From a virus: a stretch of 64,000 nucleotides of DNA. A model generated the notes under the pieces. That model searched no databases, was not told the DNA's origin, and was given only the letters and a program-made list of their open reading frames with translations. The stretch's first letter is position 1, and each line of letters begins with the position of its first letter. This document shows, piece after piece, positions 1 to 64,000 of the stretch. A program made the translations under genes and the position numbers. The stretch covers positions 1-64,000 of IMG/VR virus record IMGVR_UViG_3300037882_002024. One strand, given 5' to 3'.

Positions 1-264
1 AAGACGCCGCCCCCTGCGCCGATACCACCGCCGAGCCAGCCTGCTCAGCAGCCTGTGCAACCCAACGCCGAGGCCGTGGAGAAGTTCAACAAGCGCATCA
101 AAGGAATGCAGGTCAGCAAGACGATGAGCAATCTCGATAAGTTCCGCGAGATGTACAGCGCCGACCCGCTGATGACGGACAGCATGAAGGCGCAACTGGA
201 AGCGCAGTATTGGAAAAAGCGCGGCGAGATTGAGGGCGCCGAAAGCGAGCCGCCCGTCGAGTAG
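1..264 (+). CDS. 3' end of a hypothetical protein
   Basis: The frame is open from the left edge to the stop at 262-264, giving 87 visible residues; the true start lies upstream. The first 20 residues are rich in Pro and Gln (PPPAPIPPPSQP), followed by a charged, probably helical segment. A palindrome and an intrinsic terminator follow directly, so this gene ends a transcription unit. No family is recognised. An internal GTG at 55 exists, but the Pro-rich stretch before it reads as normal coding. Confidence 0.6.
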   Translation, partial: KTPPPAPIPPPSQPAQQPVQPNAEAVEKFNKRIKGMQVSKTMSNLDKFREMYSADPLMTDSMKAQLEAQYWKKRGEIEGAESEPPVE

Positions 265-275
265 CCTGCACGCGG

Positions 276-289
276 CTAAAATGTTTTAG
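276..289. repeat. CTAAAAnnTTTTAG palindrome, copy 1
   Basis: Perfect 14-bp inverted repeat CTAAAATGTTTTAG. First of about 40 copies in the window. Consensus CTAAA(A/T)nn(A/T)TTTAG. It sits between the stop of the first gene and a terminator. Confidence 0.9.
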
Positions 290-301
290 TCGCTGCAAGA
301 G

Positions 302-336
302 CGCTGGGGGACTGGCCCCCGGCGTTTATTTTTTTG
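302..336 (+). terminator. Rho-independent terminator
   Basis: CGCTGGGGG pairs with CCCCCGGCG (9 bp, one G-T pair) around a short ACTGG loop, followed by a T-rich tract at 325-336. It separates the left-edge gene from the promoter immediately downstream. Confidence 0.85.
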
Positions 337-344
337 TTTCTTTT

Positions 345-382
345 GAAAAAATAGTTGACATCTGCGCCGGGTGGGGTATTAT
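345..382 (+). promoter_or_regulatory. Strong sigma70-type promoter (module copy)
   Basis: A-tract and ATAG precede TTGACA (355-360); the -10 box TATTAT is at 377-382 with a 16-bp spacer. The leader carries the ACCGAGGCAAG motif (about 417-427) shared with other promoters of this class. Drives the ParB-like gene at 456. Confidence 0.9.
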
Positions 383-455
383 ACCTGTGTCACAGCAACA
401 ACGCAGTGACAAACAACCGAGGCAAGCAGACCTCACTTTTACAAAGGGCAACGCA

Positions 456-1586
456 ATGAAGACCGAACAAGCCACCGCCAGCACCGAAGCCGAAGTGAAA
501 ATCGACTTCACCGTGATCGACATCGCGAAGATCGAAGCGGACATCATCAAGAACAGCCACCCGGCTGCCAACTTGCTCCCGATGATGTCTGCTGAAGAGT
601 TCGATATGCTGGTTATCAGCATCGAGCGCAACGGCTTCGACGCCAGCCACGCGATCAAAAAGAACGAAGACGGCAAGATTGTGGACGGCCGCAACCGCGA
701 GAAAGCTATCCGCTACGTCAACGCCAAGATCGACTTGGAAAACGAAGCACGCGGCACCAAGACGCCACACGTGAAGGCCAAATACGAAACGCTCAAGCTT
801 AACGAAGCGGGGCTGCTCGAAGAAGTGTGGCGCGACAACTTCACGCGTCGCAATCTCAGCAGCAGCCAAAAGGCTGCAGCGATCATTCGCGCCGACGCGC
901 TGTCTGAACTCATGGCCAAGAAAAAAGAGCTTGGCGAAGCGGGCCAAAAGATTCGCGGCGACATGGCGGCTTACCTTGCTAAGCTGACGGGCACCAACCA
1001 TGTGTACGTCTACAAGTGCAAGCAATTACAAAACGGTGGCAAAGTAGGTCGCGGGCTGTTGGCCCAAGTGGCCGCTGGCGACATCACAGTTATGAAGGCT
1101 ATCGAAAAACTGCAGGCCGAGCAGGGAGCCGAAGCAGGCGACCAAGGCGACAAGGCCGCAAGCGGTGAGATTGCAGACGGCCTCGGTAACAAGGTGCCCG
1201 AAGAACACAAGGCCATTTTCCAAGACAAGGAAGAGTGGGACACCGCCGCCAAGCTGATGCGGGAACTCAAGCGCACGCTGGAAGGCTTGGGCGCCAAGCG
1301 CGGTGGCGTGGCTCTGGCCGACCGCATGGCCGAAGTCAACACGGGTATCTCTGGCTTAGCCCGCGTTATCCGTGACGTCAAGCCGTATGTGGTCTGCCCT
1401 CACTGTGACGGCAAAGGCCATGAGGGCGGCAAGAAAAAGGAAACGTGCCCCATCTGCAAGGGGGCAGGATTCCTGAGCAAGACGGCCTACACCCGCTTCA
1501 TCGAGACGCTGAACACGCCCGCCGAAGCCAAGGAAGAGGAAGGCACCACGGAAGTCGCCGAAGCGGGCGAGCCGACGCCAGAGTAA
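456..1586 (+). CDS. ParB-like protein with DnaJ-type zinc motifs
   Basis: 376 residues from ATG 456; the frame is open further up to a GTG, but that would lie in the promoter leader. The N-terminal third looks like a ParB/sulfiredoxin-fold domain: a conserved IVDGRNREKA segment and EEVWRDNFTRRNLSSSQKA, the usual ParB helix that follows it. The C-terminal part has two CxxCxGxG units (CPHCDGKG and CPICKGAG), as in the DnaJ zinc-binding repeat. Likely a DNA-binding, possibly nucleotide-hydrolysing, phage protein. First gene after a strong promoter, so probably early. The exact role in partition, replication or methylase control is unknown. Confidence 0.8.
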   Translation: MKTEQATASTEAEVKIDFTVIDIAKIEADIIKNSHPAANLLPMMSAEEFDMLVISIERNGFDASHAIKKNEDGKIVDGRNREKAIRYVNAKIDLENEARGTKTPHVKAKYETLKLNEAGLLEEVWRDNFTRRNLSSSQKAAAIIRADALSELMAKKKELGEAGQKIRGDMAAYLAKLTGTNHVYVYKCKQLQNGGKVGRGLLAQVAAGDITVMKAIEKLQAEQGAEAGDQGDKAASGEIADGLGNKVPEEHKAIFQDKEEWDTAAKLMRELKRTLEGLGAKRGGVALADRMAEVNTGISGLARVIRDVKPYVVCPHCDGKGHEGGKKKETCPICKGAGFLSKTAYTRFIETLNTPAEAKEEEGTTEVAEAGEPTPE

Positions 1587-1618
1587 CAGCACGCTCGCCC
1601 AGCGCCCCTGCAAGACGG

Positions 1619-1632
1619 CTAAAAATTTTTAG
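1619..1632. repeat. CTAAAAnnTTTTAG palindrome, copy 2
   Basis: CTAAAAATTTTTAG, perfect; with its flanks (AGACGG / GCTGTCT) it forms a longer imperfect hairpin followed by TTTTTG, so it may also act as a weak terminator. Confidence 0.85.
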
Positions 1633-1664
1633 CTGTCTTTTTGTGTTTACCGAATGCAAGCAAA

Positions 1665-3383
1665 ATGAAAAAAAGATACTACCAAAACGAAGGCATCGCA
1701 GCAGTCTTAAACCAGTGGCACCAAGGCAAGGTTGCCACGCTGCTCGAAATGGCCACCGGCACCGGCAAGACGGTGACGTTCTGCGCGCTCGGGGAGTTCG
1801 CGCAGGGGCGCACGCTCGTGCTGGTGCATCGCGAGGAACTCATCAATCAGGCTGTCGCTAAATATCGCCAGATGTTCCCGCATTGGAGTGTGGCCATCGA
1901 GCAGGGGAGCAAGCGCGCCTCAGTAGGGCCGAACGCCGAGCGCATCGTAGTGGCCAGCAAAGACACGCTTTGCAAGCCGAGCCGCCTAGGGCGCTTTGCT
2001 CCTGACGAGTTCTCTGATGTCATCGTGGACGAGGGGCACCACGCCGTCAAGAAAAACGCAACCTACTGGCGAATCTTGAAGCGCTTCGTCGCGGCGCCCG
2101 TAGGTATCGGGGCTGCGCGCCTGCTTTTTGTCACGGCCACGGTGCAGCGCGCTGACGGTGAGGCGCTGGGCGGGATCATTCAGTCGGTCGCTTACCGCTA
2201 CCCGATTAGCCTTGGGATCGAAGACGGGTATCTAGTGCCAATCGAGTCTTTTGCTGTCCACGTCAAAGACCTTAACCTCGTCTTGGCAAAAAAGGCGAAG
2301 GGAAGGGGCGAAGAAAAGGACATTGACCAAGGGGCGCTCGACCGCATCATGCAGCAGGAGAGTTATATCCATGCGGTCGTCGGCCCGATGGTCAGCATCG
2401 CTAACAACGATGCGCGCCGCAGTGCCGTGGTGTTCATGCCGAATGTTGCCAGCGCCAAGGCGGCTGCAGACATCATTAACCTGCGCTATCACGGCGGTGA
2501 AGAGCGGGCCATAGCAGTCTACGGGGAAATGGACGAAGACGAGCGTAAACGCAAACTAGCGGCCTTCAATCGTGGCCTGTATCAGTATGTCGTCAATTGC
2601 GACGTGCTTACTGAGGGCTGGGATAGCCCCCGCGTCAGTATTGTGGTCCCGAAACCGACAAGCGCGTGGAGTAAATTTGCGCAGATGGTCGGGCGAGGCA
2701 CGCGCCCTTGGGATGGCTGCGTAGACATTTGGGCCACGGCCAAGGATCGGCGAATGGCCATCGCGAACTCGCCAAAGCCTGTGCTGACTGTTCTCGACCC
2801 ATGCGGCACGGTCAACGCGCATCGGCTGCGCAACGTGGCCGATATTTTTGCAGGCGTGTACTCGCCAGAGCAGATTGACGTGGCGCGCGAGATTATGCGG
2901 CGCACGCCCGAGCAGATGTCGGCGCAACAAGCATTGCAGCAGGCCCGCGAGAAGATGCGCTACAGCGAGGAAGAGCGCCGCGCGCAGATTGTTGCGCGCT
3001 GCACTTATGGCCTGACGCCTGTGGACCTGTTCGATTATTTCAGCGTCAAGAAAACGCATACGCCGCATCGGCTCTACGGCAAGCCTGCCACCGAAGGCCA
3101 AGTAGGCTTCTTGGAGCGCTGCGGCGTGCGTGTCGCGGGCAACCTGAAATTTTGGGACGCCAAGACGCTTATCGACGGGATTATTGAGGCGCGCAACCGT
3201 GAGCCTGCGACGCACGGCCAGCGCCGTGTGCTGATGCGTTTCGGCTACGATGAGTCGGTAACGCGCGGCGAGGCTAAGAAGATCATCGACGAGTTGAGCA
3301 AGAACGGCTGGAAGAAACCACAAACGGGAGAGAATAATGATGAGAGCAACAGCGGCGCGGTTGCGCCTGCCGACGAAGCATGA
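1665..3383 (+). CDS. Superfamily 2 DNA/RNA helicase
   Basis: 572 residues from ATG 1665, preceded by ACCGAATGCAAG, a variant of the common leader motif. Walker A is MATGTGKT (residues 29-36), motif Ia follows at LVLVHREELINQ, motif II is DEGHH (122-126), motif III is VTATVQR. The second RecA-like lobe has NCDVLTEGWDSP and QMVGRGTRP, typical motifs V and VI of the type III restriction/UvrB-like helicase group. Likely ATP-driven unwinding at phage replication or recombination forks. The last 180 residues are charged and unassigned. Overlaps the next gene by 47 nt. Confidence 0.92.
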   Translation: MKKRYYQNEGIAAVLNQWHQGKVATLLEMATGTGKTVTFCALGEFAQGRTLVLVHREELINQAVAKYRQMFPHWSVAIEQGSKRASVGPNAERIVVASKDTLCKPSRLGRFAPDEFSDVIVDEGHHAVKKNATYWRILKRFVAAPVGIGAARLLFVTATVQRADGEALGGIIQSVAYRYPISLGIEDGYLVPIESFAVHVKDLNLVLAKKAKGRGEEKDIDQGALDRIMQQESYIHAVVGPMVSIANNDARRSAVVFMPNVASAKAAADIINLRYHGGEERAIAVYGEMDEDERKRKLAAFNRGLYQYVVNCDVLTEGWDSPRVSIVVPKPTSAWSKFAQMVGRGTRPWDGCVDIWATAKDRRMAIANSPKPVLTVLDPCGTVNAHRLRNVADIFAGVYSPEQIDVAREIMRRTPEQMSAQQALQQAREKMRYSEEERRAQIVARCTYGLTPVDLFDYFSVKKTHTPHRLYGKPATEGQVGFLERCGVRVAGNLKFWDAKTLIDGIIEARNREPATHGQRRVLMRFGYDESVTRGEAKKIIDELSKNGWKKPQTGENNDESNSGAVAPADEA

Positions 3384-3795
3384 GGAAGGCCTGCTGGCCA
3401 ACTGCGACCTTGTCCTTGACGGCCATTTGGTGTTGCGAGGCTTCCGCCTCGTGAACCAAGATGGCTTCTACAAGATTCGCTTTCCGAGCGCGCCGATTCG
3501 CGCCAGTTGCGACCAATGCCGAGCGGAGATTCGGCACACGGATCGTTTTTGTTCGGCGTGTGGGATCGAGCAGCAGCAGCGCACGCCGCAGCTAACCGCC
3601 GCCAAAAAGATTCGCCGCTTCCTGTCGGTGGCTTACACTACCGACGTTGCGGCTGAATCAAATTGGATTGCCGCGATGTCGATGTGCTTTGAGGCTATGC
3701 AGCAGGGGCGCCTAACCGACACCGTCTACCGCATTGACTGCGACGAGCAAGGCTCACCGCTGGCCGTGGAGCATGCGCCGTCGCTGCGTGTGTAG
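3337..3795 (+). CDS. Zinc-ribbon protein, possibly SpoVG-like
   Basis: 152 residues; ATG 3337 has GGGAGA just upstream and overlaps the helicase end by 47 nt. Residues about 18-50 (LVLDGHLVLRGFRLV then FYKIRFPS) resemble the SpoVG beta core. A clear zinc ribbon CDQCRA...CSAC follows at about 66-83. The tail is helical. Nucleic-acid binding is plausible; the SpoVG match is by eye and tentative. Confidence 0.7.
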   Translation: MMRATAARLRLPTKHEEGLLANCDLVLDGHLVLRGFRLVNQDGFYKIRFPSAPIRASCDQCRAEIRHTDRFCSACGIEQQQRTPQLTAAKKIRRFLSVAYTTDVAAESNWIAAMSMCFEAMQQGRLTDTVYRIDCDEQGSPLAVEHAPSLRV

Positions 3796-3803
3796 GGTGC
3801 CTG

Positions 3804-3817
3804 CTAAAATTTTTTAG
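3804..3817. repeat. CTAAAAnnTTTTAG palindrome, copy 3
   Basis: CTAAAATTTTTTAG, followed by TCAACCGAGGGAAGC and the primase ATG at 3833 (15-nt spacing). Confidence 0.9.
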
Positions 3818-3832
3818 TCAACCGAGGGAAGC

Positions 3833-4990
3833 ATGGATTTTGAAACCAAATACTCGCATGTGTTTTCTCTGCTCAAAGGCGTGGTCCGTAACAGCGATGT
3901 CAATTGGTCGGCGCGTTGTCCTGCGCATGATGACGGGCGCGCCTCGCTTTCGATCACGCACGGGCGTAATGACAATCTGGTGATGCGGTGCCATGCGCCG
4001 TGTCACTGCCCTACCGAAAGCATCCTCAAGGCGTTGGGCCTCACAATGCAGGCCATTTTCGCTGACGGCGGGAAGAGGGCATTTCGCACGGATCGCAAGA
4101 TCGTTTGCACCTACCGCTACGATAACCCGGATGGCTCTTACGCGTTCGAGTGCGTGCGCTGGGAGCCGAAAGAGTTTAGCTATCGGCGTCCCAACCCGTT
4201 GTATCCTCACAGCGACAACAGCAAATACCTGTGGACCATTGAAGGGCTGCCGCGCATTTTGTATCGTCTGCCTGAATTGCTGGCGTCGCTTCGCGACTTC
4301 CCGACGCGCGAGGTATTTCTGCTGGAAGGCGAAAAGGATGTTGAGACAGCGCGGCGCCTTGGCTTGGTGGCTACAACGTCGCCGTTCGGTGCGAAGAATT
4401 GGCAGGAGAGCTACAAGGATTGGTTCGTGGGTGCGCGCGTCAACATCGTTCACGATCACGACAAATGGGACGAGCGCAGCGAGGATCGACCCGGACTGGC
4501 GCACGCGATCAAGGTGGCGCGCTCGCTCGCAGCAGTGGCGCACACAGTCAAGGTCATTGCGTTGCCTCTGCCCGCAGGCCGCGAGAAATACGACTTCACA
4601 AATTGGTACGAAGACCTGCCAGAAAAGACGCAGGCCAAGAAGTATCTGTGGGACATCACCAAGGCCGTGACGCCGTACTATCACGGCTGGGAATACGCTA
4701 GCGATTTTCAGCGCCTGCAAGCGAAGGCGGCGCGCGAGATTGCTATGCAGCCGATTGACTTGAATCGGCTTCGTGAGATTGTTGGCGCCAGTATGGCCAC
4801 CGTGTTTGAGGGGCTGCAGCTAGACAGCCTTGCGCCTGACATGGCACGATTAGCGGCCGCACTGGAGCTATTCGCAACGCACATGACTACACTCCACGGG
4901 CCTCGTACAGACATCTACCACAGGCCCCGCGCGCAGTCTGCCGCCGAGCTTGCCGAAGAGCAGTTGCTCAAGGAGCTAGGGATATGCTAA
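3833..4990 (+). CDS. Toprim primase with CHC2-type zinc finger
   Basis: 385 residues. The N-terminus has a primase-type zinc site: CPAHDDGRASLSI (from about residue 27) and CHAPCHC, as in DnaG/gp4-like phage primases. A Toprim core follows at about residues 158-230: EVFLLEGEKDVETARRLGL, with the catalytic-type Glu, then IVHDHDKWDE, matching the DxD element. It should make RNA primers or act as a primase-helicase loader for the phage fork. No helicase domain follows, so unwinding is presumably by the gene at 1665 or a host enzyme. Preceded by a GAGGGAAGC ribosome-binding site. Confidence 0.88.
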   Translation: MDFETKYSHVFSLLKGVVRNSDVNWSARCPAHDDGRASLSITHGRNDNLVMRCHAPCHCPTESILKALGLTMQAIFADGGKRAFRTDRKIVCTYRYDNPDGSYAFECVRWEPKEFSYRRPNPLYPHSDNSKYLWTIEGLPRILYRLPELLASLRDFPTREVFLLEGEKDVETARRLGLVATTSPFGAKNWQESYKDWFVGARVNIVHDHDKWDERSEDRPGLAHAIKVARSLAAVAHTVKVIALPLPAGREKYDFTNWYEDLPEKTQAKKYLWDITKAVTPYYHGWEYASDFQRLQAKAAREIAMQPIDLNRLREIVGASMATVFEGLQLDSLAPDMARLAAALELFATHMTTLHGPRTDIYHRPRAQSAAELAEEQLLKELGIC

Positions 4991-5568
4991 TCAGCTATGA
5001 GGACGATGGGCGCGCGCGTTCTTTTGCCATGCTCTTTGATGATGGTGATGTGCATTACCAAGCGGGCGCTTCGAGCGCGTACCGTCTTGGCCTGACCACG
5101 CCTTATGCGCCGGTGCGCGCCAGCGCTGTCAATCTCTATTCGTCGAAAGTGATGGCTGAGTGCTTCGCGCGTTGGATGCGCTCGTGGGAATTTCAGTTCC
5201 TCAATGTTACGTCGCCGGTGTATGCGTCGCTGGGTTGCGCCGAGTACAACCTGCGCCGCAGTCTTACGCCCAGCAATCAAGATACGTTGCGCATCTGCCT
5301 TGTGTGCGTGCCGTGCGTCGAAGGCATCGACGAGGCGCCTGCAACGGTGCGCATACCTGCAAGCGACGGCCATGTTGTGCTGTCGCTGTTCCATCATTTT
5401 TACTTTTTCTTCCTCAACGATGGGCGCGACCTGCGCTTTCTCGGTGGCATCGACAACGACGGCGCGTCGGCCTACGATGTCACGAAGGACGCCAACGGAA
5501 AATATCGAGAGCTTACCGTTGAGCGTCTGAGTGATTTTGTGGATTGTCTTGCGGAGCTAATCGGATGA
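4984..5568 (+). CDS. Hypothetical protein, 194 aa
   Basis: Starts at ATG 4984, 7 nt inside the primase gene, with GGAGCTAGG upstream. Mixed alpha/beta composition, aromatic-rich in the middle (FHHFYFFFLNDG); no membrane segment long enough to be convincing and no motif recognised. Its overlaps on both sides place it in the primase-HNH unit. Confidence 0.75.
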   Translation: MLISYEDDGRARSFAMLFDDGDVHYQAGASSAYRLGLTTPYAPVRASAVNLYSSKVMAECFARWMRSWEFQFLNVTSPVYASLGCAEYNLRRSLTPSNQDTLRICLVCVPCVEGIDEAPATVRIPASDGHVVLSLFHHFYFFFLNDGRDLRFLGGIDNDGASAYDVTKDANGKYRELTVERLSDFVDCLAELIG

Positions 5569-6074
5569 AGCGCAACCGAATTTACAAGCGGGCCGAAGTA
5601 AGCAAAGACGAAGTCTTTTACCGCGAATGGTGCGCCGCACGCACCACCTGCCACGTGTGCGGGATCGACGCCTATCGAGCTACGTCGTTTCGTTATCCGG
5701 GCCTCTCGACGCACCATGTCGTAAAGCCGCATCGTGCGCACGAGGCCTGCAATTTGATTCGCTGCTGCCAGCGCTGTCACGACCTCGCCGAGGGGCGCGT
5801 CATGATGGGCTGGCTTAATGGGGTGCGCGTGCAATACGAGCGCCTGACTGTGGGCATGTGCTTAACGGTCAAGCTCCGTGAAGAGCCTTGGGACGCCGAC
5901 GCGCAGCGCCTCGAAGAGATTTATGGCCAGCGACTACCTGCGCCGGAGCCGTTGCCGATGTTGTTGCTTGCCGAGTATCAGGACCGCTTGCGCGCGGCCC
6001 GTGGGCAGGAGTTGGCGTGGGATTTTTTGGGAATCGAAAAGTCACGGGGCAAGCCAGTCTTTTTGCGGGGTTGA
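5565..6074 (+). CDS. HNH endonuclease
   Basis: 169 residues; ATG 5565 overlaps the previous stop as ATGA. The N-terminal half has CHVCG (about 29-33), THHVVKPHRAHEACNL (about 50-65) and CCQRCHDLAEG, the spacing of a zinc-structured HNH (beta-beta-alpha-metal) nuclease. It may be a free-standing homing-type nuclease or part of the replication set; the tight overlap with the upstream gene favours an integral phage gene. Confidence 0.85.
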   Translation: MKRNRIYKRAEVSKDEVFYREWCAARTTCHVCGIDAYRATSFRYPGLSTHHVVKPHRAHEACNLIRCCQRCHDLAEGRVMMGWLNGVRVQYERLTVGMCLTVKLREEPWDADAQRLEEIYGQRLPAPEPLPMLLLAEYQDRLRAARGQELAWDFLGIEKSRGKPVFLRG

Positions 6075-6099
6075 CGAGTGGCACTTAAGCGGACATAAT
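6071..6099 (+). promoter_or_regulatory. Sigma70-like promoter of the envelope operon
   Basis: TTGACG (6071-6076), 17-bp spacer, CATAAT (6094-6099). It lacks the A-tract of the main promoter family, so it may be regulated differently. It overlaps the end of the HNH gene. Confidence 0.65.
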
Positions 6100-6102
6100 G
6101 CA

Positions 6103-6126
6103 CCTATCAACAATTTTTTTGATAGG
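6103..6126 (+). promoter_or_regulatory. Leader hairpin overlapping the ribosome-binding site
   Basis: CCTATCAA pairs with TTGATAGG (8 bp) around a T-rich loop. The 3' arm contains the AGGGG that would serve as Shine-Dalgarno for GTG 6135, so the hairpin could limit translation. Confidence 0.65.
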
Positions 6127-6134
6127 GGAAAACA

Positions 6135-6671
6135 GTGAATCAGATCATCGAAGAATCCGGCGCGCAACTTTTGCCCGAGGCCTTCACGATGCACAGTCCG
6201 CAAGGGGCTGCTTCGGCGACGCTGGTGAGCATTGACGCCACCAGCGAAGTGAGCCAGCGCCCGTGGTATGCAACCGTGGCGACGCTTGTTACCAGCATCG
6301 TGACAGCGCTGGTGGCGCTCGCGGTCATCCCGCACGAAAGCGGCGAGCGCGTTACAGCCATCATCCTCAGCGTGGTGGCCTTCGGCTTCTTGGCCGTCAA
6401 AGAGGCTGCAGTGGTGATGAGCTTCATCAAAACGACGCGCGAGTCAGAACAGCAGGCGCTCAAAATGCGCAGCGAGGCCATGAAATACAACCTCGATGCG
6501 GTTCACTTGCAGACGCTCCAGATTCAAGCGCAGACAGAAAAGATTCGCGTCGATACGCAGCATCAGCAAATGTTGGCCATGTTCTCGCGCGACCCTGTAA
6601 ACGTGCCGCCAACATACGCGGAGATGCGCAGCGGCGCTCGCCGCACCACAGGTCCGATTGTGCCCGAATAA
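6135..6671 (+). CDS. Two-span membrane protein with cytoplasmic coiled coil
   Basis: 178 residues from GTG 6135. Two hydrophobic spans at about residues 44-66 and 73-94 (ATLVTSIVTALVALAVI and IILSVVAFGFLAVK) are followed by a long charged helix rich in Gln/Glu (about 95-150), likely a coiled coil. No lysozyme or holin motif is seen, but first place in an envelope operon and the two spans make a holin-like or scaffold role possible. Function unknown. Confidence 0.75.
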   Translation: MNQIIEESGAQLLPEAFTMHSPQGAASATLVSIDATSEVSQRPWYATVATLVTSIVTALVALAVIPHESGERVTAIILSVVAFGFLAVKEAAVVMSFIKTTRESEQQALKMRSEAMKYNLDAVHLQTLQIQAQTEKIRVDTQHQQMLAMFSRDPVNVPPTYAEMRSGARRTTGPIVPE

Positions 6672-6679
6672 TTTCTTCA

Positions 6680-6693
6680 CTAAAATTTTTTAC
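6680..6693. repeat. CTAAAAnnTTTTAG palindrome, copy 4
   Basis: CTAAAATTTTTTAC, last base changed. It is followed by an ACTCCAA...TTGGAGT hairpin whose right arm supplies the GGAG before ATG 6729. Confidence 0.8.
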
Positions 6694-6728
6694 TCCAAGC
6701 TCCCGGCAAGAGGCTTTGGAGTCTAAGC

Positions 6729-7541
6729 ATGGAATTTGGAAGTATCTACACGCGTCCCGAATTGGTGGCGCGTCTCATTGAGCTTGGGTGGCTGGCCAGC
6801 GGGGCCGAGCCGACCGACGAGCAGGTGCGCGCCGCCATCGTCAGCTATCAGAAGCAATTCAAAATTGAGCTGACCGGCGACGTGTGTAACACCACAGCGC
6901 GCAGCCTTGCGCATTTGCGCTTTTGCGCGCACTCGGATCGCATGGCTGTGACGCTCGAAGCGCGCTGGCCAGCGGGGCCAATTGGCGTGCATGTGGCCGC
7001 AGCGTTCCCCGGCCTCGACCTGACGCAGACGCAACAATCGTTTATCAGCCAGATGGATAAGTGGACGGCTGTTTGCGGCATTGAGTTGTACTACCAAGTG
7101 AATCCCAAAACAGCCGACATTTACGCCACCGTGGGGCACATTGACGGGCCTGCAGGCGTACTGGCGTACTCACAGCTAGCCGACAATACGCGCACGCCCA
7201 AGCAGCAGCAGTACGACAGCGGCGAAAAGTGGGTCGTCTCAGACACGCCGCAGCGCTTTCAAATCGACGCGGGCCGCGTCATCGGCCACGAGCTAGGACA
7301 CGCGTTCGGCATGCCGCATATCGACGCGGGTAATTGGCTGCAGCCTTTCTACGACGTGAATATCAACGGCCCCAAGGCAGGTGATATTCAGTGGATGCAA
7401 GCCAACTACGGCCCGCCCAAGCCGACCGCCAAGCCAAAAGACGAAGTGCTGATGCTCGTTGTTTCGGTCAGCCCCGACGACGTGGCGAAGTATCTCGCGA
7501 AGGGATATAAAGTCGTTCGCACGCTCGTCGAGCGCGTCTAA
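6729..7541 (+). CDS. MMP-like metalloprotease with peptidoglycan-binding prodomain
   Basis: 270 residues. Residues about 8-62 look like a PG_binding_1 domain (RLIELGWL..., YQKQFKIELTGDV, TARSL). This is followed by FCAHSD with Cys66, placed where matrix metalloproteases carry the PRCGxPD cysteine switch. The catalytic domain has HELGHAFGMPH (His187, Glu188, His191, His197), the HExxHxxGxxH zinc site. GDIQWMQANYG matches the end of the matrixin fold. The usual Met-turn methionine is replaced (NWLQPFY). No signal peptide is visible, so release would need lysis or another route. Likely cleaves cell-envelope or surface proteins. The next gene encodes an exported protein. Confidence 0.88.
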   Translation: MEFGSIYTRPELVARLIELGWLASGAEPTDEQVRAAIVSYQKQFKIELTGDVCNTTARSLAHLRFCAHSDRMAVTLEARWPAGPIGVHVAAAFPGLDLTQTQQSFISQMDKWTAVCGIELYYQVNPKTADIYATVGHIDGPAGVLAYSQLADNTRTPKQQQYDSGEKWVVSDTPQRFQIDAGRVIGHELGHAFGMPHIDAGNWLQPFYDVNINGPKAGDIQWMQANYGPPKPTAKPKDEVLMLVVSVSPDDVAKYLAKGYKVVRTLVERV

Positions 7542-7565
7542 AAAACTCCAGCAAGGGGAACTCAA

Positions 7566-9566
7566 TTGCGATTCGTTTTACTGTTCATGGCAGCGATGCT
7601 GGGGCTGGCGCAACCCGCCCTAGCGCAGTCTGTGGCCATTCGTCCTGCGCCCAAAGATGGCTGGAAATACGCCAAGCCCGAAGGCTTCGCGGTGGCCGAA
7701 AACAACGCGCGCGCAGCCAACAACTTTCTGATCGAGCAGAGCAAGCGCGACGAAGCGGCGCTCGCCAAAATCAAGGCCATTGAGCTTACAGCGCTCGACG
7801 AAACAACGCGCAAGAATGCAGCTAAGCTCCTGCGCGAGTTCGAGCCACTTGCGCCCTTCATTCGGTTCGCCACATTCTACAACGCGCCCGTGGACCTGTT
7901 GGCGGAATGGCGCTCTGACTTTGTTTTTTCTCTCAACCATTTGCATCGCAAGCAGTCGCTGGTATTGCCCGTGGATGTGCCGGGCACCGAAGGCCGCTTG
8001 GTGTGGTGGGATATTCGCGACGCCGGATGGTCGATTGCCGCTGTGCAGGCCGCCTTCGAGCGCGAGCCATTTTGCTTGGCGCCTCACCTACTTGGGGAAA
8101 CCGCCGCGCGGATGAATCTGCTGCTGGGACTAAAGAATTTTAGTCAAACGCGGCTGCATTGCCTTGGCATGGTGCGCGCCGATTGGCTCATTCGTGAGAC
8201 AGGCGAGACGCTGCGCAGCACAACCTATTACGACCTGTTCTTTGCGCCGGAGCGCTTCCCTGAGCTTCCGGGCGCCAAAGGTGGCGATCCGTTTACCGTG
8301 GCGCAGGCGCTCGTGCCGGGCCTCAAGCGCCCCAAGGTCAAGCGCCTTGTGCAAGTCGAGGCCATCGAGAAAGAAACCAAGTGGGAGCCTTACAAGCACA
8401 CTGGTGGCAAGCTACCGGGCTTCGGCGACAAGGAATACCCGCCCGGCATGTACGAGCTACCGCGCGAGGTTGAAAAGAAAGTTGTCAAAACGGAAGTGCG
8501 CGAGGTTGACGATACTTCACCATCCACGGTCATTGTCCCAAATGTGCCGCGCGTCTTGAAGGGACTGGGGAGTGCCAACGCCAAGGGGCAGGCTGTCGTA
8601 GACTTTCCTCAGAACGAAGGCGAATGGGAGAAGGCCTTCGGCGTCGATAAGGTCAAGGAGCTACAGAAGGCGCAGGCGCTTGACCTTGAGAACGGCGCCG
8701 TCGTGGATGGCTTCGAGGCAGGCGGAAGCATTGTTGCGCGCCAAAATCGGCTGCTGCTGCGCCTGCCTGCGGTCACAGGAAAAAAATCCAGCTATTACTG
8801 GAAGACGTTCGATGCCGACAAGACGCTCGCCGAGCAGAACTATTTTCAAACGCTTGTCTTCGACTTCAAGTTTAAGGCGGGCGAAGTCATCGCCTCGACG
8901 CCTTGTGGCGCACAGGCCTACGGACTGTTCAACAACAAAGGCGAGCGCGCCGAGTTCGTGCCCGAAGAGCTTGCTATTGATCGCACCGACAAGTACGACC
9001 ATCGCGTGCGCAACCCCGGCTCGTGCATTGTGTGCCACACGTCAGGCATCAATGCGCCCGATGACCTTGTCAACAAGTTTTTCAAGCAGGGCGGCATATT
9101 CAGCGCCCTGTCGAAAGAAAAGCAAGACAAGGTGAAGACCTACTTTGTGAAGTGGGAAACGAAGCTACGCGCCGACCAAGAATCGTATGCGGAGTTCGTG
9201 AAAGACACCACGAAGCGCACGCCTGCACAGAATGCCTCGTCGTATGCGTCGATGCGTGAGTATTACGACGATCCAGTGACGTTGGTGAAAGCGGCCGTGG
9301 AGCTAGGAACAACCACGCGCGTCGTGCGTATCTTAGCGCGCAAGAGCGCCGAAGCGCGCGTTGTGTCCCAAGCCCTCTTGCGACCGTTCCCGGTTCCTCG
9401 TACAACATGGGACGGGGAAGTTTTTCCCGTGATGATTCTTCTGATGGATGCCTTCCGGTCGGCAGAGATACCGCCCGAAGCGCTCAACGATGAAGAAAGG
9501 CTCGCAGAGCTTATCGAGAAAGCGCTGCAAAAACTTAGTAAGCCGCAAGGCAAGGAAGAAAAATGA
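7566..9566 (+). CDS. Exported 666-aa protein with a c-type haem motif
   Basis: TTG start at 7566 with AAGGGG 8 nt upstream. An N-terminal signal peptide ends at PALA-QS (about residue 21). A single CxxCH (CIVCH, Cys487, Cys490, His491) lies in a segment SCIVCHTSGINAPDD that looks like a haem-c binding site. The rest is unassigned alpha/beta with a charged tail. Haem attachment would require export and the host Ccm machinery. The ATGA overlap with the next CxxCH gene suggests the two work together, as donor and acceptor or as a complex. A palindrome copy lies inside the gene at 8130. Confidence 0.8.
   Translation: MRFVLLFMAAMLGLAQPALAQSVAIRPAPKDGWKYAKPEGFAVAENNARAANNFLIEQSKRDEAALAKIKAIELTALDETTRKNAAKLLREFEPLAPFIRFATFYNAPVDLLAEWRSDFVFSLNHLHRKQSLVLPVDVPGTEGRLVWWDIRDAGWSIAAVQAAFEREPFCLAPHLLGETAARMNLLLGLKNFSQTRLHCLGMVRADWLIRETGETLRSTTYYDLFFAPERFPELPGAKGGDPFTVAQALVPGLKRPKVKRLVQVEAIEKETKWEPYKHTGGKLPGFGDKEYPPGMYELPREVEKKVVKTEVREVDDTSPSTVIVPNVPRVLKGLGSANAKGQAVVDFPQNEGEWEKAFGVDKVKELQKAQALDLENGAVVDGFEAGGSIVARQNRLLLRLPAVTGKKSSYYWKTFDADKTLAEQNYFQTLVFDFKFKAGEVIASTPCGAQAYGLFNNKGERAEFVPEELAIDRTDKYDHRVRNPGSCIVCHTSGINAPDDLVNKFFKQGGIFSALSKEKQDKVKTYFVKWETKLRADQESYAEFVKDTTKRTPAQNASSYASMREYYDDPVTLVKAAVELGTTTRVVRILARKSAEARVVSQALLRPFPVPRTTWDGEVFPVMILLMDAFRSAEIPPEALNDEERLAELIEKALQKLSKPQGKEEK
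8130..8143. repeat. CTAAAAnnTTTTAG palindrome, copy 5 (inside a gene)
   Basis: CTAAAGAATTTTAG, one mismatch, within the 666-aa exported protein, encoding part of LKNFSQ. Confidence 0.7.
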
Positions 9567-10252
9567 TTCGAGCCAAGCTGTTTTGTTTTGTGTCCTGCGC
9601 ACTGGCGTTCGGGGCATTCATGTTGCCCGGCGACGCGTTGGCGCAGAATTGCGCTTGTGGCCAGCGTGTTGTTGTGCAGCCGTCGTATAGCGCGCCCGTG
9701 ACCTATGTGGCACCGGTGGTGCAGCACGCGCCCTATGTGCCGCAGCAGGCGTTACGTGAAGTCTTTTACATTCCGACGCCGCAGTTAGTGCAAGCGCGTA
9801 CCGATTATTCCTTCACGGTGCGCGACGAGGATTATGAGAAAAATCGTGACGCGCTCTTGGTCGATGCCATCGTGGGTCGTATCATGCAGCTACAGCAAAA
9901 GCAAGCGGTGCCGTTGCAGCAAAATCCGCCCGCGCCTTCTGCAAGTATCCCTTCGGGAAGCGTTCCATTGGTGGCGGCACCACAGGCGAGCAAAAAGGGC
10001 GCGCCTGTTGGCCATGTCCCATCCGCAGCCGTGACGAAAATTTTCGCCGACCGCTGCAATCGTTGCCACGGCGACAACGGCATTGTTCGCGCAGGCCTGA
10101 ACCTCACGAACCCGGCGAGCCTCACTTTGGAAGATTGGGCCGCATGTCATTCGACCTGCGCCGCTCAAGACATGCCGAAGGACGACCGCCCGCTTTCGTC
10201 TGAGGAGCTAACGGCGTTGTTCGCCGAGTACAAGGCTGCGAAGAAAAAATGA
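9563..10252 (+). CDS. Exported class I-like cytochrome c
   Basis: 229 residues, ATGA overlap with the gene upstream. Signal peptide to about residue 28 (GDALAQ). A Gln/Pro/Val-rich linker precedes a C-terminal domain with CNRCHGDNG (Cys165, Cys168, His169) and, about 35 residues later, DMPKDD, whose Met could be the distal haem ligand; the order and spacing fit a small monohaem cytochrome c. Expected to sit in the periplasm, perhaps loosely attached through the linker. A phage-borne cytochrome is unusual; it could redirect respiratory electrons or be a host gene picked up by transfer. Confidence 0.8.
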   Translation: MIRAKLFCFVSCALAFGAFMLPGDALAQNCACGQRVVVQPSYSAPVTYVAPVVQHAPYVPQQALREVFYIPTPQLVQARTDYSFTVRDEDYEKNRDALLVDAIVGRIMQLQQKQAVPLQQNPPAPSASIPSGSVPLVAAPQASKKGAPVGHVPSAAVTKIFADRCNRCHGDNGIVRAGLNLTNPASLTLEDWAACHSTCAAQDMPKDDRPLSSEELTALFAEYKAAKKK

Positions 10253-10290
10253 GCCGCAAGGTGTGGCTCAAAGGTAGTTGAGGGAATAGC

Positions 10291-10863
10291 ATGAAACACG
10301 TTCTTTTGGCGCTCATGGTTACCGCGCTGGCGGTCATGGGCAGCAGCAAAGCCCATGCGGGGGACTGCGCCACGGGTGCGCTGGTGGCTCCGCAGATTCA
10401 GTACCAGCCGATCCAGACGATCCAGTTGCAGCAAGTGCAGCCGGTCGTTCATCACGTGCAGACTGTCCAGCCCGTGATCGTGCAACAACAAGTGTCGCCG
10501 CAGCAATACTTCCGCGCGCGCACCTACGCACCGGCCCAGCCGGTTATCTTGCAGCAACAAGCGCCCGTCGTCCACCAGCGGCAGTTCGCGCAAGTGCAGC
10601 AACAACAATTTTACCAACAAGCGCAACCGATCTATGCGCAACCTCAGCGCCAAGTTTTCGGCCAACGCCAAGCCTTCCGGCAGCCGCAGCGCCAAGCGTT
10701 GGGGGCAGGCAATAACGTGCTAGGTGGCTTGCTCAGCCCCCAAGGCATCTTGACTATCGGCGGCGCCGCTCTTGGCGCGTCTCTGTCTGGCGGCTTGGGA
10801 GCGCCCGCAGGGGCAGCGATTGGCGCGGGCCTTGGCCAGATCATCGGCGGCTTGGGCCGGTAA
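10291..10863 (+). CDS. Secreted Gln/Val-rich protein with glycine-zipper tail
   Basis: 190 residues. Signal peptide to about residue 23 (SSKAHA). Residues 30-140 are repetitive and dominated by Gln, Val, Pro and His (QPVVHHVQTVQPVIVQ type). The last 50 residues are a Gly/Ala-rich segment with small-residue spacing (GGAALGASLSGG) typical of glycine zippers that insert in or cross membranes. Resembles exported Q-rich proteins of planctomycetes. Probably an envelope-associated or outer-surface factor; no enzymatic motif. Last gene of the operon, before a terminator. Confidence 0.8.
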   Translation: MKHVLLALMVTALAVMGSSKAHAGDCATGALVAPQIQYQPIQTIQLQQVQPVVHHVQTVQPVIVQQQVSPQQYFRARTYAPAQPVILQQQAPVVHQRQFAQVQQQQFYQQAQPIYAQPQRQVFGQRQAFRQPQRQALGAGNNVLGGLLSPQGILTIGGAALGASLSGGLGAPAGAAIGAGLGQIIGGLGR

Positions 10864-10892
10864 ACGGGGCTGTTGAACAGAGAGAAGCGTGG

Positions 10893-10921
10893 GCGCAGGT
10901 CGAAAGGCCTGCGCTTTTTTT
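10893..10921 (+). terminator. Rho-independent terminator
   Basis: GCGCAGG (10893-10899) pairs with CCTGCGC (10908-10914), loop TCGAAAGG, then seven T. It ends the envelope operon. Confidence 0.92.
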
Positions 10922-10931
10922 GACCAATTCT

Positions 10932-10973
10932 AAAAAAAAAATAGTTGACAGGGCATGGGAGTGCGTGTAGAAT
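10932..10973 (+). promoter_or_regulatory. Strong sigma70-type promoter (module copy)
   Basis: Ten-A tract plus TAG, TTGACA (10945-10950), 17-bp spacer, TAGAAT (10968-10973). Leader ends in ACCGAGGCAGGCC before ATG 11036. Confidence 0.92.
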
Positions 10974-11004
10974 ACCCTCACAAGGCAAGCACAACGCAAG
11001 CCAA

Positions 11005-11018
11005 CTAAAAAGTTTTAG
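11005..11018. repeat. CTAAAAnnTTTTAG palindrome, copy 6
   Basis: CTAAAAAGTTTTAG, lying in the transcribed leader between promoter and ATG 11036. Confidence 0.9.
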
Positions 11019-11035
11019 TCACACCGAGGCAGGCC

Positions 11036-12313
11036 ATGAAATTAGCACGACCAGCAAATTGCAATCGTTGCGGGAAGCGAATGGTAGCAGGCAGCAATGT
11101 GATCGCCGACGCGTTGGGCGGCTGGTGTCATGCAGGCTACTGTTCGGCATCCCGCAGCCCCGTTGACGAGCTTGATGGCCTGATTGATGACACGCTCCCA
11201 GCTTCGACAGGTGACGCTGCGGATGTTGCTGCAATGGTCGTCACCGCGAGCGCAGGCGCTTCGGTAGCCAGCGTGAAGCAGGAAGTATCATTTCAACTTG
11301 CAGGCATCAAGAAAGACCTTGAGGGGCAAGTGCATCGCCGCCTCGAAACAACTTTCAACGAGCAGATTCCCGTTGTGGTGGCCGACATCAAGCGCAGCGT
11401 GCAAAGCGGCGTGTCGCCTGTGTTGCAAGAGATGCTGGGGCAGGCTATCACCGACATGAAGGTGGAGCAACGCCGCCAGATTGCACAGTTCCTCAATCAG
11501 GGCATCGTTCGCCAAGAAATTATCATCATCGACGGGCTTACCAAGCGCGAGATGAAGGGCGAAGTATTTCACGCACGCTTCGAGTGGGTCTTAAAGCTGG
11601 CCCGCGCAGGCAAACCGATCTTCATTCCGGGGCCGACGGGGGCAGGCAAGACGCACTTAGCCGAGCAGGTAGCACGCGCGCTGGGGCTGCAGTTCGGTAT
11701 GATTAGCTGCTCGCCGGGGATGACCGAAAGCAAGCTCACCGGGCGCTCGATCCCTAACATTTCCACGGGCGAGGAAGTCTTTCGGACAACAGAGTTCATT
11801 AAATGCTACGAAGACGGCGGCGTGTTCCTCTTCGATGAAATGGACGCCGCCGACCCTACCGTGCTGCTTGTCATCAATGCAGCCCTTGCGAACGGCATGC
11901 TACCGTTGCCCGAACGCAAGGATAAGCCCATCGCGAAGCGCCATAAAAACTTTGTGTGTATCGCTGCAGCAAACACGTGGGGCACCGGGGCCGACCGGCA
12001 GTATGTAGGCCGCAACCGTCTCGACGAAGCAACGCTCGACCGCTTCCGCATTGGTATTGTGCCTGTCGATTACTCGCCTGCGGTCGAGCGCCACCTGTGC
12101 CCGGACGGCGACCTGTACGACCTGCTGCTCAAGTGGCGTGAAGGCATCCGCGCGAACCGCTTGGAGCGCGTGCTATCGACGCGCTTCATTCGAGACGCTC
12201 ACGACATGCTCCAGATCGGGGCCTCGTATGCCGAGATTGCTCACGCGTTCTTCTCTGGCTGGCCTGCAGAGCAAGTGCGTAAGGTTTACGGCGGTGACCT
12301 GCCTGCGCTCTAG
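11036..12313 (+). CDS. CobS/MoxR-like AAA+ ATPase
   Basis: 425 residues. The N-terminus has a small Cys cluster (CNRCGK...CHAGYC). The central AAA+ module has Walker A GPTGAGKTH (about residue 202), Walker B VFLFDEMD, sensor 1 FVCIAAANTWG and an arginine-finger region RNRLDEATLDRF, as in the CobS, MoxR and McrB-like AAA_5 group. A long helical stretch separates the zinc part from the ATPase. MoxR-type ATPases usually act with a VWA-domain partner to remodel proteins; the next gene is a candidate partner. Likely cytoplasmic. Confidence 0.88.
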   Translation: MKLARPANCNRCGKRMVAGSNVIADALGGWCHAGYCSASRSPVDELDGLIDDTLPASTGDAADVAAMVVTASAGASVASVKQEVSFQLAGIKKDLEGQVHRRLETTFNEQIPVVVADIKRSVQSGVSPVLQEMLGQAITDMKVEQRRQIAQFLNQGIVRQEIIIIDGLTKREMKGEVFHARFEWVLKLARAGKPIFIPGPTGAGKTHLAEQVARALGLQFGMISCSPGMTESKLTGRSIPNISTGEEVFRTTEFIKCYEDGGVFLFDEMDAADPTVLLVINAALANGMLPLPERKDKPIAKRHKNFVCIAAANTWGTGADRQYVGRNRLDEATLDRFRIGIVPVDYSPAVERHLCPDGDLYDLLLKWREGIRANRLERVLSTRFIRDAHDMLQIGASYAEIAHAFFSGWPAEQVRKVYGGDLPAL

Positions 12314-12322
12314 CAGGCCTTG

Positions 12323-12372
12323 CCCGGCGGGGAAAAAAAATAGTTGACATTTCCCGCCGGGCCTGCTAGATT
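12323..12372 (+). promoter_or_regulatory. Promoter embedded in an inverted repeat
   Basis: TTGACA (12344-12349), 17-bp spacer, TAGATT (12367-12372), with the A-tract before it. CCCGGCGGG (12323-12331) and CCCGCCGGG (12353-12361) form a perfect 9-bp inverted repeat flanking the -35 box, extended by GCAGG/CCTGC further out. It could be an operator or, in RNA, a hairpin ending the upstream transcript. Confidence 0.85.
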
Positions 12373-12403
12373 ACTTCTGCCCCACAAACTACCGAGGCAA
12401 GAC

Positions 12404-13279
12404 ATGAACATTGAAGCGATTGACGGCGCGGCCTTTGGCAAGCGCGGCATATTCTGCAAAATGGCCTTTGACGGCATCGAAGACCAAACAGTAACAGCCG
12501 TTGCGTCCTACAGCAAATACCGCACGAACTACGAGTCGGACATCCGCTACGACGACGCGGCGTTTGTCGGCAGGGATTTTGCAAGTTGGAAGGCCGTCTA
12601 CGACGCGGTTGTTAGTCCGTGGGAAGAGGGGCTTGGCATCGTTGATTCGATCCTTGCAGAGCTTGAGGGCAGCCTGCCCAAGCCGAAAGAGATTCGGCGG
12701 CGCGGGCGTTGGTCTGAGGAAGGCGGCGAAGAAGTGAGCGTGGATCGCTACCGTGCAGGCGAGCCTTTCTTTTACGAGATTGCTCCGCGCCCTGTGTCAG
12801 GGCCGCGCCTTGTCACGCTGGTAGTGCAGATCGGTGGCAACTGCCACTTGGCAAGCCGCGACCTGTTGATGCGAGGGGCCGTGGCGGTGGCATTGTCCCG
12901 CATCCTTGAGGACGCAGGCTATCGCACAGAAATTGTGGGCGTGTCGGCGGCGTTGCGTGCCTACCAAAATGGCGACGGCCTCATCTGCGTGACGAGCATC
13001 AAGAAGGCCTCAGACCCGCTCGACGTTGTGGCGTTGACCAACGCGTTTTCGGGCTGGTATTTCCGCACTGTTTACTTTGCAACCATGCACGCCAATGGCC
13101 TGCGTATCGGCTGGGGCCGAGGCTCGTCGTTTAACATTGATCAGAAAGTAGCCGAGTACGTGGCCACCGGGGCTGCGCGGCCGTGGTTAGTGAGTGGCTT
13201 CTACAGCATCGAAGGCGCTGTGGCTGTAGCCAAGGCGCTCTTGGAGCAATTAGAGAAAGGCTTGGATGATGTGTGTTAA
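12404..13279 (+). CDS. Probable VWA-like partner of the AAA+ ATPase
   Basis: 291 residues from ATG 12404 (ACCGAGGCAAGAC just upstream). The C-terminal half has LVTLVVQIGGNC, then RGAVAVALSRILEDAGYRTEIVGVS, a beta-alpha-beta arrangement close to VWA-type folds of phage proteins found after CobS-like ATPases, although the DxSxS metal motif is degenerate. Neighbourhood and topology suggest a substrate adaptor for the ATPase. The assignment is inference. Overlaps the next gene by 14 nt. Confidence 0.6.
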   Translation: MNIEAIDGAAFGKRGIFCKMAFDGIEDQTVTAVASYSKYRTNYESDIRYDDAAFVGRDFASWKAVYDAVVSPWEEGLGIVDSILAELEGSLPKPKEIRRRGRWSEEGGEEVSVDRYRAGEPFFYEIAPRPVSGPRLVTLVVQIGGNCHLASRDLLMRGAVAVALSRILEDAGYRTEIVGVSAALRAYQNGDGLICVTSIKKASDPLDVVALTNAFSGWYFRTVYFATMHANGLRIGWGRGSSFNIDQKVAEYVATGAARPWLVSGFYSIEGAVAVAKALLEQLEKGLDDVC

Positions 13280-13718
13280 GTGTGAGCAGAACAGCCGCAT
13301 GAAGCGGCAGTCGCATGTGGAGTATTACCAATGCGAACGTGAAGGCGTCCTGATGTCGTTCAATGTCTCGGCGGCGCGGGCGCTGCTGGCCGCAAAGCCA
13401 CGCGCCCAGCGGCGGGTAGCCGTGGCCCCGTTGCACGAGGCTACAACGGAAGGCGCTGCTATCCACGAAGGGCATCTGGCGCACGTGGACATGAGCGACC
13501 CTGTGTTCCTTGCGCTGGTACACGACCAAGAGCTAGGCGACGACGTGGCGTACCTTATCGACGGCTTGCATCGCGTCGAGCGTGCGCAGCGCGAAGGGCG
13601 CGACTACATCGAGGCTTTCTTCTTTGAGGCGATCGAGTCTTCGCAGTTGCTTATTCCGCCCGAAGTCGCTAGTATGCTTGCAGCGCTCGACGCGCCCAAC
13701 GGAATGCAAAGTCTGTGA
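13266..13718 (+). CDS. ParB/sulfiredoxin-fold-like small protein
   Basis: 150 residues from ATG 13266; an alternative start is ATG 13350. The N-terminal 25 residues hold CVKC and one more Cys. The centre has YLIDGLHRVERAQREGRDY, the substrate-loop motif of ParB-like domains. Its role beside the ATPase/VWA pair and the methylase cluster is unknown. Confidence 0.7.
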   Translation: MMCVKCEQNSRMKRQSHVEYYQCEREGVLMSFNVSAARALLAAKPRAQRRVAVAPLHEATTEGAAIHEGHLAHVDMSDPVFLALVHDQELGDDVAYLIDGLHRVERAQREGRDYIEAFFFEAIESSQLLIPPEVASMLAALDAPNGMQSL

Positions 13719-13732
13719 CTAAAAAATTTTAG
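13719..13732. repeat. CTAAAAnnTTTTAG palindrome, copy 7
   Basis: CTAAAAAATTTTAG, perfect; starts 1 nt after the upstream stop and ends exactly 10 nt before ATG 13743. Confidence 0.92.
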
Positions 13733-13742
13733 CGAGAGGATT

Positions 13743-14375
13743 ATGGCCAAGAAAAAGAAAGCCGAAAATGCAGCGCCCGTAGACGCTGTGCAGCCGCCCG
13801 CCTTGCCTGCGCTGAACGACCCAAAGTTGGCGCATATCATTGCGCCCCTGCGTCAATTCGCGGTGCGCGCCGACTCGCTCGTGCATGATCCCACGAACGC
13901 GCGCGTTCATGGCGAGCGCAACCTGCAAGCAATCTGCGACTCACTGAAGCGCTTCGGGCAGGACCAGCCGCTCGTTGTGCAGCGTCAAGGGATGATTGTT
14001 CGCAAGGGGAACGGGCGCCTTGAGGCTGCGCGCGCAATGGGCTGGGAGTACGTCGCCGCCGTGGTAGTCGAAGAGAGTGATTGGGAAGCTGTGGCGCGCG
14101 CGCTGGCCGACAACAGATCGGCAGAGCTAGCGCAATGGGATACCACTGTTCTCGGCACCCTGTTCGAGAATCTCAAGCAGCGTGGCGTCAAGCATACCGA
14201 TCTTGGATGGCAGCCAGAAGAGATTGATATGATTTCCTTCGGAGCAGGTGGCGCAGAAGGCGATTCGGTTGTACGTGATGCTTCGCCGCCTGACTCGTTC
14301 CCCGAAGTTGACGAGAATATCAGGACGGATCATGAGTGCCCGAAATGCGGCTACAGGTACTCAGGGGGGATATAG
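13743..14375 (+). CDS. ParB-like protein upstream of the DNA methyltransferase
   Basis: 210 residues. A Lys-rich start is followed by a ParB N-domain: LVHDPTNARVHGERNLQAI, LKRFGQDQPLVV, VRKGNGRLEAARAMGW and ADNRSAELAQWD. The C-terminus ends in a short CPKCGYRY half ribbon. Such domains commonly precede phage and prophage DNA methylases, presumably as specificity or clamp factors. It shares LxRFGQDQPLV with the gene at 15519, so the two are paralogues flanking the methylase. Confidence 0.82.
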   Translation: MAKKKKAENAAPVDAVQPPALPALNDPKLAHIIAPLRQFAVRADSLVHDPTNARVHGERNLQAICDSLKRFGQDQPLVVQRQGMIVRKGNGRLEAARAMGWEYVAAVVVEESDWEAVARALADNRSAELAQWDTTVLGTLFENLKQRGVKHTDLGWQPEEIDMISFGAGGAEGDSVVRDASPPDSFPEVDENIRTDHECPKCGYRYSGGI

Positions 14376-14377
14376 CT

Positions 14378-15529
14378 ATGAAGCCGCCTTATTCTATTCC
14401 GTCTATGAGCGAAATTAAAGCCATTCCGTGGAATGGCTTTAATGTTGCCTCTACATTTAGCGGCTGTGGTGGATCGTGCCTTGGGTATCGCATGGCTGGC
14501 TTTAGGGTTGTGTGGGCAAATGAGTTCGTTCCTATCGCTCAGGAGTCGTACAGGGCTAATTCCACAACAGATTGTTTTTTGGATTGCCGAGATATTAAGC
14601 TAGTAAGGCCAGATGATATTTTGCGCCAGACAGGAATTAAAGTCGGAGAGCTTGATTTGTTTGATGGATCGCCGCCATGTCAAGCGTTCAGCAACGCTGG
14701 AGCGCGCGAGAAAGGGTGGGGCAGGAAGAAGAAGTACGAGCATGGCGCCCAGCAGTGTAACGAGCAGCTTTTTGACGAATATATCCGCTTGCTTCGCGGC
14801 TTGCAGCCGAAAGTTTTTGTTGCAGAAAATGTTGCAGGTCTTGTGCGCGGGACAGCGAAAGGGTTTTTTCTTGACATCCTCAAGAAGCTGAAAGATTCTG
14901 GCTATGTAGTATCTTGCAAAGTTCTTGATGCGCAGTGGTTAGGGGTTCCGCAAACTCGCCAGCGAGTTATTTTTGTTGGTGTCCGTTGCGACTTGGGTCT
15001 TTCGCCAAAGCACCCAGCTCCATTATCGTATCAGTACACAATTCGCGACGCATTGCCGTGGATTGTTAAATCTACATATGACACCAAGGGAATCTTTAGG
15101 GTCAAAGAGACCGCAAATAGTCCACACCCGTGTATTACGTGCTCTAATATGTATCATTTTGAAATAGAGGCAGAAACAGACATTTCCCGCTTTGCAATTG
15201 GCAAGGAGTGGGATAAAATTAAAGCTGGCGAGGCGAGCGAAAAATACTTCTCTCTCATAAAGGCGCATCCAGATCGTCCGTCGCCGTGTATTTTGGCAAG
15301 CCACGGACAGCCCGGAATTGCCAGTGTCGTTCATCCGACAGAGAAGAGAAAGTTTACCATTGCCGAAGTAAAGCAAATATGTTCTTTCCCTCAAGACTTT
15401 AAGTTAGCTGGTAGTTATGCGCAGCAATGGGAGCGCCTCGGAAATAGTGTTCCGCCATTGATGGCGTTTCGAGTTGCGGAAGTTGTCCGCGATGAGATAC
15501 TGGCAAAGGCAGGAAAGCATGCCAATTAA
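14378..15529 (+). CDS. C5-cytosine DNA methyltransferase
   Basis: 383 residues from ATG 14378. Ordered motifs: I STFSGCGGSCLGYRMAGF, IV DGSPPCQAFSNAG with catalytic Cys101, VI ENVAGL, VIII QTRQRVIFVGVR, X RLGNSVPP. It methylates cytosine C5 in an unknown target, most likely to evade host restriction. The base composition is visibly more AT-rich than both neighbours and codon choice differs (many TTT, AAT, TAT), which suggests recent acquisition. It sits between two ParB-like paralogues and overlaps the second by 11 nt. Confidence 0.95.
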   Translation: MKPPYSIPSMSEIKAIPWNGFNVASTFSGCGGSCLGYRMAGFRVVWANEFVPIAQESYRANSTTDCFLDCRDIKLVRPDDILRQTGIKVGELDLFDGSPPCQAFSNAGAREKGWGRKKKYEHGAQQCNEQLFDEYIRLLRGLQPKVFVAENVAGLVRGTAKGFFLDILKKLKDSGYVVSCKVLDAQWLGVPQTRQRVIFVGVRCDLGLSPKHPAPLSYQYTIRDALPWIVKSTYDTKGIFRVKETANSPHPCITCSNMYHFEIEAETDISRFAIGKEWDKIKAGEASEKYFSLIKAHPDRPSPCILASHGQPGIASVVHPTEKRKFTIAEVKQICSFPQDFKLAGSYAQQWERLGNSVPPLMAFRVAEVVRDEILAKAGKHAN

Positions 15530-16133
15530 CAACATTCACGCGAGCTTCCGTCAGTTCGTGTTGCCTATCGAGAGGCTGCGCCCTAACCCGGAGAACGTGC
15601 GCCAGCACGACGAGCGCAATGTCCAGATCATTGCCGATGCGCTAGAGCGCTTCGGGCAGGACCAGCCGCTCGTGGCGACCAATAACTACCTGCTCGTCAA
15701 GGGACACGGGCGCCTGCTCGCCGCCAAAAAATTAGGCTGGACGGAAATAGCCTGCGTGTTAGTGCCTGACGGCAAGGCTACCGCTACAGCGCGCGCCATC
15801 GCCGATCAGCGCGCGTCGGATACTTCCACGTGGGATTTTGCCGCGCTGGCGCAGGCGGCGCTAGCGTTGCACGCCGACGGGCAGGATATTCACGACTGCG
15901 GTTGGGCACCCGGCGAGCTTGCTTTCATCCTTCCCGACACGAAGCCGAAGACAGCGCAGGCGCCTGCGGTACGCACCACAGCGCCGCGCATGGAAGGCCT
16001 GCGCCTTACGCCAGAGCAGCGCCAAGCGTTCGAGGATGCCTACAAGGTGATCCGCAAAATGGTTGGCGGCGAAGTGAGTGAGGGGCGCGCGCTCGAACTC
16101 ATCTGTGCCGAGTTCATGTCGGGGGTGCGCTAA
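15519..16133 (+). CDS. ParB-like protein downstream of the DNA methyltransferase
   Basis: 204 residues from ATG 15519. ParB N-domain features: LRPNPENVRQHDERNVQII, LERFGQDQPLVA, LVKGHGRLLAAKKLGW, ADQRASDTSTWD. Paralogous to the gene at 13743. The C-terminal segment LTPEQRQAFEDAYKVIRK looks helical and may bind DNA. Its stop overlaps the next start as TAATG. Confidence 0.82.
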   Translation: MPINNIHASFRQFVLPIERLRPNPENVRQHDERNVQIIADALERFGQDQPLVATNNYLLVKGHGRLLAAKKLGWTEIACVLVPDGKATATARAIADQRASDTSTWDFAALAQAALALHADGQDIHDCGWAPGELAFILPDTKPKTAQAPAVRTTAPRMEGLRLTPEQRQAFEDAYKVIRKMVGGEVSEGRALELICAEFMSGVR

Positions 16134-16585
16134 TGGCTCTGGACTGGATGCCGATGGGGGCGCCGCTTGTCGATGCGGCCCCGTTGCCTAATCGGCTGCG
16201 CCTGCTGCGTGGCTGGAATCCCGACGAAGATGGGCCGTACCTTGCAGACGAATACGTCGTTGAGTATTACCAGCCTAATACCAAGTATTACCAAGCGCTC
16301 GCGGCGCAACTGCGCACGCAGGCCTTGGCGAATCTCGGCGTGTGGTTCGTGATCCAGTATTGGGATGACGCGCCCCATGTGCAGTCGTGGCGCACGCACG
16401 GTGCGTTTCGGTATTGCTTCGAGGCCCCAGCAGAGTTTGACGAGCGCGGCCTCGTGCAAGGCGTGAAGGCTGTCGTCGCGATTGTGGGCCGCAAGGACCG
16501 CGAAGCCGCCGCCAAGAAGGGGCGCAAGCCCAAGAGCAAGACACAGCACGCGCCCAGCCCGCGCAGCGAATGGGAAAAATTCTAA
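16133..16585 (+). CDS. Hypothetical protein, 150 aa
   Basis: TAATG coupling to the ParB-like gene. Aromatic-rich N-terminal two thirds (VWFVIQYWDD) and a Lys/Arg-rich tail (KKGRKPKSK) that could bind nucleic acid. Not recognised. The stop lies in the A-tract of the next promoter. Confidence 0.75.
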   Translation: MALDWMPMGAPLVDAAPLPNRLRLLRGWNPDEDGPYLADEYVVEYYQPNTKYYQALAAQLRTQALANLGVWFVIQYWDDAPHVQSWRTHGAFRYCFEAPAEFDERGLVQGVKAVVAIVGRKDREAAAKKGRKPKSKTQHAPSPRSEWEKF

Positions 16586-16620
16586 AAAATAGTTGACATT
16601 GTGGCCGCAGATGGTATATT
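16582..16620 (+). promoter_or_regulatory. Strong sigma70-type promoter heading the 16.6-38.4 kb run
   Basis: CTAAAAAATAG, TTGACA (16593-16598), 16-bp spacer, TATATT (16615-16620). No other copy of this promoter family is seen until 38.4 kb, so it may serve the whole intervening gene run. The leader (16621-16702) holds a small AACCC/GGGTT hairpin. Confidence 0.88.
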
Positions 16621-16702
16621 GTCTTCACGCAGATGCGAGCGCGCCCCAGCGCTTAACCGAACCCCTAAGTGGGTTGTCCGCAATCAGTAGGTGTTGCGAC
16701 TT

Positions 16703-17101
16703 ATGGCCGATGACAGATTGCTCCTGATATGCCTCAGCACGCCCGGCGCGCAGGCCTACTACGATGGCGCAGCCACCTACGCGCAATGGCGCGCTGAGGC
16801 CGAATTGCATCACCAAGAACTACTTCTCGTCGTGCGCGAGGCTGTGAGCTTTTCGCGCACGCGCCTTGAGCCGCCAGAGTTTTTGCAGCACAGGCTTGGA
16901 GAGTTTCGGCCGTCCTGCGTGCTGCACTTCGGCGACGGCAAGGCTGTGCGGTGGGTGTCAGCCTACATACCCGTGGTGGCCGTGAGTGATCCCGGCAATA
17001 TGCGGCTCGTGCAGGCTGCGACGGAAATAGCCGACATCGCCAAGGCGGGGTATACGTCTGTGGAAGAGTGCGATGGGTGCGTGACCCTTCGCCGACGCTA
17101 A
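16703..17101 (+). CDS. Hypothetical protein, 132 aa
   Basis: ATG 16703 chosen; a GTG lies 12 nt upstream. Mixed alpha/beta, with no clear motif. Its TAA stop is part of the following palindrome. Confidence 0.7.
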   Translation: MADDRLLLICLSTPGAQAYYDGAATYAQWRAEAELHHQELLLVVREAVSFSRTRLEPPEFLQHRLGEFRPSCVLHFGDGKAVRWVSAYIPVVAVSDPGNMRLVQAATEIADIAKAGYTSVEECDGCVTLRRR

Positions 17102-17111
17102 AATTTTTTAG
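17098..17111. repeat. CTAAAAnnTTTTAG palindrome, copy 8
   Basis: CTAAAATTTTTTAG; contains the stop codon of the gene upstream and ends 10 nt before GTG 17122. Confidence 0.92.
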
Positions 17112-17121
17112 TGAGCATGCC

Positions 17122-17340
17122 GTGAAAGATGAATTTTTGAAGCTGGCCGAAGAGACGCTTAGCAAGATCGAAGACGATGTGCCGCCCGAGGCAGTAGACA
17201 AAGCGCTAGACTTTTTCGAGTCGGTTTCGGAGAAGATCAGCGACATGGTGGAGCGCGTCGAAGCGGGCGCCCCTGTCACTGAGGGCATGATGCAAGCGCT
17301 CCAAAACATGAGCGCAGGAGTTGATAAGTGGATACCGTAG
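17122..17340 (+). CDS. Small acidic helical protein, 72 aa
   Basis: GTG 17122, ten nt after a palindrome. Almost entirely charged and helical (KLAEETLSKIEDD), no Cys, no membrane segment. Overlaps the next start by 13 nt. Function unknown. Confidence 0.7.
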   Translation: MKDEFLKLAEETLSKIEDDVPPEAVDKALDFFESVSEKISDMVERVEAGAPVTEGMMQALQNMSAGVDKWIP

Positions 17341-17903
17341 TCGCTTTTTTGCCGCCTCAATGCTCAACGGTGTGGGCAGGCCTGTATTGGCCGCGTGAGG
17401 ATTGGCTATGCGACTTTTGGCGCTCCGAGACAGGCAGCTACTTGACAGTGTTGCGCAAGGGCATGCAAGCAGCGCGTCGCGACGTGACGCTTATTCCTGC
17501 GCCGGTTTCGCTTACGGTGCTGGCGCACTACAGTGACCCGCGCCCCGTAGAGCCGACCGCGATGTGGAGCGCGTTTGCGCAGCACGAGCCGAAGGCCTTG
17601 GTGTTTTGCGGCCTTGTGGCTTACGGGCGTTGGCTAGACTTCTATGAGCGCGCTGATGTGGCGCGCCAAAGGATCGTTGAGAGAATCCCGGCCGTTGTTC
17701 TGCCGCACCCATTGTCAAGTGCGGCAAGACGGCCTTATTACGAGGACGCAGGGCGAACCGTGGCAACGGCGACACTATTCCCATTCCACGGAATCCGGCG
17801 ACTCAAAGTTATCCGAGGTAAGCATGATTGGGAAGAAACGAATTACGGCCGCGAGCGTGAACTATGTCGCGATGGCCGTGAAGGCGGGCACGCTGCAAGT
17901 TAA
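17328..17903 (+). CDS. Hypothetical protein, 191 aa, weak glycosylase resemblance
   Basis: GTG 17328. Residues about 85-130 (ALVFCGLVAYGRWL then PAVVLPHPLSS) distantly recall the uracil-DNA-glycosylase-like fold, but catalytic residues cannot be fixed, so this is only a hint. Its last 27 codons overlap the next gene by 80 nt in another frame, so the C-terminus may be readthrough. Confidence 0.6.
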   Translation: MDTVVAFLPPQCSTVWAGLYWPREDWLCDFWRSETGSYLTVLRKGMQAARRDVTLIPAPVSLTVLAHYSDPRPVEPTAMWSAFAQHEPKALVFCGLVAYGRWLDFYERADVARQRIVERIPAVVLPHPLSSAARRPYYEDAGRTVATATLFPFHGIRRLKVIRGKHDWEETNYGRERELCRDGREGGHAAS

Positions 17904-18219
17904 TTTCAACGCTGTGCCGTGGCTGCGGGACGCCGAAGTGGCCGAGTTGAAAGAGATTATGGATGGCCAGCGCGGCCACTACCCGCTCTGCCACGCAGCC
18001 GAGTACGCCGCCAAGGCCATTGGGGAGCGCCCCGCCATTGGCAAGCGCTTGGCGTTCTTCTTTGCGGGCCTGCGCAACAAAGCGCGCTATCGCCTGTCGT
18101 CAGACTTCGAGGCCACCATCGACCGCGAGGCCATGTTGTGCTGGCTGCGCGAACACAACAAGGCCGCATGGCTGCGCTTGATGAGCCATCTCAAGGCGCC
18201 CGAAGGGGCGCCCGCGTGA
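17824..18219 (+). CDS. Hypothetical protein, 131 aa
   Basis: ATG 17824 with GAGGTAAGC upstream. Alpha-rich, basic; two Cys only. No family recognised. The 80-nt overlap with the previous frame is the largest in this operon. Confidence 0.7.
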   Translation: MIGKKRITAASVNYVAMAVKAGTLQVNFNAVPWLRDAEVAELKEIMDGQRGHYPLCHAAEYAAKAIGERPAIGKRLAFFFAGLRNKARYRLSSDFEATIDREAMLCWLREHNKAAWLRLMSHLKAPEGAPA

Positions 18220-18470
18220 AGGTAGCTATCGACGTAAGTGGCTTCTCGCCGATGGAAGCTACTTACGTGGCAAGGCTCACCGCAGATGTGCCGACGCTGC
18301 AATGGACGGACGCCTGCGTGGCGGATCATAACGAGGCCTCGTGGACAGCGCATGAGGCCGAAGTGCTTGGGGCCGTGATGTTGGCGATAGGCTACTTTAT
18401 CGGCGTCGGCCTGCCGGTCGAAGAAGCCGAGATGCTGGCTAAGAAAATTGCGAGGCAGTGGTGTGATTAA
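18216..18470 (+). CDS. Hypothetical protein, 84 aa
   Basis: GTGA overlap with the stop upstream. A hydrophobic middle (VLGAVMLAIGYFIGVGLPV) could be a single membrane or buried helix. Not recognised. Confidence 0.65.
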   Translation: MKVAIDVSGFSPMEATYVARLTADVPTLQWTDACVADHNEASWTAHEAEVLGAVMLAIGYFIGVGLPVEEAEMLAKKIARQWCD

Positions 18471-18633
18471 GCGCAGCGGCGATTGGTTGTTCGATAGCAG
18501 GCCGGGCGGATGGCTGCTGTGTATTCTTGCGGGGCTGTTGTGCGCAGCCCTTGCGCTTGGCAGCCTCGTAATCGTGGTGCAGAACGCTGACCTGATTGCG
18601 GTGTTCTTCGAGGCGTTGCGAGAGAATCTGTAA
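18463..18633 (+). CDS. Single-span membrane protein, 56 aa
   Basis: GTG 18463 with GAGG 9 nt upstream; a TTG five codons earlier has no site. One strong membrane span (about residues 16-38, WLLCILAGLLCAALALGS). Basic N-terminus suggests N-in. Function unknown. Confidence 0.65.
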   Translation: MIKRSGDWLFDSRPGGWLLCILAGLLCAALALGSLVIVVQNADLIAVFFEALRENL

Positions 18634-18644
18634 CCGAGGGAAGC

Positions 18645-18950
18645 ATGAAAGAGATTGAGTACGTGGTGCGCCTGCGCGGCGACCCCAAGAAGCCGTGGAA
18701 CTATTTGACGAAGGTGCCGACGCCATTCGAGAACGACACCATGCTGGACGGCAAAGGCAAGATTGCCGAACGCCATGTCTCGCGACCGAACGCAGGCCTT
18801 GCGATGCGCATGAGCAAAGAAGACGCCGACGATTGGGTGCGTAAGGTGTGTTTCTCGCATCCGTGGATCGAAGTCGAGCGCGCCCCGGTGACCGACTTCA
18901 AGGCTGCCGAGCTTGTCGATGACCCGTTGGAAGAATTGGCTGCAGGCTAA
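18645..18950 (+). CDS. Hypothetical protein, 101 aa
   Basis: ATG 18645 preceded by ACCGAGGGAAGC, the leader motif seen before the primase. Small alpha/beta protein with a charged tail; the stop is inside the next palindrome. Not recognised. Confidence 0.75.
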   Translation: MKEIEYVVRLRGDPKKPWNYLTKVPTPFENDTMLDGKGKIAERHVSRPNAGLAMRMSKEDADDWVRKVCFSHPWIEVERAPVTDFKAAELVDDPLEELAAG

Positions 18951-18960
18951 AATAATTTAG
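18947..18960. repeat. CTAAAAnnTTTTAG palindrome, copy 9
   Basis: CTAAAATAATTTAG; contains the upstream stop TAA and ends 11 nt before ATG 18972. Confidence 0.92.
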
Positions 18961-18971
18961 TGAGGTTCCCG

Positions 18972-19394
18972 ATGAGATGGCTTCGTTGGTTGTGGCGCTC
19001 GCCAGCGCCCCGCGATGCGCGGTTAGAGTTTATGCGCGCGTATGTGTCCGTGTGGCTGTGCAGTCCCGGTGCAGGTCTTTTCGCCAGCGCAGTGGCCGCA
19101 GCGCATGGCCGGTCGAATCCGTGTGCGTCTTGCGCAGGGGCTGCAAGTGTGCTGGCACGCAAGGCCATCAAGCGCGGCTTGTTCGGGTTGAGCGACAACG
19201 AGTTCCTGTTTCTGGTTGCGTCGCCTAGCGACCTGCTTACAGTGGCTTGCGGCGTGCATTTGCATGGCGGGCCTGCATGGGAAAAGCCAATTGAGAAAGC
19301 GCTTACGCTCGCTACGAACAGGCACGTCAGCGAAATTGATTCCATGATTGATGAAGGTGCTGCGGCACTGCTCATGAAAACGAGGGCATCATGA
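18972..19394 (+). CDS. Hypothetical protein, 140 aa
   Basis: ATG 18972 with GAGG upstream. Basic N-terminus rich in Trp/Arg, then Ala/Leu-rich helices; one CASC pair. No membrane span long enough to be confident. Overlaps the next gene as ATGA. Confidence 0.65.
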   Translation: MRWLRWLWRSPAPRDARLEFMRAYVSVWLCSPGAGLFASAVAAAHGRSNPCASCAGAASVLARKAIKRGLFGLSDNEFLFLVASPSDLLTVACGVHLHGGPAWEKPIEKALTLATNRHVSEIDSMIDEGAAALLMKTRAS

Positions 19395-19720
19395 ATGGCT
19401 CACGTATCGTAGGCAAGCGCGAGCCGATGGCCGACCAATACGGTTGGGCGTGTGTAATTATCATTAGTCCACGAGGCCAGATTTGCGTGCAGTTTACAGC
19501 GGGCAAAGACGAGCTTCATATCCGCTGCTCACAACGCGACCCAAACCAAGTTCAGGTTGTGTCCGTGGTGGGCAAGGGAATTGCACTTGATGAGATAGCG
19601 GCTATTCTAGGTCTGGCTTGCGCTATTCAGGATTGCGTTCAAGATAGCGACATCGAGACGTTGCGGCGCATACTCAAGCGCCCGCGCTTAACCCCGCGTC
19701 AGATTGTCGAGCGCGGTTAA
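19391..19720 (+). CDS. Hypothetical protein, 109 aa
   Basis: ATGA overlap. Beta-rich N-terminal half (WACVIIISPRGQICVQF) and helical C-terminal half. Not recognised. The stop is part of the following palindrome. Confidence 0.65.
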   Translation: MNGSRIVGKREPMADQYGWACVIIISPRGQICVQFTAGKDELHIRCSQRDPNQVQVVSVVGKGIALDEIAAILGLACAIQDCVQDSDIETLRRILKRPRLTPRQIVERG

Positions 19721-19730
19721 AAATTTTTAG
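19717..19730. repeat. CTAAAAnnTTTTAG palindrome, copy 10
   Basis: TTAAAAATTTTTAG (first base changed); contains the upstream stop and ends 10 nt before ATG 19741. Confidence 0.88.
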
Positions 19731-19740
19731 TGGAGAGAAT

Positions 19741-20427
19741 ATGCGAAGAGTTAATTTAGCAATCGTGGCCGTTGCAGTGGCGCTGCTGTGCGGCTGCTGC
19801 TACTGCGCGCACTGGTACTACGAAGACGCCGAGCGCGAGCGCAAGCAGTGTGAATGGGCGCCGCACTCTAAAGAGTATCGCGGCGACGCAGGGGAAAGCG
19901 CTGAGCCGCCAGTGGCTAAACTGCAGCCGCCAGTGGCTAAACTGCAGCCGCCTGTCGTGCTGCAGGTGGCGCCCGTCGAGCGCCTGCTGATGCCGGACGA
20001 CTACAAGCCGAACGAGCGCGCGCAAAAGATTATCGCGCTGCTGCAAAGCTCCATCGACGTGGAGAAGAACTACGCCGAAGGCTCGATGGACTACGTTGGC
20101 TCTGGCCTTCGTATCGTCGGGCTAGGTAAATCGTATCCGCGTGTTATGACGGCGCGACATACAGTGGTGAGCCGCAAGAATGAAGGCGCGCCAAATGTGT
20201 CTATTACGATTATTCATCCAGACTCGATTAACAAGTCGCGAACGCTGCGCGAGCAAGAGGCCATCATAATTGAGTTGGACAGCACTGACATCACAGATGT
20301 TTTTTCGCAAGACGACCTCGGCCACTTTTTCGATCTGGCAGCCGAGCGCCTGCCGAAGCTCCAGCGGGCCGTAGAAGAGCGCACCCACAAAAAGAAGCTC
20401 AAATTGCTTGATGAGGTAAAGCCATGA
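19741..20427 (+). CDS. Probable lipoprotein, 228 aa
   Basis: N-terminal hydrophobic stretch ends in LLCGC, a plausible lipobox with Cys18 as the lipidated residue. A Pro/Leu-rich linker contains two exact copies of PPVAKLQ. The remaining 150 residues are alpha/beta with a charged tail. Coupled by ATGA to a membrane coiled-coil protein, so the pair may form an envelope-anchored complex, as Rz1-like/Rz-like pairs do, but order and size differ from classical spanins. Function inferred only. Confidence 0.7.
   Translation: MRRVNLAIVAVAVALLCGCCYCAHWYYEDAERERKQCEWAPHSKEYRGDAGESAEPPVAKLQPPVAKLQPPVVLQVAPVERLLMPDDYKPNERAQKIIALLQSSIDVEKNYAEGSMDYVGSGLRIVGLGKSYPRVMTARHTVVSRKNEGAPNVSITIIHPDSINKSRTLREQEAIIIELDSTDITDVFSQDDLGHFFDLAAERLPKLQRAVEERTHKKKLKLLDEVKP
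19905..19946 (+). repeat. 21-bp tandem direct repeat
   Basis: Two identical 21-bp units (19905-19925 and 19926-19946) encode PPVAKLQ twice in the linker of the lipoprotein-like gene. Confidence 0.95.
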
Positions 20428-21305
20428 ACATTCTCGCGCAATGTGAATTGACTAGCGCCGAAGTCTCCGAGTGGATGGTTCGCCATGCGCCTGCTCACGA
20501 CGGCGTTACGGTCACGTGGATTGTGATTCTGCTGATGGCGTTGCTCTGCCTTGTGGGTCGTCTTCGCGATGAGATGGCGCGCGTGCGCCGCTATCGTCAG
20601 AGTTTAGACGAGGCTTTCAAGCAAAAGGCGAAGGCCGAAGCGCAGGCCATTGAAGTCGAAGTGCAGGTGAGCAGCTACAAGGAAAAGCTGACCGCGATGA
20701 GCGGCAAGCACAAAGGCATGTGCGACAGGTACGATGCGTTTGTAGGCGAGGCCGAAGGCTTCGAGCGACAAGCGAAAGCCACCGAAGCTGAGCTACGATT
20801 AGAGCTAGCGGGCACGCACCGCGCTATTGATGAGGCCAGCAGTCGCTACTTGCGCTTGAGCGATGCGATGAAGAGCGCCAACGAAGCCAATGCTGGGGCC
20901 AGCGAGGTTATCGAGAAGCTTAAGCGCGAAAACGAAGAGCTTGCAGGCCGCGCAAACGACTACGCTCAGCAGGTTGCAGAGTTGCACCGTGAAGTAGATC
21001 GGCTCATTGAGGCGCGCAGGAAGGATCAGGAAGAGCGCCAGCAAAGCGAAAGCGACGCCGCCGACGAACGCGAAAAGCTGGCTTCTCGAAGCAGTGTTTT
21101 GCGAGCGCAGCTTGACCAGCTTTGCTTCAAGGCCGGACTGTGTTCGGGGCAGGCGCGCACGATGCAAGCACGATTGCGTACCCTCAAGGATTCCGTAGCG
21201 GCCGACTTGAGGTATTGCGAAGACCTGCTAGCGGCTGTTGTGAATGTATGTCCACCAGAAGAAGGCGAATCGCCTAGCGCGCAGGATGGCAGCCACGGTA
21301 GATAG
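20424..21305 (+). CDS. Membrane-anchored coiled-coil protein
   Basis: 293 residues. One membrane span at about residues 30-46 (VTWIVILLMALLCLVG) is followed by some 200 residues of heptad-rich, highly charged sequence (residues 50-260), clearly a long coiled coil. N-out or N-in cannot be decided. Coupled to the lipoprotein-like gene by ATGA. Possible spanin-like or scaffold role; no catalytic motif. Confidence 0.75.
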   Translation: MNILAQCELTSAEVSEWMVRHAPAHDGVTVTWIVILLMALLCLVGRLRDEMARVRRYRQSLDEAFKQKAKAEAQAIEVEVQVSSYKEKLTAMSGKHKGMCDRYDAFVGEAEGFERQAKATEAELRLELAGTHRAIDEASSRYLRLSDAMKSANEANAGASEVIEKLKRENEELAGRANDYAQQVAELHREVDRLIEARRKDQEERQQSESDAADEREKLASRSSVLRAQLDQLCFKAGLCSGQARTMQARLRTLKDSVAADLRYCEDLLAAVVNVCPPEEGESPSAQDGSHGR

Positions 21306-21318
21306 GGTTGGCTTTTTG

Positions 21319-21344
21319 TTGCCGAGAGAACGAAAGCTCGGCAA
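21319..21344 (+). promoter_or_regulatory. Perfect 8-bp intergenic hairpin
   Basis: TTGCCGAG (21319-21326) pairs with CTCGGCAA (21337-21344). It is preceded by a T-run (GCTTTTTG) rather than followed by one, so on the + strand it is not a standard terminator. Confidence 0.55.
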
Positions 21345-21389
21345 ACGAAGCCGTAGCGCTTGCAAACGGCATCCGCAAGGGAGTCATGT

Positions 21390-21590
21390 ATGGAAAGTGC
21401 CGATATTAAGGGCAACGGCTGGGGATGGCCGAGCAGGCTGCGCCGCGACCATTTCTTTGTGAATGGGCGTTCACTATGCAAAAGGCATGTGTTTTACGGC
21501 ACTTGCCGAGTTGATCTGATGAGCGACCCAAAGCGGTGCGTCGTGTGCCAAAGAAGGCGCGAGCGTCAGATTGGTAAAAAATTAGACTAA
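21390..21590 (+). CDS. Small zinc-finger-like protein, 66 aa
   Basis: ATG 21390 with AAGGGAG upstream. Cys pattern CKRH...GTC...CVVC with a FFVNGRSLCKRH segment like small phage zinc-binding proteins. Very basic tail. Nucleic-acid binding likely. The stop lies in the next palindrome. Confidence 0.7.
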   Translation: MESADIKGNGWGWPSRLRRDHFFVNGRSLCKRHVFYGTCRVDLMSDPKRCVVCQRRRERQIGKKLD

Positions 21591-21600
21591 AATGTTTTAG
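21587..21600. repeat. CTAAAAnnTTTTAG palindrome, copy 11
   Basis: CTAAAATGTTTTAG; contains the upstream stop and ends 10 nt before ATG 21611. Confidence 0.92.
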
Positions 21601-21610
21601 TGAGAAAAAG

Positions 21611-21961
21611 ATGACGACGGCGTTTTTGATGGTTTTGCTTTTGGCGTTCCCGCCGAAGCCCGATTTGGCGTTTCGCTTCAAGGACACCAATGCCACGAAG
21701 CTCATCAGCGCGGCAAGGCTTGTCGGCGTGAAGCTCGATGGCCTGACCATCCTTGGGAAGCCTCTGGCCATCGAGGCAAAGATTCTCAAGGCCGACATCG
21801 AGTTGCGTGGCCAGATTGTGACCGCGAAGCTCGAAGGGTTTGCGGTCCAAGGTGACTGGCTGCGTGCGATCTACGCAGCCTACAACAGGCGCACGGGCGC
21901 GTTCTATATCAAGGCTTATGCCTTCGATGGGGTTGTTGAACTCGAAGGCATCTACAAGTGA
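21611..21961 (+). CDS. Hypothetical protein with hydrophobic N-terminus, 116 aa
   Basis: Residues 3-14 (TAFLMVLLLAFP) could be a short signal or anchor. The rest is a beta-rich 90-residue domain (LVGVKLDGLTILGKPLAIEA). Not recognised. Confidence 0.65.
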   Translation: MTTAFLMVLLLAFPPKPDLAFRFKDTNATKLISAARLVGVKLDGLTILGKPLAIEAKILKADIELRGQIVTAKLEGFAVQGDWLRAIYAAYNRRTGAFYIKAYAFDGVVELEGIYK

Positions 21962-21968
21962 GGGCGCA

Positions 21969-22253
21969 ATGACTGAGGAAGAGGAAGCGCGCGAGTATGT
22001 TATTGGCGTCTCGATTATAGTGGCCATTTCAACGGCCGTCCTGTGGGCGTTCAAGATTTCGAGCGTTGACGATATTATGCCTTGGTGGATGGCCTCTATT
22101 ATTGCTATCTTGTGGCTGGCCTGCGTGGGGATTTTCTGGCTGCAAGAGATTGGCCCAAAGATTTTTTTGTGCTGCGTGCGCTGTGCCGTGGCTTGCTCTG
22201 GCGAACAGGTTGCTCGGGCACTCGTTTCGATGGTTCGATCAAGGAGAGACTAA
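21969..22253 (+). CDS. Two-span membrane protein, 94 aa
   Basis: ATG 21969 with AGGG upstream. Spans at about residues 11-27 and 38-56 (WWMASIIAILWLACVGIFW), then a Cys-rich basic tail (CCVRCAVAC). TAATG coupling to the next gene. Holin-like size and topology, but not identifiable as such. Confidence 0.65.
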   Translation: MTEEEEAREYVIGVSIIVAISTAVLWAFKISSVDDIMPWWMASIIAILWLACVGIFWLQEIGPKIFLCCVRCAVACSGEQVARALVSMVRSRRD

Positions 22254-22417
22254 TGACCTTGGCGCAAACGGATAACTCTGGATGGTCGTGCGCTGCTGCT
22301 GTGATAGTGCTTATCGTCTGTTGTGCGGCGTATTCTATTTACAATCGCCGATGCGAGATGAAAGAGCGCACATGGGAAGCCAACGAGAAGCGGCGCAAAG
22401 ATCGCGGGGCAAAGTAA
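22253..22417 (+). CDS. Single-span membrane protein, 54 aa
   Basis: ATG 22253 with AAGGAGAG upstream. One span (CAAAVIVLIVCCAAYSIY), then a charged basic/acidic tail. Function unknown. Confidence 0.65.
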   Translation: MTLAQTDNSGWSCAAAVIVLIVCCAAYSIYNRRCEMKERTWEANEKRRKDRGAK

Positions 22418-22424
22418 GTTTAGC

Positions 22425-22551
22425 CCAGAGGCGACGGGGATGGCGACCCGTTACGATGCCAAGCAGAGATGCACTACGCGATCAGGCGGGCGCTGCAAGT
22501 CTGTGCGTTAGCGGGTAAAGGTGCAAGCCGGTTCGATTCCGGCCCTTTGGG
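22425..22551 (+). tRNA. tRNA-like element with a long internal insertion
   Basis: A textbook T arm (GCCGG, loop TTCGATT, CCGGC, 22527-22543) is followed by CCTTTGG, which pairs with CCAGAGG at 22425-22431 as a 7-bp acceptor. ACGGG/CCCGT near 22434-22451 could be the D arm. The region in between is about 50 nt too long for a normal anticodon arm plus variable loop, and no anticodon can be assigned. It may be a tRNA with an insertion, a decayed tRNA or a tRNA-like RNA end. Confidence 0.4.
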
Positions 22552-22572
22552 ATGCCGCAATGACGCGGCGAC

Positions 22573-22610
22573 AGCGCGCAAGCGCTGCAAGCAATATGCG
22601 CGCAAGCGCA
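22573..22610 (+). ncRNA. Twin GCAA-tetraloop hairpins
   Basis: AGCGC-GCAA-GCGCT (22573-22586) and TGCGC-GCAA-GCGCA (22597-22610) are two perfect 5-bp stems with GNRA loops in the leader of the gene at 22624, right after the tRNA-like element. Confidence 0.6.
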
Positions 22611-22623
22611 GAAAGGTTATGCG

Positions 22624-23082
22624 ATGAAGAGTTTTCTGATGGCGACGGCAATGCTGCTGTTGGCAGGTTATGCCACGGCACAAGAGAAGCCAGAGCCGAA
22701 GTTGGTGCCGATGTTGCCCGCGACGAATCCCGACAAGGTTGAGCCGAAGGCGCTCGATGTCGTGGGCGTGCAAGTTGTCAATGGCGTGTGTTTGATTTTC
22801 GATCCCGCCGACAATGGCGTGTTCCGCGTTCCGGCCACGGACCACAAAGGCATCGAAAGCGTGCGCGCGCATATCGCCAAGAAGAAGGCCACGGGCGAAG
22901 TGACGGTGTACGTGGAGCAACAAGCGGCCTGCGCGGGCGGCGTCTGTGCAGTCCAAAGCCAGACCACCTGCGTCGGCGGGCAATGCGGCCAAGTGACGCA
23001 GCCTCTCGGTAACATCGTCACGCAGCCGTTGCGTGTGATTCAGCAAGCATGCCCGAATGGCCGGTGCCCTAACCCGCGCTAA
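22624..23082 (+). CDS. Exported Cys-rich protein, 152 aa
   Basis: Signal peptide with cleavage near ATA-QE (residue 19). The C-terminal 50 residues contain six Cys in CxxxxC-type spacing (CAGGVC, CVGGQC, CPNGRC), suggesting disulphides outside the cytoplasm or metal binding. Not recognised; the ending PNGRCPNPR resembles small secreted planctomycete proteins, an impression only. Confidence 0.72.
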   Translation: MKSFLMATAMLLLAGYATAQEKPEPKLVPMLPATNPDKVEPKALDVVGVQVVNGVCLIFDPADNGVFRVPATDHKGIESVRAHIAKKKATGEVTVYVEQQAACAGGVCAVQSQTTCVGGQCGQVTQPLGNIVTQPLRVIQQACPNGRCPNPR

Positions 23083-23094
23083 GCGTCGGTGTGG

Positions 23095-23108
23095 CTAAAA
23101 GTTTTTAG
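23095..23108. repeat. CTAAAAnnTTTTAG palindrome, copy 12
   Basis: CTAAAAGTTTTTAG, immediately upstream of an intrinsic terminator. Confidence 0.88.
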
Positions 23109-23115
23109 TGACATG

Positions 23116-23146
23116 GCAAGCGCTCTTCGGGGCGCTTGCTCTTTTT
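23116..23146 (+). terminator. Rho-independent terminator just before a gene
   Basis: GCAAGCGC (23116-23123) pairs with GCGCTTGC (23132-23139); TCTTTTT follows. Only 11 nt separate it from GTG 23158, so it could act as an attenuator. Confidence 0.85.
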
Positions 23147-23157
23147 GGAGAGCTACT

Positions 23158-23526
23158 GTGAGAGAGAATTTTAGCATTCAGATCGAGGGCACCACGCTGA
23201 GCATTGTGCCCAACCCTGTGGGGCAGGGCATCGGCTTGGTGGTGACGCGTGGGACATCGGCCGCATTCCATCGGCAGATGCTCACGGCGCATATGCGCGG
23301 CGCGGTGACGCGCGCCGCCGTCGAGCTTCACTTGCTCACCTACGAGAGCATCTATCGCGCGCAGTACGACGCTTTCGCTGATTTCGCGGCCTGCTTTGTC
23401 AATACGGCGTTTGCAGCCACGTACAACGAGCAGTCGGAAGTGGTCAAAGAAGACATCGCGGCGCTGATGCTAACGAACATGGCGCGCTCGATTGCGGGGC
23501 ATTGCGACACGATCCTAAACGCCTAG
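23158..23526 (+). CDS. Hypothetical protein, 122 aa
   Basis: GTG 23158 with GGAGAG 8 nt upstream. Beta-rich first third, then Ala-rich helices. No motif recognised. Confidence 0.7.
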   Translation: MRENFSIQIEGTTLSIVPNPVGQGIGLVVTRGTSAAFHRQMLTAHMRGAVTRAAVELHLLTYESIYRAQYDAFADFAACFVNTAFAATYNEQSEVVKEDIAALMLTNMARSIAGHCDTILNA

Positions 23527-23539
23527 TCGAGGGGCTGCT

Positions 23540-24652
23540 GTGGTCATTGATGATTGCGACGCGCAGGGGCTGCTACGGGCCATCAAAGACGATCCGGATG
23601 ACGACGCGCCCCGTCTGATTTTGGCCGACCGCTACGACGAGCTTGACTATGGCGCGTCGGCCAATTTCATCCGTGAGTCCGTGGCCGCAGGGCAGGCTAG
23701 CCGCGATTGCGCACAGCGATTTGGAGTGTGCGTCTGCGAGACGAGTGATAGTTGCGCGGCCTGCTCACACTCCACGGCCTTCGTGAAGTTGTGGGGCGAT
23801 AAGCAACGATGCTTTCACACAGGAGTATGGAACGGCGTCTTCTCTCCCAACGATACGGTTGCTAGTGAAGGCTCAGCGCAGTGGCTCAGAGACACAATCG
23901 GGTGGCGCTTCGACGTGCATGGCAAGACTGCTAATCGGGAGTATTGCCACATGAGAGCGCAGGAGATGGCCTACACCGCAGGCAATGCGCCCTATATGCG
24001 CGAGAACCTTTCCAATGGCGTGTTGTGCGCCACGGAGCATGACGCGGACAATACGGTGCTGCACTTGCGTCGAGGCCTGCCTGAGTATCTGGAAGTTAGC
24101 CTCAGCCGACTCTATATGCCACCCATCAAAAGGGCGCTGTCGTTGTTCCCAATCAGGCAAGTGCTGATTGCCGATGCGCGTCCCGTGGTCGTGGGTCGAG
24201 CGCGTCGCAGCCGCACCAACGCGGTTAGTGCCGAAGGGTATGCGCAGAGCGTGATGGCCAGCATGATGGGCGGGCGCTTCGTAACGCGGGAACCGCGAAA
24301 CTATCCGCCTTCACAGAGGCCACCGGATGCAGTGCATATAGGCGTTGACGGCGATGTTTACGTGGTGCCCTACGGATGCACTCTGCATCAGCCTTGGCAT
24401 GCGATTGGCGAAACACCGCAGTATCGTTGGTATCGAGACGACTACGCGCTGCTCGGCTCGGGCATGGATGTTGGCGTCACCGCCCGTATCAAACGAGACA
24501 TCTTCGATGGTCTGCAAGGCGGGCGCAAGATGGATATTCAAGTCGGGCGTCACATGATTCAGGTGTGCGACTACGGAACGCCATTCGTGGCATATGCAGC
24601 CCTGTGCGACGCGGTTTTCTCTATCTGTCAAATGCCCGCTGGAACGTCGTAG
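23540..24652 (+). CDS. TIGR02996-domain protein (planctomycete signature)
   Basis: 370 residues from GTG 23540. Residues about 9-46 read LLRAIKDDPDDDAPRLILAD then a short gap and ANFIRE, matching the TIGR02996 repeat-companion pattern (DDxxRLxxADWLxExG...FIR). At about 172-215 there is a second typical element: LRRGLPEYLEVSLSRLY...FPIRQVLIADARP. This pair is the standard arrangement in many Gemmata-type proteins of unknown function. The Trp of ADW is replaced by Arg here. The C-terminal part is phage-specific and unassigned. Best single clue to the host. Confidence 0.85.
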   Translation: MVIDDCDAQGLLRAIKDDPDDDAPRLILADRYDELDYGASANFIRESVAAGQASRDCAQRFGVCVCETSDSCAACSHSTAFVKLWGDKQRCFHTGVWNGVFSPNDTVASEGSAQWLRDTIGWRFDVHGKTANREYCHMRAQEMAYTAGNAPYMRENLSNGVLCATEHDADNTVLHLRRGLPEYLEVSLSRLYMPPIKRALSLFPIRQVLIADARPVVVGRARRSRTNAVSAEGYAQSVMASMMGGRFVTREPRNYPPSQRPPDAVHIGVDGDVYVVPYGCTLHQPWHAIGETPQYRWYRDDYALLGSGMDVGVTARIKRDIFDGLQGGRKMDIQVGRHMIQVCDYGTPFVAYAALCDAVFSICQMPAGTS

Positions 24653-24701
24653 GGTTGTCGTGTATAAAGACTGCGTCGCTCGTCAATTTCAAAGGTGGTA
24701 T

Positions 24702-25847
24702 ATGTTCGCATTGGTGGTTAATGACTTCGCGGCGGTGTTGTTCCTCGTCTGCTGTGCAGGCCTTGCGTACTTGGCCATTATTGGCGCAGGTGCCAGCAAG
24801 GGCGTTCTGGAGCGCTGCGACGCGCACAATGCGTCGTACCAGCAGTTCCATGATCGGTCCCATAAGGCGCTGCAAGACATCGACAAGCAACTAAAATTTC
24901 TTAGTGGCCAAGTGGACCAGTGGCCCGAAGGGGTTTTGGTCGGCGTTGGCTTACTAGGGCTGCAAGCTGACCTTAGCCGTTGGAGCCAACAGACGTTCGG
25001 GACGGACGCCCAGCGCGGCCCCATTGGTGCGCTCAAGCACTTGGCCAAAGAAGCATTGGAAGCTCTGCAGGCCTACGAGCAAGGCCTCGCAGACAGCGAA
25101 GCGCTTGGCGCTGTACACATCGACGAGCAGGGGCGCAAGATACTCGCAGAAATTGCGCTTGGCAAGTTGTCGTTTGAGCTTGCCGACTGCCTTATCATCT
25201 GGCTGGACGCCGTGCGGCGCTGTGGCCTTGACGTGTATCGCATCTTATCTTTTGCCGAAGAAAAGATGGTAATCAACAAGCAGCGCGAGTGGCCCAAGCC
25301 TACTTCACCGACGGAGCCTGTGGAGCATGTGCGCACCGAGGCGGCGCCTGTCGCGGAACAAGGATACCCAAACTATCCGCCAGCGATGGGCGAGTACCTA
25401 CGCAGCGTTGGCGGCCTGATAATGAAAAGCATGCGCTGCACGCGTTGCGGGAAAACTTACGGGTGGTGTCGTCGCATTTACCAGCGCAGCAATGTTAGTC
25501 GTGACGGCGACCGTGATGGTTTTGTGCGCCACAAGGCCACCGAAGTGCAGACGACATGGGTTTTCGATAGTTGCCAAGGGGCGCAATGCACGCTGGCCCC
25601 GTATGAGTTCAATTACACATACAAGACGGGCGCCTTGCAAGCCGCGAGCGACGCAGGCCTTTGTACCATCGACGACATCATGGAAGCGTACCCTGCCCAT
25701 CGGCCTGTCAGCGAGGCCGAAGACAGAATGCTAAGCGGCCTTGACCTTGGCCAAGGTTCGCTCCTGCGAGCGCTCTGGCTGGAGCAAAAACAAGGGACAC
25801 AAGAGGCCAAGCCACTAAAAGAATTTAGTGAAGAGGCTGCCGCATGA
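24702..25847 (+). CDS. Membrane-tethered dATP/dGTP pyrophosphohydrolase-like protein
   Basis: 381 residues; ATG 24702 has AAAGGTGG upstream. Residues 2-30 form one membrane span. A MazG/DUF550-like domain occupies about residues 80-190: SRWSQQTFG, GALKHLAKEALEAL, KLSFELADCLIIWLDAVRRCG and EKMVINKQREWPKP, with the acidic helix residues expected for metal-dependent hydrolysis of dATP/dGTP. A Cys cluster CTRCGKTYGWC follows at about 246. Likely tunes nucleotide pools; the membrane anchor and zinc-like tail are unusual for this family. Confidence 0.8.
   Translation: MFALVVNDFAAVLFLVCCAGLAYLAIIGAGASKGVLERCDAHNASYQQFHDRSHKALQDIDKQLKFLSGQVDQWPEGVLVGVGLLGLQADLSRWSQQTFGTDAQRGPIGALKHLAKEALEALQAYEQGLADSEALGAVHIDEQGRKILAEIALGKLSFELADCLIIWLDAVRRCGLDVYRILSFAEEKMVINKQREWPKPTSPTEPVEHVRTEAAPVAEQGYPNYPPAMGEYLRSVGGLIMKSMRCTRCGKTYGWCRRIYQRSNVSRDGDRDGFVRHKATEVQTTWVFDSCQGAQCTLAPYEFNYTYKTGALQAASDAGLCTIDDIMEAYPAHRPVSEAEDRMLSGLDLGQGSLLRALWLEQKQGTQEAKPLKEFSEEAAA
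24891..24904. repeat. CTAAAAnnTTTTAG palindrome, copy 13 (inside a gene)
   Basis: CTAAAATTTCTTAG, one mismatch, encoding LKFLS within the pyrophosphohydrolase-like gene. Confidence 0.75.
25815..25828. repeat. CTAAAAnnTTTTAG palindrome, copy 14 (gene end)
   Basis: CTAAAAGAATTTAG encodes LKEFS in the last residues of the same gene and ends 15 nt before ATG 25844. Confidence 0.82.
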
Positions 25848-26152
25848 ATGCTGTCGAACGCGCGATCATACTGCTTGGCGAAGGCTTGGGCGCCTTGCCG
25901 CTGCGGGCGCGCTGTTATCTGGAGCGGTGCATGCGTCATCATCTAATGGACGTGTTTAGGCAAGACCTGCCTGCTGACTTGTTTGATGTAGAAGACGAGA
26001 CGCTGCTAGCTGTGACGCACTATGTGGTCATCGTTGAAGGCTTGTGGCTGCCGCCGCACCTGCACTATTACGCGCCTGATGTGCAGGCGCTGGATTGGTT
26101 TGATTCTTCGTGGAGCTACGACGCGTCGCGTGGTTTAATTTGGCCACCATGA
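25844..26152 (+). CDS. Hypothetical protein, 102 aa
   Basis: ATGA overlap upstream. Helical first half, aromatic-rich second half (LWLPPHLHYY, WSYD). No family recognised. Confidence 0.65.
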   Translation: MNAVERAIILLGEGLGALPLRARCYLERCMRHHLMDVFRQDLPADLFDVEDETLLAVTHYVVIVEGLWLPPHLHYYAPDVQALDWFDSSWSYDASRGLIWPP

Positions 26153-26196
26153 GAGGCGCGCCGTTCTCATACTCCACGGTCTTACGAGGCATCAAC

Positions 26197-26412
26197 GTGA
26201 ATAAACTGCATTACATGGTTGTCAAGGATTACCCCGGAAGGTTCGACCGTATCGTAGCCGCGCTTCTTGCTGACGGTTGGAAGTTACAAGGCGGGGTTAG
26301 CGCCGTCGGCGATAGTAACGGAAATGTGCAACAATACGCACAGGCCTTGGTGATGGAAGTCGCTATCGAGAGCGCTCTGCTGTCAGGAGAAGAGAAGGCA
26401 CATGGCACGTAA
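26197..26412 (+). CDS. DUF1737-like small protein, 71 aa
   Basis: GTG 26197 is favoured by ACGAGG 7 nt upstream; ATG 26149 is possible but has no site. Core pattern YMVVKDY, DRIVAALLADGWKLQGG and YAQALVM fits the small DUF1737 fold (Gly-Trp then GG, ending Tyr-Ala-Gln). Function of the family unknown. Confidence 0.65.
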   Translation: MNKLHYMVVKDYPGRFDRIVAALLADGWKLQGGVSAVGDSNGNVQQYAQALVMEVAIESALLSGEEKAHGT

Positions 26413-26680
26413 GAAGCTCAGCGAGTACGCCGTCGAGCATCTGCGTCAATCGAGCAACCCTGCCGTGATGACAGGGGACGATGGCCTGCTACACGAGATA
26501 GCTACCAAGGCAGGCCGCAAGTCGAATCCGGCGATCATGCCGTGGACCGAGGCAGACAGGATATTCGCAGCCCTCTGGCAGACGCCGGGTGAGCTAGTGC
26601 GCGGGTGCACAGTCAACGGTCGCAACCAGCGGGTCAGGATATTACGCCTGCCCGAAACCCAAGTGAAGAAAAGGAAGTGA
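26402..26680 (+). CDS. Hypothetical basic protein, 92 aa
   Basis: ATG 26402 inside the end of the previous gene. Lys/Arg-rich at both ends (MARKK, KKRK); may bind nucleic acid. Not recognised. Confidence 0.65.
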   Translation: MARKKLSEYAVEHLRQSSNPAVMTGDDGLLHEIATKAGRKSNPAIMPWTEADRIFAALWQTPGELVRGCTVNGRNQRVRILRLPETQVKKRK

Positions 26681-26685
26681 GAGTT

Positions 26686-27354
26686 ATGGCACACACAAAA
26701 GAGCAGGCCATCGAGTGGCTGACGCAGGCCGTGAAGAGCTTGCGCGCACAACTGCAGGCATTAGAGCCAGAGGCCATCGAAGAGCGCCAGCCTAAGCGCG
26801 GCGACATTGCGCTAGACACGCCAGCGTTCCTGTGCAAGGTGCAACTGGTGTTCGTGGAGCGCTTGCGCTTTTTGCTTGAGCAAGGCCACAACATCTTCGG
26901 GGCCGAGTACGGGGCTGTGGAGTATGCGGAGAAGTTCATCGAGTACGCCATCGGGGACACAGGGCGACTCTACTACGGCATGGCGCCGATGGACTATTCA
27001 GCTATCGTGATGAACGAGCTAGGCTACGAGCGCGGCGATGCGAAGGCTGACAATCACAAGGCGCTGTCGCGGGCGCTTGAGGCTGCGTGTCCTGACATTG
27101 TGCCCGGCACAGGCTTTGTGGTGTCGCCAGCACTGTGCGTGATGAACTCGAAAAGCGGCTGGGTGTTGTGTGCGCGCATCTATCAGGATCGCGACGACGG
27201 CGAGCTTGCTCCAGCATCGGCACCGTATGCCGAAGAGGCGCAGCCCATCGTCTTGGCGCCACTGCCGAGCCTGACGGCGTGGCGCCACATACAGGCCTTC
27301 GTGAAGGAAGCCAGCGAAGCCGAAGCGACCCAAGAGAAAGGCGCAGGCACATGA
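26686..27354 (+). CDS. Hypothetical protein, 222 aa
   Basis: ATG 26686 with GTGAGAG upstream. Helical N-terminal 40 residues (QAVKSLRAQLQALEPEA), then a mixed domain. No motif recognised. ATGA overlap with the next gene. Confidence 0.7.
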   Translation: MAHTKEQAIEWLTQAVKSLRAQLQALEPEAIEERQPKRGDIALDTPAFLCKVQLVFVERLRFLLEQGHNIFGAEYGAVEYAEKFIEYAIGDTGRLYYGMAPMDYSAIVMNELGYERGDAKADNHKALSRALEAACPDIVPGTGFVVSPALCVMNSKSGWVLCARIYQDRDDGELAPASAPYAEEAQPIVLAPLPSLTAWRHIQAFVKEASEAEATQEKGAGT

Positions 27355-27668
27355 AGCGGCGCGCGCATCATGTCGGGCGGCTGCGCATCCGTGCGGCCGC
27401 GATCCTCAACAAGCTCATGCCCGAATGGTATGTGTTGCCGGAAGACATTAGGCCCGCCACAGGCCGATGGCGAACGGACTGGACGTTCGATGTGTACCGC
27501 TGGGAATTGTATTGTGTACGGCGCAAGCCCGACGGAACGCCGAACCACAATTTGCCTGTAGCGGTTGGGTGCTGGAACACGTTGACTCAATTTGTGCGTG
27601 AGGCCCCGAGGCTAGGCATGCACGTTGAACACGATGTCATTTACTTGGGGAGAACAGGAAATGGATAA
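27351..27668 (+). CDS. Hypothetical basic protein, 105 aa
   Basis: ATGA overlap. Arg-rich N-terminus (KRRAHHVGRLRIR), aromatic middle. Overlaps the next start by 8 nt. Not recognised. Confidence 0.65.
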   Translation: MKRRAHHVGRLRIRAAAILNKLMPEWYVLPEDIRPATGRWRTDWTFDVYRWELYCVRRKPDGTPNHNLPVAVGCWNTLTQFVREAPRLGMHVEHDVIYLGRTGNG

Positions 27669-27879
27669 CGGGCAACAGGATGTTATTTATGCGGCCTTGT
27701 TAGTGGCGGGGTTCGCAGCGCTGGTTTTTTTGGTGTGTGCTTTCTTGGTCATAGGCAGGGCGATTGACAATATCGACCGAGTGCTTGCTGACCTGTCTAG
27801 TGTGCGCAGTAAGCTCGACAATATGGAAGACGCGATACAGGCTATTCGCAAGCAGGCTAGCGGCCCGAAATTCCGCTAA
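27661..27879 (+). CDS. Single-span coiled-coil protein, duplicate A
   Basis: 72 residues; ATG 27661 with GGGGAGAACAGG upstream. One span (about 10-33) followed by a heptad-like helix, ending SGPKFR. Same layout and ending as the gene at 28124, which indicates a local duplication. Confidence 0.75.
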   Translation: MDNGQQDVIYAALLVAGFAALVFLVCAFLVIGRAIDNIDRVLADLSSVRSKLDNMEDAIQAIRKQASGPKFR

Positions 27880-27897
27880 AATAATTTAGCGCGACAG
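27862..27897 (+). repeat. 36-bp duplicated segment, copy A
   Basis: Gene end (GPKF) plus palindrome plus GCGCGACAG. It matches 28349-28384 with one difference. Confidence 0.9.
27876..27889. repeat. CTAAAAnnTTTTAG palindrome, copy 15
   Basis: CTAAAATAATTTAG; contains the stop of the gene at 27661. Confidence 0.92.
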
Positions 27898-28009
27898 ACC
27901 TTCGTGAAGGAAGCGGAAAATTCTTAGCAAGGAAGATTCATGGGCTAAGGCGAAAAGCGCGCGCGTTAGCATATTCGCGAATAGCATCAAGAGGGCGCTA
28001 GAACCAGAG

Positions 28010-28105
28010 ATGGCCATTACTTGCCAGAAATGCAGCTCCAATGATACGTGCGAGTTCGCTTTCGACGACTATAATACAGACGGCGATTGTCTCGCAATTA
28101 AGTAG
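28010..28105 (+). CDS. Possible Cys-rich micro-protein, 31 aa
   Basis: ATG 28010 to TAG 28103, with only a weak AGAG upstream. Begins MAITCQKCSSNDTCEF and has a fourth Cys, a zinc-knuckle-like pattern. It fills the gap between the two duplicated membrane genes. The 130 nt before it (27880-28009) hold the palindrome and no other gene I can support. Confidence 0.45.
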   Translation: MAITCQKCSSNDTCEFAFDDYNTDGDCLAIK

Positions 28106-28123
28106 CCTATGGGAGAGCAAAGG

Positions 28124-28366
28124 ATGGACAGCACAAAGGCCTACGAGCAGATTCGGCTTGTGACGATTATGCTGGCGGTGAGTTACGCAGCGCTTGGCGT
28201 TGGTGTTGTGTCGATCGTGTTAGCAGGTCGCTACGCACTTGGGCAGTTGCGCTACATGATCGGTGAATTGCGCCAAGACCTGTGTCATGCGCGAAACCAA
28301 ATCTGCAAACTGGAAGGCGAGATACAGTTATTCCGCTCGCTGACGAACGGCCCGAAATTCCACTAA
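28124..28366 (+). CDS. Single-span coiled-coil protein, duplicate B
   Basis: 80 residues; ATG 28124, a second ATG lies 15 nt upstream. One span (about 16-38) then a charged helix ending NGPKFH. Paralogue of the gene at 27661. Confidence 0.75.
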   Translation: MDSTKAYEQIRLVTIMLAVSYAALGVGVVSIVLAGRYALGQLRYMIGELRQDLCHARNQICKLEGEIQLFRSLTNGPKFH

Positions 28367-28384
28367 AATAATTTAGCGCGACAG
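28349..28384 (+). repeat. 36-bp duplicated segment, copy B
   Basis: Partner of 27862-27897. Confidence 0.9.
28363..28376. repeat. CTAAAAnnTTTTAG palindrome, copy 16
   Basis: CTAAAATAATTTAG; contains the stop of the gene at 28124. Confidence 0.92.
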
Positions 28385-28431
28385 CCCCGTGATTGACGCC
28401 GCAACGCCAAGCGGCTAGAATCCATGTCGCG

Positions 28432-28445
28432 CTAAATTATTTTAC
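28432..28445. repeat. CTAAAAnnTTTTAG palindrome, copy 17
   Basis: CTAAATTATTTTAC; with GCGCTAAATTATTTTA facing TAAAATAATTTAGCGC of copy 16 it also makes a larger inverted repeat. Ends 13 nt before ATG 28459. Confidence 0.88.
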
Positions 28446-28458
28446 TCAGGGAGTACCT

Positions 28459-29307
28459 ATGGCAGCCCACGATATTTTGGACGCGCCCGATGTCGAGAAG
28501 GAAGTGCCGGAAGGCATCATCGACGACGGCGTATGCAACGAGTATCACGAGAACGGCAAGCGTTGTCGGCGGCGTTGCATGCGTGGGGAGTTCTACTGTA
28601 AGACTCATTCTAATGTGCCGCGCAGGCAGCAAAAAACGTATATGTACTCGAAGCACTTGCCGACGCACTTGCGTAACGCGTACAAGCGCATTGCGGAGTC
28701 GGGCGACCTGCTAACGCATCAGCACGATATTGCACTGATGCAAGTGCGCTGCAATGAGCTAGCAGGGCGCTTGGCCAGTGGGGAGAGTAACGACCGCTGG
28801 CACAGTCTGCGCGAACAGTTCGAGCGCTTCCGCAATGCGAATCGGATGATGGGTTCCCCGGACGAGGCCACGCGCCAGCAGGCAGCGGTAGAGCAGCGTG
28901 AGGCTCTGCAGGCCGTTGACCAAATTATTTCGTCAGGCGTCGCTGATGAAGCTAATTGGGATGACCTGCAAAACGCGATTAGCTTCAAGAGTGAATTGCA
29001 AGCCAAGGAGTGGAAGCGCCTGCGTGAGATGCAAGCCGTGGCCACTGCTGAGCAGGTGCGCACCCTCGTGTTCGCTATCACCACCAGCGTGCTGCGCAAC
29101 GTCCCCGACGCGAATCAGCGACGCGCTATCGTGACCGATATTATGACGCTGCGCGTGTTCGACGTGTCGATTGCGTCACCGTTTCCCGAAGGCATGACTA
29201 ACGATGGCCGACAAGGTAAGCCGCCAGCGGACAATCAACGAGATTCTCAACCCATCGGAGACGCCCGACCCGCTGGGCAGCCCGATGATGGCGCAGCTAC
29301 TCAATGA
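28459..29307 (+). CDS. Probable terminase small subunit
   Basis: 282 residues; ATG 28459 with AGGGAG upstream. Directly precedes and overlaps the large terminase by 104 nt. Starts with a Cys/His cluster (CNEYHENGKRCRRRC...CKTH) that may bind zinc, then long helices (residues 90-250). No classical helix-turn-helix can be pinned down, so the call rests on position and helical content. The Gly/Asp/Gln-rich last 35 residues coincide with the overlap. Confidence 0.55.
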   Translation: MAAHDILDAPDVEKEVPEGIIDDGVCNEYHENGKRCRRRCMRGEFYCKTHSNVPRRQQKTYMYSKHLPTHLRNAYKRIAESGDLLTHQHDIALMQVRCNELAGRLASGESNDRWHSLREQFERFRNANRMMGSPDEATRQQAAVEQREALQAVDQIISSGVADEANWDDLQNAISFKSELQAKEWKRLREMQAVATAEQVRTLVFAITTSVLRNVPDANQRRAIVTDIMTLRVFDVSIASPFPEGMTNDGRQGKPPADNQRDSQPIGDARPAGQPDDGAATQ

Positions 29308-32212
29308 ATTTTGCTCGATGATCGAGCCGCCCAGCGAAGAGCTTCTGACGCTGCAGAACAAGTACGAGAACAGTTTCTACGAATTTACCAAGGCCATGTG
29401 GCCGATCATCGAGCCTGCGGCCCCGTGGGTCGATGGCTATATCGTGCAGTGCGAGTGTGAGCATTGGGAAGCCGTCCTACGCGGCGACATCAAGAAGCTC
29501 ATCATCAATCAACCTCCACGGCATGGGAAGCCCGTGGACGAACGGGCACTCGTCCTGATGGCCAGCGGCCAAAGGAAGATGCTACGAGATGTTGTTGTTG
29601 GCGATGCCGTTATCACTCACAAGGGGCGCGCCAAGAAAGTAACAGCAGTCTATGAGCAAGGTCTGCTGCCTGTGCTGCGCATCATGACGAACGCCGGGCG
29701 GGTAGTGCGCGCTGCATATGACCACCCTTTCCTAACGGCAGATGGATGGAAGCGCGCCGATCAGCTTCGACTTGGTGATTCTCTGGCCGTGGTGTCGATG
29801 TACGGCGGCTTTGATAAGTCATCGGACTATATGACCGATTACGAGTTCCGCTTGGCTGGCTATTTCATCGGCGACGGTGCCACTAAAATATATAAGTCAT
29901 CGAGCGCTTGTAGCATCACATGCAAAGACGCTGTCGAAGGCGCTGACCTTATGGCCTGCGCAGCGGCAATGGGCTTTGCGGTCAACCACACGCCGCGCAA
30001 CTATCGCTATAACTTTTCAGACGGCGCGCGTAGTTGGTTGCATGCTGTAGGGATTGCTGGCCACGGCTCGTACACCAAGCGCGTTCCCGAATTTGTTTTC
30101 CGTGGCAGCAATGACCAAGTAGCGCAGTTTGTTGGGGCCTACTTTGCGTGTGATGGTTATGTAAGCGCCAAGGGGCGCGGCCGCGAAAAGAGGATGCGAG
30201 AGGATTTAGAGTTTAGCTTTTCGAGTGTCAGTCGTGCGCTTCTTGAGGACGTGCAGCACTTGCTTGCGCGTCTTGGGATCATGATGCGGCTGCGTGCTAA
30301 GCGCCAAAAGATGGCCGATGGATCGAGCTACGACAGTTTTTTGTTGGTTGCCACCAGCCAAGAAGAGGTTGCTAAATTCGCTGATCGTATTCCCGTTCGG
30401 CACACAAAAGCTACGCGGCTTGCCAAAGAGAGGTTTCAGCGACAGCGCTTTAATGAGGCCTTGCACGCAGACAGCATCGTAGTAATTGAGCCGGACGGCG
30501 AAGCCGTTTGTCGGTGCCTGTCAGTGGACGACGATCAAACGTTTACGGCAAGCGACCTCGTTGTTCACAACAGCATACGCGCAGCGGTAGCGTTCTGCAC
30601 GTGGACATGGACGCAGAAGCCGCACTACCGCTTCATTTACGCAAGCTACTCGGACATGCTGGTAAAGCGGGACAGCATCCGCAGCCGCGACGTTATCCTG
30701 CATGAGTGGTATCGCAATTTTTGGGGCAACAAATTCCGGCTGAAATACGACCGCAACACGCAGCACGTATTCGAGAATACGCAACGAGGCTTCCGCTTTG
30801 CCACCACGCCCGGCGGCGTGGCGACAGGGGAAGGCGCCGAGATTATCATTGGCGATGACCTTGTGAGCGCCGAGGGGGCACGCAGCAAAGCCGAGAACGA
30901 ACTCGTGTACCGCTTCTGGACACAGACGCTCGGTAGCCGCGTGAACGATCCATCGAACGTGGCGCGCGTGCTTACCATGCAGCGCTTTAACCGTGCTGAC
31001 ATCGCGGGGCGCATGATCGCCGAGGAGCATGGCTACGAAACGCTCGTGCTTCCCTTCGAGTGCGAGCGTAAGCGCTACTTCCTGCCGACCAAAGAGAATG
31101 CTGTTGACAGGCCCCGTGATGCCATCGTGCCGACGAAGTTGCAGCTAGCCGACCCGGCCTTGATGGATAACCGCAAGGAAGGCGAGCTATTGTGGCCTGA
31201 GCGATTTTCGCCTACGGCGGCGAAAGAGTTCAAGCTGAGTATTGGGGCAGGCGTTCCGGGACAGCTACAGCAGCGTCCTAGCGCTGAAGGCGGCTCGATT
31301 GTGCGCTCGGAGCGCTTCCAGCTATGCTACGAGACGTGGATCGACGGTGCGCTGCACTTCGTTCTAGGCGAGGCCACCGAAGACACGCGCCCGCGCGTCG
31401 TGAAGGCGTCCGATTGCTTTTGGTTTCAGTGCGCTGATACTGCGCAGACAGCTACGACGAGTAATGACCCGACTGCTATCGGCACGTTCTGCCGCACGCC
31501 GTCCGGGGAGTTGATTGTTTACCACATCTTCTGCGAGCATCTGGAGTATCCGGACCAATGGCCCGCGATGTGTGAGCTACGCGTGGGACGCGCTGCATGG
31601 GACCGCTACAACCAGCGCTGGGCAGTGCGCGGGGCTGCGTTCCCGTGGCCGTGTCCTTTATCGTGGCAGGGCGTCGAGCCGAAGTCTACCGGGGAAAGCC
31701 TTATCCAGACAGCCCGGCGCGTCGGGATTGCCTTGCACCGCTTGAATGTGTACGCAGGCGACAAGCAGCAGCGTGGCGCGCCATTGGTGATGATGTATGA
31801 GCAAGGCATGGTATACCACTTGGCGTCCGGCCCGTGGCGCGTGGACATGGAAGAACAGATAAGCGAGTTCCCCAATGCAGCCCACGACGACATCTTCGAC
31901 ATCGTGAGCTACGCGGCGATGGAGTGCCAAACGATGGCGCTTACCATCTACAAAGGCGACTTGATTTACAACGCTAGCGTTGGCGAAACAATGGCACGCA
32001 ATGCCGAAGCGAGCGTACCGGACGTGTTTCGCGACCGTGGAAATGAGAGGCGTGATCGGTTGGCCGAGCCGGTCAAAGAGGCTGTGGGCGAAGTCGATGA
32101 GATTGCAGCTACACTTGCGGCGCTCGAAGCAGGCTACCAGCGTCAGCAAGTACAGGCCAACGAGCAGACATCGCCGCTTGACGACATCTTGCGTAGGCTG
32201 AATGGTGGCTAA
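29204..32212 (+). CDS. terL: Terminase large subunit interrupted by an intein
   Basis: 1002 residues as encoded; 655 after splicing. The ATPase P-loop PPRHGK-S is split exactly between Lys109 and Ser457 by a 347-residue intein. Downstream extein shows FIYASYSD, IIIGDDLV (Walker B) and a nuclease part with CADTAQTA and HDDIFDIVSYAA, the usual late Asp motif. The mature enzyme packages DNA into proheads and cuts it. Without splicing the P-loop is destroyed, so splicing is needed for packaging. The stop is in a palindrome. Confidence 0.95.
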   Translation: MADKVSRQRTINEILNPSETPDPLGSPMMAQLLNEFCSMIEPPSEELLTLQNKYENSFYEFTKAMWPIIEPAAPWVDGYIVQCECEHWEAVLRGDIKKLIINQPPRHGKPVDERALVLMASGQRKMLRDVVVGDAVITHKGRAKKVTAVYEQGLLPVLRIMTNAGRVVRAAYDHPFLTADGWKRADQLRLGDSLAVVSMYGGFDKSSDYMTDYEFRLAGYFIGDGATKIYKSSSACSITCKDAVEGADLMACAAAMGFAVNHTPRNYRYNFSDGARSWLHAVGIAGHGSYTKRVPEFVFRGSNDQVAQFVGAYFACDGYVSAKGRGREKRMREDLEFSFSSVSRALLEDVQHLLARLGIMMRLRAKRQKMADGSSYDSFLLVATSQEEVAKFADRIPVRHTKATRLAKERFQRQRFNEALHADSIVVIEPDGEAVCRCLSVDDDQTFTASDLVVHNSIRAAVAFCTWTWTQKPHYRFIYASYSDMLVKRDSIRSRDVILHEWYRNFWGNKFRLKYDRNTQHVFENTQRGFRFATTPGGVATGEGAEIIIGDDLVSAEGARSKAENELVYRFWTQTLGSRVNDPSNVARVLTMQRFNRADIAGRMIAEEHGYETLVLPFECERKRYFLPTKENAVDRPRDAIVPTKLQLADPALMDNRKEGELLWPERFSPTAAKEFKLSIGAGVPGQLQQRPSAEGGSIVRSERFQLCYETWIDGALHFVLGEATEDTRPRVVKASDCFWFQCADTAQTATTSNDPTAIGTFCRTPSGELIVYHIFCEHLEYPDQWPAMCELRVGRAAWDRYNQRWAVRGAAFPWPCPLSWQGVEPKSTGESLIQTARRVGIALHRLNVYAGDKQQRGAPLVMMYEQGMVYHLASGPWRVDMEEQISEFPNAAHDDIFDIVSYAAMECQTMALTIYKGDLIYNASVGETMARNAEASVPDVFRDRGNERRDRLAEPVKEAVGEVDEIAATLAALEAGYQRQQVQANEQTSPLDDILRRLNGG
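29531..30571 (+). other. LAGLIDADG intein in TerL
   Basis: Residues 110-456. N-terminal splicing block VDERALVLMASGQRKML with GD(A/S) turn, block B DHPFLTADGW with its His, two LAGLIDADG-type motifs (LAGYFIGDGA near 219 and FVGAYFACDG near 304), block F CLSVDDDQTF and block G VVHN followed by Ser. The first residue is Pro, not the usual Cys or Ser, so the first acyl shift cannot be standard. Insertion site is the ATPase P-loop, a favoured intein site. Confidence 0.92.
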
Positions 32213-32222
32213 AATAATTTAG
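32209..32222. repeat. CTAAAAnnTTTTAG palindrome, copy 18
   Basis: CTAAAATAATTTAG; contains the terL stop, 13 nt before ATG 32236. Confidence 0.92.
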
Positions 32223-32235
32223 TAACGAGGGCACT

Positions 32236-32655
32236 ATGACAGAGCGCATCATCACACAGTACGCGCGTGACGTTTGGATGCAGAACTACGGAAACGAAGC
32301 GTCGCTCGCGCTGCTAGAGCAGATTTTTACAAGTGCAGTGCTTGCGCCGAGCGATGTGCGCAATGTGCTTGAAAGGCCGTATCATATTAGAGGGGCCAGC
32401 GTGGTAGTGATGGTCAGCGATGGCTTGCCCGGAATTGCGTTGCTCGCGCACAAGAGCCGCAAGGGGCGCAGGTTGTTGCTGATGAATATGTTCGACATCG
32501 CAGGCGTGCTTGCAACCATCGAACGCGAACGGCAAGATGTGCCGCGCGAAGGGCATTACAGTAACTACGAGCGTGAATTACGAAGGGCATTCCGTGGAAC
32601 TAAGAAACGACGAAACGACCACGCGCGTCGCGCTGTGCGACTTGTGCCAGATTAA
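32236..32655 (+). CDS. Hypothetical protein, 139 aa
   Basis: ATG 32236 with AACGAGGG upstream. Helical first third, beta middle (GASVVVMVSDGLPGIALLA), very basic tail. The last 21 codons overlap the next gene. Not recognised. Confidence 0.7.
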   Translation: MTERIITQYARDVWMQNYGNEASLALLEQIFTSAVLAPSDVRNVLERPYHIRGASVVVMVSDGLPGIALLAHKSRKGRRLLLMNMFDIAGVLATIERERQDVPREGHYSNYERELRRAFRGTKKRRNDHARRAVRLVPD

Positions 32656-32827
32656 CGCGGCTGCGTTCTACTACAGTCCCAAGAAAATTAACCTTTGCCA
32701 GTCGTGCATCAAGCGGCGCGAGCGCAACCCCAAAACAGTGGTCAACGTGGGGCGCAGCCGGGGCCGCAACGGGCCGTGCCACTGCGGGAGTGGCAAGAAG
32801 TTTAAGCATTGTTGCAAGGGGAAGTAA
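32594..32827 (+). CDS. SEC-C motif zinc protein, 77 aa
   Basis: GTG 32594 with GAAGGGC upstream. Two zinc sites: CDLC...CQSC and a C-terminal SEC-C motif CHCGSGKKFKHCC. SEC-C motifs bind zinc and often mediate protein contacts, as in SecA. In this phage the role is unknown. TAATG coupling to the next gene. Confidence 0.82.
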   Translation: MELRNDETTTRVALCDLCQINAAAFYYSPKKINLCQSCIKRRERNPKTVVNVGRSRGRNGPCHCGSGKKFKHCCKGK

Positions 32828-33042
32828 TGACGATGCCGCATCTGGCCAACTGCGCGCACCAAGGTGATGGATGGTGCCTCGATTGTGTGCGCCCCCTGTA
32901 TGAGGCACGTTGCGATAGCATCAGCAAAGTGTTGAGCGCCGCGACGCTGCTTGCCTTGGTAAATGGTTTCACTCGCGAGCAGGTTGAGCGGCTTACGGTG
33001 GCGCAAATTCAAGAGCTACTAACTGAGAGAGGGTTAGCATGA
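32827..33042 (+). CDS. Small Cys/His protein, 71 aa
   Basis: TAATG start. CAHQGDGWCLDCV near the N-terminus is a likely zinc site; the rest is helical. Function unknown. Confidence 0.72.
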   Translation: MTMPHLANCAHQGDGWCLDCVRPLYEARCDSISKVLSAATLLALVNGFTREQVERLTVAQIQELLTERGLA

Positions 33043-33446
33043 AGAGTGTTCAAGACTTTTGCGCTGCGATGGAGCGCTATCGCGTTAAAGGCGTGGATGG
33101 TGAAGACGGCAAAGGCGCGCGCAATGGGTTGTTTCATATCCCGATGCAGCTAGGCAAAGACCGCTACAACCTTGTCGTGGTGTGCAGCGACGCAATGCGC
33201 TGGATGGAAGACGGCTTGCAAGGCCAGTCTTTCGACCACGTGTCGATCAGCTTACAGAACAGTCCGCGTTGGCCAACGCACGCCGAGATAAAGATTGCGC
33301 GCGACCTTGTGTTTGGCCCCAACGAAGTCGTTGTGCAGTTCCATCCGACCAAGGGGCGCACGCCAAGCGCCAAGCTGGTGATTCATTTGTGGTGTGCTTT
33401 GAATCCTGACGCTGTTGCCGTTCCTGACCCCAAGGCCGTGAACTAA
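33039..33446 (+). CDS. DUF7694-like phage protein, 135 aa
   Basis: ATGA overlap. Core pattern FDHVSISLQNSPRWPT...IKIARDLVFGPNEVVVQFHP and a late HLW, which fits a small domain repeatedly seen in phages (W/FDHVSVS...PTW...KDLF...VVQFHP...HLW). Function unknown. Confidence 0.72.
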   Translation: MKSVQDFCAAMERYRVKGVDGEDGKGARNGLFHIPMQLGKDRYNLVVVCSDAMRWMEDGLQGQSFDHVSISLQNSPRWPTHAEIKIARDLVFGPNEVVVQFHPTKGRTPSAKLVIHLWCALNPDAVAVPDPKAVN

Positions 33447-33453
33447 CACGCGG

Positions 33454-33467
33454 CTAAAATCTTTTAG
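33454..33467. repeat. CTAAAAnnTTTTAG palindrome, copy 19
   Basis: CTAAAATCTTTTAG, ends 10 nt before ATG 33478. Confidence 0.92.
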
Positions 33468-33477
33468 TGAGCAGTCG

Positions 33478-34191
33478 ATGCAGAGCCGCGAAGTAGCCGC
33501 AAGTGAGCGCCCGATTATTTTGTGTGGGGCCTGTGGCAGCCAGCAAGTGATATTCTCTTCTGCGCAAGTGGTGTGCGCCAACTGTGCCGTCTCGCTGGCG
33601 GTGCTAGGGGAAGCGGGGCGCATGACCCTTAACGAGAAGGCCATCAACTTGCGTCCGCTGATTGATTGCGGGCGCATTACTTATGCGCGTAGCGGCCAAC
33701 GCGTCATGTATATTTGGAATAACCAGCCACGTCGCATTGCCGCGCATGACAGCGAGCCACTTGAGGCTACTGCTGTTGAGTTAGAGACAATTGAGGACGC
33801 AGGTGCGTTGCTCACTAGCCACAAAATTCAGATTGCAGCATTCTTTTCTGCTTGCCAACAGCGCGCCGAGCATGTAGCAGAGCTAGGCGGGCGCATCACT
33901 ATCGTGACATCGCCACCGGAATCGAGCAAGGGCTGCGGCGATGTGCGCATGATTGTTGAGGCGCACACGCATGAACCAACAGACGACCGCAACAGCGGCG
34001 TGGTGTTCCGCACATTCCGGGGGTGCCCGCGCTGCGGTGAGGCGCACCAGATGGTAGCGTTTTGGCGTTATGCACGGCCAACAGTTGTTGATGGGAGAGC
34101 CAAGGTGTCGCACTTCGCGAGTTGCCCTAGCACTGGCGAGCCGATAAACCTAATCACTAACGGGAGAAGCAAAGGTGAAAAAATCGCATGA
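33478..34191 (+). CDS. Double zinc-ribbon protein, 237 aa
   Basis: Zinc ribbon 1: CGACG...CANC (about 16-36). Zinc ribbon 2: CPRCGEAH with CPSTGEP further on (about 182-222). Linker is mixed alpha/beta. Probably nucleic-acid or nucleoprotein binding. Overlaps the next start by 17 nt. Confidence 0.72.
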   Translation: MQSREVAASERPIILCGACGSQQVIFSSAQVVCANCAVSLAVLGEAGRMTLNEKAINLRPLIDCGRITYARSGQRVMYIWNNQPRRIAAHDSEPLEATAVELETIEDAGALLTSHKIQIAAFFSACQQRAEHVAELGGRITIVTSPPESSKGCGDVRMIVEAHTHEPTDDRNSGVVFRTFRGCPRCGEAHQMVAFWRYARPTVVDGRAKVSHFASCPSTGEPINLITNGRSKGEKIA

Positions 34192-34417
34192 GGACAGCAG
34201 CGACAGAAGCGACGGCAGCGACGGCAGCACGCGCTTGGATGCAATTGGGTCGATGCCTAACTTGGCCCTCAGAGGTTACGTCGTCTGCGGCATCGGTGAG
34301 AGCCAAGCCTACACTGAGGGGCGCCAAGCAAAAGTTGCTGGCCAGCTACCTAGCGCTTGCCCTTACAGAAATGGAGCGCCCGACTATGCGCAATGGTACA
34401 GGGGATACAGTGAGTAA
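34175..34417 (+). CDS. Hypothetical protein, 80 aa
   Basis: GTG 34175 with GGGAGAAGCAAAGG upstream. Ser/Asp/Gly-rich N-terminal third, then YVVCGIGESQAYTEGRQ and a Tyr-rich end. Function unknown. Confidence 0.6.
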   Translation: MKKSHEDSSDRSDGSDGSTRLDAIGSMPNLALRGYVVCGIGESQAYTEGRQAKVAGQLPSACPYRNGAPDYAQWYRGYSE

Positions 34418-34820
34418 CGAGAGCAGCGCCTACGATTGGGCCGACAACGCGTTAGCTGAGAAGGCGTCCGCGCACCGCAAGGGGCGCATCAAGCTGGGCC
34501 TGTGGAAGCGCTGCAAGGCGCATCTAGCAGGCTGGCTGGCAGGGCGCCGCGACGCTGCAAGGGTGGAGCTAGCGGTCGAGGCCGTAGCCTATTCATACTC
34601 CACGGCCCTGATGCGCGTAGCCGATCTTGAGGCCGAGCTAAGCCGCAAGACTAACGAGGCGCTTGGCCTCAAAGCAGAACTCGAAGCCTGTGAGAGCAGT
34701 CTGAAAATCTCACAGTTGGAAGTAACCTTGTTAGCCGAAGCGAACAACCGGAACATTGAGCGCATCCGAGCGGAGCGCGCCGTTGTTGCAGAGCTAACCA
34801 ACGGAGCGAAAGTGCAATGA
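34410..34820 (+). CDS. Coiled-coil protein, 136 aa
   Basis: GTG 34410 with CAGGGGA upstream. Basic middle followed by a heptad helix (about 60-130, ALMRVADLEAELSRK). A longer frame upstream exists but overlaps a better gene. Not recognised. Confidence 0.65.
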   Translation: MSNESSAYDWADNALAEKASAHRKGRIKLGLWKRCKAHLAGWLAGRRDAARVELAVEAVAYSYSTALMRVADLEAELSRKTNEALGLKAELEACESSLKISQLEVTLLAEANNRNIERIRAERAVVAELTNGAKVQ

Positions 34821-35323
34821 CGAAGGTAAAATTTTTTAGTGGCATGCTGCTAGGCGTCATGCTAGCAACCGCCGCGATGGTATCCGTAGACTTGCGCGCT
34901 CAGCCGAAGGGCAAAGAGCCAGAGCTTAAGGTGGTGGTGCCGGTTGACTTGCCGAAGTCGCCGCCCGCCGGACCGAAGGATGACGCGCTCTATGTGTGGC
35001 AACAGCCAGAGCGTGGCTATCAGTCCGTCATCATCTTGAAGGCTACGGCACCAGATCGGCTAGAATGCGGCCTGCTCGTGCCGATTACGCTGCGACTCAA
35101 AGACATCGAGGCCGTGCCGGGGAGAGAGCAAGACATTATGAAGGCGCTTGGTGACGAGGCCGTAGGGCGCCTGATGACTGCAGCGCTGGCAGGGCGCGTG
35201 GAAGACGGCTCAACCTACGCTGATTTTTGGGCAGGCAAGGAACGCGGCTGGCTGTCCGATTCGATGCTTAAGAGCGGCCTGTATCGCAAGAAGCAAGTCG
35301 TCATTCCGCCAGCGAAAAAATAG
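34817..35323 (+). CDS. Exported protein with distant nuclease-like features
   Basis: 168 residues, ATGA overlap. Signal peptide to about residue 29 (DLRAQP). The C-terminal half (ITLRLKDIEAVPG, later GWLSDSMLKSGLYR) faintly recalls the thermonuclease fold, but catalytic Arg/Glu/Arg cannot be mapped, so activity is doubtful. Codons 4-8 coincide with a palindrome copy. Followed by a strong terminator. Confidence 0.65.
   Translation: MTKVKFFSGMLLGVMLATAAMVSVDLRAQPKGKEPELKVVVPVDLPKSPPAGPKDDALYVWQQPERGYQSVIILKATAPDRLECGLLVPITLRLKDIEAVPGREQDIMKALGDEAVGRLMTAALAGRVEDGSTYADFWAGKERGWLSDSMLKSGLYRKKQVVIPPAKK
34826..34839. repeat. CTAAAAnnTTTTAG palindrome, copy 20 (inside a gene)
   Basis: GTAAAATTTTTTAG encodes VKFFS at the very start of the exported protein. 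Confidence 0.8.
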
Positions 35324-35349
35324 CGCAGGGCAGGCAACAAGGTAATCGA

Positions 35350-35379
35350 GAAGCGGCCACATGGCCGCTTCTTTTTTTT
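35350..35379 (+). terminator. Rho-independent terminator
   Basis: GAAGCGGCC (35350-35358) pairs with GGCCGCTTC (35363-35371); eight T follow. Only 10 nt separate it from ATG 35390 and the spacer supplies GGAG, so it could attenuate that gene. Confidence 0.93.
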
Positions 35380-35389
35380 GGAGTTCATA

Positions 35390-36181
35390 ATGATTCGTTG
35401 GCTACTGCGCGTCACAGGCCTTGCCTTCCTGATTCGGCGCACCGAGTTTAACCGTCCGCGCTTGAGCTTGCAGCTAATCAAGTTTGGCAACGATAGCGAA
35501 CTCACAGGCCGTTGGACGCTGTGCGTGCTTAACCAGTTCGTGCGCCTGTGGGATTCACGCACGCCTTTGGTCGATCCTGATGGCATGCTCGACGGCTATG
35601 GCGTGTATTACTGCAGCGATTTGAAGACGCTCGTATTATGCTGGGGTTCCATACGCTCGCGTGGCTCAAGGCATTGGCGTATTCCGATGCCGTGGCAACG
35701 ACGACGCCTGACGCACGAGGCCTTGCTGAAAGACGGTACGTGGCGCAAGCTCGCGTGGATTGAGGGCTGGTTGTCATGGCGCGGGCTGCGTTACGCGCAG
35801 AGTCCGTGGAAACCAGAAGAGCTTGCAGCCCTTGCAGGCCAGCAGCCGGACCCGCCTTACCCCGATGTGGTGCCTCAGTGGGTAAACGTGAGGCCGTTCT
35901 TTTATCGCTTGCGCAGTGGAGCGCATCAAGATACAGTAGCCACCATCACCTGTGACCGATCGAAGTATACTTGGGCGCTATTCTGTTGGTTGCGTTTGCC
36001 TATCGTGACGAGGTGCCATCGTGCGCTGTGGTTCAGCTTAGCTGACGAGATTGGCGCAGGCGTTGGGAGTTATAAGGGCGGCACCGTTGGCGCAGGCGAT
36101 TATCTTAAGCGCGGCGAGTTGCCTTTGCTGGGCGCGCTGCGCATCGAGATTGAATGGTCGAAGCGCCATCGTTTCGGGTAA
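35390..36181 (+). CDS. Hypothetical protein, 263 aa
   Basis: ATG 35390 with TTGGAG upstream. Basic, Trp-rich protein (WRKLAWIEGWLSWRGLRYAQ). N-terminal 20 residues are hydrophobic but interrupted by Arg. No family recognised. Confidence 0.7.
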   Translation: MIRWLLRVTGLAFLIRRTEFNRPRLSLQLIKFGNDSELTGRWTLCVLNQFVRLWDSRTPLVDPDGMLDGYGVYYCSDLKTLVLCWGSIRSRGSRHWRIPMPWQRRRLTHEALLKDGTWRKLAWIEGWLSWRGLRYAQSPWKPEELAALAGQQPDPPYPDVVPQWVNVRPFFYRLRSGAHQDTVATITCDRSKYTWALFCWLRLPIVTRCHRALWFSLADEIGAGVGSYKGGTVGAGDYLKRGELPLLGALRIEIEWSKRHRFG

Positions 36182-36185
36182 AGTC

Positions 36186-36308
36186 GTGACAAACATGCAG
36201 CGCGACCATTATTGCTGTCGTTGGCGTGGTGTGGCAGACGTTGAATCGGCAGCCGTCTTGTGTAGCATCATCGAGAGCAGTCACGACGCAGCCGTGCGAG
36301 CGCCATGA
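36186..36308 (+). CDS. Possible small protein, 40 aa
   Basis: GTG 36186 (alternative ATG 36195) to TGA 36308. It begins with a QRDHYCCRW segment. Weak ribosome-binding site; kept because it fills the gap before the next palindrome. Confidence 0.35.
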   Translation: MTNMQRDHYCCRWRGVADVESAAVLCSIIESSHDAAVRAP

Positions 36309-36316
36309 CGCCTTGG

Positions 36317-36330
36317 CTAAAATTTTTTAG
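36317..36330. repeat. CTAAAAnnTTTTAG palindrome, copy 21
   Basis: CTAAAATTTTTTAG, followed by a GGGGA site and ATG 36348. Confidence 0.92.
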
Positions 36331-36347
36331 TAAATTGGGGACAGCTA

Positions 36348-37394
36348 ATGGCAATGCAGATTGGTCTTTTGAAGTCGTACACCGACGTCATTGCGCGCAT
36401 GTATCAAGAAATGAGCCGCGTGTTAGGCGTCACGGGCGGGAGCTATGCCGGGGGCAGTATGCTGGAGCTTGCCAACAGGCTGCTCAATCTCACAGTGGTC
36501 ACCAGCGATGACTATGACGTTGAGGAAGATTTTAACAAGCTGAGCTACGACCTGCGCACCAACGTCACCGCCGACAAGGTTTGGCTGCGCAACTTTTGGG
36601 ACAGCATTCAACAGCTAGACGACCACTATCAAGAGCATGGACCCACAGGCATCAACAGCGCGGTGGTGTCGCTGCAAACCATGCTAGAGTATTGCAACAC
36701 GCCCGGCGGCGGGGAGAAGTTTATGCACATGCTTAGCCCGTATTTCAGCGACTTGGTCTATATGATGACAGGCACGCGGCCTGCTGAGCCGTGGTACTAT
36801 CACGGCAAAGGCATCGAGTTTAACTTGACCAGTGGCAGCATGGCCTCGCGTGCCGTGGGCGGCGCGTTCACGCATAACGAAGACTATGACCCGAACTACG
36901 CCGAGCTAGTCCCGCTGGTCGAAGTCATCACAGCGTTTAGTGGCGGGAGCGCGCCGCCCACGGTAACGATTGCAGGAACCGACGACGAAGGCGAAACCAC
37001 AACGACGTGGACCTGCACACTGACAGGCAACAACCCCACAGGCCCCACATCCACAACGCTGAGCGCCGACCTTGCCACTGAAGGCTTTGTACGCGTCACG
37101 GTGGGGCTTGGTTCGATAACGGGCGTGGTCCGTGGAAGCGTGTTGGTGATCGCCTACGGCACCACCAAGCAAGAGACAGTCGTGGTGGAGAGCGTCAGCG
37201 GCAGCGACATAACCGCCGTGTTCCGCTACGATCATTCGTCGGGGGACAACGTGGATGTGATCCCGACTCACGAGACAACGCCGAGCGTGGCGAACCGCCG
37301 CATTCGCAGCGTGTCGAACATCACCATCGGCACCACAGGGCACGTTGCGGGCACCGTCCTTGTGGCCGGGCGCTGTGATCGTGTGGCTGCATAA
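36348..37394 (+). CDS. Probable structural protein, 348 aa
   Basis: Residues 1-190 are helical/mixed (LLKSYTDVIARMYQEMSRVL). Residues 190-345 are Thr/Ser/Gly/Val-rich beta sequence (PPTVTIAGTDD, RVTVGLGSITGVV) like Ig-like or decoration domains of phage virion proteins. No Cys-rich motif, no signal peptide. Function inferred from composition. Confidence 0.7.
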   Translation: MAMQIGLLKSYTDVIARMYQEMSRVLGVTGGSYAGGSMLELANRLLNLTVVTSDDYDVEEDFNKLSYDLRTNVTADKVWLRNFWDSIQQLDDHYQEHGPTGINSAVVSLQTMLEYCNTPGGGEKFMHMLSPYFSDLVYMMTGTRPAEPWYYHGKGIEFNLTSGSMASRAVGGAFTHNEDYDPNYAELVPLVEVITAFSGGSAPPTVTIAGTDDEGETTTTWTCTLTGNNPTGPTSTTLSADLATEGFVRVTVGLGSITGVVRGSVLVIAYGTTKQETVVVESVSGSDITAVFRYDHSSGDNVDVIPTHETTPSVANRRIRSVSNITIGTTGHVAGTVLVAGRCDRVAA

Positions 37395-37404
37395 GGGGCC
37401 TCGT

Positions 37405-37671
37405 ATGTATTTTGTTGTTGTCACGGGCGCAATTGCGTGGGCCTTGACGATGTTGTGGATGATCCTGTGCATTCACCGACTTCGGCTTGCGCGCGAGCGC
37501 CAAGAACGCTATGACGCAGAGCGCATCAAAGCGCCTTGGTTAGGTGGCCCGCCGAACCCCAGCGCGAAGCCGTGCAAGCCTTGTCGCGGCTCTGGCGGAA
37601 ATCATTACAGTGCTGACGGCAGTTGCCTTGACTGCCTCGGCACAGGAGTTGAAAAATGCAAGATACACTAA
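37405..37671 (+). CDS. Membrane protein with DnaJ-type zinc motif, 88 aa
   Basis: One span (about 3-22), then a basic stretch and CKPCRGSGG...CLDCLGTG, two CxxCxGxG units as in DnaJ. Adjacent GroES suggests a link to folding, but no J domain is present. Confidence 0.72.
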   Translation: MYFVVVTGAIAWALTMLWMILCIHRLRLARERQERYDAERIKAPWLGGPPNPSAKPCKPCRGSGGNHYSADGSCLDCLGTGVEKCKIH

Positions 37672-37766
37672 TCGGCCTCGCGCTCGTCGCGGGCCTTGTC
37701 ATTGCAGGCGTCATCATGCTAGGGCTGGTGATGCCTGCGCTCATTTCGAGGAGTCGCAGGCGATGA
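37656..37766 (+). CDS. Single-span membrane micro-protein, 36 aa
   Basis: ATG 37656 with CAGGAG 9 nt upstream; stop 37764-37766 overlaps the GroES start (ATGA). One span (LIGLALVAGLVIAGVIMLGL) and a basic tail SRSRRR. Coupling on both sides supports it. Confidence 0.7.
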   Translation: MQDTLIGLALVAGLVIAGVIMLGLVMPALISRSRRR

Positions 37767-38062
37767 TTCTCAAACCGGTTGGCGAAAAAATTTTAGTCCG
37801 TCTCGACGACGGCGAGCGCACTATCGGCCAGATTGTCTTGCCGGACAGCGCCGTGCAGTTCCCGAATCGTGGCGTTGTCGCGGCGTTAGGGGATGGCCGC
37901 AACGAAGGCGATGGCCTTCTCCCCTACATGGTCATGGTCGGCGACCGCATCCTCTTCGACCGCTATGCAGGCATCGAGGTCACCGGGGCCGATGATGGCA
38001 AGCGCTACAAGATGATGCGCGAGCAAGACATCGTTGCCATCGACACAGGAGCAAGAGAGTGA
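37763..38062 (+). CDS. groES: Phage GroES-like co-chaperonin
   Basis: 99 residues, full GroES length. MILKPVGEKILVRLDDGE, IVLPDSAVQFPNRGVVAALGDG, VGDRILFDRYAGIEV and a final MREQDIVAID follow the Cpn10 fold in order, with a mobile-loop region of reduced size. It would cap the host GroEL to fold capsid proteins, as T4 gp31 does. No GroEL gene is visible. A half palindrome (GAAAAAATTTTAG) lies in codons 7-11. Confidence 0.92.
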   Translation: MILKPVGEKILVRLDDGERTIGQIVLPDSAVQFPNRGVVAALGDGRNEGDGLLPYMVMVGDRILFDRYAGIEVTGADDGKRYKMMREQDIVAIDTGARE

Positions 38063-38331
38063 AGAGTATCTTAGATAGCGCGTGCGCTGCGGTGTACGAG
38101 TGGAGCGACGGCTCGCAGGTGCGCAAGGTGGGAGAGTTCTGGCTAGCCATCAAGGTGGACGGCGCCTATCTCACACTCCACGGGTCAACGATGGCTGGGC
38201 AGACGCCCGAAAGCCTTCACAATGCGTGTCGCTTTGAAACGGCATCACTTGCCGCTGCTGAGTTGCGCCGCAGAGGCCTTGGGCCTGCACGCGAAGAGAT
38301 GACCACAGAGCCAGCAAGCGCGGGGGCGTGA
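38059..38331 (+). CDS. Hypothetical protein, 90 aa
   Basis: GTGA overlap with groES. Small alpha/beta, helix rich at the end (ASLAAAELRRRG). Last gene before the RNA region. Not recognised. Confidence 0.68.
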   Translation: MKSILDSACAAVYEWSDGSQVRKVGEFWLAIKVDGAYLTLHGSTMAGQTPESLHNACRFETASLAAAELRRRGLGPAREEMTTEPASAGA

Positions 38332-38369
38332 GGCTGGGAGAGCGCAGCCTCGCTACGCTCTGCCACATG

Positions 38370-38403
38370 GCGCCGGGGCAAAGTTTTTACAATGCTCCGG
38401 CGC
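38370..38403 (+). terminator. Strong hairpin, probable terminator
   Basis: GCGCCGGGGC pairs with GCTCCGGCGC (10 bp, one G-T), loop containing TTTTTAC. No T-run follows, so termination may be inefficient or rho-assisted. Confidence 0.55.
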
Positions 38404-38408
38404 TTAAA

Positions 38409-38445
38409 AATAATTAGTTGACATCTGCCGAAGTGATGCTAGGAT
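38409..38445 (+). promoter_or_regulatory. Promoter of the structured RNA/tRNA region
   Basis: AATAATTAG then TTGACA (38418-38423), 16-bp spacer, TAGGAT (38440-38445). It is the first strong promoter after 16.6 kb and no coding start follows it. Confidence 0.85.
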
Positions 38446-38451
38446 ACTTAC

Positions 38452-39130
38452 ATCAAAGACGCAAGGCCGATGCAAATGTGCTGACAGCTTTGCCGATGAG
38501 ATGCTCAGGAGTCAGAGTATAACTGACCACGATCTGAGCCGTGCGTTATTACGGCCCGCCGAGGAACAGGGGCGCACCTTGTCCGCTCTGGAGTCCGAGG
38601 GTAAATGACCGCGCGGGAAGGCGTTTAACGAGCGGCGTTGGGAGTGTTGCTTCGGCAGCACAGCGCCTAAAAAGCATCCGGTGGTGGGAGACCTTAGCGA
38701 GAGCTACGAGGCACCTGAAAAACATCCGGCGCGAGAGCGCCTAAAATATCGGTTGCGTTCTTCTGGTGAACAGGCCAGACCTGTGCATTCCTGCTGCACG
38801 AACGCATTTGCGGGCCGTCTTAGCGCTTGTTGGAAACCTGCGCTATGGCATTCCTTGGCCCGCACCCCTAAACTGGCTTGGTGTTTTGTTGTAAGGGCGC
38901 CAAGTCAGGGGCTGCAAGGAATGGTCATCTTGCAGCCCATTTGAACGCTAGCGCGCGAAAGCTCTTGATTGGGCAACGGGAGCAAGTAGCGCGCTAGCTA
39001 CCTAATACCCTTAAATGGGTAAGGCGAAGGCTTCGGCCTAGCCATCACTAGGCCTGTGCGCCGCTCAGACATGACGCACAGACAATCCTAGGCCACCGCA
39101 GCAGTCCCTCCGTTTGCTGCGGTGCAAGGT
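38452..39130 (+). ncRNA. Large highly structured non-coding RNA
   Basis: About 680 nt without a credible gene but packed with stems: GCTCAG/CTGAGC with inner GTCAG/CTGAC (38503-38539); GGCGTT/AGCGCC with GTGTTGC-TTCG-GCAGCAC (38634-38667); GCGGGCC/GGCCCGC enclosing TAGCGC/GCGCTA (38810-38863); GCTGCAAG/CTTGCAGC (38911-38936); a perfect 10-bp GCTAGCGCGC/GCGCGCTAGC (38947-38998); GGCCTAG/CTAGGCC (39035-39054); CCGCAGCA/TGCTGCGG (39096-39122). The segment GCxCCTxAAAAxCATCCGG occurs at 38663 and 38711. Size, its own promoter and position before phage tRNAs recall the ornate RNA classes GOLLD and ROOL; class membership is untested. Confidence 0.7.
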
Positions 39131-39165
39131 GAAAGGCCTGCTGAAAGGCTGAGTAACCTTCTTCA

Positions 39166-39236
39166 GTGGCACTTGTGTAAGGGAAACATACCGGCTCGTT
39201 AGGCCGGCGATGGGAGTTCGATTCTCTCGTGCCACA
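39166..39236 (+). tRNA. tRNA-Asn (GTT), encoded CCA
   Basis: Acceptor GTGGCAC/GTGCCAC (7 bp), D arm GTGT/ATAC, anticodon stem CCGGC/GCCGG with loop TCGTTAG, T arm GGGAG-TTCGATT-CTCTC, discriminator A followed by encoded CCA (39237-39239). The loop reads C at position 33 rather than T, so the anticodon call is likely but not certain. Confidence 0.8.
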
Positions 39237-39304
39237 CCACACACGCCGCAGTCGCGGCTCACGATGCTCTGTAAAGGGCGCTCCGCAAGGGGTTGACAAC
39301 GATG

Positions 39305-39346
39305 CCCGGCTGGTCGGTTTTCGAGGCCAAGGCCAGCCGGGTTTTT
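39305..39346 (+). terminator. Rho-independent terminator in the tRNA cluster
   Basis: CCCGGCTGG (39305-39313) pairs with CCAGCCGGG (39333-39341), then TTTTT. It could end the structured RNA/tRNA-Asn transcript. Confidence 0.88.
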
Positions 39347-39419
39347 GATGCGATAGCTTAAACGGTAAAGCAACCGCCCTCTAAGCGGCACTACTGAGGT
39401 TCGACCCCTCTTCGCATCC
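39347..39419 (+). tRNA. tRNA-Arg (TCT)
   Basis: Acceptor GATGCGA/TCGCATC, D arm GCTT...AAGC with GG in the loop, anticodon stem CCGC/GCGG with loop CCTCTAA giving TCT, T arm GAGG-TTCGACC-CCTC. Position 33 again reads C. No encoded CCA. It would read AGA codons, rare in this GC-rich genome. Confidence 0.8.
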
Positions 39420-39420
39420 T

Positions 39421-39527
39421 ATCCACGAAGCCGGAAACGCGGACGCGCGACGTTAGGCACGTTCTGGCCGCAATGCTGGCAGCGGGTTTACGGAACCAAT
39501 TCGCAGGTGCAACGCCTGCCGTGGATA
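39421..39527 (+). tRNA. tRNA-like gene with extended core
   Basis: Perfect acceptor ATCCACG/CGTGGAT and T arm GCAGG-TGCAACG-CCTGC (the usual TTC of the loop is TGC). The D region resembles class II tRNAs (AAGCCGGAAACGCGGACGC). Total 107 nt is too long even for tRNA-Leu/Ser; the excess (about 39455-39500) forms its own small stems. Anticodon uncertain (AGG if the loop is TTAGGCA). Confidence 0.5.
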
Positions 39528-39529
39528 CT

Positions 39530-39602
39530 GCGCTCTGTGGGCAACCGGAGAAGCCGCCCCGCTTAGGTGGGGAGAATGCTGGTTCAATTCCAGCCGGGCG
39601 CA
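39530..39602 (+). tRNA. tRNA, anticodon uncertain (TAG or TTA)
   Basis: 73 nt. Acceptor GCGCTCT/CGGGCGC with a 7-66 mismatch, D arm GGC/GCC, anticodon stem CCCC/GGGG around GCTTAGGT, T arm GCTGG-TTCAATT-CCAGC, short variable loop. The 8-nt loop makes the frame ambiguous: TAG (Leu codon) or TTA (would pair with UAA). Confidence 0.6.
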
Positions 39603-39609
39603 TTGCAAG

Positions 39610-39713
39610 TAGGGTCGTGCCCGAGTTGTCTAAGGGTGACCGGATGCAAGACGCAACCTCTGGCGCACCGGGCCGATAGAGGGTGCGCCACAGGTGCGAA
39701 TCCTGTCGCCCTG
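39610..39713 (+). tRNA. tRNA-like gene with extended anticodon loop and long arm
   Basis: T arm ACAGG-TGCGAAT-CCTGT, D arm GCCC/GGGT, anticodon-type stem CCGGA/TCTGG closing a 14-nt loop, and a long variable arm GGCGCACC/GGTGCGCC (8 bp). The acceptor pairs imperfectly (TAGGGTC/CGCCCTG); an alternative AGTAGGG/CCCTGCT pairing extends to 10 bp with its flanks. As at 39421, the T loop starts TGC. Anticodon not assigned. Confidence 0.5.
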
Positions 39714-39732
39714 CTTGCTTTTTAGGTGCATC

Positions 39733-39969
39733 ATGAAGGCCATCTTTTTGCTCGTAACACTTCTCGGCGCAGGCTGCGCGCAATCCAACCTCGAAGACGC
39801 TCAGCGGCGCTGGCAGCCCCAGCATGGTCGCGAGCAAGAGCGCAAGACGTACACAGTAAAGCGTCGCACGCCATCAGGCGTCATCATCACCTACACCGTG
39901 ACGCCTAACTACAAGCCGGAAGACTTCAAGCATGCGCGCACCTACAAGGTGCCTGTGCGCGCTGACTAA
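39733..39969 (+). CDS. Small lipoprotein, 78 aa
   Basis: ATG 39733 with TAGGTG upstream. MKAIFLLVTLLGAGC is a short signal with lipobox LGAGC (Cys15). The mature part is basic and beta-like (RTPSGVIITYTVTPNYKPEDF). Likely anchored in the envelope; possible superinfection-exclusion or spanin role, unproven. Confidence 0.75.
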   Translation: MKAIFLLVTLLGAGCAQSNLEDAQRRWQPQHGREQERKTYTVKRRTPSGVIITYTVTPNYKPEDFKHARTYKVPVRAD

Positions 39970-39979
39970 ATTATTTTAG
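39966..39979. repeat. CTAAAAnnTTTTAG palindrome, copy 22
   Basis: CTAAATTATTTTAG; contains the stop of the lipoprotein and sits 20 nt before a strong -35 box. Confidence 0.92.
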
Positions 39980-39989
39980 CCACTTCTCA

Positions 39990-40027
39990 GAAAAATAGTT
40001 GACAGAGCGCAAGGGGGCGGCTATAGT
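39990..40027 (+). promoter_or_regulatory. Strong sigma70-type promoter (module copy)
   Basis: GAAAAATAG, TTGACA (39999-40004), 17-bp spacer, TATAGT (40022-40027); leader ends in AAGAGGCAAGCC before ATG 40077. Confidence 0.93.
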
Positions 40028-40076
40028 ATCTTCACAAGGCCAACAACTGGCCTTGAACCAAACCAAGAGGCAAGCC

Positions 40077-40514
40077 ATGCAAGAGTTCATCAGCCAAATC
40101 GAAGCCAGCCAAGAAGTTTTCGCCCGCAACACTGCCGACCAAATCAAGAAGCTGCAAGACGCCGAAGCCAAGCGCAACCTGCTGGTGGAAATGCTGAAAG
40201 CGCGTCTGGTAACGCTGGTGCCTGCGCTGGAGAAGCGAGGCCTCAATCTGACCGACCTGCGCTTCTACCTGAACGACAACGGCAGCCTTGTGGTTTCAGC
40301 CAAAGGCGTCCCTTACGCCGGAAGCAAATTCAGGTTCATCAAGTTTGCAGGCTACGACGCTCAAGGGCGCGGCCGCAACCGCAAAACGCTGGACGCCAAG
40401 AAAGACAAGCTCGAAGAGGCGCTGGGCGTGTTCGTGAACGAGTTTAGCTTGGAAGCCAAGGACGTGGACGCCAACAACCGCGTCCTGCTCTGCTGGAACG
40501 AAGTGGTGACGTAA
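40077..40514 (+). CDS. Hypothetical helical protein, 145 aa
   Basis: Residues 1-55 are one long charged helix, then a compact alpha/beta part (LRFYLNDNGSLVV) and a second helix. Probably an early, abundant cytoplasmic protein given its promoter. Not recognised. Confidence 0.78.
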   Translation: MQEFISQIEASQEVFARNTADQIKKLQDAEAKRNLLVEMLKARLVTLVPALEKRGLNLTDLRFYLNDNGSLVVSAKGVPYAGSKFRFIKFAGYDAQGRGRNRKTLDAKKDKLEEALGVFVNEFSLEAKDVDANNRVLLCWNEVVT

Positions 40515-40546
40515 GCAGAGCAGGACAGCCTGCCCGTCGCCCTTCA

Positions 40547-40560
40547 CTAAAATTTTTTAC
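40547..40560. repeat. CTAAAAnnTTTTAG palindrome, copy 23
   Basis: CTAAAATTTTTTAC, last base changed; 18 nt before ATG 40579. Confidence 0.85.
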
Positions 40561-40578
40561 TCTGCTTTGGGGACTGCA

Positions 40579-40779
40579 ATGAGCAACGTGTTTACCTCTT
40601 TGACCGACCTGCGCATTTGGGTTAATGACCAAACGAGCGGCCGGGATGGATGGGGCAGCATTGAGCGCGAGGAAGTAGTGCGAGCGATCCGCAGGATGCG
40701 GGCGCGGCCTAACTGGAACGAAGACTGGCGCGAGTTCCTTGACAGCCTACCCGACCTCGGCGAATTGGCCGGCCTGTAA
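40579..40779 (+). CDS. Hypothetical acidic protein, 66 aa
   Basis: ATG 40579 with TTGGGG upstream. Helical, Trp-rich (RIWVNDQTSGRDGWG, WNEDWREF). The 75 nt after it hold no further signal I can name. Confidence 0.68.
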   Translation: MSNVFTSLTDLRIWVNDQTSGRDGWGSIEREEVVRAIRRMRARPNWNEDWREFLDSLPDLGELAGL

Positions 40780-40854
40780 GCAGCACGCGTGCGGCACTTG
40801 TGATGGGGCTGCACGCCTTCCAACATCCACGGTCATTATTACTCTGAGGCTCCT

Positions 40855-41031
40855 ATGTTGAATTTTGCAAGACTGCGCTTGGTGCTGATGAAAGACGGGC
40901 GCTTAGTACGCACGCAGGTCTACACGCATCAAGGCGCCTGCCTTGTTGGTGACCCAACGGCCTACATCATGTTGGGCGGCGAGCTTGTGTGGGTGCGCCC
41001 CGGTGAGTCTGTGTCGTTCATTGAGGCCTAA
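40855..41031 (+). CDS. Hypothetical protein, 58 aa
   Basis: ATG 40855 with CTGAGG upstream, stop 41029-41031. Beta-rich (LRLVLMKDGRLVRTQVY, LGGELVWVRPGES), length and coding composition typical of the neighbours. Confidence 0.72.
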   Translation: MLNFARLRLVLMKDGRLVRTQVYTHQGACLVGDPTAYIMLGGELVWVRPGESVSFIEA

Positions 41032-41051
41032 AACTAACCAAGGGGAAAGCC

Positions 41052-41603
41052 ATGTTCACGGACATCGAAAAGCAAGCGATCTACGAGCAGGTGCGCGCCA
41101 ACGTGTTGGCCAAGTGCGGCCGTGGTCAAGGGCAGTGTCTCGAATTTGCTATGCAGACGCTCCGGGCCATACAGGACGCACGGGGCCGCGCGGTGCGTGC
41201 CATCTTGCAGGCAGGCACTGCAGGCTGGCCATACATCGCCGACGAGGATGATGATGGCGTGATGCCGACGCACTTCACGTATATGTGGGACGACGCGTGT
41301 AACGCGATGGAGCGCCTGCGCGCAGGCATGCTAAACGGCTTCGTGCGTGACGGCAAGATTCTAGCAGCCCTGCCAGAGATTCACATTTGGGTTGCGCTGC
41401 CGCAGACCGGTGAGATAATCGACATGGCCACAGGGTTTTGGCCAGAGGCTGCTAAAGAGGCAATGGGAGTCGAGTGGCAGTGCGAACGACCGCCTGCCTT
41501 CCTGTGGGCCACGGCTGCACAGATGCCCGCGCGGGCGCGCTACGAGCCGAGTATGAGCGCCATTCAATTTGTCTTGACGCTGCTGCGCCAGATCACTGCA
41601 TAA
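41052..41603 (+). CDS. Hypothetical protein, 183 aa
   Basis: ATG 41052 with AAGGGGAAAG upstream. Spacing CLEFAMQTL...HIWVALPQTGEIIDMATGFWPE suggests a papain-like/transglutaminase-type fold (Cys, then His, then Asp), a tentative reading by eye. Cytoplasmic. Confidence 0.68.
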   Translation: MFTDIEKQAIYEQVRANVLAKCGRGQGQCLEFAMQTLRAIQDARGRAVRAILQAGTAGWPYIADEDDDGVMPTHFTYMWDDACNAMERLRAGMLNGFVRDGKILAALPEIHIWVALPQTGEIIDMATGFWPEAAKEAMGVEWQCERPPAFLWATAAQMPARARYEPSMSAIQFVLTLLRQITA

Positions 41604-41616
41604 CAGGAGCGGGACC

Positions 41617-41907
41617 GTGGAACAGCTTACCCGTGAATCCATCCTCGCCACGAGGCCTCTGGATCGCCCGAAGGTGCTGGTGCGCTATAGCGCCATTAAG
41701 CGCTACGAGGATGGCCCCGACATCGCCGAGCACAGGCAGACGACCGCGCGCATTGACATCGACGAAGGCGAGCCGTGGGCCTGCTTCGGCGCAGGCGGCG
41801 CATCCTACGCGTTTAGCTGCACGTGGGACGCTCTGCTGGAAAGCCTCAACGCCTGCTACGCGTGCCCTTTGATCTACACCGGCGCGCCGGTGGTCTACGA
41901 GTGCTAA
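41617..41907 (+). CDS. Hypothetical protein, 96 aa
   Basis: GTG 41617 with AGGAGCGGG upstream. Small alpha/beta, five Cys without clear pairing. The stop is in the palindrome. Confidence 0.68.
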   Translation: MEQLTRESILATRPLDRPKVLVRYSAIKRYEDGPDIAEHRQTTARIDIDEGEPWACFGAGGASYAFSCTWDALLESLNACYACPLIYTGAPVVYEC

Positions 41908-41917
41908 ATTATTTTAG
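41904..41917. repeat. CTAAAAnnTTTTAG palindrome, copy 24
   Basis: CTAAATTATTTTAG; contains the upstream stop; 20 nt before a -35 box. Confidence 0.92.
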
Positions 41918-41927
41918 CCACTTCCAA

Positions 41928-41965
41928 GAAAAATAGTTGACATCAGCATGGCAGGTGGCTATATT
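41928..41965 (+). promoter_or_regulatory. Strong sigma70-type promoter (module copy)
   Basis: GAAAAATAG, TTGACA (41937-41942), 17-bp spacer, TATATT (41960-41965); leader ACCGAGGCAAGGCAA before ATG 42013. Confidence 0.93.
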
Positions 41966-42012
41966 GATCTTACAGGCGCAGTTGTTGCGCCTGTCCAACC
42001 GAGGCAAGGCAA

Positions 42013-42297
42013 ATGAACGCTAACCAACTATTCACGATCATTGACCGCCAACAAGCCGCGATCATTCAAGACGTTTGCAATGCGACCAGCGCCGCAGAAA
42101 TGCAAGCGGCTGTGAGCAAGATGGCTCTGGTGACCGACCTGTGGCGCGAAGCAGGGCGCGAAGTGGCTGTCGGATGTGTAGCGCGAGCCATCATCAATAT
42201 GTGCGACTTTCGCGCTAAGAACGCCGGGACAACGAAGGAAGAGCGAGTAGCCTTCTGCCTTATCCCAGCCATGCTGAAAGAGGCTAAAATTTATTAG
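42013..42297 (+). CDS. Hypothetical helical protein, 94 aa
   Basis: All-helical, Ala/Met-rich (QLFTIIDRQQAAIIQDV). Its last codons and TAG stop are formed by a palindrome copy (EAKIY-stop). Not recognised. Confidence 0.72.
   Translation: MNANQLFTIIDRQQAAIIQDVCNATSAAEMQAAVSKMALVTDLWREAGREVAVGCVARAIINMCDFRAKNAGTTKEERVAFCLIPAMLKEAKIY
42284..42297. repeat. CTAAAAnnTTTTAG palindrome, copy 25
   Basis: CTAAAATTTATTAG; its final TAG is the stop codon of the upstream gene. Confidence 0.85.
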
Positions 42298-42307
42298 TCA
42301 TTCTCAG

Positions 42308-42321
42308 AAAAATAGTTGACA
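42308..42321 (+). promoter_or_regulatory. Vestigial promoter (no -10 box)
   Basis: GAAAAATAGTTGACA (TTGACA 42316-42321) is kept, but the next 30 nt are coding sequence with no TATAAT-like box. Confidence 0.7.
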
Positions 42322-42558
42322 ACTGCCCGCGAAGCCGTCAAGCAGGACGATGCAGACAGCGCCCTCGTTCGTTTGGCGCGGTGCCTGCTCGTTAAGGCCA
42401 AGCCAGCAGGCCTTAACGCGCTGCTTGATGACTACGAACCGATCTTTATCGACGCCGTCGAGCCTCACGTTGACAGCGTCGCTATCTACGCACACGGCCT
42501 CAAGATCATCGTCAAGGCGGCGCTGGTCAGCGAGGCCCCACAGGAGAAGGCAGTATGA
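42316..42558 (+). CDS. Hypothetical protein lacking its normal start region
   Basis: 80 residues if started at the TTG of the -35 box; no ribosome-binding site is present. Helical and clearly coding (RCLLVKAKPAGLNALL), joined to the next gene by ATGA. The start region appears to have been deleted together with the promoter's -10 box; it may be a truncated gene translated poorly or by coupling. Confidence 0.45.
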   Translation: MTTAREAVKQDDADSALVRLARCLLVKAKPAGLNALLDDYEPIFIDAVEPHVDSVAIYAHGLKIIVKAALVSEAPQEKAV

Positions 42559-43193
42559 AGCTGATGATCGTAATGCAGGGCGCGCCCGGTAGCGGAAAGT
42601 CCACCGAGGCCAAGCGCCTGCAAGCAGAGTTCGGGATCGACGCCATCGTGAGCGCTGACGACTACCACACAGGCGCTGACGGAGTTTACCGCTTCGACTA
42701 TCGGCGTGTCGGGGAGTGCCACGAGAGGGCGCAGAACGCCGCGCGGCTTCTGATGATGGAGAGCAAGTCGCTCATCGTCGACAACACGAACATATGGGCG
42801 TGGGAAGCCAAGCCGTATGTTGTGCCTGCTGTACTCCACGGGTATCTTATCGCCTTTGTCCGGTGCCATGAGAATCGACCGAACATTCATGGCGTGCCCG
42901 AGGACAAGGTGCGTCAGATGCGAGACAGCATGGAGCCGCTAACTGTTCAGCACTGCCTTTCGGCGCTGCGGCCAAACTCGGCAGCGTCGGCAATGAAAGC
43001 CGCTCGCGAAGGAAGCTACAGCCTTTGCAAGGCTGCTGGCGCTGCGCTTGGTTCAGGGCCTATTCCGATGCTAAGCGCTCCGGCTGCTGTCATCGGCGAG
43101 CCGAGTCCGTACAACTACTCTGCGGCCAAGCTGGCCGAGCAAAGCTACGCAGGGGGCAAGAGTGAAAATCAGAATGTACCTGATGACGTGTGA
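42555..43193 (+). CDS. P-loop kinase-like protein
   Basis: 212 residues. Walker A GAPGSGKST (about 9-17), then IVSADDYH and YRFDYRRVGECHERAQNAA, IVDNTNIWAWE, as in the polynucleotide-kinase / zeta-toxin-like AAA_33 group. Likely phosphorylates a nucleic-acid end or small substrate. C-terminal 70 residues are low-complexity. Overlaps the next gene by 32 nt. Confidence 0.82.
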   Translation: MKLMIVMQGAPGSGKSTEAKRLQAEFGIDAIVSADDYHTGADGVYRFDYRRVGECHERAQNAARLLMMESKSLIVDNTNIWAWEAKPYVVPAVLHGYLIAFVRCHENRPNIHGVPEDKVRQMRDSMEPLTVQHCLSALRPNSAASAMKAAREGSYSLCKAAGAALGSGPIPMLSAPAAVIGEPSPYNYSAAKLAEQSYAGGKSENQNVPDDV

Positions 43194-43791
43194 CGGGCGT
43201 GAAGACGCGCTGAGCGAGACGCTGTGCAGCCTCGCGGAGTCGGATTGGCCAGAGATGGCCGTGGTGGTCCGCGACGTGCATCGCCTGCCCGACCGCAAGG
43301 CCTCGCAGACTGCTACGGCGCTGCGCATCTTCGAGATGGCGCAAGGCCCCGAGTGCGACTACGTAGCCTTCTGCGAGGACGACATCCTGTTCAACAAGTC
43401 GATCTACGAGAATCTGTGCAACTGGAAGCCTCTGCAAGACGGCGCGCTGGTGGCGTCGGCGTACCATGATAAGGCTGTAGAGAAGGCGCCCGGTAACACG
43501 ATTCTCGTGCCCTACGACCGCGTGGCAGGCTCGCAATTTTTGCTTGTGAAGAAAAGCTGGCTACCCGAATTGCTTGCGTGGTGGCCTTGCGTCGGCGACG
43601 ACCTGATGCAAGACCTGCGCGTGTACCGGGCGCTTGGCATGCAACACTCGCATGTCTACTTGCACGCGCCGACACTCGTGCAGCATCAGAGCAGGCCTTC
43701 GACGTGGGGCGGCGGGGCGCACCGTAGTCCTGTGTGGAATCCTTTCTGGCGGCACGACGAAAAGATTTTAGTCCATTCTGAAAAAAAATAG
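43162..43791 (+). CDS. Glycosyltransferase-like protein
   Basis: 209 residues from GTG 43162. N-terminal IRMYLMTCDGREDALSETL, then CDYVAFCEDDILF, whose EDD is a DxD-type metal site, and later GDDLMQDLR and HAPTLVQHQS, consistent with a GT-A fold (GT2/GT25-like). May sugar-modify phage DNA, virion or host surface. The stop TAG is the TAG of the next promoter's A-tract. Confidence 0.75.
   Translation: MKIRMYLMTCDGREDALSETLCSLAESDWPEMAVVVRDVHRLPDRKASQTATALRIFEMAQGPECDYVAFCEDDILFNKSIYENLCNWKPLQDGALVASAYHDKAVEKAPGNTILVPYDRVAGSQFLLVKKSWLPELLAWWPCVGDDLMQDLRVYRALGMQHSHVYLHAPTLVQHQSRPSTWGGGAHRSPVWNPFWRHDEKILVHSEKK
43760..43771. repeat. Half palindrome in a gene end
   Basis: AAAAGATTTTAG with only the right arm conserved, encoding part of EKILV; 20 nt before a -35 box. 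Confidence 0.5.
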
Positions 43792-43819
43792 TTGACAAGA
43801 GCGCCCCGGCTGCTAAGAT
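43781..43819 (+). promoter_or_regulatory. Strong sigma70-type promoter (module copy)
   Basis: Eight-A tract TAG, TTGACA (43792-43797), 16-bp spacer, TAAGAT (43814-43819); leader ACCGAGGCAAGCC before ATG 43853. Confidence 0.93.
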
Positions 43820-43852
43820 ACTTACATCGCCCAACCCAAACCGAGGCAAGCC

Positions 43853-44068
43853 ATGAGCAAGATCAAAGTAAGCGACTACTGTGCAATTGACGGCAAGCCG
43901 GGCCAAATCCGCTACATCAAAGAAGACGGTCCCTACACGTGGTATGGCGTGAGCCTGCTTAACGAAGGCGAACGCGTTGATGAGTGGCAGGCCTGCCAAA
44001 TCCAAGTGCTGACGCCAAGTGAAGGCGGACGGCTTGCAGCTAAATGGATGGCTGAAAACAAAAAGTAG
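43853..44068 (+). CDS. Hypothetical protein, 71 aa
   Basis: Beta-rich small domain (CAIDGKPGQIRYIKEDG, YTWYGVSLLNEGE) then a helix; may be an SH3-like barrel. Immediate gene of a strong promoter, so likely abundant early protein. Confidence 0.78.
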   Translation: MSKIKVSDYCAIDGKPGQIRYIKEDGPYTWYGVSLLNEGERVDEWQACQIQVLTPSEGGRLAAKWMAENKK

Positions 44069-44084
44069 CACAGTGCAAGGCGGA

Positions 44085-44098
44085 CTAAAAATTTTTAG
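44085..44098. repeat. CTAAAAnnTTTTAG palindrome, copy 26
   Basis: CTAAAAATTTTTAG within the longer perfect palindrome CGGACTAAAAATTTTTAGTCCG, followed by TTTTC; could terminate transcription. Confidence 0.92.
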
Positions 44099-44137
44099 TC
44101 CGTTTTCTTTCTTGACCTTGTGACCGTGGAGCGTGCA

Positions 44138-44479
44138 ATGGGCATCCAACTTCAAAAAGATAAGCAGCGCATTTACTTTATCGGCGACACGGAAGGCCTG
44201 CGCGACAAGATTCGCGTACTCGGCGGGCGCTATGACTTCAAGCGCAACCAGTGGTGGGTAAGCGCTGTGATGCAAAGCGAGGCGGTGGCCATGCTCATCG
44301 AGGCGCAGAGTGACAAGGCGCCTGCCTGCGCGGCGAGCTTGCAGGTAGTCGGCGAAGTGCAGCGCAACGGGATCACGTACTATGTGGTGAGCTTTGCCGA
44401 TCATGGCAAGCGCGTGCGCTTTGTCTCGGCCCCGGACGCCGAAGGGCGCTTTCGCGACTTCTACGCCATGCCTTGGTAG
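44138..44479 (+). CDS. Hypothetical protein, 113 aa
   Basis: ATG 44138 with GTGGAG upstream. Residues 12-45 (RIYFIGDTEGLRDKIRVLGG then FKRNQWWVS) recall a small domain found in some phage and plasmid proteins that fold with KxLGGrfn..kkxWwv. The rest is unassigned. The 111 nt after it contain a short open stretch without a start that I cannot support as a gene. Confidence 0.68.
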   Translation: MGIQLQKDKQRIYFIGDTEGLRDKIRVLGGRYDFKRNQWWVSAVMQSEAVAMLIEAQSDKAPACAASLQVVGEVQRNGITYYVVSFADHGKRVRFVSAPDAEGRFRDFYAMPW

Positions 44480-44590
44480 AGTTCAAGGTTCACGGCAAAA
44501 TTTTCGTGAAGGCATCCGAACTCACGCAAGGCTGGAACTAAGCGACTTACAGGAAGCAATTGTTCGCCCGCACACATGACAGAGGAAGGC

Positions 44591-45007
44591 ATGACTGAGA
44601 AAGAGCTAAACGATCTAGCCGATGTGTACGACGGCTGCGAGCTTCGGCTGATTGACCCGCAGCAGCCTTGGCTAGGCTACAAAGTCGGGGACACAGGCGC
44701 GGTAATTTACCGCGACGGCGTTGGTGGCTTGATGCGTCTAATGCGCATCAAGAAGGTCGGCAGGCGCCGTTTTATCGCGACGCGCGCGGAAGTTGTGCAA
44801 AGCCTCATAGCCAATGGAGAAGGCGCAGCAGCCGAACGCGCTCGCAAAGCAGACGAGGCGCTGGCGTATTGGGAGCGGCGTTTTTGCGACGCCTTCGGTG
44901 TGGACCCGCAGGCGCTCCAGTTCAAGCGGATCGCCGTGCGCGAGACAATGCGCGACCTGCAAGCGTGGGCAGGGTGCCACGGCTGGGAAGACGGAGCGCC
45001 AGAGTAA
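44591..45007 (+). CDS. Hypothetical protein, 138 aa
   Basis: ATG 44591 with AGAGGAAGG upstream; another ATG 15 nt earlier. N-terminal small beta part (YKVGDTGAVIYRDGVGG), then long helices. Not recognised. Confidence 0.7.
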   Translation: MTEKELNDLADVYDGCELRLIDPQQPWLGYKVGDTGAVIYRDGVGGLMRLMRIKKVGRRRFIATRAEVVQSLIANGEGAAAERARKADEALAYWERRFCDAFGVDPQALQFKRIAVRETMRDLQAWAGCHGWEDGAPE

Positions 45008-45023
45008 TTACAACGTCCAGCGC

Positions 45024-45094
45024 CCCGGCTAAAAATTGTTGACGCTGCAGGGCTGCACTGAGATAATGACAGTCACTAAAAATTTTTAGCCGGG
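45024..45094 (+). promoter_or_regulatory. Promoter framed by a 14-bp inverted repeat
   Basis: CCCGGCTAAAAATT (45024-45037) and AATTTTTAGCCGGG (45081-45094) are perfect complements. Between them lie TTGACG (45039-45044), a 17-bp spacer and GATAAT (45062-45067). The right arm contains a full palindrome copy. Suggests operator looping or a transcript hairpin. Confidence 0.88.
45076..45089. repeat. CTAAAAnnTTTTAG palindrome, copy 27
   Basis: CTAAAAATTTTTAG, 9 nt after the -10 box and 13 nt before ATG 45103. Confidence 0.92.
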
Positions 45095-45102
45095 AGCTTG
45101 CA

Positions 45103-45594
45103 ATGGACCGAGACGCAGTGGTAGCAACAGCTAAGACGTGGGGCGCACGCTTCGAGTTCTTCGATACGCGCAGCGTGTCCTTTTTGATGCCGAGTGAAGC
45201 AGCGGCCATAGAATGCTTCAAGCTCGTGCCGTGGCAAAGCACGAAGCCTGTGTGCTACCCTACAGGCTGGGCGGTCACGGTGTATCTTGACAGGCCCCGC
45301 ATCGACAGTGTGCCGAGCGACGTGTTACCTGCACCCCTGCTTCTCTCCACGGGCCGGAGCGTTGTGTTTCATTGGAGTCAAGACGCAGGCGGGCCGCTCG
45401 CGTGGTTTATCTCGCCGCGCGGCCATGTAAGGCCCGACGAGCAAGCGCAGGCTGCAATGGTGCTACGCGTGTGGATGAAGCAAACGAATCGTATCGTAGA
45501 AGGAATTGACGATGGACCAATTTTACCGAACGGAAGTCTACCCGACGCGCGCGCATTTGGCGAGCAACGAGGGTTTGATTGCAGTGGTCTATGA
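45103..45594 (+). CDS. Hypothetical protein, 163 aa
   Basis: ATG 45103 with GGGAGC upstream. Mixed fold, aromatic-rich (GRSVVFHWSQDAGGP). The last 28 codons overlap the next gene by 83 nt. Not recognised. Confidence 0.7.
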   Translation: MDRDAVVATAKTWGARFEFFDTRSVSFLMPSEAAAIECFKLVPWQSTKPVCYPTGWAVTVYLDRPRIDSVPSDVLPAPLLLSTGRSVVFHWSQDAGGPLAWFISPRGHVRPDEQAQAAMVLRVWMKQTNRIVEGIDDGPILPNGSLPDARAFGEQRGFDCSGL

Positions 45595-45784
45595 GGGGCG
45601 CTCGTTCGACGTGGCAATTGCTACGGCACACGAGCAGGCAGACGCTTACGGTGGCGTTGCGGACGTCAAGATGTCGTGCCCCACGAAGGTGACGACTTAC
45701 GCGCATGCTAAGCGTGAGCCGGACACGCTCTACGACATGGTGCGCGGCGAGCAGGACTGCGACGAAGGCGACGCCGGAGCATAA
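45512..45784 (+). CDS. Hypothetical protein, 90 aa
   Basis: ATG 45512 with GAAGGAA upstream. Alpha/beta, acidic end. Not recognised. Confidence 0.68.
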   Translation: MDQFYRTEVYPTRAHLASNEGLIAVVYEGRSFDVAIATAHEQADAYGGVADVKMSCPTKVTTYAHAKREPDTLYDMVRGEQDCDEGDAGA

Positions 45785-45815
45785 CAACCTATCGCCCGAA
45801 CGAAAGGAAATAACG

Positions 45816-46313
45816 ATGGCTAAGGAGCCGAAGCAAGACAAGAAGAAAGACGCGCACGAGCTTGCGCTAGAGAGCGCAGCCAACAAAGTGGCCGACGAGT
45901 GCGCAGGCCTCGTGCTGGTGTGGGCCGATTGGGCCTTTGCGTATCGTCTGCGCCTGCAGGATGAAAGCAGCGCCGCCACAAAGCCTCTCGGCTTTGCGAC
46001 CAAGCCGATTGGTGACAAAATCATCATGATGGGGCGCGTGTTCGATCATGGCGACGGGCTGCTCGTTATCTGCCCGGTGGCTTACCGGGAAGAGCACGAA
46101 GCGCGGCGGGCACGTGAGGCGCGCGCCAATCGGCTGCGCTGGTATGAATTTTGGGACGGGGAGTTCAGTAAGGCAGGCAACGCGCCCGATGCCGACTACG
46201 CCACCGAGCGCGCAGCGGTGTACGACCTGCTGATCGAGTGGTCCAGAGATAGCAAGTTCGACGCACCTTGCCCTGCGAGCAGCACAGCGCCGCCGATGGA
46301 GAACAGCGTATGA
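45816..46313 (+). CDS. Hypothetical protein, 165 aa
   Basis: ATG 45816 with AAAGGAAA upstream. Lys-rich start, then VLVWADWAFAYRLRL and helices; two Trp-rich patches. ATGA overlap with the next gene. Confidence 0.7.
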   Translation: MAKEPKQDKKKDAHELALESAANKVADECAGLVLVWADWAFAYRLRLQDESSAATKPLGFATKPIGDKIIMMGRVFDHGDGLLVICPVAYREEHEARRAREARANRLRWYEFWDGEFSKAGNAPDADYATERAAVYDLLIEWSRDSKFDAPCPASSTAPPMENSV

Positions 46314-46684
46314 GTAGCCATAGTCAAGAGCCTTGGCAGCCGGATGATCGTATTTGCGAAGGCGTTTCTTATTCTGTGATGCTGAGACCGGATGGAAAGA
46401 TTCTGTTTACTTCGGATAACTCCGAGGTAAGCGAGATTCACGAAGACTTTGACGAAGAAGGTTTTCGTACTCAGTGGGACCAACAGGCCCGCGATGACTT
46501 TCAGCGTGCGTCTGTGTGCGTCAACGCCTGCACTGGCTTTGCGGCCCCTGAGTTCGTGCCCGCTGTAGTTGCTGCAGCGCAATCGCTATCAAAAGCGATC
46601 GTTTTGAAAGATGCGCAAAAAGAGCTTGACGCCAAAAAAGATTTAGCCAAAGCAATGGCTGCGTTACGAGGCGCCCCATTATGA
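46310..46684 (+). CDS. Hypothetical protein, 124 aa
   Basis: ATGA coupled on both sides. N-terminal beta part with acidic patches, C-terminal Ala/Lys helix (KAIVLKDAQKELDAKKDL). Not recognised. Confidence 0.7.
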   Translation: MSSHSQEPWQPDDRICEGVSYSVMLRPDGKILFTSDNSEVSEIHEDFDEEGFRTQWDQQARDDFQRASVCVNACTGFAAPEFVPAVVAAAQSLSKAIVLKDAQKELDAKKDLAKAMAALRGAPL

Positions 46685-47004
46685 GCAGCCCTCAAGCAAT
46701 TGCGCAGGCCTTCGCCGAAACGAACTGGCTTAATTTTACGGGCGACGCAAGCTCCGGAGCTGTCTTCGACCGCGAGCGCGTGTTTCGCTACATGCTCTAC
46801 CGTGTGAAAAAATGCTTAACTTGTACCAATCCATCCGACAAGCCGTTTTGCCGCCAAGCCGCTGACGGCAAGGTCAACGAAGCCTGCATTGATCGTTGTC
46901 ATGGCAACCACCTAGGCATCCTGAGCGCTGAGTACGTGGCGTGGTACAATCGCCCGGAAGCCGAAGGCCTGCGACGCTCAATGGAAAAATTCCTCAAAAA
47001 ATAG
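46681..47004 (+). CDS. Cys-rich protein, 107 aa
   Basis: CLTC (about 45-48), PFCRQ and CIDRCHG form a likely zinc site. Its ending KFLKK-stop uses an AAAAAATAG run like those before promoters, but no TTGACA follows here. Confidence 0.7.
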   Translation: MSSPQAIAQAFAETNWLNFTGDASSGAVFDRERVFRYMLYRVKKCLTCTNPSDKPFCRQAADGKVNEACIDRCHGNHLGILSAEYVAWYNRPEAEGLRRSMEKFLKK

Positions 47005-47036
47005 TCCAGACACCTGCCCAGCACTACGGAGATGCA

Positions 47037-47417
47037 ATGCAACCACTCACCTGCGATGAATGCTCCGGGGCCTGCTGTCAGTTTGTCAGCACGCCACCGG
47101 GCTTGTTCCCGATCTTCGCCTCACCGAAGTGGGACGGCCTCTACATGGCCGACACCGAAGACTATATTCATTGGGCCAGCATGCCTGCCGCGCTCCAAGA
47201 CGAGCTACGCGCTGTGTACGCCGAGCGCCGCGAGGATGGACAGGCCTGCGTGTGGCTGCACGAAGGGCGCTGCAAGCACTACGTCCACAGGCCGGAAGCG
47301 TGCCGCAATGCTGTGACGGTAGGCGACGCAGCCTGTCTTGAGGCCCGCGACCAAGTGATCCAGCTTAACCTCGAACGGTTGCAATTATCTTTGCCAAAAT
47401 TGAAGAAAAATAGTTGA
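47037..47417 (+). CDS. YkgJ-type Cys-cluster protein
   Basis: 126 residues from ATG 47037. CDECSGACCQ (CxxCxxxCC) at the N-terminus and CVWLHEGRCKHYVHRPEACR towards the C-terminus match the YkgJ zinc/iron-chelating family. Function of the family is poorly known, with metal binding likely. The stop is inside the next promoter's A-tract/-35 region. Confidence 0.85.
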   Translation: MQPLTCDECSGACCQFVSTPPGLFPIFASPKWDGLYMADTEDYIHWASMPAALQDELRAVYAERREDGQACVWLHEGRCKHYVHRPEACRNAVTVGDAACLEARDQVIQLNLERLQLSLPKLKKNS

Positions 47418-47442
47418 CAGTAGGGCAGGAAGCGGCTAAGCT
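47405..47442 (+). promoter_or_regulatory. Strong sigma70-type promoter (module copy)
   Basis: GAAAAATAG, TTGACA (47414-47419), 17-bp spacer, TAAGCT (47437-47442); leader ACCGAGGCAAGACA before ATG 47491. Confidence 0.9.
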
Positions 47443-47490
47443 ATTTTCACAGGCGCAACAACTGAGCCTAGCACTAACCGAGGCAAGACA

Positions 47491-47820
47491 ATGGCCACCA
47501 TGATGACGTTCGCCGAAGCCTGTGAAAAACAACACCTGTACCACTCGTACTACACCGTCTGGATCGTGAAGCCTGACGGCACGCGTATCTATCTGACGCA
47601 TACCGCGCGCAAGTCAGGCAGTGGGCTGCTGGCGCTCTTCACCGGCGATTATGACGGCTACCGTGAGGCCTTACGCAAGGCCTTGCGCGAGGCTGGCGTG
47701 AACCCGGAAACCTGTCCGCTCGTCAAGAAGACGAAGAACGCATTGATCCTTGGCGACCTGTGGAAGGTCGAGTTTGGTGGCACCATCCGCCAAGAAGCTG
47801 CGGCTAGCAATAGCCGATAA
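47491..47820 (+). CDS. Hypothetical protein, 109 aa
   Basis: Alpha/beta with a Tyr-rich beginning (KQHLYHSYYTVWIVKPDG) and a Lys/Arg helix. First gene of a strong promoter. Not recognised. Confidence 0.75.
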   Translation: MATMMTFAEACEKQHLYHSYYTVWIVKPDGTRIYLTHTARKSGSGLLALFTGDYDGYREALRKALREAGVNPETCPLVKKTKNALILGDLWKVEFGGTIRQEAAASNSR

Positions 47821-47855
47821 CCTAAGTCGGGCAATTCGCCTTAGACTTTAATTCC

Positions 47856-47882
47856 GCGCAGGCCTGCAAGCCTGCGCTATTT
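47856..47882 (+). terminator. Hairpin, probable terminator
   Basis: GCGCAGGC (47856-47863) pairs with GCCTGCGC (47870-47877), loop CTGCAA, then TATTTTA. The GGAG for ATG 47895 follows at once. The GCGCAGG/CCTGCGC arms are the same as in the 10893 terminator. Confidence 0.75.
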
Positions 47883-47894
47883 TAGGAGCGATCT

Positions 47895-48869
47895 ATGGGA
47901 ACAATGGAACGGCGCTACGGAAGCAAGCGGCCCGCTGTAATTGCGAGCTTTCGCCTGCTAGGGCTAGCGCCAACGTATGCGGCTGGTGAACTAGAGCAAC
48001 TGCCGTTTGGCAAGCCAAAGCACGTGTGGCTTTCCGCAACCAAGCGACTGGAGCGACACACTTTTCGTGGCGTTCCCGGCAACGGAATTACGATCCTTTT
48101 ACCCGGCGCAGAACAGGATTCTCTGAGCGCCTTGCCAGCAGGATGCGCTTGGGTTTGGCGTGTCTGCAAGAGGATCGGAAGCCGTGACCGCAAGGACGGC
48201 ATTGAGATTGTAGTAACGCATTGGCGCGCGACAGACTGCGCGCAATGGGAAGAAGCCTATCTAGGCGTTGATATGGGCAGCGATGTCATGACGATTATCG
48301 CTCGAACAGAGGACGGCCAGCACTTGTGGCAACAAGACTTTCGGCGCCTGCCGACCAGCTTGGAGAATTACGAGCTACGACGAATCTTTGAGTGGCAGCG
48401 GAACAAATTTTACGCTCACTTAACCTACCGCGAAACCGAGGAGATTGCGCTAGCATTCTTAGGCTCCGTTGATCCAAGCTGGACCCTTAATGCTGCAAAC
48501 CGCCTTGCTTCGCGCCTGCTGTACGGTTATGCGCGCGATACGGGATGGCGCAAGCTAGCACTGCACGAGCAAGAGCGCTATGGCGTTACTGGCCAGTGGC
48601 ACAAACAAGCGCAGCTTGATCTAATCAAGGGTGAGGCTGCAATCAGGGACTCAACAGGGGTCGGGGGATACACCAAGCAGGCAGCCAGCGGCCAAGTTCC
48701 CATCTACGGCGATTCTGCGCTTGTGGCTGTTGCTGAAGACTATGCCGACCGTCATGGCCTGCCTGCCGAAGTGCGCGCGCACATGCCAGCCAAAGCCTTT
48801 GCAATCTGGCTTCGCACGCAAGGTTGTGAAGAGCTAGCCAAAGCAGTCGAGGCTTGTGCGCCGTTTTAG
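47895..48869 (+). CDS. Hypothetical protein, 324 aa
   Basis: ATG 47895 with AGGAGC upstream. Largest unassigned protein of this region. N-terminal half beta-rich (VWRVCKRIG, IEIVVTHWRA, LGVDMGSDVMTIIART), C-terminal half helical. No catalytic motif I can defend. Confidence 0.75.
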   Translation: MGTMERRYGSKRPAVIASFRLLGLAPTYAAGELEQLPFGKPKHVWLSATKRLERHTFRGVPGNGITILLPGAEQDSLSALPAGCAWVWRVCKRIGSRDRKDGIEIVVTHWRATDCAQWEEAYLGVDMGSDVMTIIARTEDGQHLWQQDFRRLPTSLENYELRRIFEWQRNKFYAHLTYRETEEIALAFLGSVDPSWTLNAANRLASRLLYGYARDTGWRKLALHEQERYGVTGQWHKQAQLDLIKGEAAIRDSTGVGGYTKQAASGQVPIYGDSALVAVAEDYADRHGLPAEVRAHMPAKAFAIWLRTQGCEELAKAVEACAPF

Positions 48870-48885
48870 GAAACAGACAGGCGAC

Positions 48886-48899
48886 TAAATTATTTTAGT
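48886..48899. repeat. CTAAAAnnTTTTAG palindrome, copy 28
   Basis: CTAAATTATTTTAG, extended by GCGA/TCGC; 20 nt before a -35 box. Confidence 0.92.
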
Positions 48900-48906
48900 C
48901 GCTTTC

Positions 48907-48947
48907 AAAAAAAAATAGTTGACAGAGCAACCAGTCTCGGCTATAGT
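48907..48947 (+). promoter_or_regulatory. Strong sigma70-type promoter (module copy)
   Basis: A-tract TAG, TTGACA (48919-48924), 17-bp spacer, TATAGT (48942-48947); leader ACCGAGGCAAGACA before ATG 49003. Confidence 0.94.
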
Positions 48948-49002
48948 ATTAGCACAGGGGCAGAAGTTGCCCTTAAACCTTAAACCAAACCGAGGCAAGA
49001 CA

Positions 49003-49260
49003 ATGGAACGCATCGCAATTACAACCCTTCCCCGTGGCTCGTGGAAATATCAAGACGCCTTCGGTATCGCGCACTATGTCGCGGTCAAGGCCAAGGCTGG
49101 CTTCTACTACTGGAAGCGTGTGGCCTGCTCCAAGAAATACAGCGCCCCGCAGTTGCGGCGAATGGGATACGACGCCAGCAATGCCGGGGGCATCAACAAG
49201 CAACGCCTGACCCGCGCCGAAGTGGCCTTTGCAGTCTTCGCGCAAGCGCAAATGGTGTAA
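49003..49260 (+). CDS. Hypothetical protein, 85 aa
   Basis: Basic alpha/beta (AGFYYWKRVACSKKYSAPQLRRMG) with RxxG repeats; may bind nucleic acid. Promoter-proximal. Confidence 0.75.
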   Translation: MERIAITTLPRGSWKYQDAFGIAHYVAVKAKAGFYYWKRVACSKKYSAPQLRRMGYDASNAGGINKQRLTRAEVAFAVFAQAQMV

Positions 49261-49275
49261 CGTAAACAAGCCAAC

Positions 49276-49303
49276 AAGGCCACTAAAAAATTTTAGTGGC
49301 CTT
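49276..49303. terminator. Extended palindrome acting as probable terminator (copy 29)
   Basis: AAGGCCACTAAAA and TTTTAGTGGCCTT are perfect 13-nt complements around AA, followed by TACT. The core 49283-49296 (CTAAAAAATTTTAG) is a family copy; the GC-containing base makes this the most stable hairpin of the set and possibly bidirectional. Confidence 0.8.
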
Positions 49304-49319
49304 TACTCAGGAGCAAGAA

Positions 49320-49568
49320 ATGAACGAAGCCTCATTGCCGAAGTGGGCGCAAGAACGCTTAGAGCGCTTTCGCAGCGACTTGCAGAAAGCACGCGAGCCG
49401 CTGCTCAAAGAGCTAGGAGTGCTGCGCCCCAAGGTTGAGTTGCTAGAAGCGCGCAACGCCGCGCTAGTGGAATTGCTACAGGCTGCCGCTAGGGGCGGGC
49501 ACCTTGCCGCCGCCGACATCGTGCGGACACTCGAAGGCTACGAGCTACAACTCGTCAAGGCCGACTAA
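49320..49568 (+). CDS. Coiled-coil protein, 82 aa
   Basis: ATG 49320 with CAGGAGC upstream. Heptad-rich throughout (LKELGVLRPKVELLEARNAAL). Function unknown. Confidence 0.7.
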   Translation: MNEASLPKWAQERLERFRSDLQKAREPLLKELGVLRPKVELLEARNAALVELLQAAARGGHLAAADIVRTLEGYELQLVKAD

Positions 49569-49580
49569 CCCGGAGCTAGG

Positions 49581-50042
49581 ATGTTTACGCGTTACTGCCT
49601 GTCGATCATCGACGGCGTGCTTTGTGTGCGCTGCACGCTGGCCAACTACAGCCAGCCGATTGTTGCGCATCTGCACTGGCCAGCCCGCGAGAAGGCTGCG
49701 GACGTTGCGAGAACGCTCGGCCTTCCTGATTCCACGGGCCTCGTGACCGTGGACGTGACAGGCGGACATGACGGCTGCTATACGGCCTACAGCCAGCCAG
49801 ACCAATTCGGGAGCCGCTACATGGCGCTGATCCACACCGTAGACGGGGCACGCACGCAGCCGATTCTAACCGAAGAGCACCGCATCGTCGTGAAGTCTAC
49901 GCGGCGCAACCCTGTCACCTACCGCAACGGCTTCTTCTTCAAGGCCATGGCGGCAGGCGAGACGCGCTTGCCGTGGACCGAGTTCGTGGACAGCTACGGG
50001 AGCCTGTTGCCATGGCCATGGTTCAAATTTCTGAAAAAATAG
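49581..50042 (+). CDS. Hypothetical protein, 153 aa (paralogue of 51134)
   Basis: ATG 49581 with CCGGAGCTAGG upstream. N-terminus YCLSIIDGVLCVRCTLANYSQP parallels FWLCMVDDTLCVGTLSAHSTQP of the gene at 51134, so the two share a domain. The stop TAG is in the next promoter. Confidence 0.72.
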   Translation: MFTRYCLSIIDGVLCVRCTLANYSQPIVAHLHWPAREKAADVARTLGLPDSTGLVTVDVTGGHDGCYTAYSQPDQFGSRYMALIHTVDGARTQPILTEEHRIVVKSTRRNPVTYRNGFFFKAMAAGETRLPWTEFVDSYGSLLPWPWFKFLKK

Positions 50043-50071
50043 TTGACAGCAGGAGCTAAGTCGGCTAAGCT
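50033..50071 (+). promoter_or_regulatory. Strong sigma70-type promoter (module copy)
   Basis: GAAAAAATAG, TTGACA (50043-50048), 17-bp spacer, TAAGCT (50066-50071); leader ACCGAGGCAAGT before ATG 50103. Confidence 0.92.
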
Positions 50072-50102
50072 ATTCTTGTCGCCCAACCAAACCGAGGCAA
50101 GT

Positions 50103-50363
50103 ATGAAGACTCTGCAAACGGCTGCTAACAACAACGCGATCAACAACGTCAAGCTGGTGTTCAAAAAGTCCACCGTCAAGAAGTTTGCCTATCTGATTAA
50201 CGAGGGCAAAGACGAGGCTGTGCTGGAGTTCCTGCGCTCCTGTGTGGCCGTGGCTCACTGCAAGGATTCCTTTGCAGCCGTCTTGGTACATTCGGGCCAG
50301 CGCTACACGAGCACGGGCCAGATTCACAACGCGCTGCGCGCATACTACCAAGCCAAAGAATAG
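50103..50363 (+). CDS. Hypothetical helical protein, 86 aa
   Basis: Promoter-proximal, helical, Lys-rich (KLVFKKSTVKKFAYLINEG). Not recognised. Confidence 0.72.
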   Translation: MKTLQTAANNNAINNVKLVFKKSTVKKFAYLINEGKDEAVLEFLRSCVAVAHCKDSFAAVLVHSGQRYTSTGQIHNALRAYYQAKE

Positions 50364-50364
50364 C

Positions 50365-50378
50365 CTAAAATCTTGTAG
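50365..50378. repeat. CTAAAAnnTTTTAG palindrome, copy 30 (degenerate)
   Basis: CTAAAATCTTGTAG, one mismatch in the right arm. Confidence 0.7.
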
Positions 50379-50410
50379 TCGCCCTTCCTCAATGAACCGG
50401 AGCCAGTGCA

Positions 50411-50929
50411 ATGCCTTTTCACTTTGACGAATCGGAGCAAGACACGCGCGGCGGGCGTGGCAAGACAACGCGCCGCAAGGGCACCAAAACCAATCGCGGG
50501 CCATACGGCCTGTGGCTCGCGCAGTGCAAAGAAGAGGACGCGCCCCGCTTGGCTGCCGAGAAGGCCGCGCGGCTGGAGCAAGAGCGCTTGGCCAAGATCG
50601 AGCGCGAGCGCGTGACGGACGAGTGCCTTGCGCTGGAGCCTTTTATCCGTTACGGCGTCTACGAGACGCATACGCGAGCCACGAACGTAGCCGGTTACGC
50701 GCTTCGCGGAGACGTGTTCACGATGACAGTACGAACGGGGCTGTACGAGGCAGAGGCCGAAGCAATCGGCATGGTTGAATTGGCCTTGCGGTACAAAGAG
50801 CAAGGCAAGTGGCCTCGTGACGGATCGACCTACGAAGTGCGTGCTGTGCTGTGCAAGTGGCGCGTTCATGCCGTGACGAAAAAAGGCGAGCGCCACATCA
50901 GCATCAAGCCCGTCGATGAGCAAAACTAA
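50411..50929 (+). CDS. Hypothetical protein, 172 aa
   Basis: ATG 50411 with CCGGAGC upstream. Arg/Lys/Gly-rich N-terminus, a charged helix (LEQERLAKIERERVTDE), then an alpha/beta part. May bind nucleic acid through the basic tail. Confidence 0.7.
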   Translation: MPFHFDESEQDTRGGRGKTTRRKGTKTNRGPYGLWLAQCKEEDAPRLAAEKAARLEQERLAKIERERVTDECLALEPFIRYGVYETHTRATNVAGYALRGDVFTMTVRTGLYEAEAEAIGMVELALRYKEQGKWPRDGSTYEVRAVLCKWRVHAVTKKGERHISIKPVDEQN

Positions 50930-50939
50930 AATAATTTAG
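50926..50939. repeat. CTAAAAnnTTTTAG palindrome, copy 31
   Basis: CTAAAATAATTTAG; contains the upstream stop; 18 nt before ATG 50958. Confidence 0.92.
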
Positions 50940-50957
50940 TCGCCCGGAGCAACTGCG

Positions 50958-51137
50958 ATGAAGAGGAAAAAGAAGCAAGTGACCTTCGAGTGCCTTGGCG
51001 CTCTTGCGCAAGAGCGCGCGCTCGTTGATTACATCAATTTTTGGGCGCAGGAAGGGCAGGCTATCACCGAAGAGCAAGCGCGTGACCTGCTGCAAGGCGA
51101 GTCGTTTGCCGAAGACGGGACCAAGGTGGAACAATGA
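50958..51137 (+). CDS. Hypothetical protein, 59 aa
   Basis: ATG 50958 with CCCGGAGC upstream; stop overlaps the next ATG (ATGA). Basic start MKRKKKQ and helix FWAQEGQAITEEQARDL. Coupling and composition support it. Confidence 0.72.
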   Translation: MKRKKKQVTFECLGALAQERALVDYINFWAQEGQAITEEQARDLLQGESFAEDGTKVEQ

Positions 51138-51679
51138 AACCTCTCGAACGCACAACGCTGCCGGGGCTGTGGCGCTTCTGGCTCTGCATGGTAGACGATA
51201 CGCTGTGCGTCGGGACGCTCAGCGCCCACAGCACGCAGCCGCGCTTTGCAATTGCCTGCATGCCGACCGTCGATCAAGGCGTCTTTGGCCTTACGCAGAT
51301 GGCTTACCGCTTTCACGCCGGAGGCCTGCGAGACAAATTTTTGCGGCTAGCGCAGGTAGCTTACGTTATGCCGCAGACGGTAGCCGTGGAGTGTGAGCAA
51401 ATGCGCGCAGGGTACACGGACTATGTGTCGTATGCCTGCCCGTACAAGGTGCCGCCCATCTACCGCGCTTACCTCGACGCGCCGAGGCCTGCGCGCGTGC
51501 GCAAGGCCTCAGAGGTATGGTGGGACAACGGGCACTGGCACAAACGGACAAACGCCAGCGCGCAGGCCGAGCGCATCGAGTGGGCGGCAGCGCTTCCCAA
51601 GCTACCTACTGAGTGCATGCACTACTACGAGCGCAAGCGCACCACCGATGAAATTCTCGACGATCTGATGGGAGAGTAG
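51134..51679 (+). CDS. Hypothetical protein, 181 aa (paralogue of 49581)
   Basis: ATGA overlap. Shares its N-terminal domain with the gene at 49581; the C-terminal part is Arg/Tyr/Trp-rich (SEVWWDNGHWHKRTN). Not recognised. Confidence 0.72.
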   Translation: MKPLERTTLPGLWRFWLCMVDDTLCVGTLSAHSTQPRFAIACMPTVDQGVFGLTQMAYRFHAGGLRDKFLRLAQVAYVMPQTVAVECEQMRAGYTDYVSYACPYKVPPIYRAYLDAPRPARVRKASEVWWDNGHWHKRTNASAQAERIEWAAALPKLPTECMHYYERKRTTDEILDDLMGE

Positions 51680-51680
51680 C

Positions 51681-51824
51681 ATGTGGAGAGTAGAAGTAAC
51701 ATCGTCGCGCTACGATCATGCCGTGCTAGGCATTTTCTGGCACCGAGACGAAGAGCAGGCGCGCAGCCACGCAGCCGAGTTCGAGCATCACGGCTTCGGG
51801 GCAAAGGTTGTGGCGCCAGAATAA
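51681..51824 (+). CDS. Hypothetical protein, 47 aa
   Basis: ATG 51681 two nt after the previous stop, with GGGAGAG upstream; TAA at 51822. Alpha/beta: VEVTSSRYDHAVLGIFWHRD, then an Ala/His helix. Good ribosome-binding site. Confidence 0.68.
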   Translation: MWRVEVTSSRYDHAVLGIFWHRDEEQARSHAAEFEHHGFGAKVVAPE

Positions 51825-51828
51825 TTCT

Positions 51829-51867
51829 GGAAAAATAGTTGACAGATGCCCGAGCGCCCGCTATATT
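51829..51867 (+). promoter_or_regulatory. Strong sigma70-type promoter (module copy)
   Basis: GGAAAAATAG, TTGACA (51839-51844), 17-bp spacer, TATATT (51862-51867). The leader has ACCAATGCAAGAC, a diverged form of ACCGAGGCAAG. Confidence 0.93.
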
Positions 51868-51915
51868 GTTCTTACAGTCGCCAACACTTAACCAATGCAA
51901 GACGGAGTCAAGACC

Positions 51916-52290
51916 ATGTCCGAGAACAAGTCCGAACCTATGTGCATCCTCATCACCTACTCGCTGTGCAAGGCCACGCTGCGGGGCCTCACGGTAGCCA
52001 ACTCGGAGCGCGACCTACGCAACAAAATGGGCATGCGAATCGAGAACGAGTGCTGGGGCACGCTCTGCCCGGTTTCCGCGCACGTCGAACTGGATTTTAA
52101 CCGCGACGAAGACAAGATCACGGTAGACATCACGGACGTGGACAGCGTCGCGTTGGCGCGGTGGCTGACGGCCGATGAATGCAATCTGAGCTACCTGAAA
52201 GACCTAACCAAATCCGCGCAAGTGGCCATGCTGGAGTTCATCGCGGAACAACTTGGAGAGCTACGCGTAGACGACAACGCAGACGACTAA
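51916..52290 (+). CDS. Acidic hypothetical protein, 124 aa
   Basis: ATG 51916 (GACGGAG upstream); ATG 51895 also possible. Strongly acidic C-terminal third (ELRVDDNADD) and helices; a small acidic early protein of this kind could mimic DNA or inhibit a host factor, a guess only. The stop is in the palindrome. Confidence 0.72.
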   Translation: MSENKSEPMCILITYSLCKATLRGLTVANSERDLRNKMGMRIENECWGTLCPVSAHVELDFNRDEDKITVDITDVDSVALARWLTADECNLSYLKDLTKSAQVAMLEFIAEQLGELRVDDNADD

Positions 52291-52300
52291 ATTATTTTAG
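52287..52300. repeat. CTAAAAnnTTTTAG palindrome, copy 32
   Basis: CTAAATTATTTTAG; contains the upstream stop; 19 nt before a -35 box. Confidence 0.92.
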
Positions 52301-52348
52301 CCGCTTGTCAGAAAAGAAGTTGACAAGCGGCCGTCCGCCCGCTATATT
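52300..52348 (+). promoter_or_regulatory. Promoter with 11-bp inverted repeat at the -35 box
   Basis: GAAAAGAAG, TTGACA (52320-52325), 17-bp spacer, TATATT (52343-52348). GCCGCTTGTCA (52300-52310) and TGACAAGCGGC (52321-52331) are exact complements, the second covering most of the -35 box. Confidence 0.88.
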
Positions 52349-52387
52349 GATTTTGCAGTCGCCCAAAACCAACCGAGGCAAGTCATC

Positions 52388-52570
52388 ATGAAGCTCATTC
52401 GCGTTATGGAAGGTCTTTATCGCTCCGAGTGCGGCGGCATTCGTGTGGCCAAAGAAGCATGGAATAAAGACCTGCCTTGGGTTGTTTGCTGGACCGACTT
52501 CCTTTCTGCGCGGCATGAAAACAGATTCAAGACCCTCGCTGAGTGCCGCGCTTACTTGGCAGGCAAATAG
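52388..52570 (+). CDS. Hypothetical protein, 60 aa
   Basis: ATG 52388, 6 nt after ACCGAGGCAAG. Small basic alpha/beta (LPWVVCWTDFLSARHENRFKTL). Promoter-proximal. Confidence 0.75.
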   Translation: MKLIRVMEGLYRSECGGIRVAKEAWNKDLPWVVCWTDFLSARHENRFKTLAECRAYLAGK

Positions 52571-52581
52571 GAATCAAAAAA

Positions 52582-52788
52582 ATGAACGCGATTTTCAATG
52601 AACAAGTGGTGGCCGAGCTTCTTGAGACGGCCTATGAGCTTGACGGCCAAGGCCTCTTGCTGACGCACAGCGCGCAAGACAACGCCAGCATCGAAGAGCT
52701 ATATCAACAGGGGCACCTTCGCTACGAAGGCGGGGCCTATCACATTACGCGCAGTGGCCGGGCGCTGCTGCGCGACCTGAAACGGTGA
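52582..52788 (+). CDS. Possible winged-helix protein, 68 aa
   Basis: ATG 52582 with AGGAA upstream. Helix-helix-strand pattern ending GHLRYEGGAYHITRSGRALLRDL resembles the wing and last helix of winged-helix DNA-binding domains. Tentative. Confidence 0.62.
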   Translation: MNAIFNEQVVAELLETAYELDGQGLLLTHSAQDNASIEELYQQGHLRYEGGAYHITRSGRALLRDLKR

Positions 52789-52791
52789 GAC

Positions 52792-53112
52792 ATGGCTAAG
52801 AAGAAAAAACAGAACATATTTCAGATCGTGCGCGCCGCTCGCCAAAAGTACGACGGCGCGTGCATCTTCGTTGCCGCCGAAGCCAACGACGGCTACTTTG
52901 TAGAAGGCCCCGACGCTGACCTTGTGGGCACCGTCGTGAAGCGTGAGCCTGTGGTGGAGATGCGCGCAGGCAAAGAAGTGTCGCGCCTACTCTTCATTCC
53001 ACGGGAAACGCTTTACGCGCCCACCGGCATGGTGATGGGCTTTCAGCAGGTTGTGCAGGAGCTTTCTAAGCAGCGCCACCGCGTCATCAAGATCGACTAC
53101 ACGGAAAGCTAG
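52792..53112 (+). CDS. Hypothetical protein, 106 aa
   Basis: ATG 52792 with GGTGAGA upstream. Lys-rich start (AKKKKQN), then beta-rich core and helix. May bind nucleic acid. Not recognised. Confidence 0.7.
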   Translation: MAKKKKQNIFQIVRAARQKYDGACIFVAAEANDGYFVEGPDADLVGTVVKREPVVEMRAGKEVSRLLFIPRETLYAPTGMVMGFQQVVQELSKQRHRVIKIDYTES

Positions 53113-53128
53113 GGCAAAAGATTCTGGA

Positions 53129-53166
53129 AAAAAATAGTTGACGACGTCCGCGCAGCAGGCTAAAGT
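53129..53166 (+). promoter_or_regulatory. Promoter whose -10 box lies in a palindrome
   Basis: AAAAAAATAG, TTGACG (53138-53143), 17-bp spacer, TAAAGT (53161-53166). The -10 box is the left half of a palindrome copy; leader ACCGAGGCAAGCC before ATG 53205. Confidence 0.88.
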
Positions 53167-53173
53167 ATTTTAG
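53160..53173. repeat. CTAAAAnnTTTTAG palindrome, copy 33
   Basis: CTAAAGTATTTTAG, one mismatch, overlapping the -10 box. Confidence 0.82.
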
Positions 53174-53204
53174 TCGCCCAACAACTAACCTACCGAGGCA
53201 AGCC

Positions 53205-53615
53205 ATGAACCGTTCTTTCATCACCGCAGGCAAGGCAATCTTCACCATCAGCAACCCCAGCGGCGAGCGCTACACGTTCCGCGTCACTCACAAACCTGCA
53301 AGCAACGGCTACGCAGAGGCTTTCTTTGTGTCGCTGCTAACAGGCAGCGACAACGAGAACGACTACACTTATTTGGGCATGATGAACCGAGTCACAGGCA
53401 CCGTGGCCTTGACGAAGAAGAGCGCCTACAAAGACGATAGCAAGCCGGTGCGTGTGATCCGTTGGGCGCTCGGCCTCATCTGGAGTGGCAAGGCCTTTCC
53501 AGAAGGCTACAGCGCTTGCCATGAGGGTAAGTGCGGGCGCTGCGCGCGGCTGCTCACGGTGCCCGAGTCTGTGCAATCGGGCTTTGGGCCAGAGTGCATT
53601 AAGCTGGTGTTTTGA
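53205..53615 (+). CDS. DUF6011-like protein, 136 aa
   Basis: Beta-rich first 90 residues; the end HEGKCGRCARLLTVPESVQ then GFGPECIKL matches the DUF6011 zinc motif (CGRCGRxLtxpeS...GxGPxC). Function unknown; metal binding likely. Confidence 0.8.
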   Translation: MNRSFITAGKAIFTISNPSGERYTFRVTHKPASNGYAEAFFVSLLTGSDNENDYTYLGMMNRVTGTVALTKKSAYKDDSKPVRVIRWALGLIWSGKAFPEGYSACHEGKCGRCARLLTVPESVQSGFGPECIKLVF

Positions 53616-53622
53616 TTATACC

Positions 53623-53659
53623 CCTAGGGGCTTGATGGTGTAGCCATCAAGCCCCTAGG
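53623..53659 (+). promoter_or_regulatory. Perfect 16-bp hairpin upstream of a start codon
   Basis: CCTAGGGGCTTGATGG pairs with CCATCAAGCCCCTAGG around TGTAG. No T-run follows on either strand. Lies 15 nt before ATG 53675, leaving AAGGAAAG free as ribosome-binding site. Most stable hairpin of the window; could be an RNase III site or terminator without U-tract. Confidence 0.75.
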
Positions 53660-53674
53660 AAACCAAGGAAAGCC

Positions 53675-53884
53675 ATGAACGAACGATACGAAGAGATGTT
53701 GCGCAGCTTCCCGCACTGCGTCGATAACTTGCAGATGCCGACCGACGAGCGCGGGCTGATTAAAACAGCCCGCGCACTTCTTAGCAAGCTACGCGCCAAC
53801 AAAAGCAACCCGCGTCGCAACCACATCAGCGCGCTAGAGCGCTGGCTAAAAATTTTTAGTGAGTCAAGCCGTGCCTGCATCTAG
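53675..53884 (+). CDS. Hypothetical protein, 69 aa
   Basis: ATG 53675 with AAGGAAAG upstream. Helical, basic. The last residues LKIFS come from a palindrome copy; overlaps the next start by 14 nt. Confidence 0.68.
   Translation: MNERYEEMLRSFPHCVDNLQMPTDERGLIKTARALLSKLRANKSNPRRNHISALERWLKIFSESSRACI
53846..53859. repeat. CTAAAAnnTTTTAG palindrome, copy 34
   Basis: CTAAAAATTTTTAG, inside the end of the upstream gene and 11 nt before GTG 53871. Confidence 0.92.
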
Positions 53885-54155
53885 CGCCATTCTGTGCAGC
53901 CTCGGTGGCAAAGACTTCGAGTGTATCGCACAGGTCACCGAGATTTTCGGCATGGGCAATCGCTTTTATGCGTTGTTCGATGCCGACAATTCACTAGGCG
54001 CCAACCGCGTCGATGTGCTGTGCCAACAAGGCATGTGTACCATGCGGCTGTATGGCGTGCATGGCAAAGCCTTTGGCCTGCTTCACCAATCGAGCGTCGC
54101 GCTCGATGACTTGAGGCAGGCCTTTTGCAACGCAACCGGAATTGAGATACCATGA
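53871..54155 (+). CDS. Hypothetical protein, 94 aa
   Basis: GTG 53871 follows the usual palindrome-plus-TGAG spacing; a GTG at 53859 is less likely. Beta-rich, six Cys unpaired. Not recognised. Confidence 0.68.
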   Translation: MPASSAILCSLGGKDFECIAQVTEIFGMGNRFYALFDADNSLGANRVDVLCQQGMCTMRLYGVHGKAFGLLHQSSVALDDLRQAFCNATGIEIP

Positions 54156-54472
54156 TCGACCTTGCAGCCTTTCAGCATGCGCACCCATTTGATGTCGCGT
54201 CCTACGAGCGGCTTATCGCTCGCGTGGAGTTGTTGCCTTTGCAGCGCGACGCTGGCGGGGCTGCAGTGATTTTGCACGAGGGCGCCTACACGCCACAGAG
54301 GAATAGGCAGACAAAAGCAGTCCGAATGAGGCTGCACAGACTGCGAGTAACAATCGTCGTGGGCTGCAATGTCTCCGTGGGATCGATCTTGGGCGCCAAG
54401 CCGCATACTGATTACAACCCATTGCCGAGATACCTCGATGAAGAAAAAAGCACAGGCCCCGCAGCAACTTGA
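54152..54472 (+). CDS. Hypothetical protein, 106 aa
   Basis: ATGA overlap. Helix then beta segment (RLRVTIVVGCNVSVGSILG). The last 35 nt overlap the next gene. Not recognised. Confidence 0.65.
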   Translation: MIDLAAFQHAHPFDVASYERLIARVELLPLQRDAGGAAVILHEGAYTPQRNRQTKAVRMRLHRLRVTIVVGCNVSVGSILGAKPHTDYNPLPRYLDEEKSTGPAAT

Positions 54473-55229
54473 CGCGCTCGCTTACGTGGCGCAGAACGGC
54501 GACGTCCCCAAGCTCAGTGATGGCAAGGGGCCGAAGCCGTGGCACTATCGCGGCTGGCTCGTGCCTTACATCTCGCAGATTGATGATCGGTTTTGGGGGC
54601 GCTACCGTTACCACAAAGACACGATTGAGGCCGGACGCCTGCTAGATGCCCCGATCCCGCGAATTGCGTTTAGCCGTCGTGCCACCGATGTTACCAAGCA
54701 TCTTAACGAGTGCTGTCGGCTGATCGGCTACGACAACGGCGGCTGGGGCGACTTTACGCGCCTGCTCGAATGGCTGTGCTTTGCGGTGCGCGCATCCTCT
54801 GACTATCCACGGCATATCGACGAAAAGGCGCAAGAGGCCTTATATCGCAAGCTCAACGTCGGGCCGATGATTCAGCAGCCCTACGACTATCTTGGCGATT
54901 GGGTTGCAGAGCGCATCGGAAGCGGCTCGTGGAACCCCAACGCGTTCTTCCCGACGCCGCACGAGGTGGTCGAATTGATGGTGCAAATGCAGATGGGGCA
55001 AGGGGAAGACCTGCGCGCGAAGACAGTGTGCGACCCCTGCACAGGCTCGGGCCGCATGCTCATGCACGCGAGCAATTACTCGCTGCGGCTGTACGGCATT
55101 GATATTGACCCGATTGCGGTGGCAATGTGTAAAATAAATGCGGCGCTTTACGTTCCGTGGCTGGCCTTCCCGATTCCTGATGCTTTCTTTGTGCAGCGCT
55201 ATCGAGAGTCGTGCAGTATCTTTTGGTGA
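54438..55229 (+). CDS. N6-adenine methylase-like protein without catalytic motif IV
   Basis: 263 residues from ATG 54438. The N-terminal 160 residues look like the helical part of HsdM-type enzymes; FFPTPHEVVELMV then CDPCTGSGRMLMHA is motif I for S-adenosylmethionine and YGIDIDPIAVAMCKIN is motif II. The chain ends about 25 residues later, before any NPP(Y/F) motif. Either a truncated or non-catalytic SAM-binding protein, or one needing a partner. Confidence 0.78.
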   Translation: MKKKAQAPQQLDALAYVAQNGDVPKLSDGKGPKPWHYRGWLVPYISQIDDRFWGRYRYHKDTIEAGRLLDAPIPRIAFSRRATDVTKHLNECCRLIGYDNGGWGDFTRLLEWLCFAVRASSDYPRHIDEKAQEALYRKLNVGPMIQQPYDYLGDWVAERIGSGSWNPNAFFPTPHEVVELMVQMQMGQGEDLRAKTVCDPCTGSGRMLMHASNYSLRLYGIDIDPIAVAMCKINAALYVPWLAFPIPDAFFVQRYRESCSIFW

Positions 55230-55636
55230 GCAGCGTGTACTATTTCGGATGTTTTGGCGAGAGCGGGCACTATCTATGGCGTGTCGGCATGCAATGGATC
55301 ATGAAGAGCGAGCGTGAGGCGTTGCCGTTTCGGGAGAGCCTTCTCGACGGGCCTTTGATTCCCAAACAGGCCGACGCGAATCAAGTGCAGGGGCACGCGT
55401 ACCGCAGCGAAGTCAATGGCCACACGATCATCACTTTTTGGGACCGCACCGGCGATAGTCGCCCCGGAAGCAAAAGCGTGTTCGTCGTGGAAGGAAACCT
55501 TAGCATGCGCGAGGTAATCGAGCGCGCGCGCCTCGCGTTCCCTGCAGTGTTTCGCCGCTTCACGTTTTCGATTGTGTCGCAAGAGCAGCTAGCCATTCCG
55601 GGCGACGAGTGGCGCTTGATATGGGAGCCTAACTAG
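55226..55636 (+). CDS. Hypothetical protein, 136 aa
   Basis: GTG 55226 forms a GTGA overlap with the stop upstream; another GTG lies 15 nt earlier. Aromatic-rich N-terminus (SSVYYFGCFGESGHYLWRVG), mixed rest. Not recognised; it is not the missing methylase motif. Confidence 0.68.
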   Translation: MSSVYYFGCFGESGHYLWRVGMQWIMKSEREALPFRESLLDGPLIPKQADANQVQGHAYRSEVNGHTIITFWDRTGDSRPGSKSVFVVEGNLSMREVIERARLAFPAVFRRFTFSIVSQEQLAIPGDEWRLIWEPN

Positions 55637-55645
55637 CGAGGAATC

Positions 55646-55876
55646 ATGAAGAACATTTTTGAGCAAAGTCACGATGAGCTTATGATGACAGTGCGCAGGT
55701 TGCGGCGCATGTTGCACCACATCGGCGAGCTTGTTGAGCCTGTGGAGAGCTTCGAGCGCGCCAGTGGCGCCGCGCTCTGCCCGAACTGCGGCCTTGAGTT
55801 GCGCGACCACCCGGAGCAGCGTGGCGCTACTGGCGTTACGGTTATCTCTTGCGACGGCAGACGCTGGAAGTTGTAA
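55646..55876 (+). CDS. Small zinc-like protein, 76 aa
   Basis: ATG 55646 with GCGAGGA upstream. Helical first half, then CPNCGLELRDH and one later Cys, half a zinc ribbon. Function unknown. Confidence 0.68.
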   Translation: MKNIFEQSHDELMMTVRRLRRMLHHIGELVEPVESFERASGAALCPNCGLELRDHPEQRGATGVTVISCDGRRWKL

Positions 55877-55934
55877 GGCCGCGTAGACAGCGCGCAGGCC
55901 CCCCGCTAAAATCAAGTCGTCGCACCGGCAGCGA

Positions 55935-55948
55935 CTAAAATAATTTAG
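55935..55948. repeat. CTAAAAnnTTTTAG palindrome, copy 35
   Basis: CTAAAATAATTTAG, ends 10 nt before ATG 55959. A half copy (GCTAAAATCAAG) lies 24 nt upstream. Confidence 0.92.
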
Positions 55949-55958
55949 TGGGGAAGCG

Positions 55959-58900
55959 ATGAGCAACGCATTGAAGCAGGCGCTAGGCGCCAAATCATTT
56001 GGGCTGCGGGCGCCTGACATCGGCTCGACGCCGATGCTGTTCGGCAGCGCCCGAGGCGCCGGGCTGGGACTGGGGACAAGCCCCAGCAATACGCTGACGC
56101 ATCACAACGAACAGTATCGGCACTATGCGGGCTGGGTATACGCTTCGATTCGGCCTATTGCGCAGTCGGTGGCACGGCAGGCGGTGCGCGTCGCCCGTGT
56201 GCCCAAACGCCGAAATGCACGCACCGCGCCCATGACAGCCAAGAGCCACATTTTTACCTCGCAGGGGCCAGTATCCAAAGATCGCGCAGCGCAAGAATTG
56301 TGGCTGCGGCGCACCTTGCCGGGGGCGCTCAAGTCGCACGCCGAGACAGCCGAGATTCTCGAATGGCACCCGATCCTCGACATCATCAACAAGCCTAACC
56401 CCATCATGGCGCGCTGGGCATTGTTCCTCACCACCGTGGCCAGCATCGACCTTACAGGCAAGGCCTACTGGTGGATAAAGCAAGGTGACGAAGACGGCGA
56501 GCCTCTGCAAATCTGGCCGATGCCAAGCCATTGGGTTGCGCCAGTTCACACGAAGCAAAAGCTCTTCGAGTCGTGGGATATTCGGCCCGATGGCGCCAGC
56601 AAGCCCATCAACGTTCCACGGAAACAAGTCGTGTGCTTCTACACGCCCGACCCTGCAAACCCGTTCAACGCTTATGCCACGCTGCAAGCGCAGGCCCGCG
56701 CCGTCATCAGCGACGAGGCGATTGCCGAGGCGCAGCGCCAATCATTTCAGCGCGGCATCTTCCCCGGCTTGGCTGTGGTGATGGGCAGGCTTCCCGATGC
56801 GATGGGCAACGCAGGCGCAGGTGAGCGCCCCTTGCTCACCAACGATCAGCGCCAGCAAATTACCATCGGCATCAAGCAGATGTTTCAGGGCGTGTACAAC
56901 TACGACGAGCCGTTGATTTTGGATCAGTTGATCCAAGACATCAAGCGCATCACGCAGTCGCCGCGCGAGATGGACTTCATGCAAAGCGGCCTTGCCACCA
57001 AAGAAAAAATCACACAGGCCTTTGGCACCAACCCCATCGTGATGGGGCAAGTAGAGAACGCATCGCGTAACAGCGCTGCGACGGCTCAGCAAATCTTTTA
57101 CGACCTAGCGGTAAACCCGAAGATCGCGTTGATGAGCGAGTTCCTGTCGATGTGGTTCAGCCCGGAGTTTAGCACGCCTGACGAGGAATTGCTGCTTTAC
57201 ATCGAAGAGGCGCGTTCAAGCGATCCCGATTCCGACCGGGAAGACTATCGGCTACTGAAAGACCACTTCGCCATTGATCGCAACGAAATGCGCGCAGGCC
57301 TGCGCGGCTTGCCGCCAATTGACAGCGGCGAAATGATCGCGGTGCCTGCGGGCCTGACATGGATGGATATTGCGGATGTGCAAGACACCAACATGGCGCC
57401 GATGCTGCTTGACGCTGAGGCTGCGCCTGTGGCTAGCGAAGACCCAAAGCCGACCGACGAAGAAAAGCCCAAAGAGAATCAGCAGCAGGACGAGCAGGTG
57501 CCCGACGCAGGCGCGGCGGCGCTCAACGGCGCGCAAATTGCTAGCCTGCTTTTGGTCATCAAAAAGATCACGTCCGGCGAGCTTACGCGCGAAGTGGCGA
57601 TGGCCATTCTTGGGGCCTCGTTCCCAACAATGGACGAGGCTGTTTTAGCCAAGATCATCGAAGGCGTTGTTGTCAAGCCGCCTGCGCCCACTGTCGATGA
57701 AGTGCGCAGCGTCGTTGCGCAGGCTCTACAGGCCCGCGAAGACGAAGAGCTAACAGACCGCATTGGCACCAAGGCCCCGGTGCCGAACATCGCGCAAAAC
57801 GAAGCGTATGATTGCGGCGCTGCTGCAGCGCGTGCCGTGGCTGAGCATTACGAAATGGTCCACGAATGGACGTCACAGGATTTTGTGATGGCACTCAACA
57901 CTTCGGACGAGGCAGGCACCGAGCCGCGCCACATCGTTGACCTTTTCAAGCACAACGGTTGCGACGTGCAGTACGGCAAGCATTGGACGCTAGGCAGGCT
58001 CTTCGACAGCCTGCGGCGCGGTGTTCCGGTGGTGTGCTGCATTCAAGGCCTGACCTTTGGCGACGACGACGACCGCGCCAAACAGCAGAACGGCCATTGG
58101 GTTGTTGTCGATGGGGCTGCGGACAATCGCATCTTCTACATGGACCCGTCCACAGGGGCGCATGAGCAAGCCGATTGGCAAACATGGAAAGACAATTGGA
58201 AGGATCGAGGCGTTGACGGGACGCCTTACGAGCGATACGGGATCGCCGTCGGCCCGCCGCCCAAACCCGTTGTTGACGAGCAGAGCAACACGATGAACGC
58301 GCGCGCTTGCGTGCTGCGCCTCAAGTCGCATGGCTACTATTGCCGCGCCAAGTCGCTGGGCCTCGCAGACAGGATCGCCGAAATCAAGGGATTCTTCAAG
58401 GCGCAACATCAAACCATTTACACAGCGCTAATGACGTACTATCGACGCCAGCGCGCCGCCATCGAAGCGAAGCTCGATGACTGGTCGAAGAGCGTCAGTT
58501 TTGATGGCATTGCGCCGATGACTGGCGACCTGCTAGCCACGTGGCCTTACGACGGCCAGAAGGCCACCGACCAAGAAGATAGCGCCATGCAGCTAGTAGA
58601 CAGCCTGCTCCCGTTGCATGCGACGACAGCGCGGCTCGTTGGAGCGGTGCGCGACGCTATCTTGCAGGTGGCACTCAATGCGGCAGGCAAGGAATACAGC
58701 GACCTTGAGCCGATGGCCGACGAGGAAAAAGCCAAGCGCAAGCCAAAGGTGGACCGCACGCCTTTGCCAAAACCGATTCGAGAAGTATGCCACGATTATC
58801 TCGGCCGCGTAGTCGCCGAACCGTATTGGGAAGACATGACGTATCGGGTGCGCCTGCAGATGGCTCGTTCGATCCGACGAGGCCTCGCGCATGGTGAAGA

Positions 58901-59243
58901 TCGCGCCGCCATTGCGCTGCGCGTGCTGGCGGTCGTGAGCGAAGGAAACGACGCCGTGCGTGCCGACCTCATCGCCACCACTGAGGCCAACGGCGCGTAC
59001 AACCTTGGGCAACACGCCACACGGGCGCACCTGATTGCGCAGGGCGCCAACATCACTAAGCTATGGCAGGTTGTCGAAGATGGCCGCGAGCGGGCCAGCC
59101 ATGACGAAGCGAACGGGCAGGAAGTGAAGCACAAAAACAAATTCCGCGTCGGCAAAGAATGGTGCTTGTATCCGGGGGCGCAGAATCTTTCGCCGGGAGA
59201 GCGCTGTCGGTGCCGCTGCACAGCGATCAGCATTCCGCACTAA
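55959..59243 (+). CDS. Portal / C39-like peptidase / MuF fusion protein
   Basis: 1094 residues in three parts. Residues about 45-470: HK97-type portal (HYAGWVYASIRPIAQSVA, LEWHPILDIINKPNP, KQVVCFYTPDP, TNPIVMGQVENASR). Residues about 608-760: papain-like C39-type peptidase domain with QNEAYDCGAAAA (Cys619), NGHWVVVDG (His713) and YMDP (Asp729). Residues about 860-1094: MuF-like head-morphogenesis domain (ATTEANGAYNLGQ, WQVVEDGRERASHDEANG, PGERCRCRC). The portal forms the head vertex; MuF is a minor head protein. The peptidase may cut head proteins or be injected. Confidence 0.9.
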   Translation: MSNALKQALGAKSFGLRAPDIGSTPMLFGSARGAGLGLGTSPSNTLTHHNEQYRHYAGWVYASIRPIAQSVARQAVRVARVPKRRNARTAPMTAKSHIFTSQGPVSKDRAAQELWLRRTLPGALKSHAETAEILEWHPILDIINKPNPIMARWALFLTTVASIDLTGKAYWWIKQGDEDGEPLQIWPMPSHWVAPVHTKQKLFESWDIRPDGASKPINVPRKQVVCFYTPDPANPFNAYATLQAQARAVISDEAIAEAQRQSFQRGIFPGLAVVMGRLPDAMGNAGAGERPLLTNDQRQQITIGIKQMFQGVYNYDEPLILDQLIQDIKRITQSPREMDFMQSGLATKEKITQAFGTNPIVMGQVENASRNSAATAQQIFYDLAVNPKIALMSEFLSMWFSPEFSTPDEELLLYIEEARSSDPDSDREDYRLLKDHFAIDRNEMRAGLRGLPPIDSGEMIAVPAGLTWMDIADVQDTNMAPMLLDAEAAPVASEDPKPTDEEKPKENQQQDEQVPDAGAAALNGAQIASLLLVIKKITSGELTREVAMAILGASFPTMDEAVLAKIIEGVVVKPPAPTVDEVRSVVAQALQAREDEELTDRIGTKAPVPNIAQNEAYDCGAAAARAVAEHYEMVHEWTSQDFVMALNTSDEAGTEPRHIVDLFKHNGCDVQYGKHWTLGRLFDSLRRGVPVVCCIQGLTFGDDDDRAKQQNGHWVVVDGAADNRIFYMDPSTGAHEQADWQTWKDNWKDRGVDGTPYERYGIAVGPPPKPVVDEQSNTMNARACVLRLKSHGYYCRAKSLGLADRIAEIKGFFKAQHQTIYTALMTYYRRQRAAIEAKLDDWSKSVSFDGIAPMTGDLLATWPYDGQKATDQEDSAMQLVDSLLPLHATTARLVGAVRDAILQVALNAAGKEYSDLEPMADEEKAKRKPKVDRTPLPKPIREVCHDYLGRVVAEPYWEDMTYRVRLQMARSIRRGLAHGEDRAAIALRVLAVVSEGNDAVRADLIATTEANGAYNLGQHATRAHLIAQGANITKLWQVVEDGRERASHDEANGQEVKHKNKFRVGKEWCLYPGAQNLSPGERCRCRCTAISIPH

Positions 59244-59251
59244 GGGGCCTC

Positions 59252-59380
59252 ATGGACATCATGCTATTTTTTTTGGTAATGAACAATCTGCACTGGATCG
59301 TAGCCGCCATCTTTGTGGCGGCTGCCGCCTACATCCTGCGCGTCTGGCTGTGGCTACGGAGTAACAATGGGCGATGTTAG
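59252..59380 (+). CDS. Single-span membrane micro-protein, 42 aa
   Basis: ATG 59252 with AAGGGGCC upstream. One long hydrophobic stretch (LFFLVMNNLHWIVAAIFVAA) and a basic end. Overlaps the next gene by 14 nt. Function unknown. Confidence 0.65.
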   Translation: MDIMLFFLVMNNLHWIVAAIFVAAAAYILRVWLWLRSNNGRC

Positions 59381-59609
59381 CCGGTTTGAAACGAACCGTA
59401 AGGGCACGATGGCCGTGGAGTGGCTGCAGTTGCACCTAGCCGAAAAGCAGGGCACAGACTTCACGGGGCGTATCGTGGTAGAACTCATTTACCACGATGG
59501 CTACCCAACGAAAGCGCGCTTCGTTGATGAAACCACCGTCTGCGATATGAGCGACGAGGAGCGCACAGCGTACATCGAAAAAAACAAAAAAATACCGCCC
59601 GCCACTTGA
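59367..59609 (+). CDS. Hypothetical protein, 80 aa
   Basis: ATG 59367 with CGGAG upstream. Alpha/beta (GRIVVELIYHDGYPTKARF), charged end. The stop overlaps the next -35 box. Confidence 0.7.
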   Translation: MGDVSRFETNRKGTMAVEWLQLHLAEKQGTDFTGRIVVELIYHDGYPTKARFVDETTVCDMSDEERTAYIEKNKKIPPAT

Positions 59610-59634
59610 CACGGAGCAAAACGCCGTGTAGGGT
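59606..59634 (+). promoter_or_regulatory. Promoter of the capsid maturation genes
   Basis: TTGACA (59606-59611), 17-bp spacer, TAGGGT (59629-59634). It lacks the A-tract/TAG element of the other modules and has a weak -10 box, so it may need an activator. Confidence 0.7.
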
Positions 59635-59642
59635 GAAGCTAG

Positions 59643-59656
59643 CTAAAATTTTTTAG
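59643..59656. repeat. CTAAAAnnTTTTAG palindrome, copy 36
   Basis: CTAAAATTTTTTAG, at the expected transcription start of the promoter at 59606. Confidence 0.92.
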
Positions 59657-59679
59657 TCGGCTAACGGATAACCACCTAC

Positions 59680-59720
59680 AAGCCGACGCACCTGCTCGAA
59701 ACGAGTGGGCGCGTCGGCTT
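59680..59720 (+). promoter_or_regulatory. Leader hairpin before the prohead protease
   Basis: AAGCCGACGC (59680-59689) pairs with GCGTCGGCTT (59711-59720), enclosing CTCG-AAA-CGAG. Followed by TCTGCATTT, so it may be an attenuator or RNA stabiliser. Confidence 0.75.
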
Positions 59721-59743
59721 TCTGCATTTATGGAGCGCTGCGC

Positions 59744-61753
59744 GTGGACGAAATTCTCGCATTGGTCAACAAGCGCGGCATGGTCCGCAATTCCATCTCC
59801 ACGGCCTTACCCTACCTTCGCACCGTAGACTCGGCCATCAGTGGGGCACGTGCAGGCACGTTGACGCCGCGCGACCTGTCGTTATACTCCGGGGCCTCGT
59901 GGCAGGCGGCGATGAAGCACGCCGCCGAAACGCTGGTCTATCGCAACGAAGGCATGCGCTATCTCAAAGCCGCATCCAACGAAGCTGATGCTAAGAGCGG
60001 CCTGACGCCTGTGGCCACGTTCGAGGCGGTCATCACGTCGATCAAGCAAGATCGCGATAACGATGTCTTGCACCCGGAAGGCGCCGAGGTCGATCCCTAC
60101 GCACCGCTGCTGTGGCAGCACAACCCGCTGGAGCCTATCGGCAAGCTCACCAAGGTGCTGAGCAAGAGCAAGGACAATGTTACGGCAGCGCTGGCCATCG
60201 CCGACATCCCGCTCGGTCGTGATGCCGCTTATTTGGTGGAGTTCGGATCGCTGCGCATTTCGCATGGCTTCCGCGCGCACGAGTTCAAGCCGATCAAATC
60301 TGGCAGCGACGTCGTTGGCTTCGAGGTCTTGAAGTACGACGTGATGGAAGTGTCGCTGGTATCGGTGCCCAGCAATACCGACGCTGTCATCACGGCGTTC
60401 GCGCGTGGCAAGCTCACCAGCCCGGTGTGCAAAAGCTGGGGGCGCAGCCTGTATGCGTCGCGACCGATTGTCGTGCGTGGCGGCTTCGGTGGCTTCAAGA
60501 AGGCTGCAGCGAACATGGCCAAGGTGAAGGCCAAGCCGAAGACAGGGCGCAAGCTGGACACGAAGGCCAGCGACGACTTTGAGGAGCAACTAGCCGCCGC
60601 CGCATCGACCATCGTACACAGCAATGACTACGGCTATTGCTTCTACGCGCAGCCCGATTCGGCGAAGGAAGAATACCAAGTCTTCTGGACTGCTGCTGAC
60701 TCGGACGGCGATGGCCAAACGGCTGACGGGACGCCGTTCACCACGATGGACGATGTCAAGTCGATCCTGAGCAACGTCCCCGGTGTCGCCAGCGTGACCA
60801 TCGAATCCGAAGCAACGCCGCCCAAGGGCGAAGGCTGGCGCATGGTCTACCCGGAGATGCGGGATTGGGCCGAAGACAGCGCCGACGACGAGCAAGGCAA
60901 CGAGGACAGCGAAGGCAGTGATGAAAGCGCCGAGGGGCAAGAAAGCGAAGAGGGTAAAGGCAAGAAGCCAAAGTCGAAACACGCGCTCGCGGGCGGCAAA
61001 GACAGCCCCGTGCAAGGCTCGTTCGAGGCCATCGCATCAGCGCTGTCGCGCATGGTGTTCGAGTACCTGAATGCCAACGGCGTGCCCGTGGACGAGAAGA
61101 AAAATTGGGTGTACGTGGCGGCGACCTACGCGGATAGCGTCGTGGTGGCGGTCGGCGAAAACGGCACAGGCCGAATGACGTATTACCAGATCGCCTACAC
61201 GATGAACGGCGACGACCCGGTGTTGAGCGGCAAGCCCATCGCGGTCGAACTCAACACGGTGCTGCAGCGCGTCGAAGACGAAGCCAACGAAGAGCAGCCA
61301 CAAGAGGCTAGCGGCGAAACGGACCCGGCGCAAGCGCACGCGCACCCGCGCCTCAAGATGAGTTGGACGATTGCCAAAAATCCTGCGCGCCAAGGACTCA
61401 AGGGCAAGTTGACGCGCAAGGATTCGAGCAAGCTCAAAGAAGCTCAAGAGCATCTCGAAGAGGCCATCGGATCGGGCAAGATGCCGAGTACCATCAAGAC
61501 GCTGGTGCAGCGCGGCGCCGACCTTGTGGCCGATGTCATGAAGTCGGATGGCTCGGAAGCCACCGATGAAGATACAGGCTCGATGGAAGGCCTTAGCGGC
61601 GAGTCGCGCGCCATCATGGCGCAGGCTCGCAAGGCAGCCGCCGAGAAAGCGCCCTACGCGCTGGCCCTCGCACTGGAAGCGCTCGCGGCGCAAATCTGCA
61701 AAGAGGCCAAAGAAGCCGACGAAAGCCAGTTGGTTCAGTTGCTGACTGCGTAA
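59744..61753 (+). CDS. HK97-type prohead protease with long acidic C-terminal domain
   Basis: 669 residues from GTG 59744 (TGGAGC upstream; earlier GTG 59705 falls in a hairpin arm). Serine protease S78 features: LLWQHNPLEPIGKL with His126, ISHGFRAHEFKP and YDVMEVSLVSVPSN with Ser204. Residues beyond about 260 are Glu/Asp/Ser/Lys-rich with two beta-rich islands, a probable scaffold part that would be removed at maturation; protease-scaffold fusions are known in HK97-like phages. Cleaves the capsid protein and itself. Confidence 0.88.
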   Translation: MDEILALVNKRGMVRNSISTALPYLRTVDSAISGARAGTLTPRDLSLYSGASWQAAMKHAAETLVYRNEGMRYLKAASNEADAKSGLTPVATFEAVITSIKQDRDNDVLHPEGAEVDPYAPLLWQHNPLEPIGKLTKVLSKSKDNVTAALAIADIPLGRDAAYLVEFGSLRISHGFRAHEFKPIKSGSDVVGFEVLKYDVMEVSLVSVPSNTDAVITAFARGKLTSPVCKSWGRSLYASRPIVVRGGFGGFKKAAANMAKVKAKPKTGRKLDTKASDDFEEQLAAAASTIVHSNDYGYCFYAQPDSAKEEYQVFWTAADSDGDGQTADGTPFTTMDDVKSILSNVPGVASVTIESEATPPKGEGWRMVYPEMRDWAEDSADDEQGNEDSEGSDESAEGQESEEGKGKKPKSKHALAGGKDSPVQGSFEAIASALSRMVFEYLNANGVPVDEKKNWVYVAATYADSVVVAVGENGTGRMTYYQIAYTMNGDDPVLSGKPIAVELNTVLQRVEDEANEEQPQEASGETDPAQAHAHPRLKMSWTIAKNPARQGLKGKLTRKDSSKLKEAQEHLEEAIGSGKMPSTIKTLVQRGADLVADVMKSDGSEATDEDTGSMEGLSGESRAIMAQARKAAAEKAPYALALALEALAAQICKEAKEADESQLVQLLTA

Positions 61754-61770
61754 TGTCAGTGAGTTGTTGA

Positions 61771-61784
61771 CTAAACTTTTTTAG
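61771..61784. repeat. CTAAAAnnTTTTAG palindrome, copy 37
   Basis: CTAAACTTTTTTAG, one mismatch, between protease and capsid genes. Confidence 0.82.
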
Positions 61785-61805
61785 TTGTTTTGAAAAGGGT
61801 ATGCA

Positions 61806-63374
61806 ATGAAGATCACGATTGCGCTCAAGGCGTTCTTGCTCGGCAAGGGGCTGGTCAGCGCGAATGCACCGGAAACCGATGTTCGCAGCGCGGCGCTCAA
61901 GGCGCTCAGCGATGGCAAGATGACCACGGCGGAGCTTAACGACCTGTGTCGCGAAGAAAACGGCGCAGGCACACTCGACGCGCTGGTAGCCAAGGCGCTC
62001 AACGAGAAGCTGGCGGCGCTCAATCTCGCGCCAGCAGAGACGAAGAACGCCACCGAGAAAGCCTTCGACGCCGCCATGTCGGGCTTCAAGACCAAAGACA
62101 GCACGACAGCGTCGGCCTTCGGCGGCGTGGCCTTCGGGATCAATCCCGAAGTGAAGAGCATCGGCGATATGTACTCGAAGAGTCGCTCCGAGTTGTTCTT
62201 GCCGGAGCGCACGCGCAGCGGCATGAAGCGCGTCGATGCGGGGCGCCCGGCCATGTTCAACGGCGAGCGCCTGTACGGCACGTCGCAGATGGGCAAGGCG
62301 GTTGCGCAGGCCTACTTCAAATGGCAGATCGCTTGCACGAGCCAGCCGAATGATATTCCGCGCGGCCTGCGCATGACCGATCACGACAAAGAAATTTTGA
62401 AGTTTGCGCTGCACGAGTGCGAATGGACAGGCCTCATCAATCCGCACCCCGAAGACGGCGGCGGGATTGCGGTCAAGCGGCGCAAGCTCCAAGAATTTGA
62501 AGTGAAGGCGCTGCTCGACGATGCCACCAGCGGCGGTATCGAAATCGCACCCATCGAGTTCGACGACGTGTTGGTGACGACGCCGGTGTTGTTTGGCGAA
62601 CTCTTCCCGTTGGTCAACGTAGTGGACGTGGCGCGGGGGCGGCGCATGAAGGGCGGCACCGTGGGCAACCCCACCTTCGGGGCTACGGGCGAAGGCACGG
62701 GCATCACCGCCTTCGATACGACAGCCTTCGTCGCGTCGTTCGACACGACGATTTACGTGGCCAGCGCGTCGATGGAAATCGGGATGGATTTTGAGGAAGA
62801 TTCGCCCACGAATATCGGCGGCATCATCATCGACAAGTTCGGCGAAAAGGCAATGGAGTGGTACGACCGCGTCATCGCCGTTGGCAACGGGACCACGGAG
62901 CCGCAAGGTATCTCACTGGCTACGGGTACGACCGTTGTGCCCTCAGACTTTTCCACAAGTGGCCCGCCAACCGTTAGCGACTACGAAGGCTTGATGTTCG
63001 GCGTCAACAAAGCGTACCGCAATACCAAGGGCAGCCGCAACGTGTACATTGCCAACGAAGTGTCGTACCGCAACGCGCGCGCCATTCCGGTCGGCCCCGC
63101 CGACGAGCGCCGCGTCTTCGGCATGACGCATGGCGACTACCAGATTCTAGACACGCCGTACAAAGTCCAGAATGACATCACGAACAGCACGATCATGTAC
63201 GCCAACCTTGGTTACTACCGGCTATACCGACGCCTCGGTGTCACGGTGCGCAACGAGACGGGCGGCAACTACTTGGCCAGCCGCAACCAGCGCCTCATCG
63301 TGGTGCGCCTGCGCACTGGTGGCAAGTTGGAGCAAGGCGGGGCGGCAGCCATCATGACCGACGCCAAGTCGTAA
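61806..63374 (+). CDS. Major capsid protein, HK97 fold
   Basis: 522 residues. The first 100 or so residues are helical and Ala/Lys-rich, the expected delta/scaffold region removed by the protease. The rest shows HK97 capsid features: DDATSGGIEIAPIEFDD, an E-loop-like segment, ASASMEIGMDFEEDSPTNIG, EWYDRVIAVGNGTTEPQGI and the P-domain strand RNETGGNYLASRNQRLIVVR. Builds the icosahedral head. Probably the most expressed late gene. Confidence 0.93.
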   Translation: MKITIALKAFLLGKGLVSANAPETDVRSAALKALSDGKMTTAELNDLCREENGAGTLDALVAKALNEKLAALNLAPAETKNATEKAFDAAMSGFKTKDSTTASAFGGVAFGINPEVKSIGDMYSKSRSELFLPERTRSGMKRVDAGRPAMFNGERLYGTSQMGKAVAQAYFKWQIACTSQPNDIPRGLRMTDHDKEILKFALHECEWTGLINPHPEDGGGIAVKRRKLQEFEVKALLDDATSGGIEIAPIEFDDVLVTTPVLFGELFPLVNVVDVARGRRMKGGTVGNPTFGATGEGTGITAFDTTAFVASFDTTIYVASASMEIGMDFEEDSPTNIGGIIIDKFGEKAMEWYDRVIAVGNGTTEPQGISLATGTTVVPSDFSTSGPPTVSDYEGLMFGVNKAYRNTKGSRNVYIANEVSYRNARAIPVGPADERRVFGMTHGDYQILDTPYKVQNDITNSTIMYANLGYYRLYRRLGVTVRNETGGNYLASRNQRLIVVRLRTGGKLEQGGAAAIMTDAKS

Positions 63375-63392
63375 GAGCAGCAGAAAACAAAG

Positions 63393-63414
63393 GTGGCTAA
63401 AATGTTTTAGCCAC
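63393..63414. repeat. CTAAAAnnTTTTAG palindrome, copy 38 (extended)
   Basis: GTGGCTAAAATGTTTTAGCCAC, a 22-bp palindrome after the capsid gene, followed by CACTTTG. Confidence 0.92.
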
Positions 63415-63443
63415 CACTTTGCTTGCAATATGCAAGCCGTATC

Positions 63444-63465
63444 GGGCGACGAGCGCCCTGTTTTT
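63444..63465 (+). terminator. Short rho-independent terminator
   Basis: GGGCG pairs with CGCCC around ACGAG, then TGTTTTT. A GCTTGC/GCAAGC hairpin lies just upstream (63421-63437). Confidence 0.75.
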
Positions 63466-63481
63466 CAAAAAGGATTCCATT

Positions 63482-64000
63482 ATGTTCCTGTATATTACCG
63501 GCGGTGGCCGTGGGAAACTGACGCAGACAGCCGGGACGCGCATTCAAGCGCTGATTGGTGGTGTTGGCAAATTCTTCACGTGTGTCACCAATTTTCGCGT
63601 GACCACGGCGGGCACAGCGCACACAGTAACGCTGATGCGTGGCGCCTCGCGAACATCGGTAGCTACTGAGCTTGCCGCCGCCGGGACTGCGTTAGTTGTT
63701 GCTGCGGCGCTTACGGATGGCGCTGGCGCTGCCATCGCAGCCAACGACCTTGTTGGGGTTCGCCTTGATGATGGCTCGTGGCATTTGTCGGTCGTTTCCG
63801 CGTGGACTTCGGGGACATTGACAATCACGCTTGCCACGGCAATCCCGACCGGGCGCACTGCCAAAAAAGGCGCGCTCGTTGTGAATTATGGCGTTGCTGG
63901 TGACGCTTTCCATTCAGCGCATCAGCACAACAGTGGCGCGGGCGCGACCAACAACTTCCCGGCTGTTGCTGTTGATGCGGCCCCGCTGGTTCACGGCACA
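63482..64000 (+). CDS. Probable virion protein, 5' part
   Basis: ATG 63482 with AAAGGATT upstream; open without a stop for 173 codons to the right edge. Gly/Ala/Thr-rich beta sequence (VTTAGTAHTVTLMRGAS, VGVRLDDGSWHLSVV) typical of head or tail decoration proteins. No exact family. Confidence 0.75.
   Translation, partial: MFLYITGGGRGKLTQTAGTRIQALIGGVGKFFTCVTNFRVTTAGTAHTVTLMRGASRTSVATELAAAGTALVVAAALTDGAGAAIAANDLVGVRLDDGSWHLSVVSAWTSGTLTITLATAIPTGRTAKKGALVVNYGVAGDAFHSAHQHNSGAGATNNFPAVAVDAAPLVHGT

Follow-up and report, generated by a model that had tools for sequence, protein, structure and literature searches.

A candidate large structured non-coding RNA ahead of the tRNA cluster of a tailed phage

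Genomic setting and coding capacity

The window analyzed here, a 64,000-nucleotide stretch of DNA corresponding to bases 1-64000 of an IMG/VR virus record of 87,710 bases, derives from a tailed phage carrying terminase, portal and major capsid genes (Table 1). The gene-free stretch at 38450-39165 is flanked upstream by a phage-encoded Cpn10/GroES-like co-chaperonin gene and one more small ORF, and a series of small genes follows downstream. A codon-usage score, trained on the long ORFs of the same contig, placed the contig's longest low-coding run at 38161-39811 (approximately 1650 nt including the tRNAs), followed by a run of 540 nt. ORFs tested on both strands of the stretch matched no PHROGs family, and the longest plus-strand ORF had no tblastn relative in phage records. 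The first-pass annotation, made from the sequence, had read 38452-39130 as devoid of genes and adjacent to a tRNA cluster. Both statements were borne out, the former by the codon-usage score and the lack of PHROGs and tblastn matches, the latter by tRNAs at 39166, 39347 and 39530.

The last of these tRNAs was not assigned by ARAGORN, and the mitochondrial mode of the program returned Leu(UAG). Two further tRNA-like elements lie below the ARAGORN default threshold: the ends of the one at 39424-39529 are complementary and acceptor-like (AUCCACG/CGUGGAU), and the one at 39622-39714 may be a tRNA-Leu(CAA) whose variable arm is long. Both apparently carry G for U at T-loop position 55. Elsewhere on the contig, a 14-bp palindrome (CTAAAWWWWTTTAG) occurs in about 26 copies and two near-copies, many of them intergenic (e.g., at 18947, 27876, 28363, 32209, 39966, 41904, 48885, 50926, 52287 and 55935). 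The copies at 32209 and 39966 each overlap the stop codon of the gene before them, and the palindrome was absent from all four loci checked in related phages.

Table 1. Features of the window and of the candidate RNA
Feature	Position	Strand	Remarks
Terminase with intein and LAGLIDADG domain	29204-32212		Intein by Pfam, terminase by tblastn
Cpn10/GroES-like co-chaperonin	37763-38062		Pfam E = 7e-20; upstream of candidate RNA
Sigma-70-like phage promoter TTGACA-N16-TAGGAT	38418-38445	+	10/12 consensus positions; predicted start near 38451
Putative mature ncRNA (~715 nt), promoter to tRNA-Asn 5' end	38451-39165	+	Both ends inferred
5' part	38461-38638	+	Hairpins 38461-38493 and 38503-38539; candidate long-range strands 38541-38549 and 38630-38638
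UUCG hairpin GUGUUGC-UUCG-GCAGCAC	38644-38661	+	Pair probability 0.98-1.00
Repeat copy 1, hairpin-arm end and A-rich linker CGCCTAAAAAGCATCCGG	38664-38681	+	Zero mismatches to pattern
Repeat copy 2, CACCTGAAAAACATCCGG	38712-38729	+	Zero mismatches to pattern
GNRA hairpin GGCGC-GAGA-GCGCC, then shortened third linker UAAAAUAUCGG	38728-38752	+	Hairpin probability 1.00
3' domain, series of hairpins	38754-39130	+	Pair probabilities mostly > 0.95
3' domain hairpins, first half	38754-38806, 38809-38864, 38873-38908, 38909-38938	+	Three-way (first), 15 bp (third), 11 bp (fourth)
3' domain hairpins, second half	38947-38998, 39006-39021, 39035-39054, 39094-39124	+	10+7 bp (first), 11 bp (fourth)
Candidate tertiary/kissing contact CAUUCCUUG x CAAGGAAUG	38849-38923	+	38849-38857 with 38915-38923; 9 Watson-Crick pairs
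tRNA-Asn(GUU)	39166-39239	+	CCA encoded; same predicted transcript as ncRNA
Terminator-like GC-rich hairpin CCCGGCUGGUC/GGCCAGCCGGG, then UUUUU	39305-39345	+	z = -4.31 (39295-39345)
tRNA-Arg(UCU)	39347-39419	+	
tRNA with irregular anticodon loop CCCCGCUUAGGUGGGG	39530-39602	+	30.2 bits, barely over cut-off
Portal protein fused to C39-peptidase-like and Mu F-like domains	55959-59243		
Major capsid protein	61806-63374		

Promoter, fold and repeated elements of the stretch

The promoter ahead of the stretch belongs to a recurrent set. This family, a recurrent promoter-like sequence (AAAATAGTTGACA) followed 16-17 nt downstream by a -10-like hexamer, occurs in about 15 places on the contig, all on the plus strand; the count of AGTTGACA sites is 15, most of them with a -10-like hexamer. 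Between this promoter and the tRNAs, a plus-strand scan detected neither an internal promoter nor a terminator. The terminator-like hairpin beyond tRNA-Asn was missed by the terminator scan because loops were limited to 3-8 in that scan.

The 679 nt at 38452-39130 folded more stably than all of 100 shuffled sequences (z = -5.2), and the opposite strand was weaker (z = -3.4). Folding windows covering the stretch ranked first among 156 on the contig in energy excess; other windows of the contig attain comparable z values. The excess stability is carried by the 3' part (38754-39130; z = -6.94, with none of 100 shuffles equally stable), and the 5' part (38453-38760) did not rise above its shuffles (z = -1.26). 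A second strongly folded site at 53.5-53.7 kb was identified as a hairpin between small genes and was set aside.

Approximately 10 hairpins were predicted at pair probabilities exceeding 0.9, both in folds of the RNA by itself and in folds that held the tRNA in its cloverleaf. The long-range closure of the molecule is ambiguous: with the cloverleaf fixed, 38630-38638 paired with 39058-39066 (P = 0.59) and 38541-38549 with 39071-39079 (P = 0.44), and with the cloverleaf not fixed a 9-bp pairing spanning the tRNA was predicted (38535-38543/39253-39261). The candidate tertiary contact within the 3' domain competes with part of the stem at 38909-38938, and 38786-38792 offers an alternative 7-nt partner. 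In the hairpin at 39094-39124, the loop (39105-39113, UCCCUCCGU) exposes CCUCC, the anti-Shine-Dalgarno core, possibly by chance.

Most of the structural statements of the first-pass annotation stand. Its own strong promoter for the stretch is confirmed in the sequence, TTGACA-N16-TAGGAT being one member of a phage family of about 15 copies. The eight or more long stems that it had counted correspond to at least ten hairpins with pair probability above 0.9, the perfect 10-bp stem was found as GCUAGCGCGC/GCGCGCUAGC (38947-38956/38989-38998), and the UUCG hairpin was recovered at 38644-38661. The repeated element GCxCCTxAAAAxCATCCGG fared less evenly: it is present in two zero-mismatch copies, but its excess over chance is marginal, as an equal or better repeat arose in 31 of 1000 shuffles (about 3%). 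As RNA, the hairpin-linker unit reads ...CC-URAAAARCAUCCGG and comprises the two exact copies and one shortened third. Complementarity over eight letters between the linker GCATCCGG and CCGGATGC, near 39640 in the low-scoring tRNA-Leu, was too common to build on.

Comparison with known phage RNAs and search for relatives

GOLLD and ROOL are large phage RNAs located near tRNA islands, in which kissing loops and A-minor contacts hold the structure together; they share this niche, and each is defined by its own sequence and fold (PMC12286853). The candidate RNA resembles GOLLD (RF02032), a large protein-free RNA of phages and prophages with many hairpins that often lies near tRNA islands, in being phage-borne and tRNA adjacent. 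tRNAs sometimes lie within GOLLD RNA itself. Unlike the candidate RNA, many GOLLD members exceed 800 nt, and GOLLD has a universally conserved 3' region. With ROOL (RF03087) the candidate shares a similar length (the ROOL model has 574 positions), a phage location near tRNA islands and a complex fold. GOLLD and ROOL form RNA cages, a homo-14-mer and a homo-octamer, respectively.

The first-pass annotation had proposed that the stretch might belong to GOLLD or ROOL. This was not supported by the cmsearch check, as no Rfam family matched the region up to E = 5. An Rfam 15 scan of the window returned tRNAs only, and the search of the region with E values up to 5 found nothing relevant and no tRNA match before 39166. 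Run on the whole record without a positive control, the ROOL model had no match anywhere; the 14 control genomes contain no ROOL RNA either. The GOLLD model, likewise run without a positive control, had no match at 38452-39130; its sole match on the record, 43 kb away at 82056-82296, scored 15.2 bits (cut-off, 150) with E = 1.3 and was rejected as noise, much of the model being deleted in the alignment.

Size and a location beside tRNAs, which the first-pass annotation had taken as hallmarks of GOLLD and ROOL, proved not to be diagnostic, since other unclassified phage RNAs, such as that of phage K, share them. Phages ICP1 and K produce abundant long ncRNAs that their authors likened to GOLLD and ROOL and assigned to neither (PMC7567579, PMC9241854). 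As predicted for the candidate RNA, the ICP1 (approximately 800 nt) and phage K RNAs are long phage transcripts without ORFs, and the authors' comparison was based on size, abundance or location. In contrast to the candidate, which is a prediction from the DNA, they were shown by RNA-seq, and the ICP1 RNA has no tRNA neighbor. These unassigned ncRNAs thus provide a precedent for an orphan RNA of this sort.

No relative of the candidate RNA was found by blastn against phage records with E values up to 10 (two 28-30-nt matches lay inside annotated protein genes), in the plasmid records searched or in linker-pattern scans of IMG/VR. Two-copy matches to the linker pattern in IMG/VR belonged to other phages, where they fell in AT-rich DNA that lacks tRNAs. 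A further 29 single-copy matches lay mostly inside long open frames, none had a good second copy nearby, and only one of the loci examined had a tRNA, kilobases off. They were therefore regarded as chance matches.

The phage itself is isolated. Relatives sought by capsid and terminase were recovered as seven short contigs with capsid similarities of 43-60%, and blastn did not find the candidate RNA in any of them. In the best of these (L048; 57% terminase identity), a homologue of the gene at 36348 is followed by one ordinary 148-amino-acid gene and then the portal gene, with no RNA. This layout indicates that the RNA and the tRNAs sit in a block of approximately 18 kb that is present here and missing from L048. 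The closest relative lacks the RNA at the same place, so the RNA is no core component of the lineage. The terminase of L048 is a fragment that starts 3' of the intein insertion point, and the portal gene of another related contig, L002, was judged by eye to contain a long, possibly intein-like insertion. A search of a genome collection for related prophages found none, and the planctomycete host assumed in the first-pass annotation was not confirmed.

Alternative explanations and the favored reading

A folding excess by itself can stem from palindromes or structured leaders, and the main rival to an independent RNA is a leader of the tRNA operon. The promoter would then serve tRNA-Asn, the other tRNAs would be reached by read-through, and the approximately 700 nt would consist of spacer and processing hairpins, lost once RNase P has cut. 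The site at 38418-38445 is the only family promoter found upstream of tRNA-Asn, the inter-tRNA spacers are structured too (z = -3.5 for the tRNA part), and odd and degenerate tRNAs give the cluster a ragged appearance. However, 700 nt far exceeds the needs of a leader, the next low-coding run on the contig being 540 nt, and the folding excess along the contig peaks inside the stretch. We regard this explanation as rather unlikely, although it is the strongest competitor.

Less probable again is a diverged member of GOLLD, ROOL or another described large RNA family that is too remote for the Rfam models. Its size, tRNA neighbor and phage location would agree with such an origin (PMC12286853), and the Rfam GOLLD model spans only 416 positions, but neither the region search up to E = 5 nor the whole-record runs with the ROOL and GOLLD models returned anything there. 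We give equally little credence to a set of small RNAs or regulatory hairpins or of remnants of decayed genes and tRNAs, lying side by side by chance. The 3' part is a line of separate local hairpins, and ARAGORN with relaxed settings finds degenerate tRNA-like shapes in the stretch. Such shapes occur on both strands, however, the search up to E = 5 found no tRNA before 39166, and on the plus strand the promoter is single and no terminator was detected within the stretch.

The non-coding statistics, the dedicated promoter and the folding excess give good support to a large structured ncRNA in front of the phage tRNAs, and this part of the first-pass proposal is supported, whereas membership in GOLLD or ROOL is not. 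On balance, the stretch probably encodes a real structured ncRNA. It would be a large structural RNA similar in kind to those of other phages, although it matches no known family. With slightly better than even confidence, we favor a promoter-driven large ncRNA that is released by RNase P from a co-transcript with tRNA-Asn, works in a GOLLD- or ROOL-like manner and belongs to no described family. Judging from the promoter sequence, transcription would begin near 38451 from a member of the promoter family of this phage, and the transcript (38451-39345) would cover the approximately 715-nt RNA and tRNA-Asn and end at the hairpin at 39305-39345. By analogy with general tRNA processing, RNase P would cut between 39165 and 39166, where tRNA-Asn begins, and thereby release the 3' end of the ncRNA.

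The energy statistics suggest a 3' domain of approximately 10 hairpins joined to a looser 5' domain of hairpin and A-rich-linker units. The product would most likely be a structural RNA that accumulates to high levels in infected cells and acts like the GOLLD- and ROOL-type phage RNAs. By the same analogy, from which we infer both oligomerization and function, the linker adenosines and complementary loops may form A-minor and kissing contacts within one copy or between copies. More speculatively, and with considerably lower confidence, the RNA could be the first known member of another class of large, ornate RNAs of phages, unrelated in sequence to GOLLD, ROOL or OLE. Its assembly would proceed via complementary loops and via linkers with a palindromic CCGG, and it would be co-transcribed with tRNA-Asn.

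GOLLD and ROOL assemble into large cages built of RNA only. Should the orphan described here prove real, several RNA sequences with no relation to one another would occupy one niche, that of a large, structured RNA beside phage tRNAs. If true, the sharing of this niche by unrelated RNAs would hint at a common job in infection.
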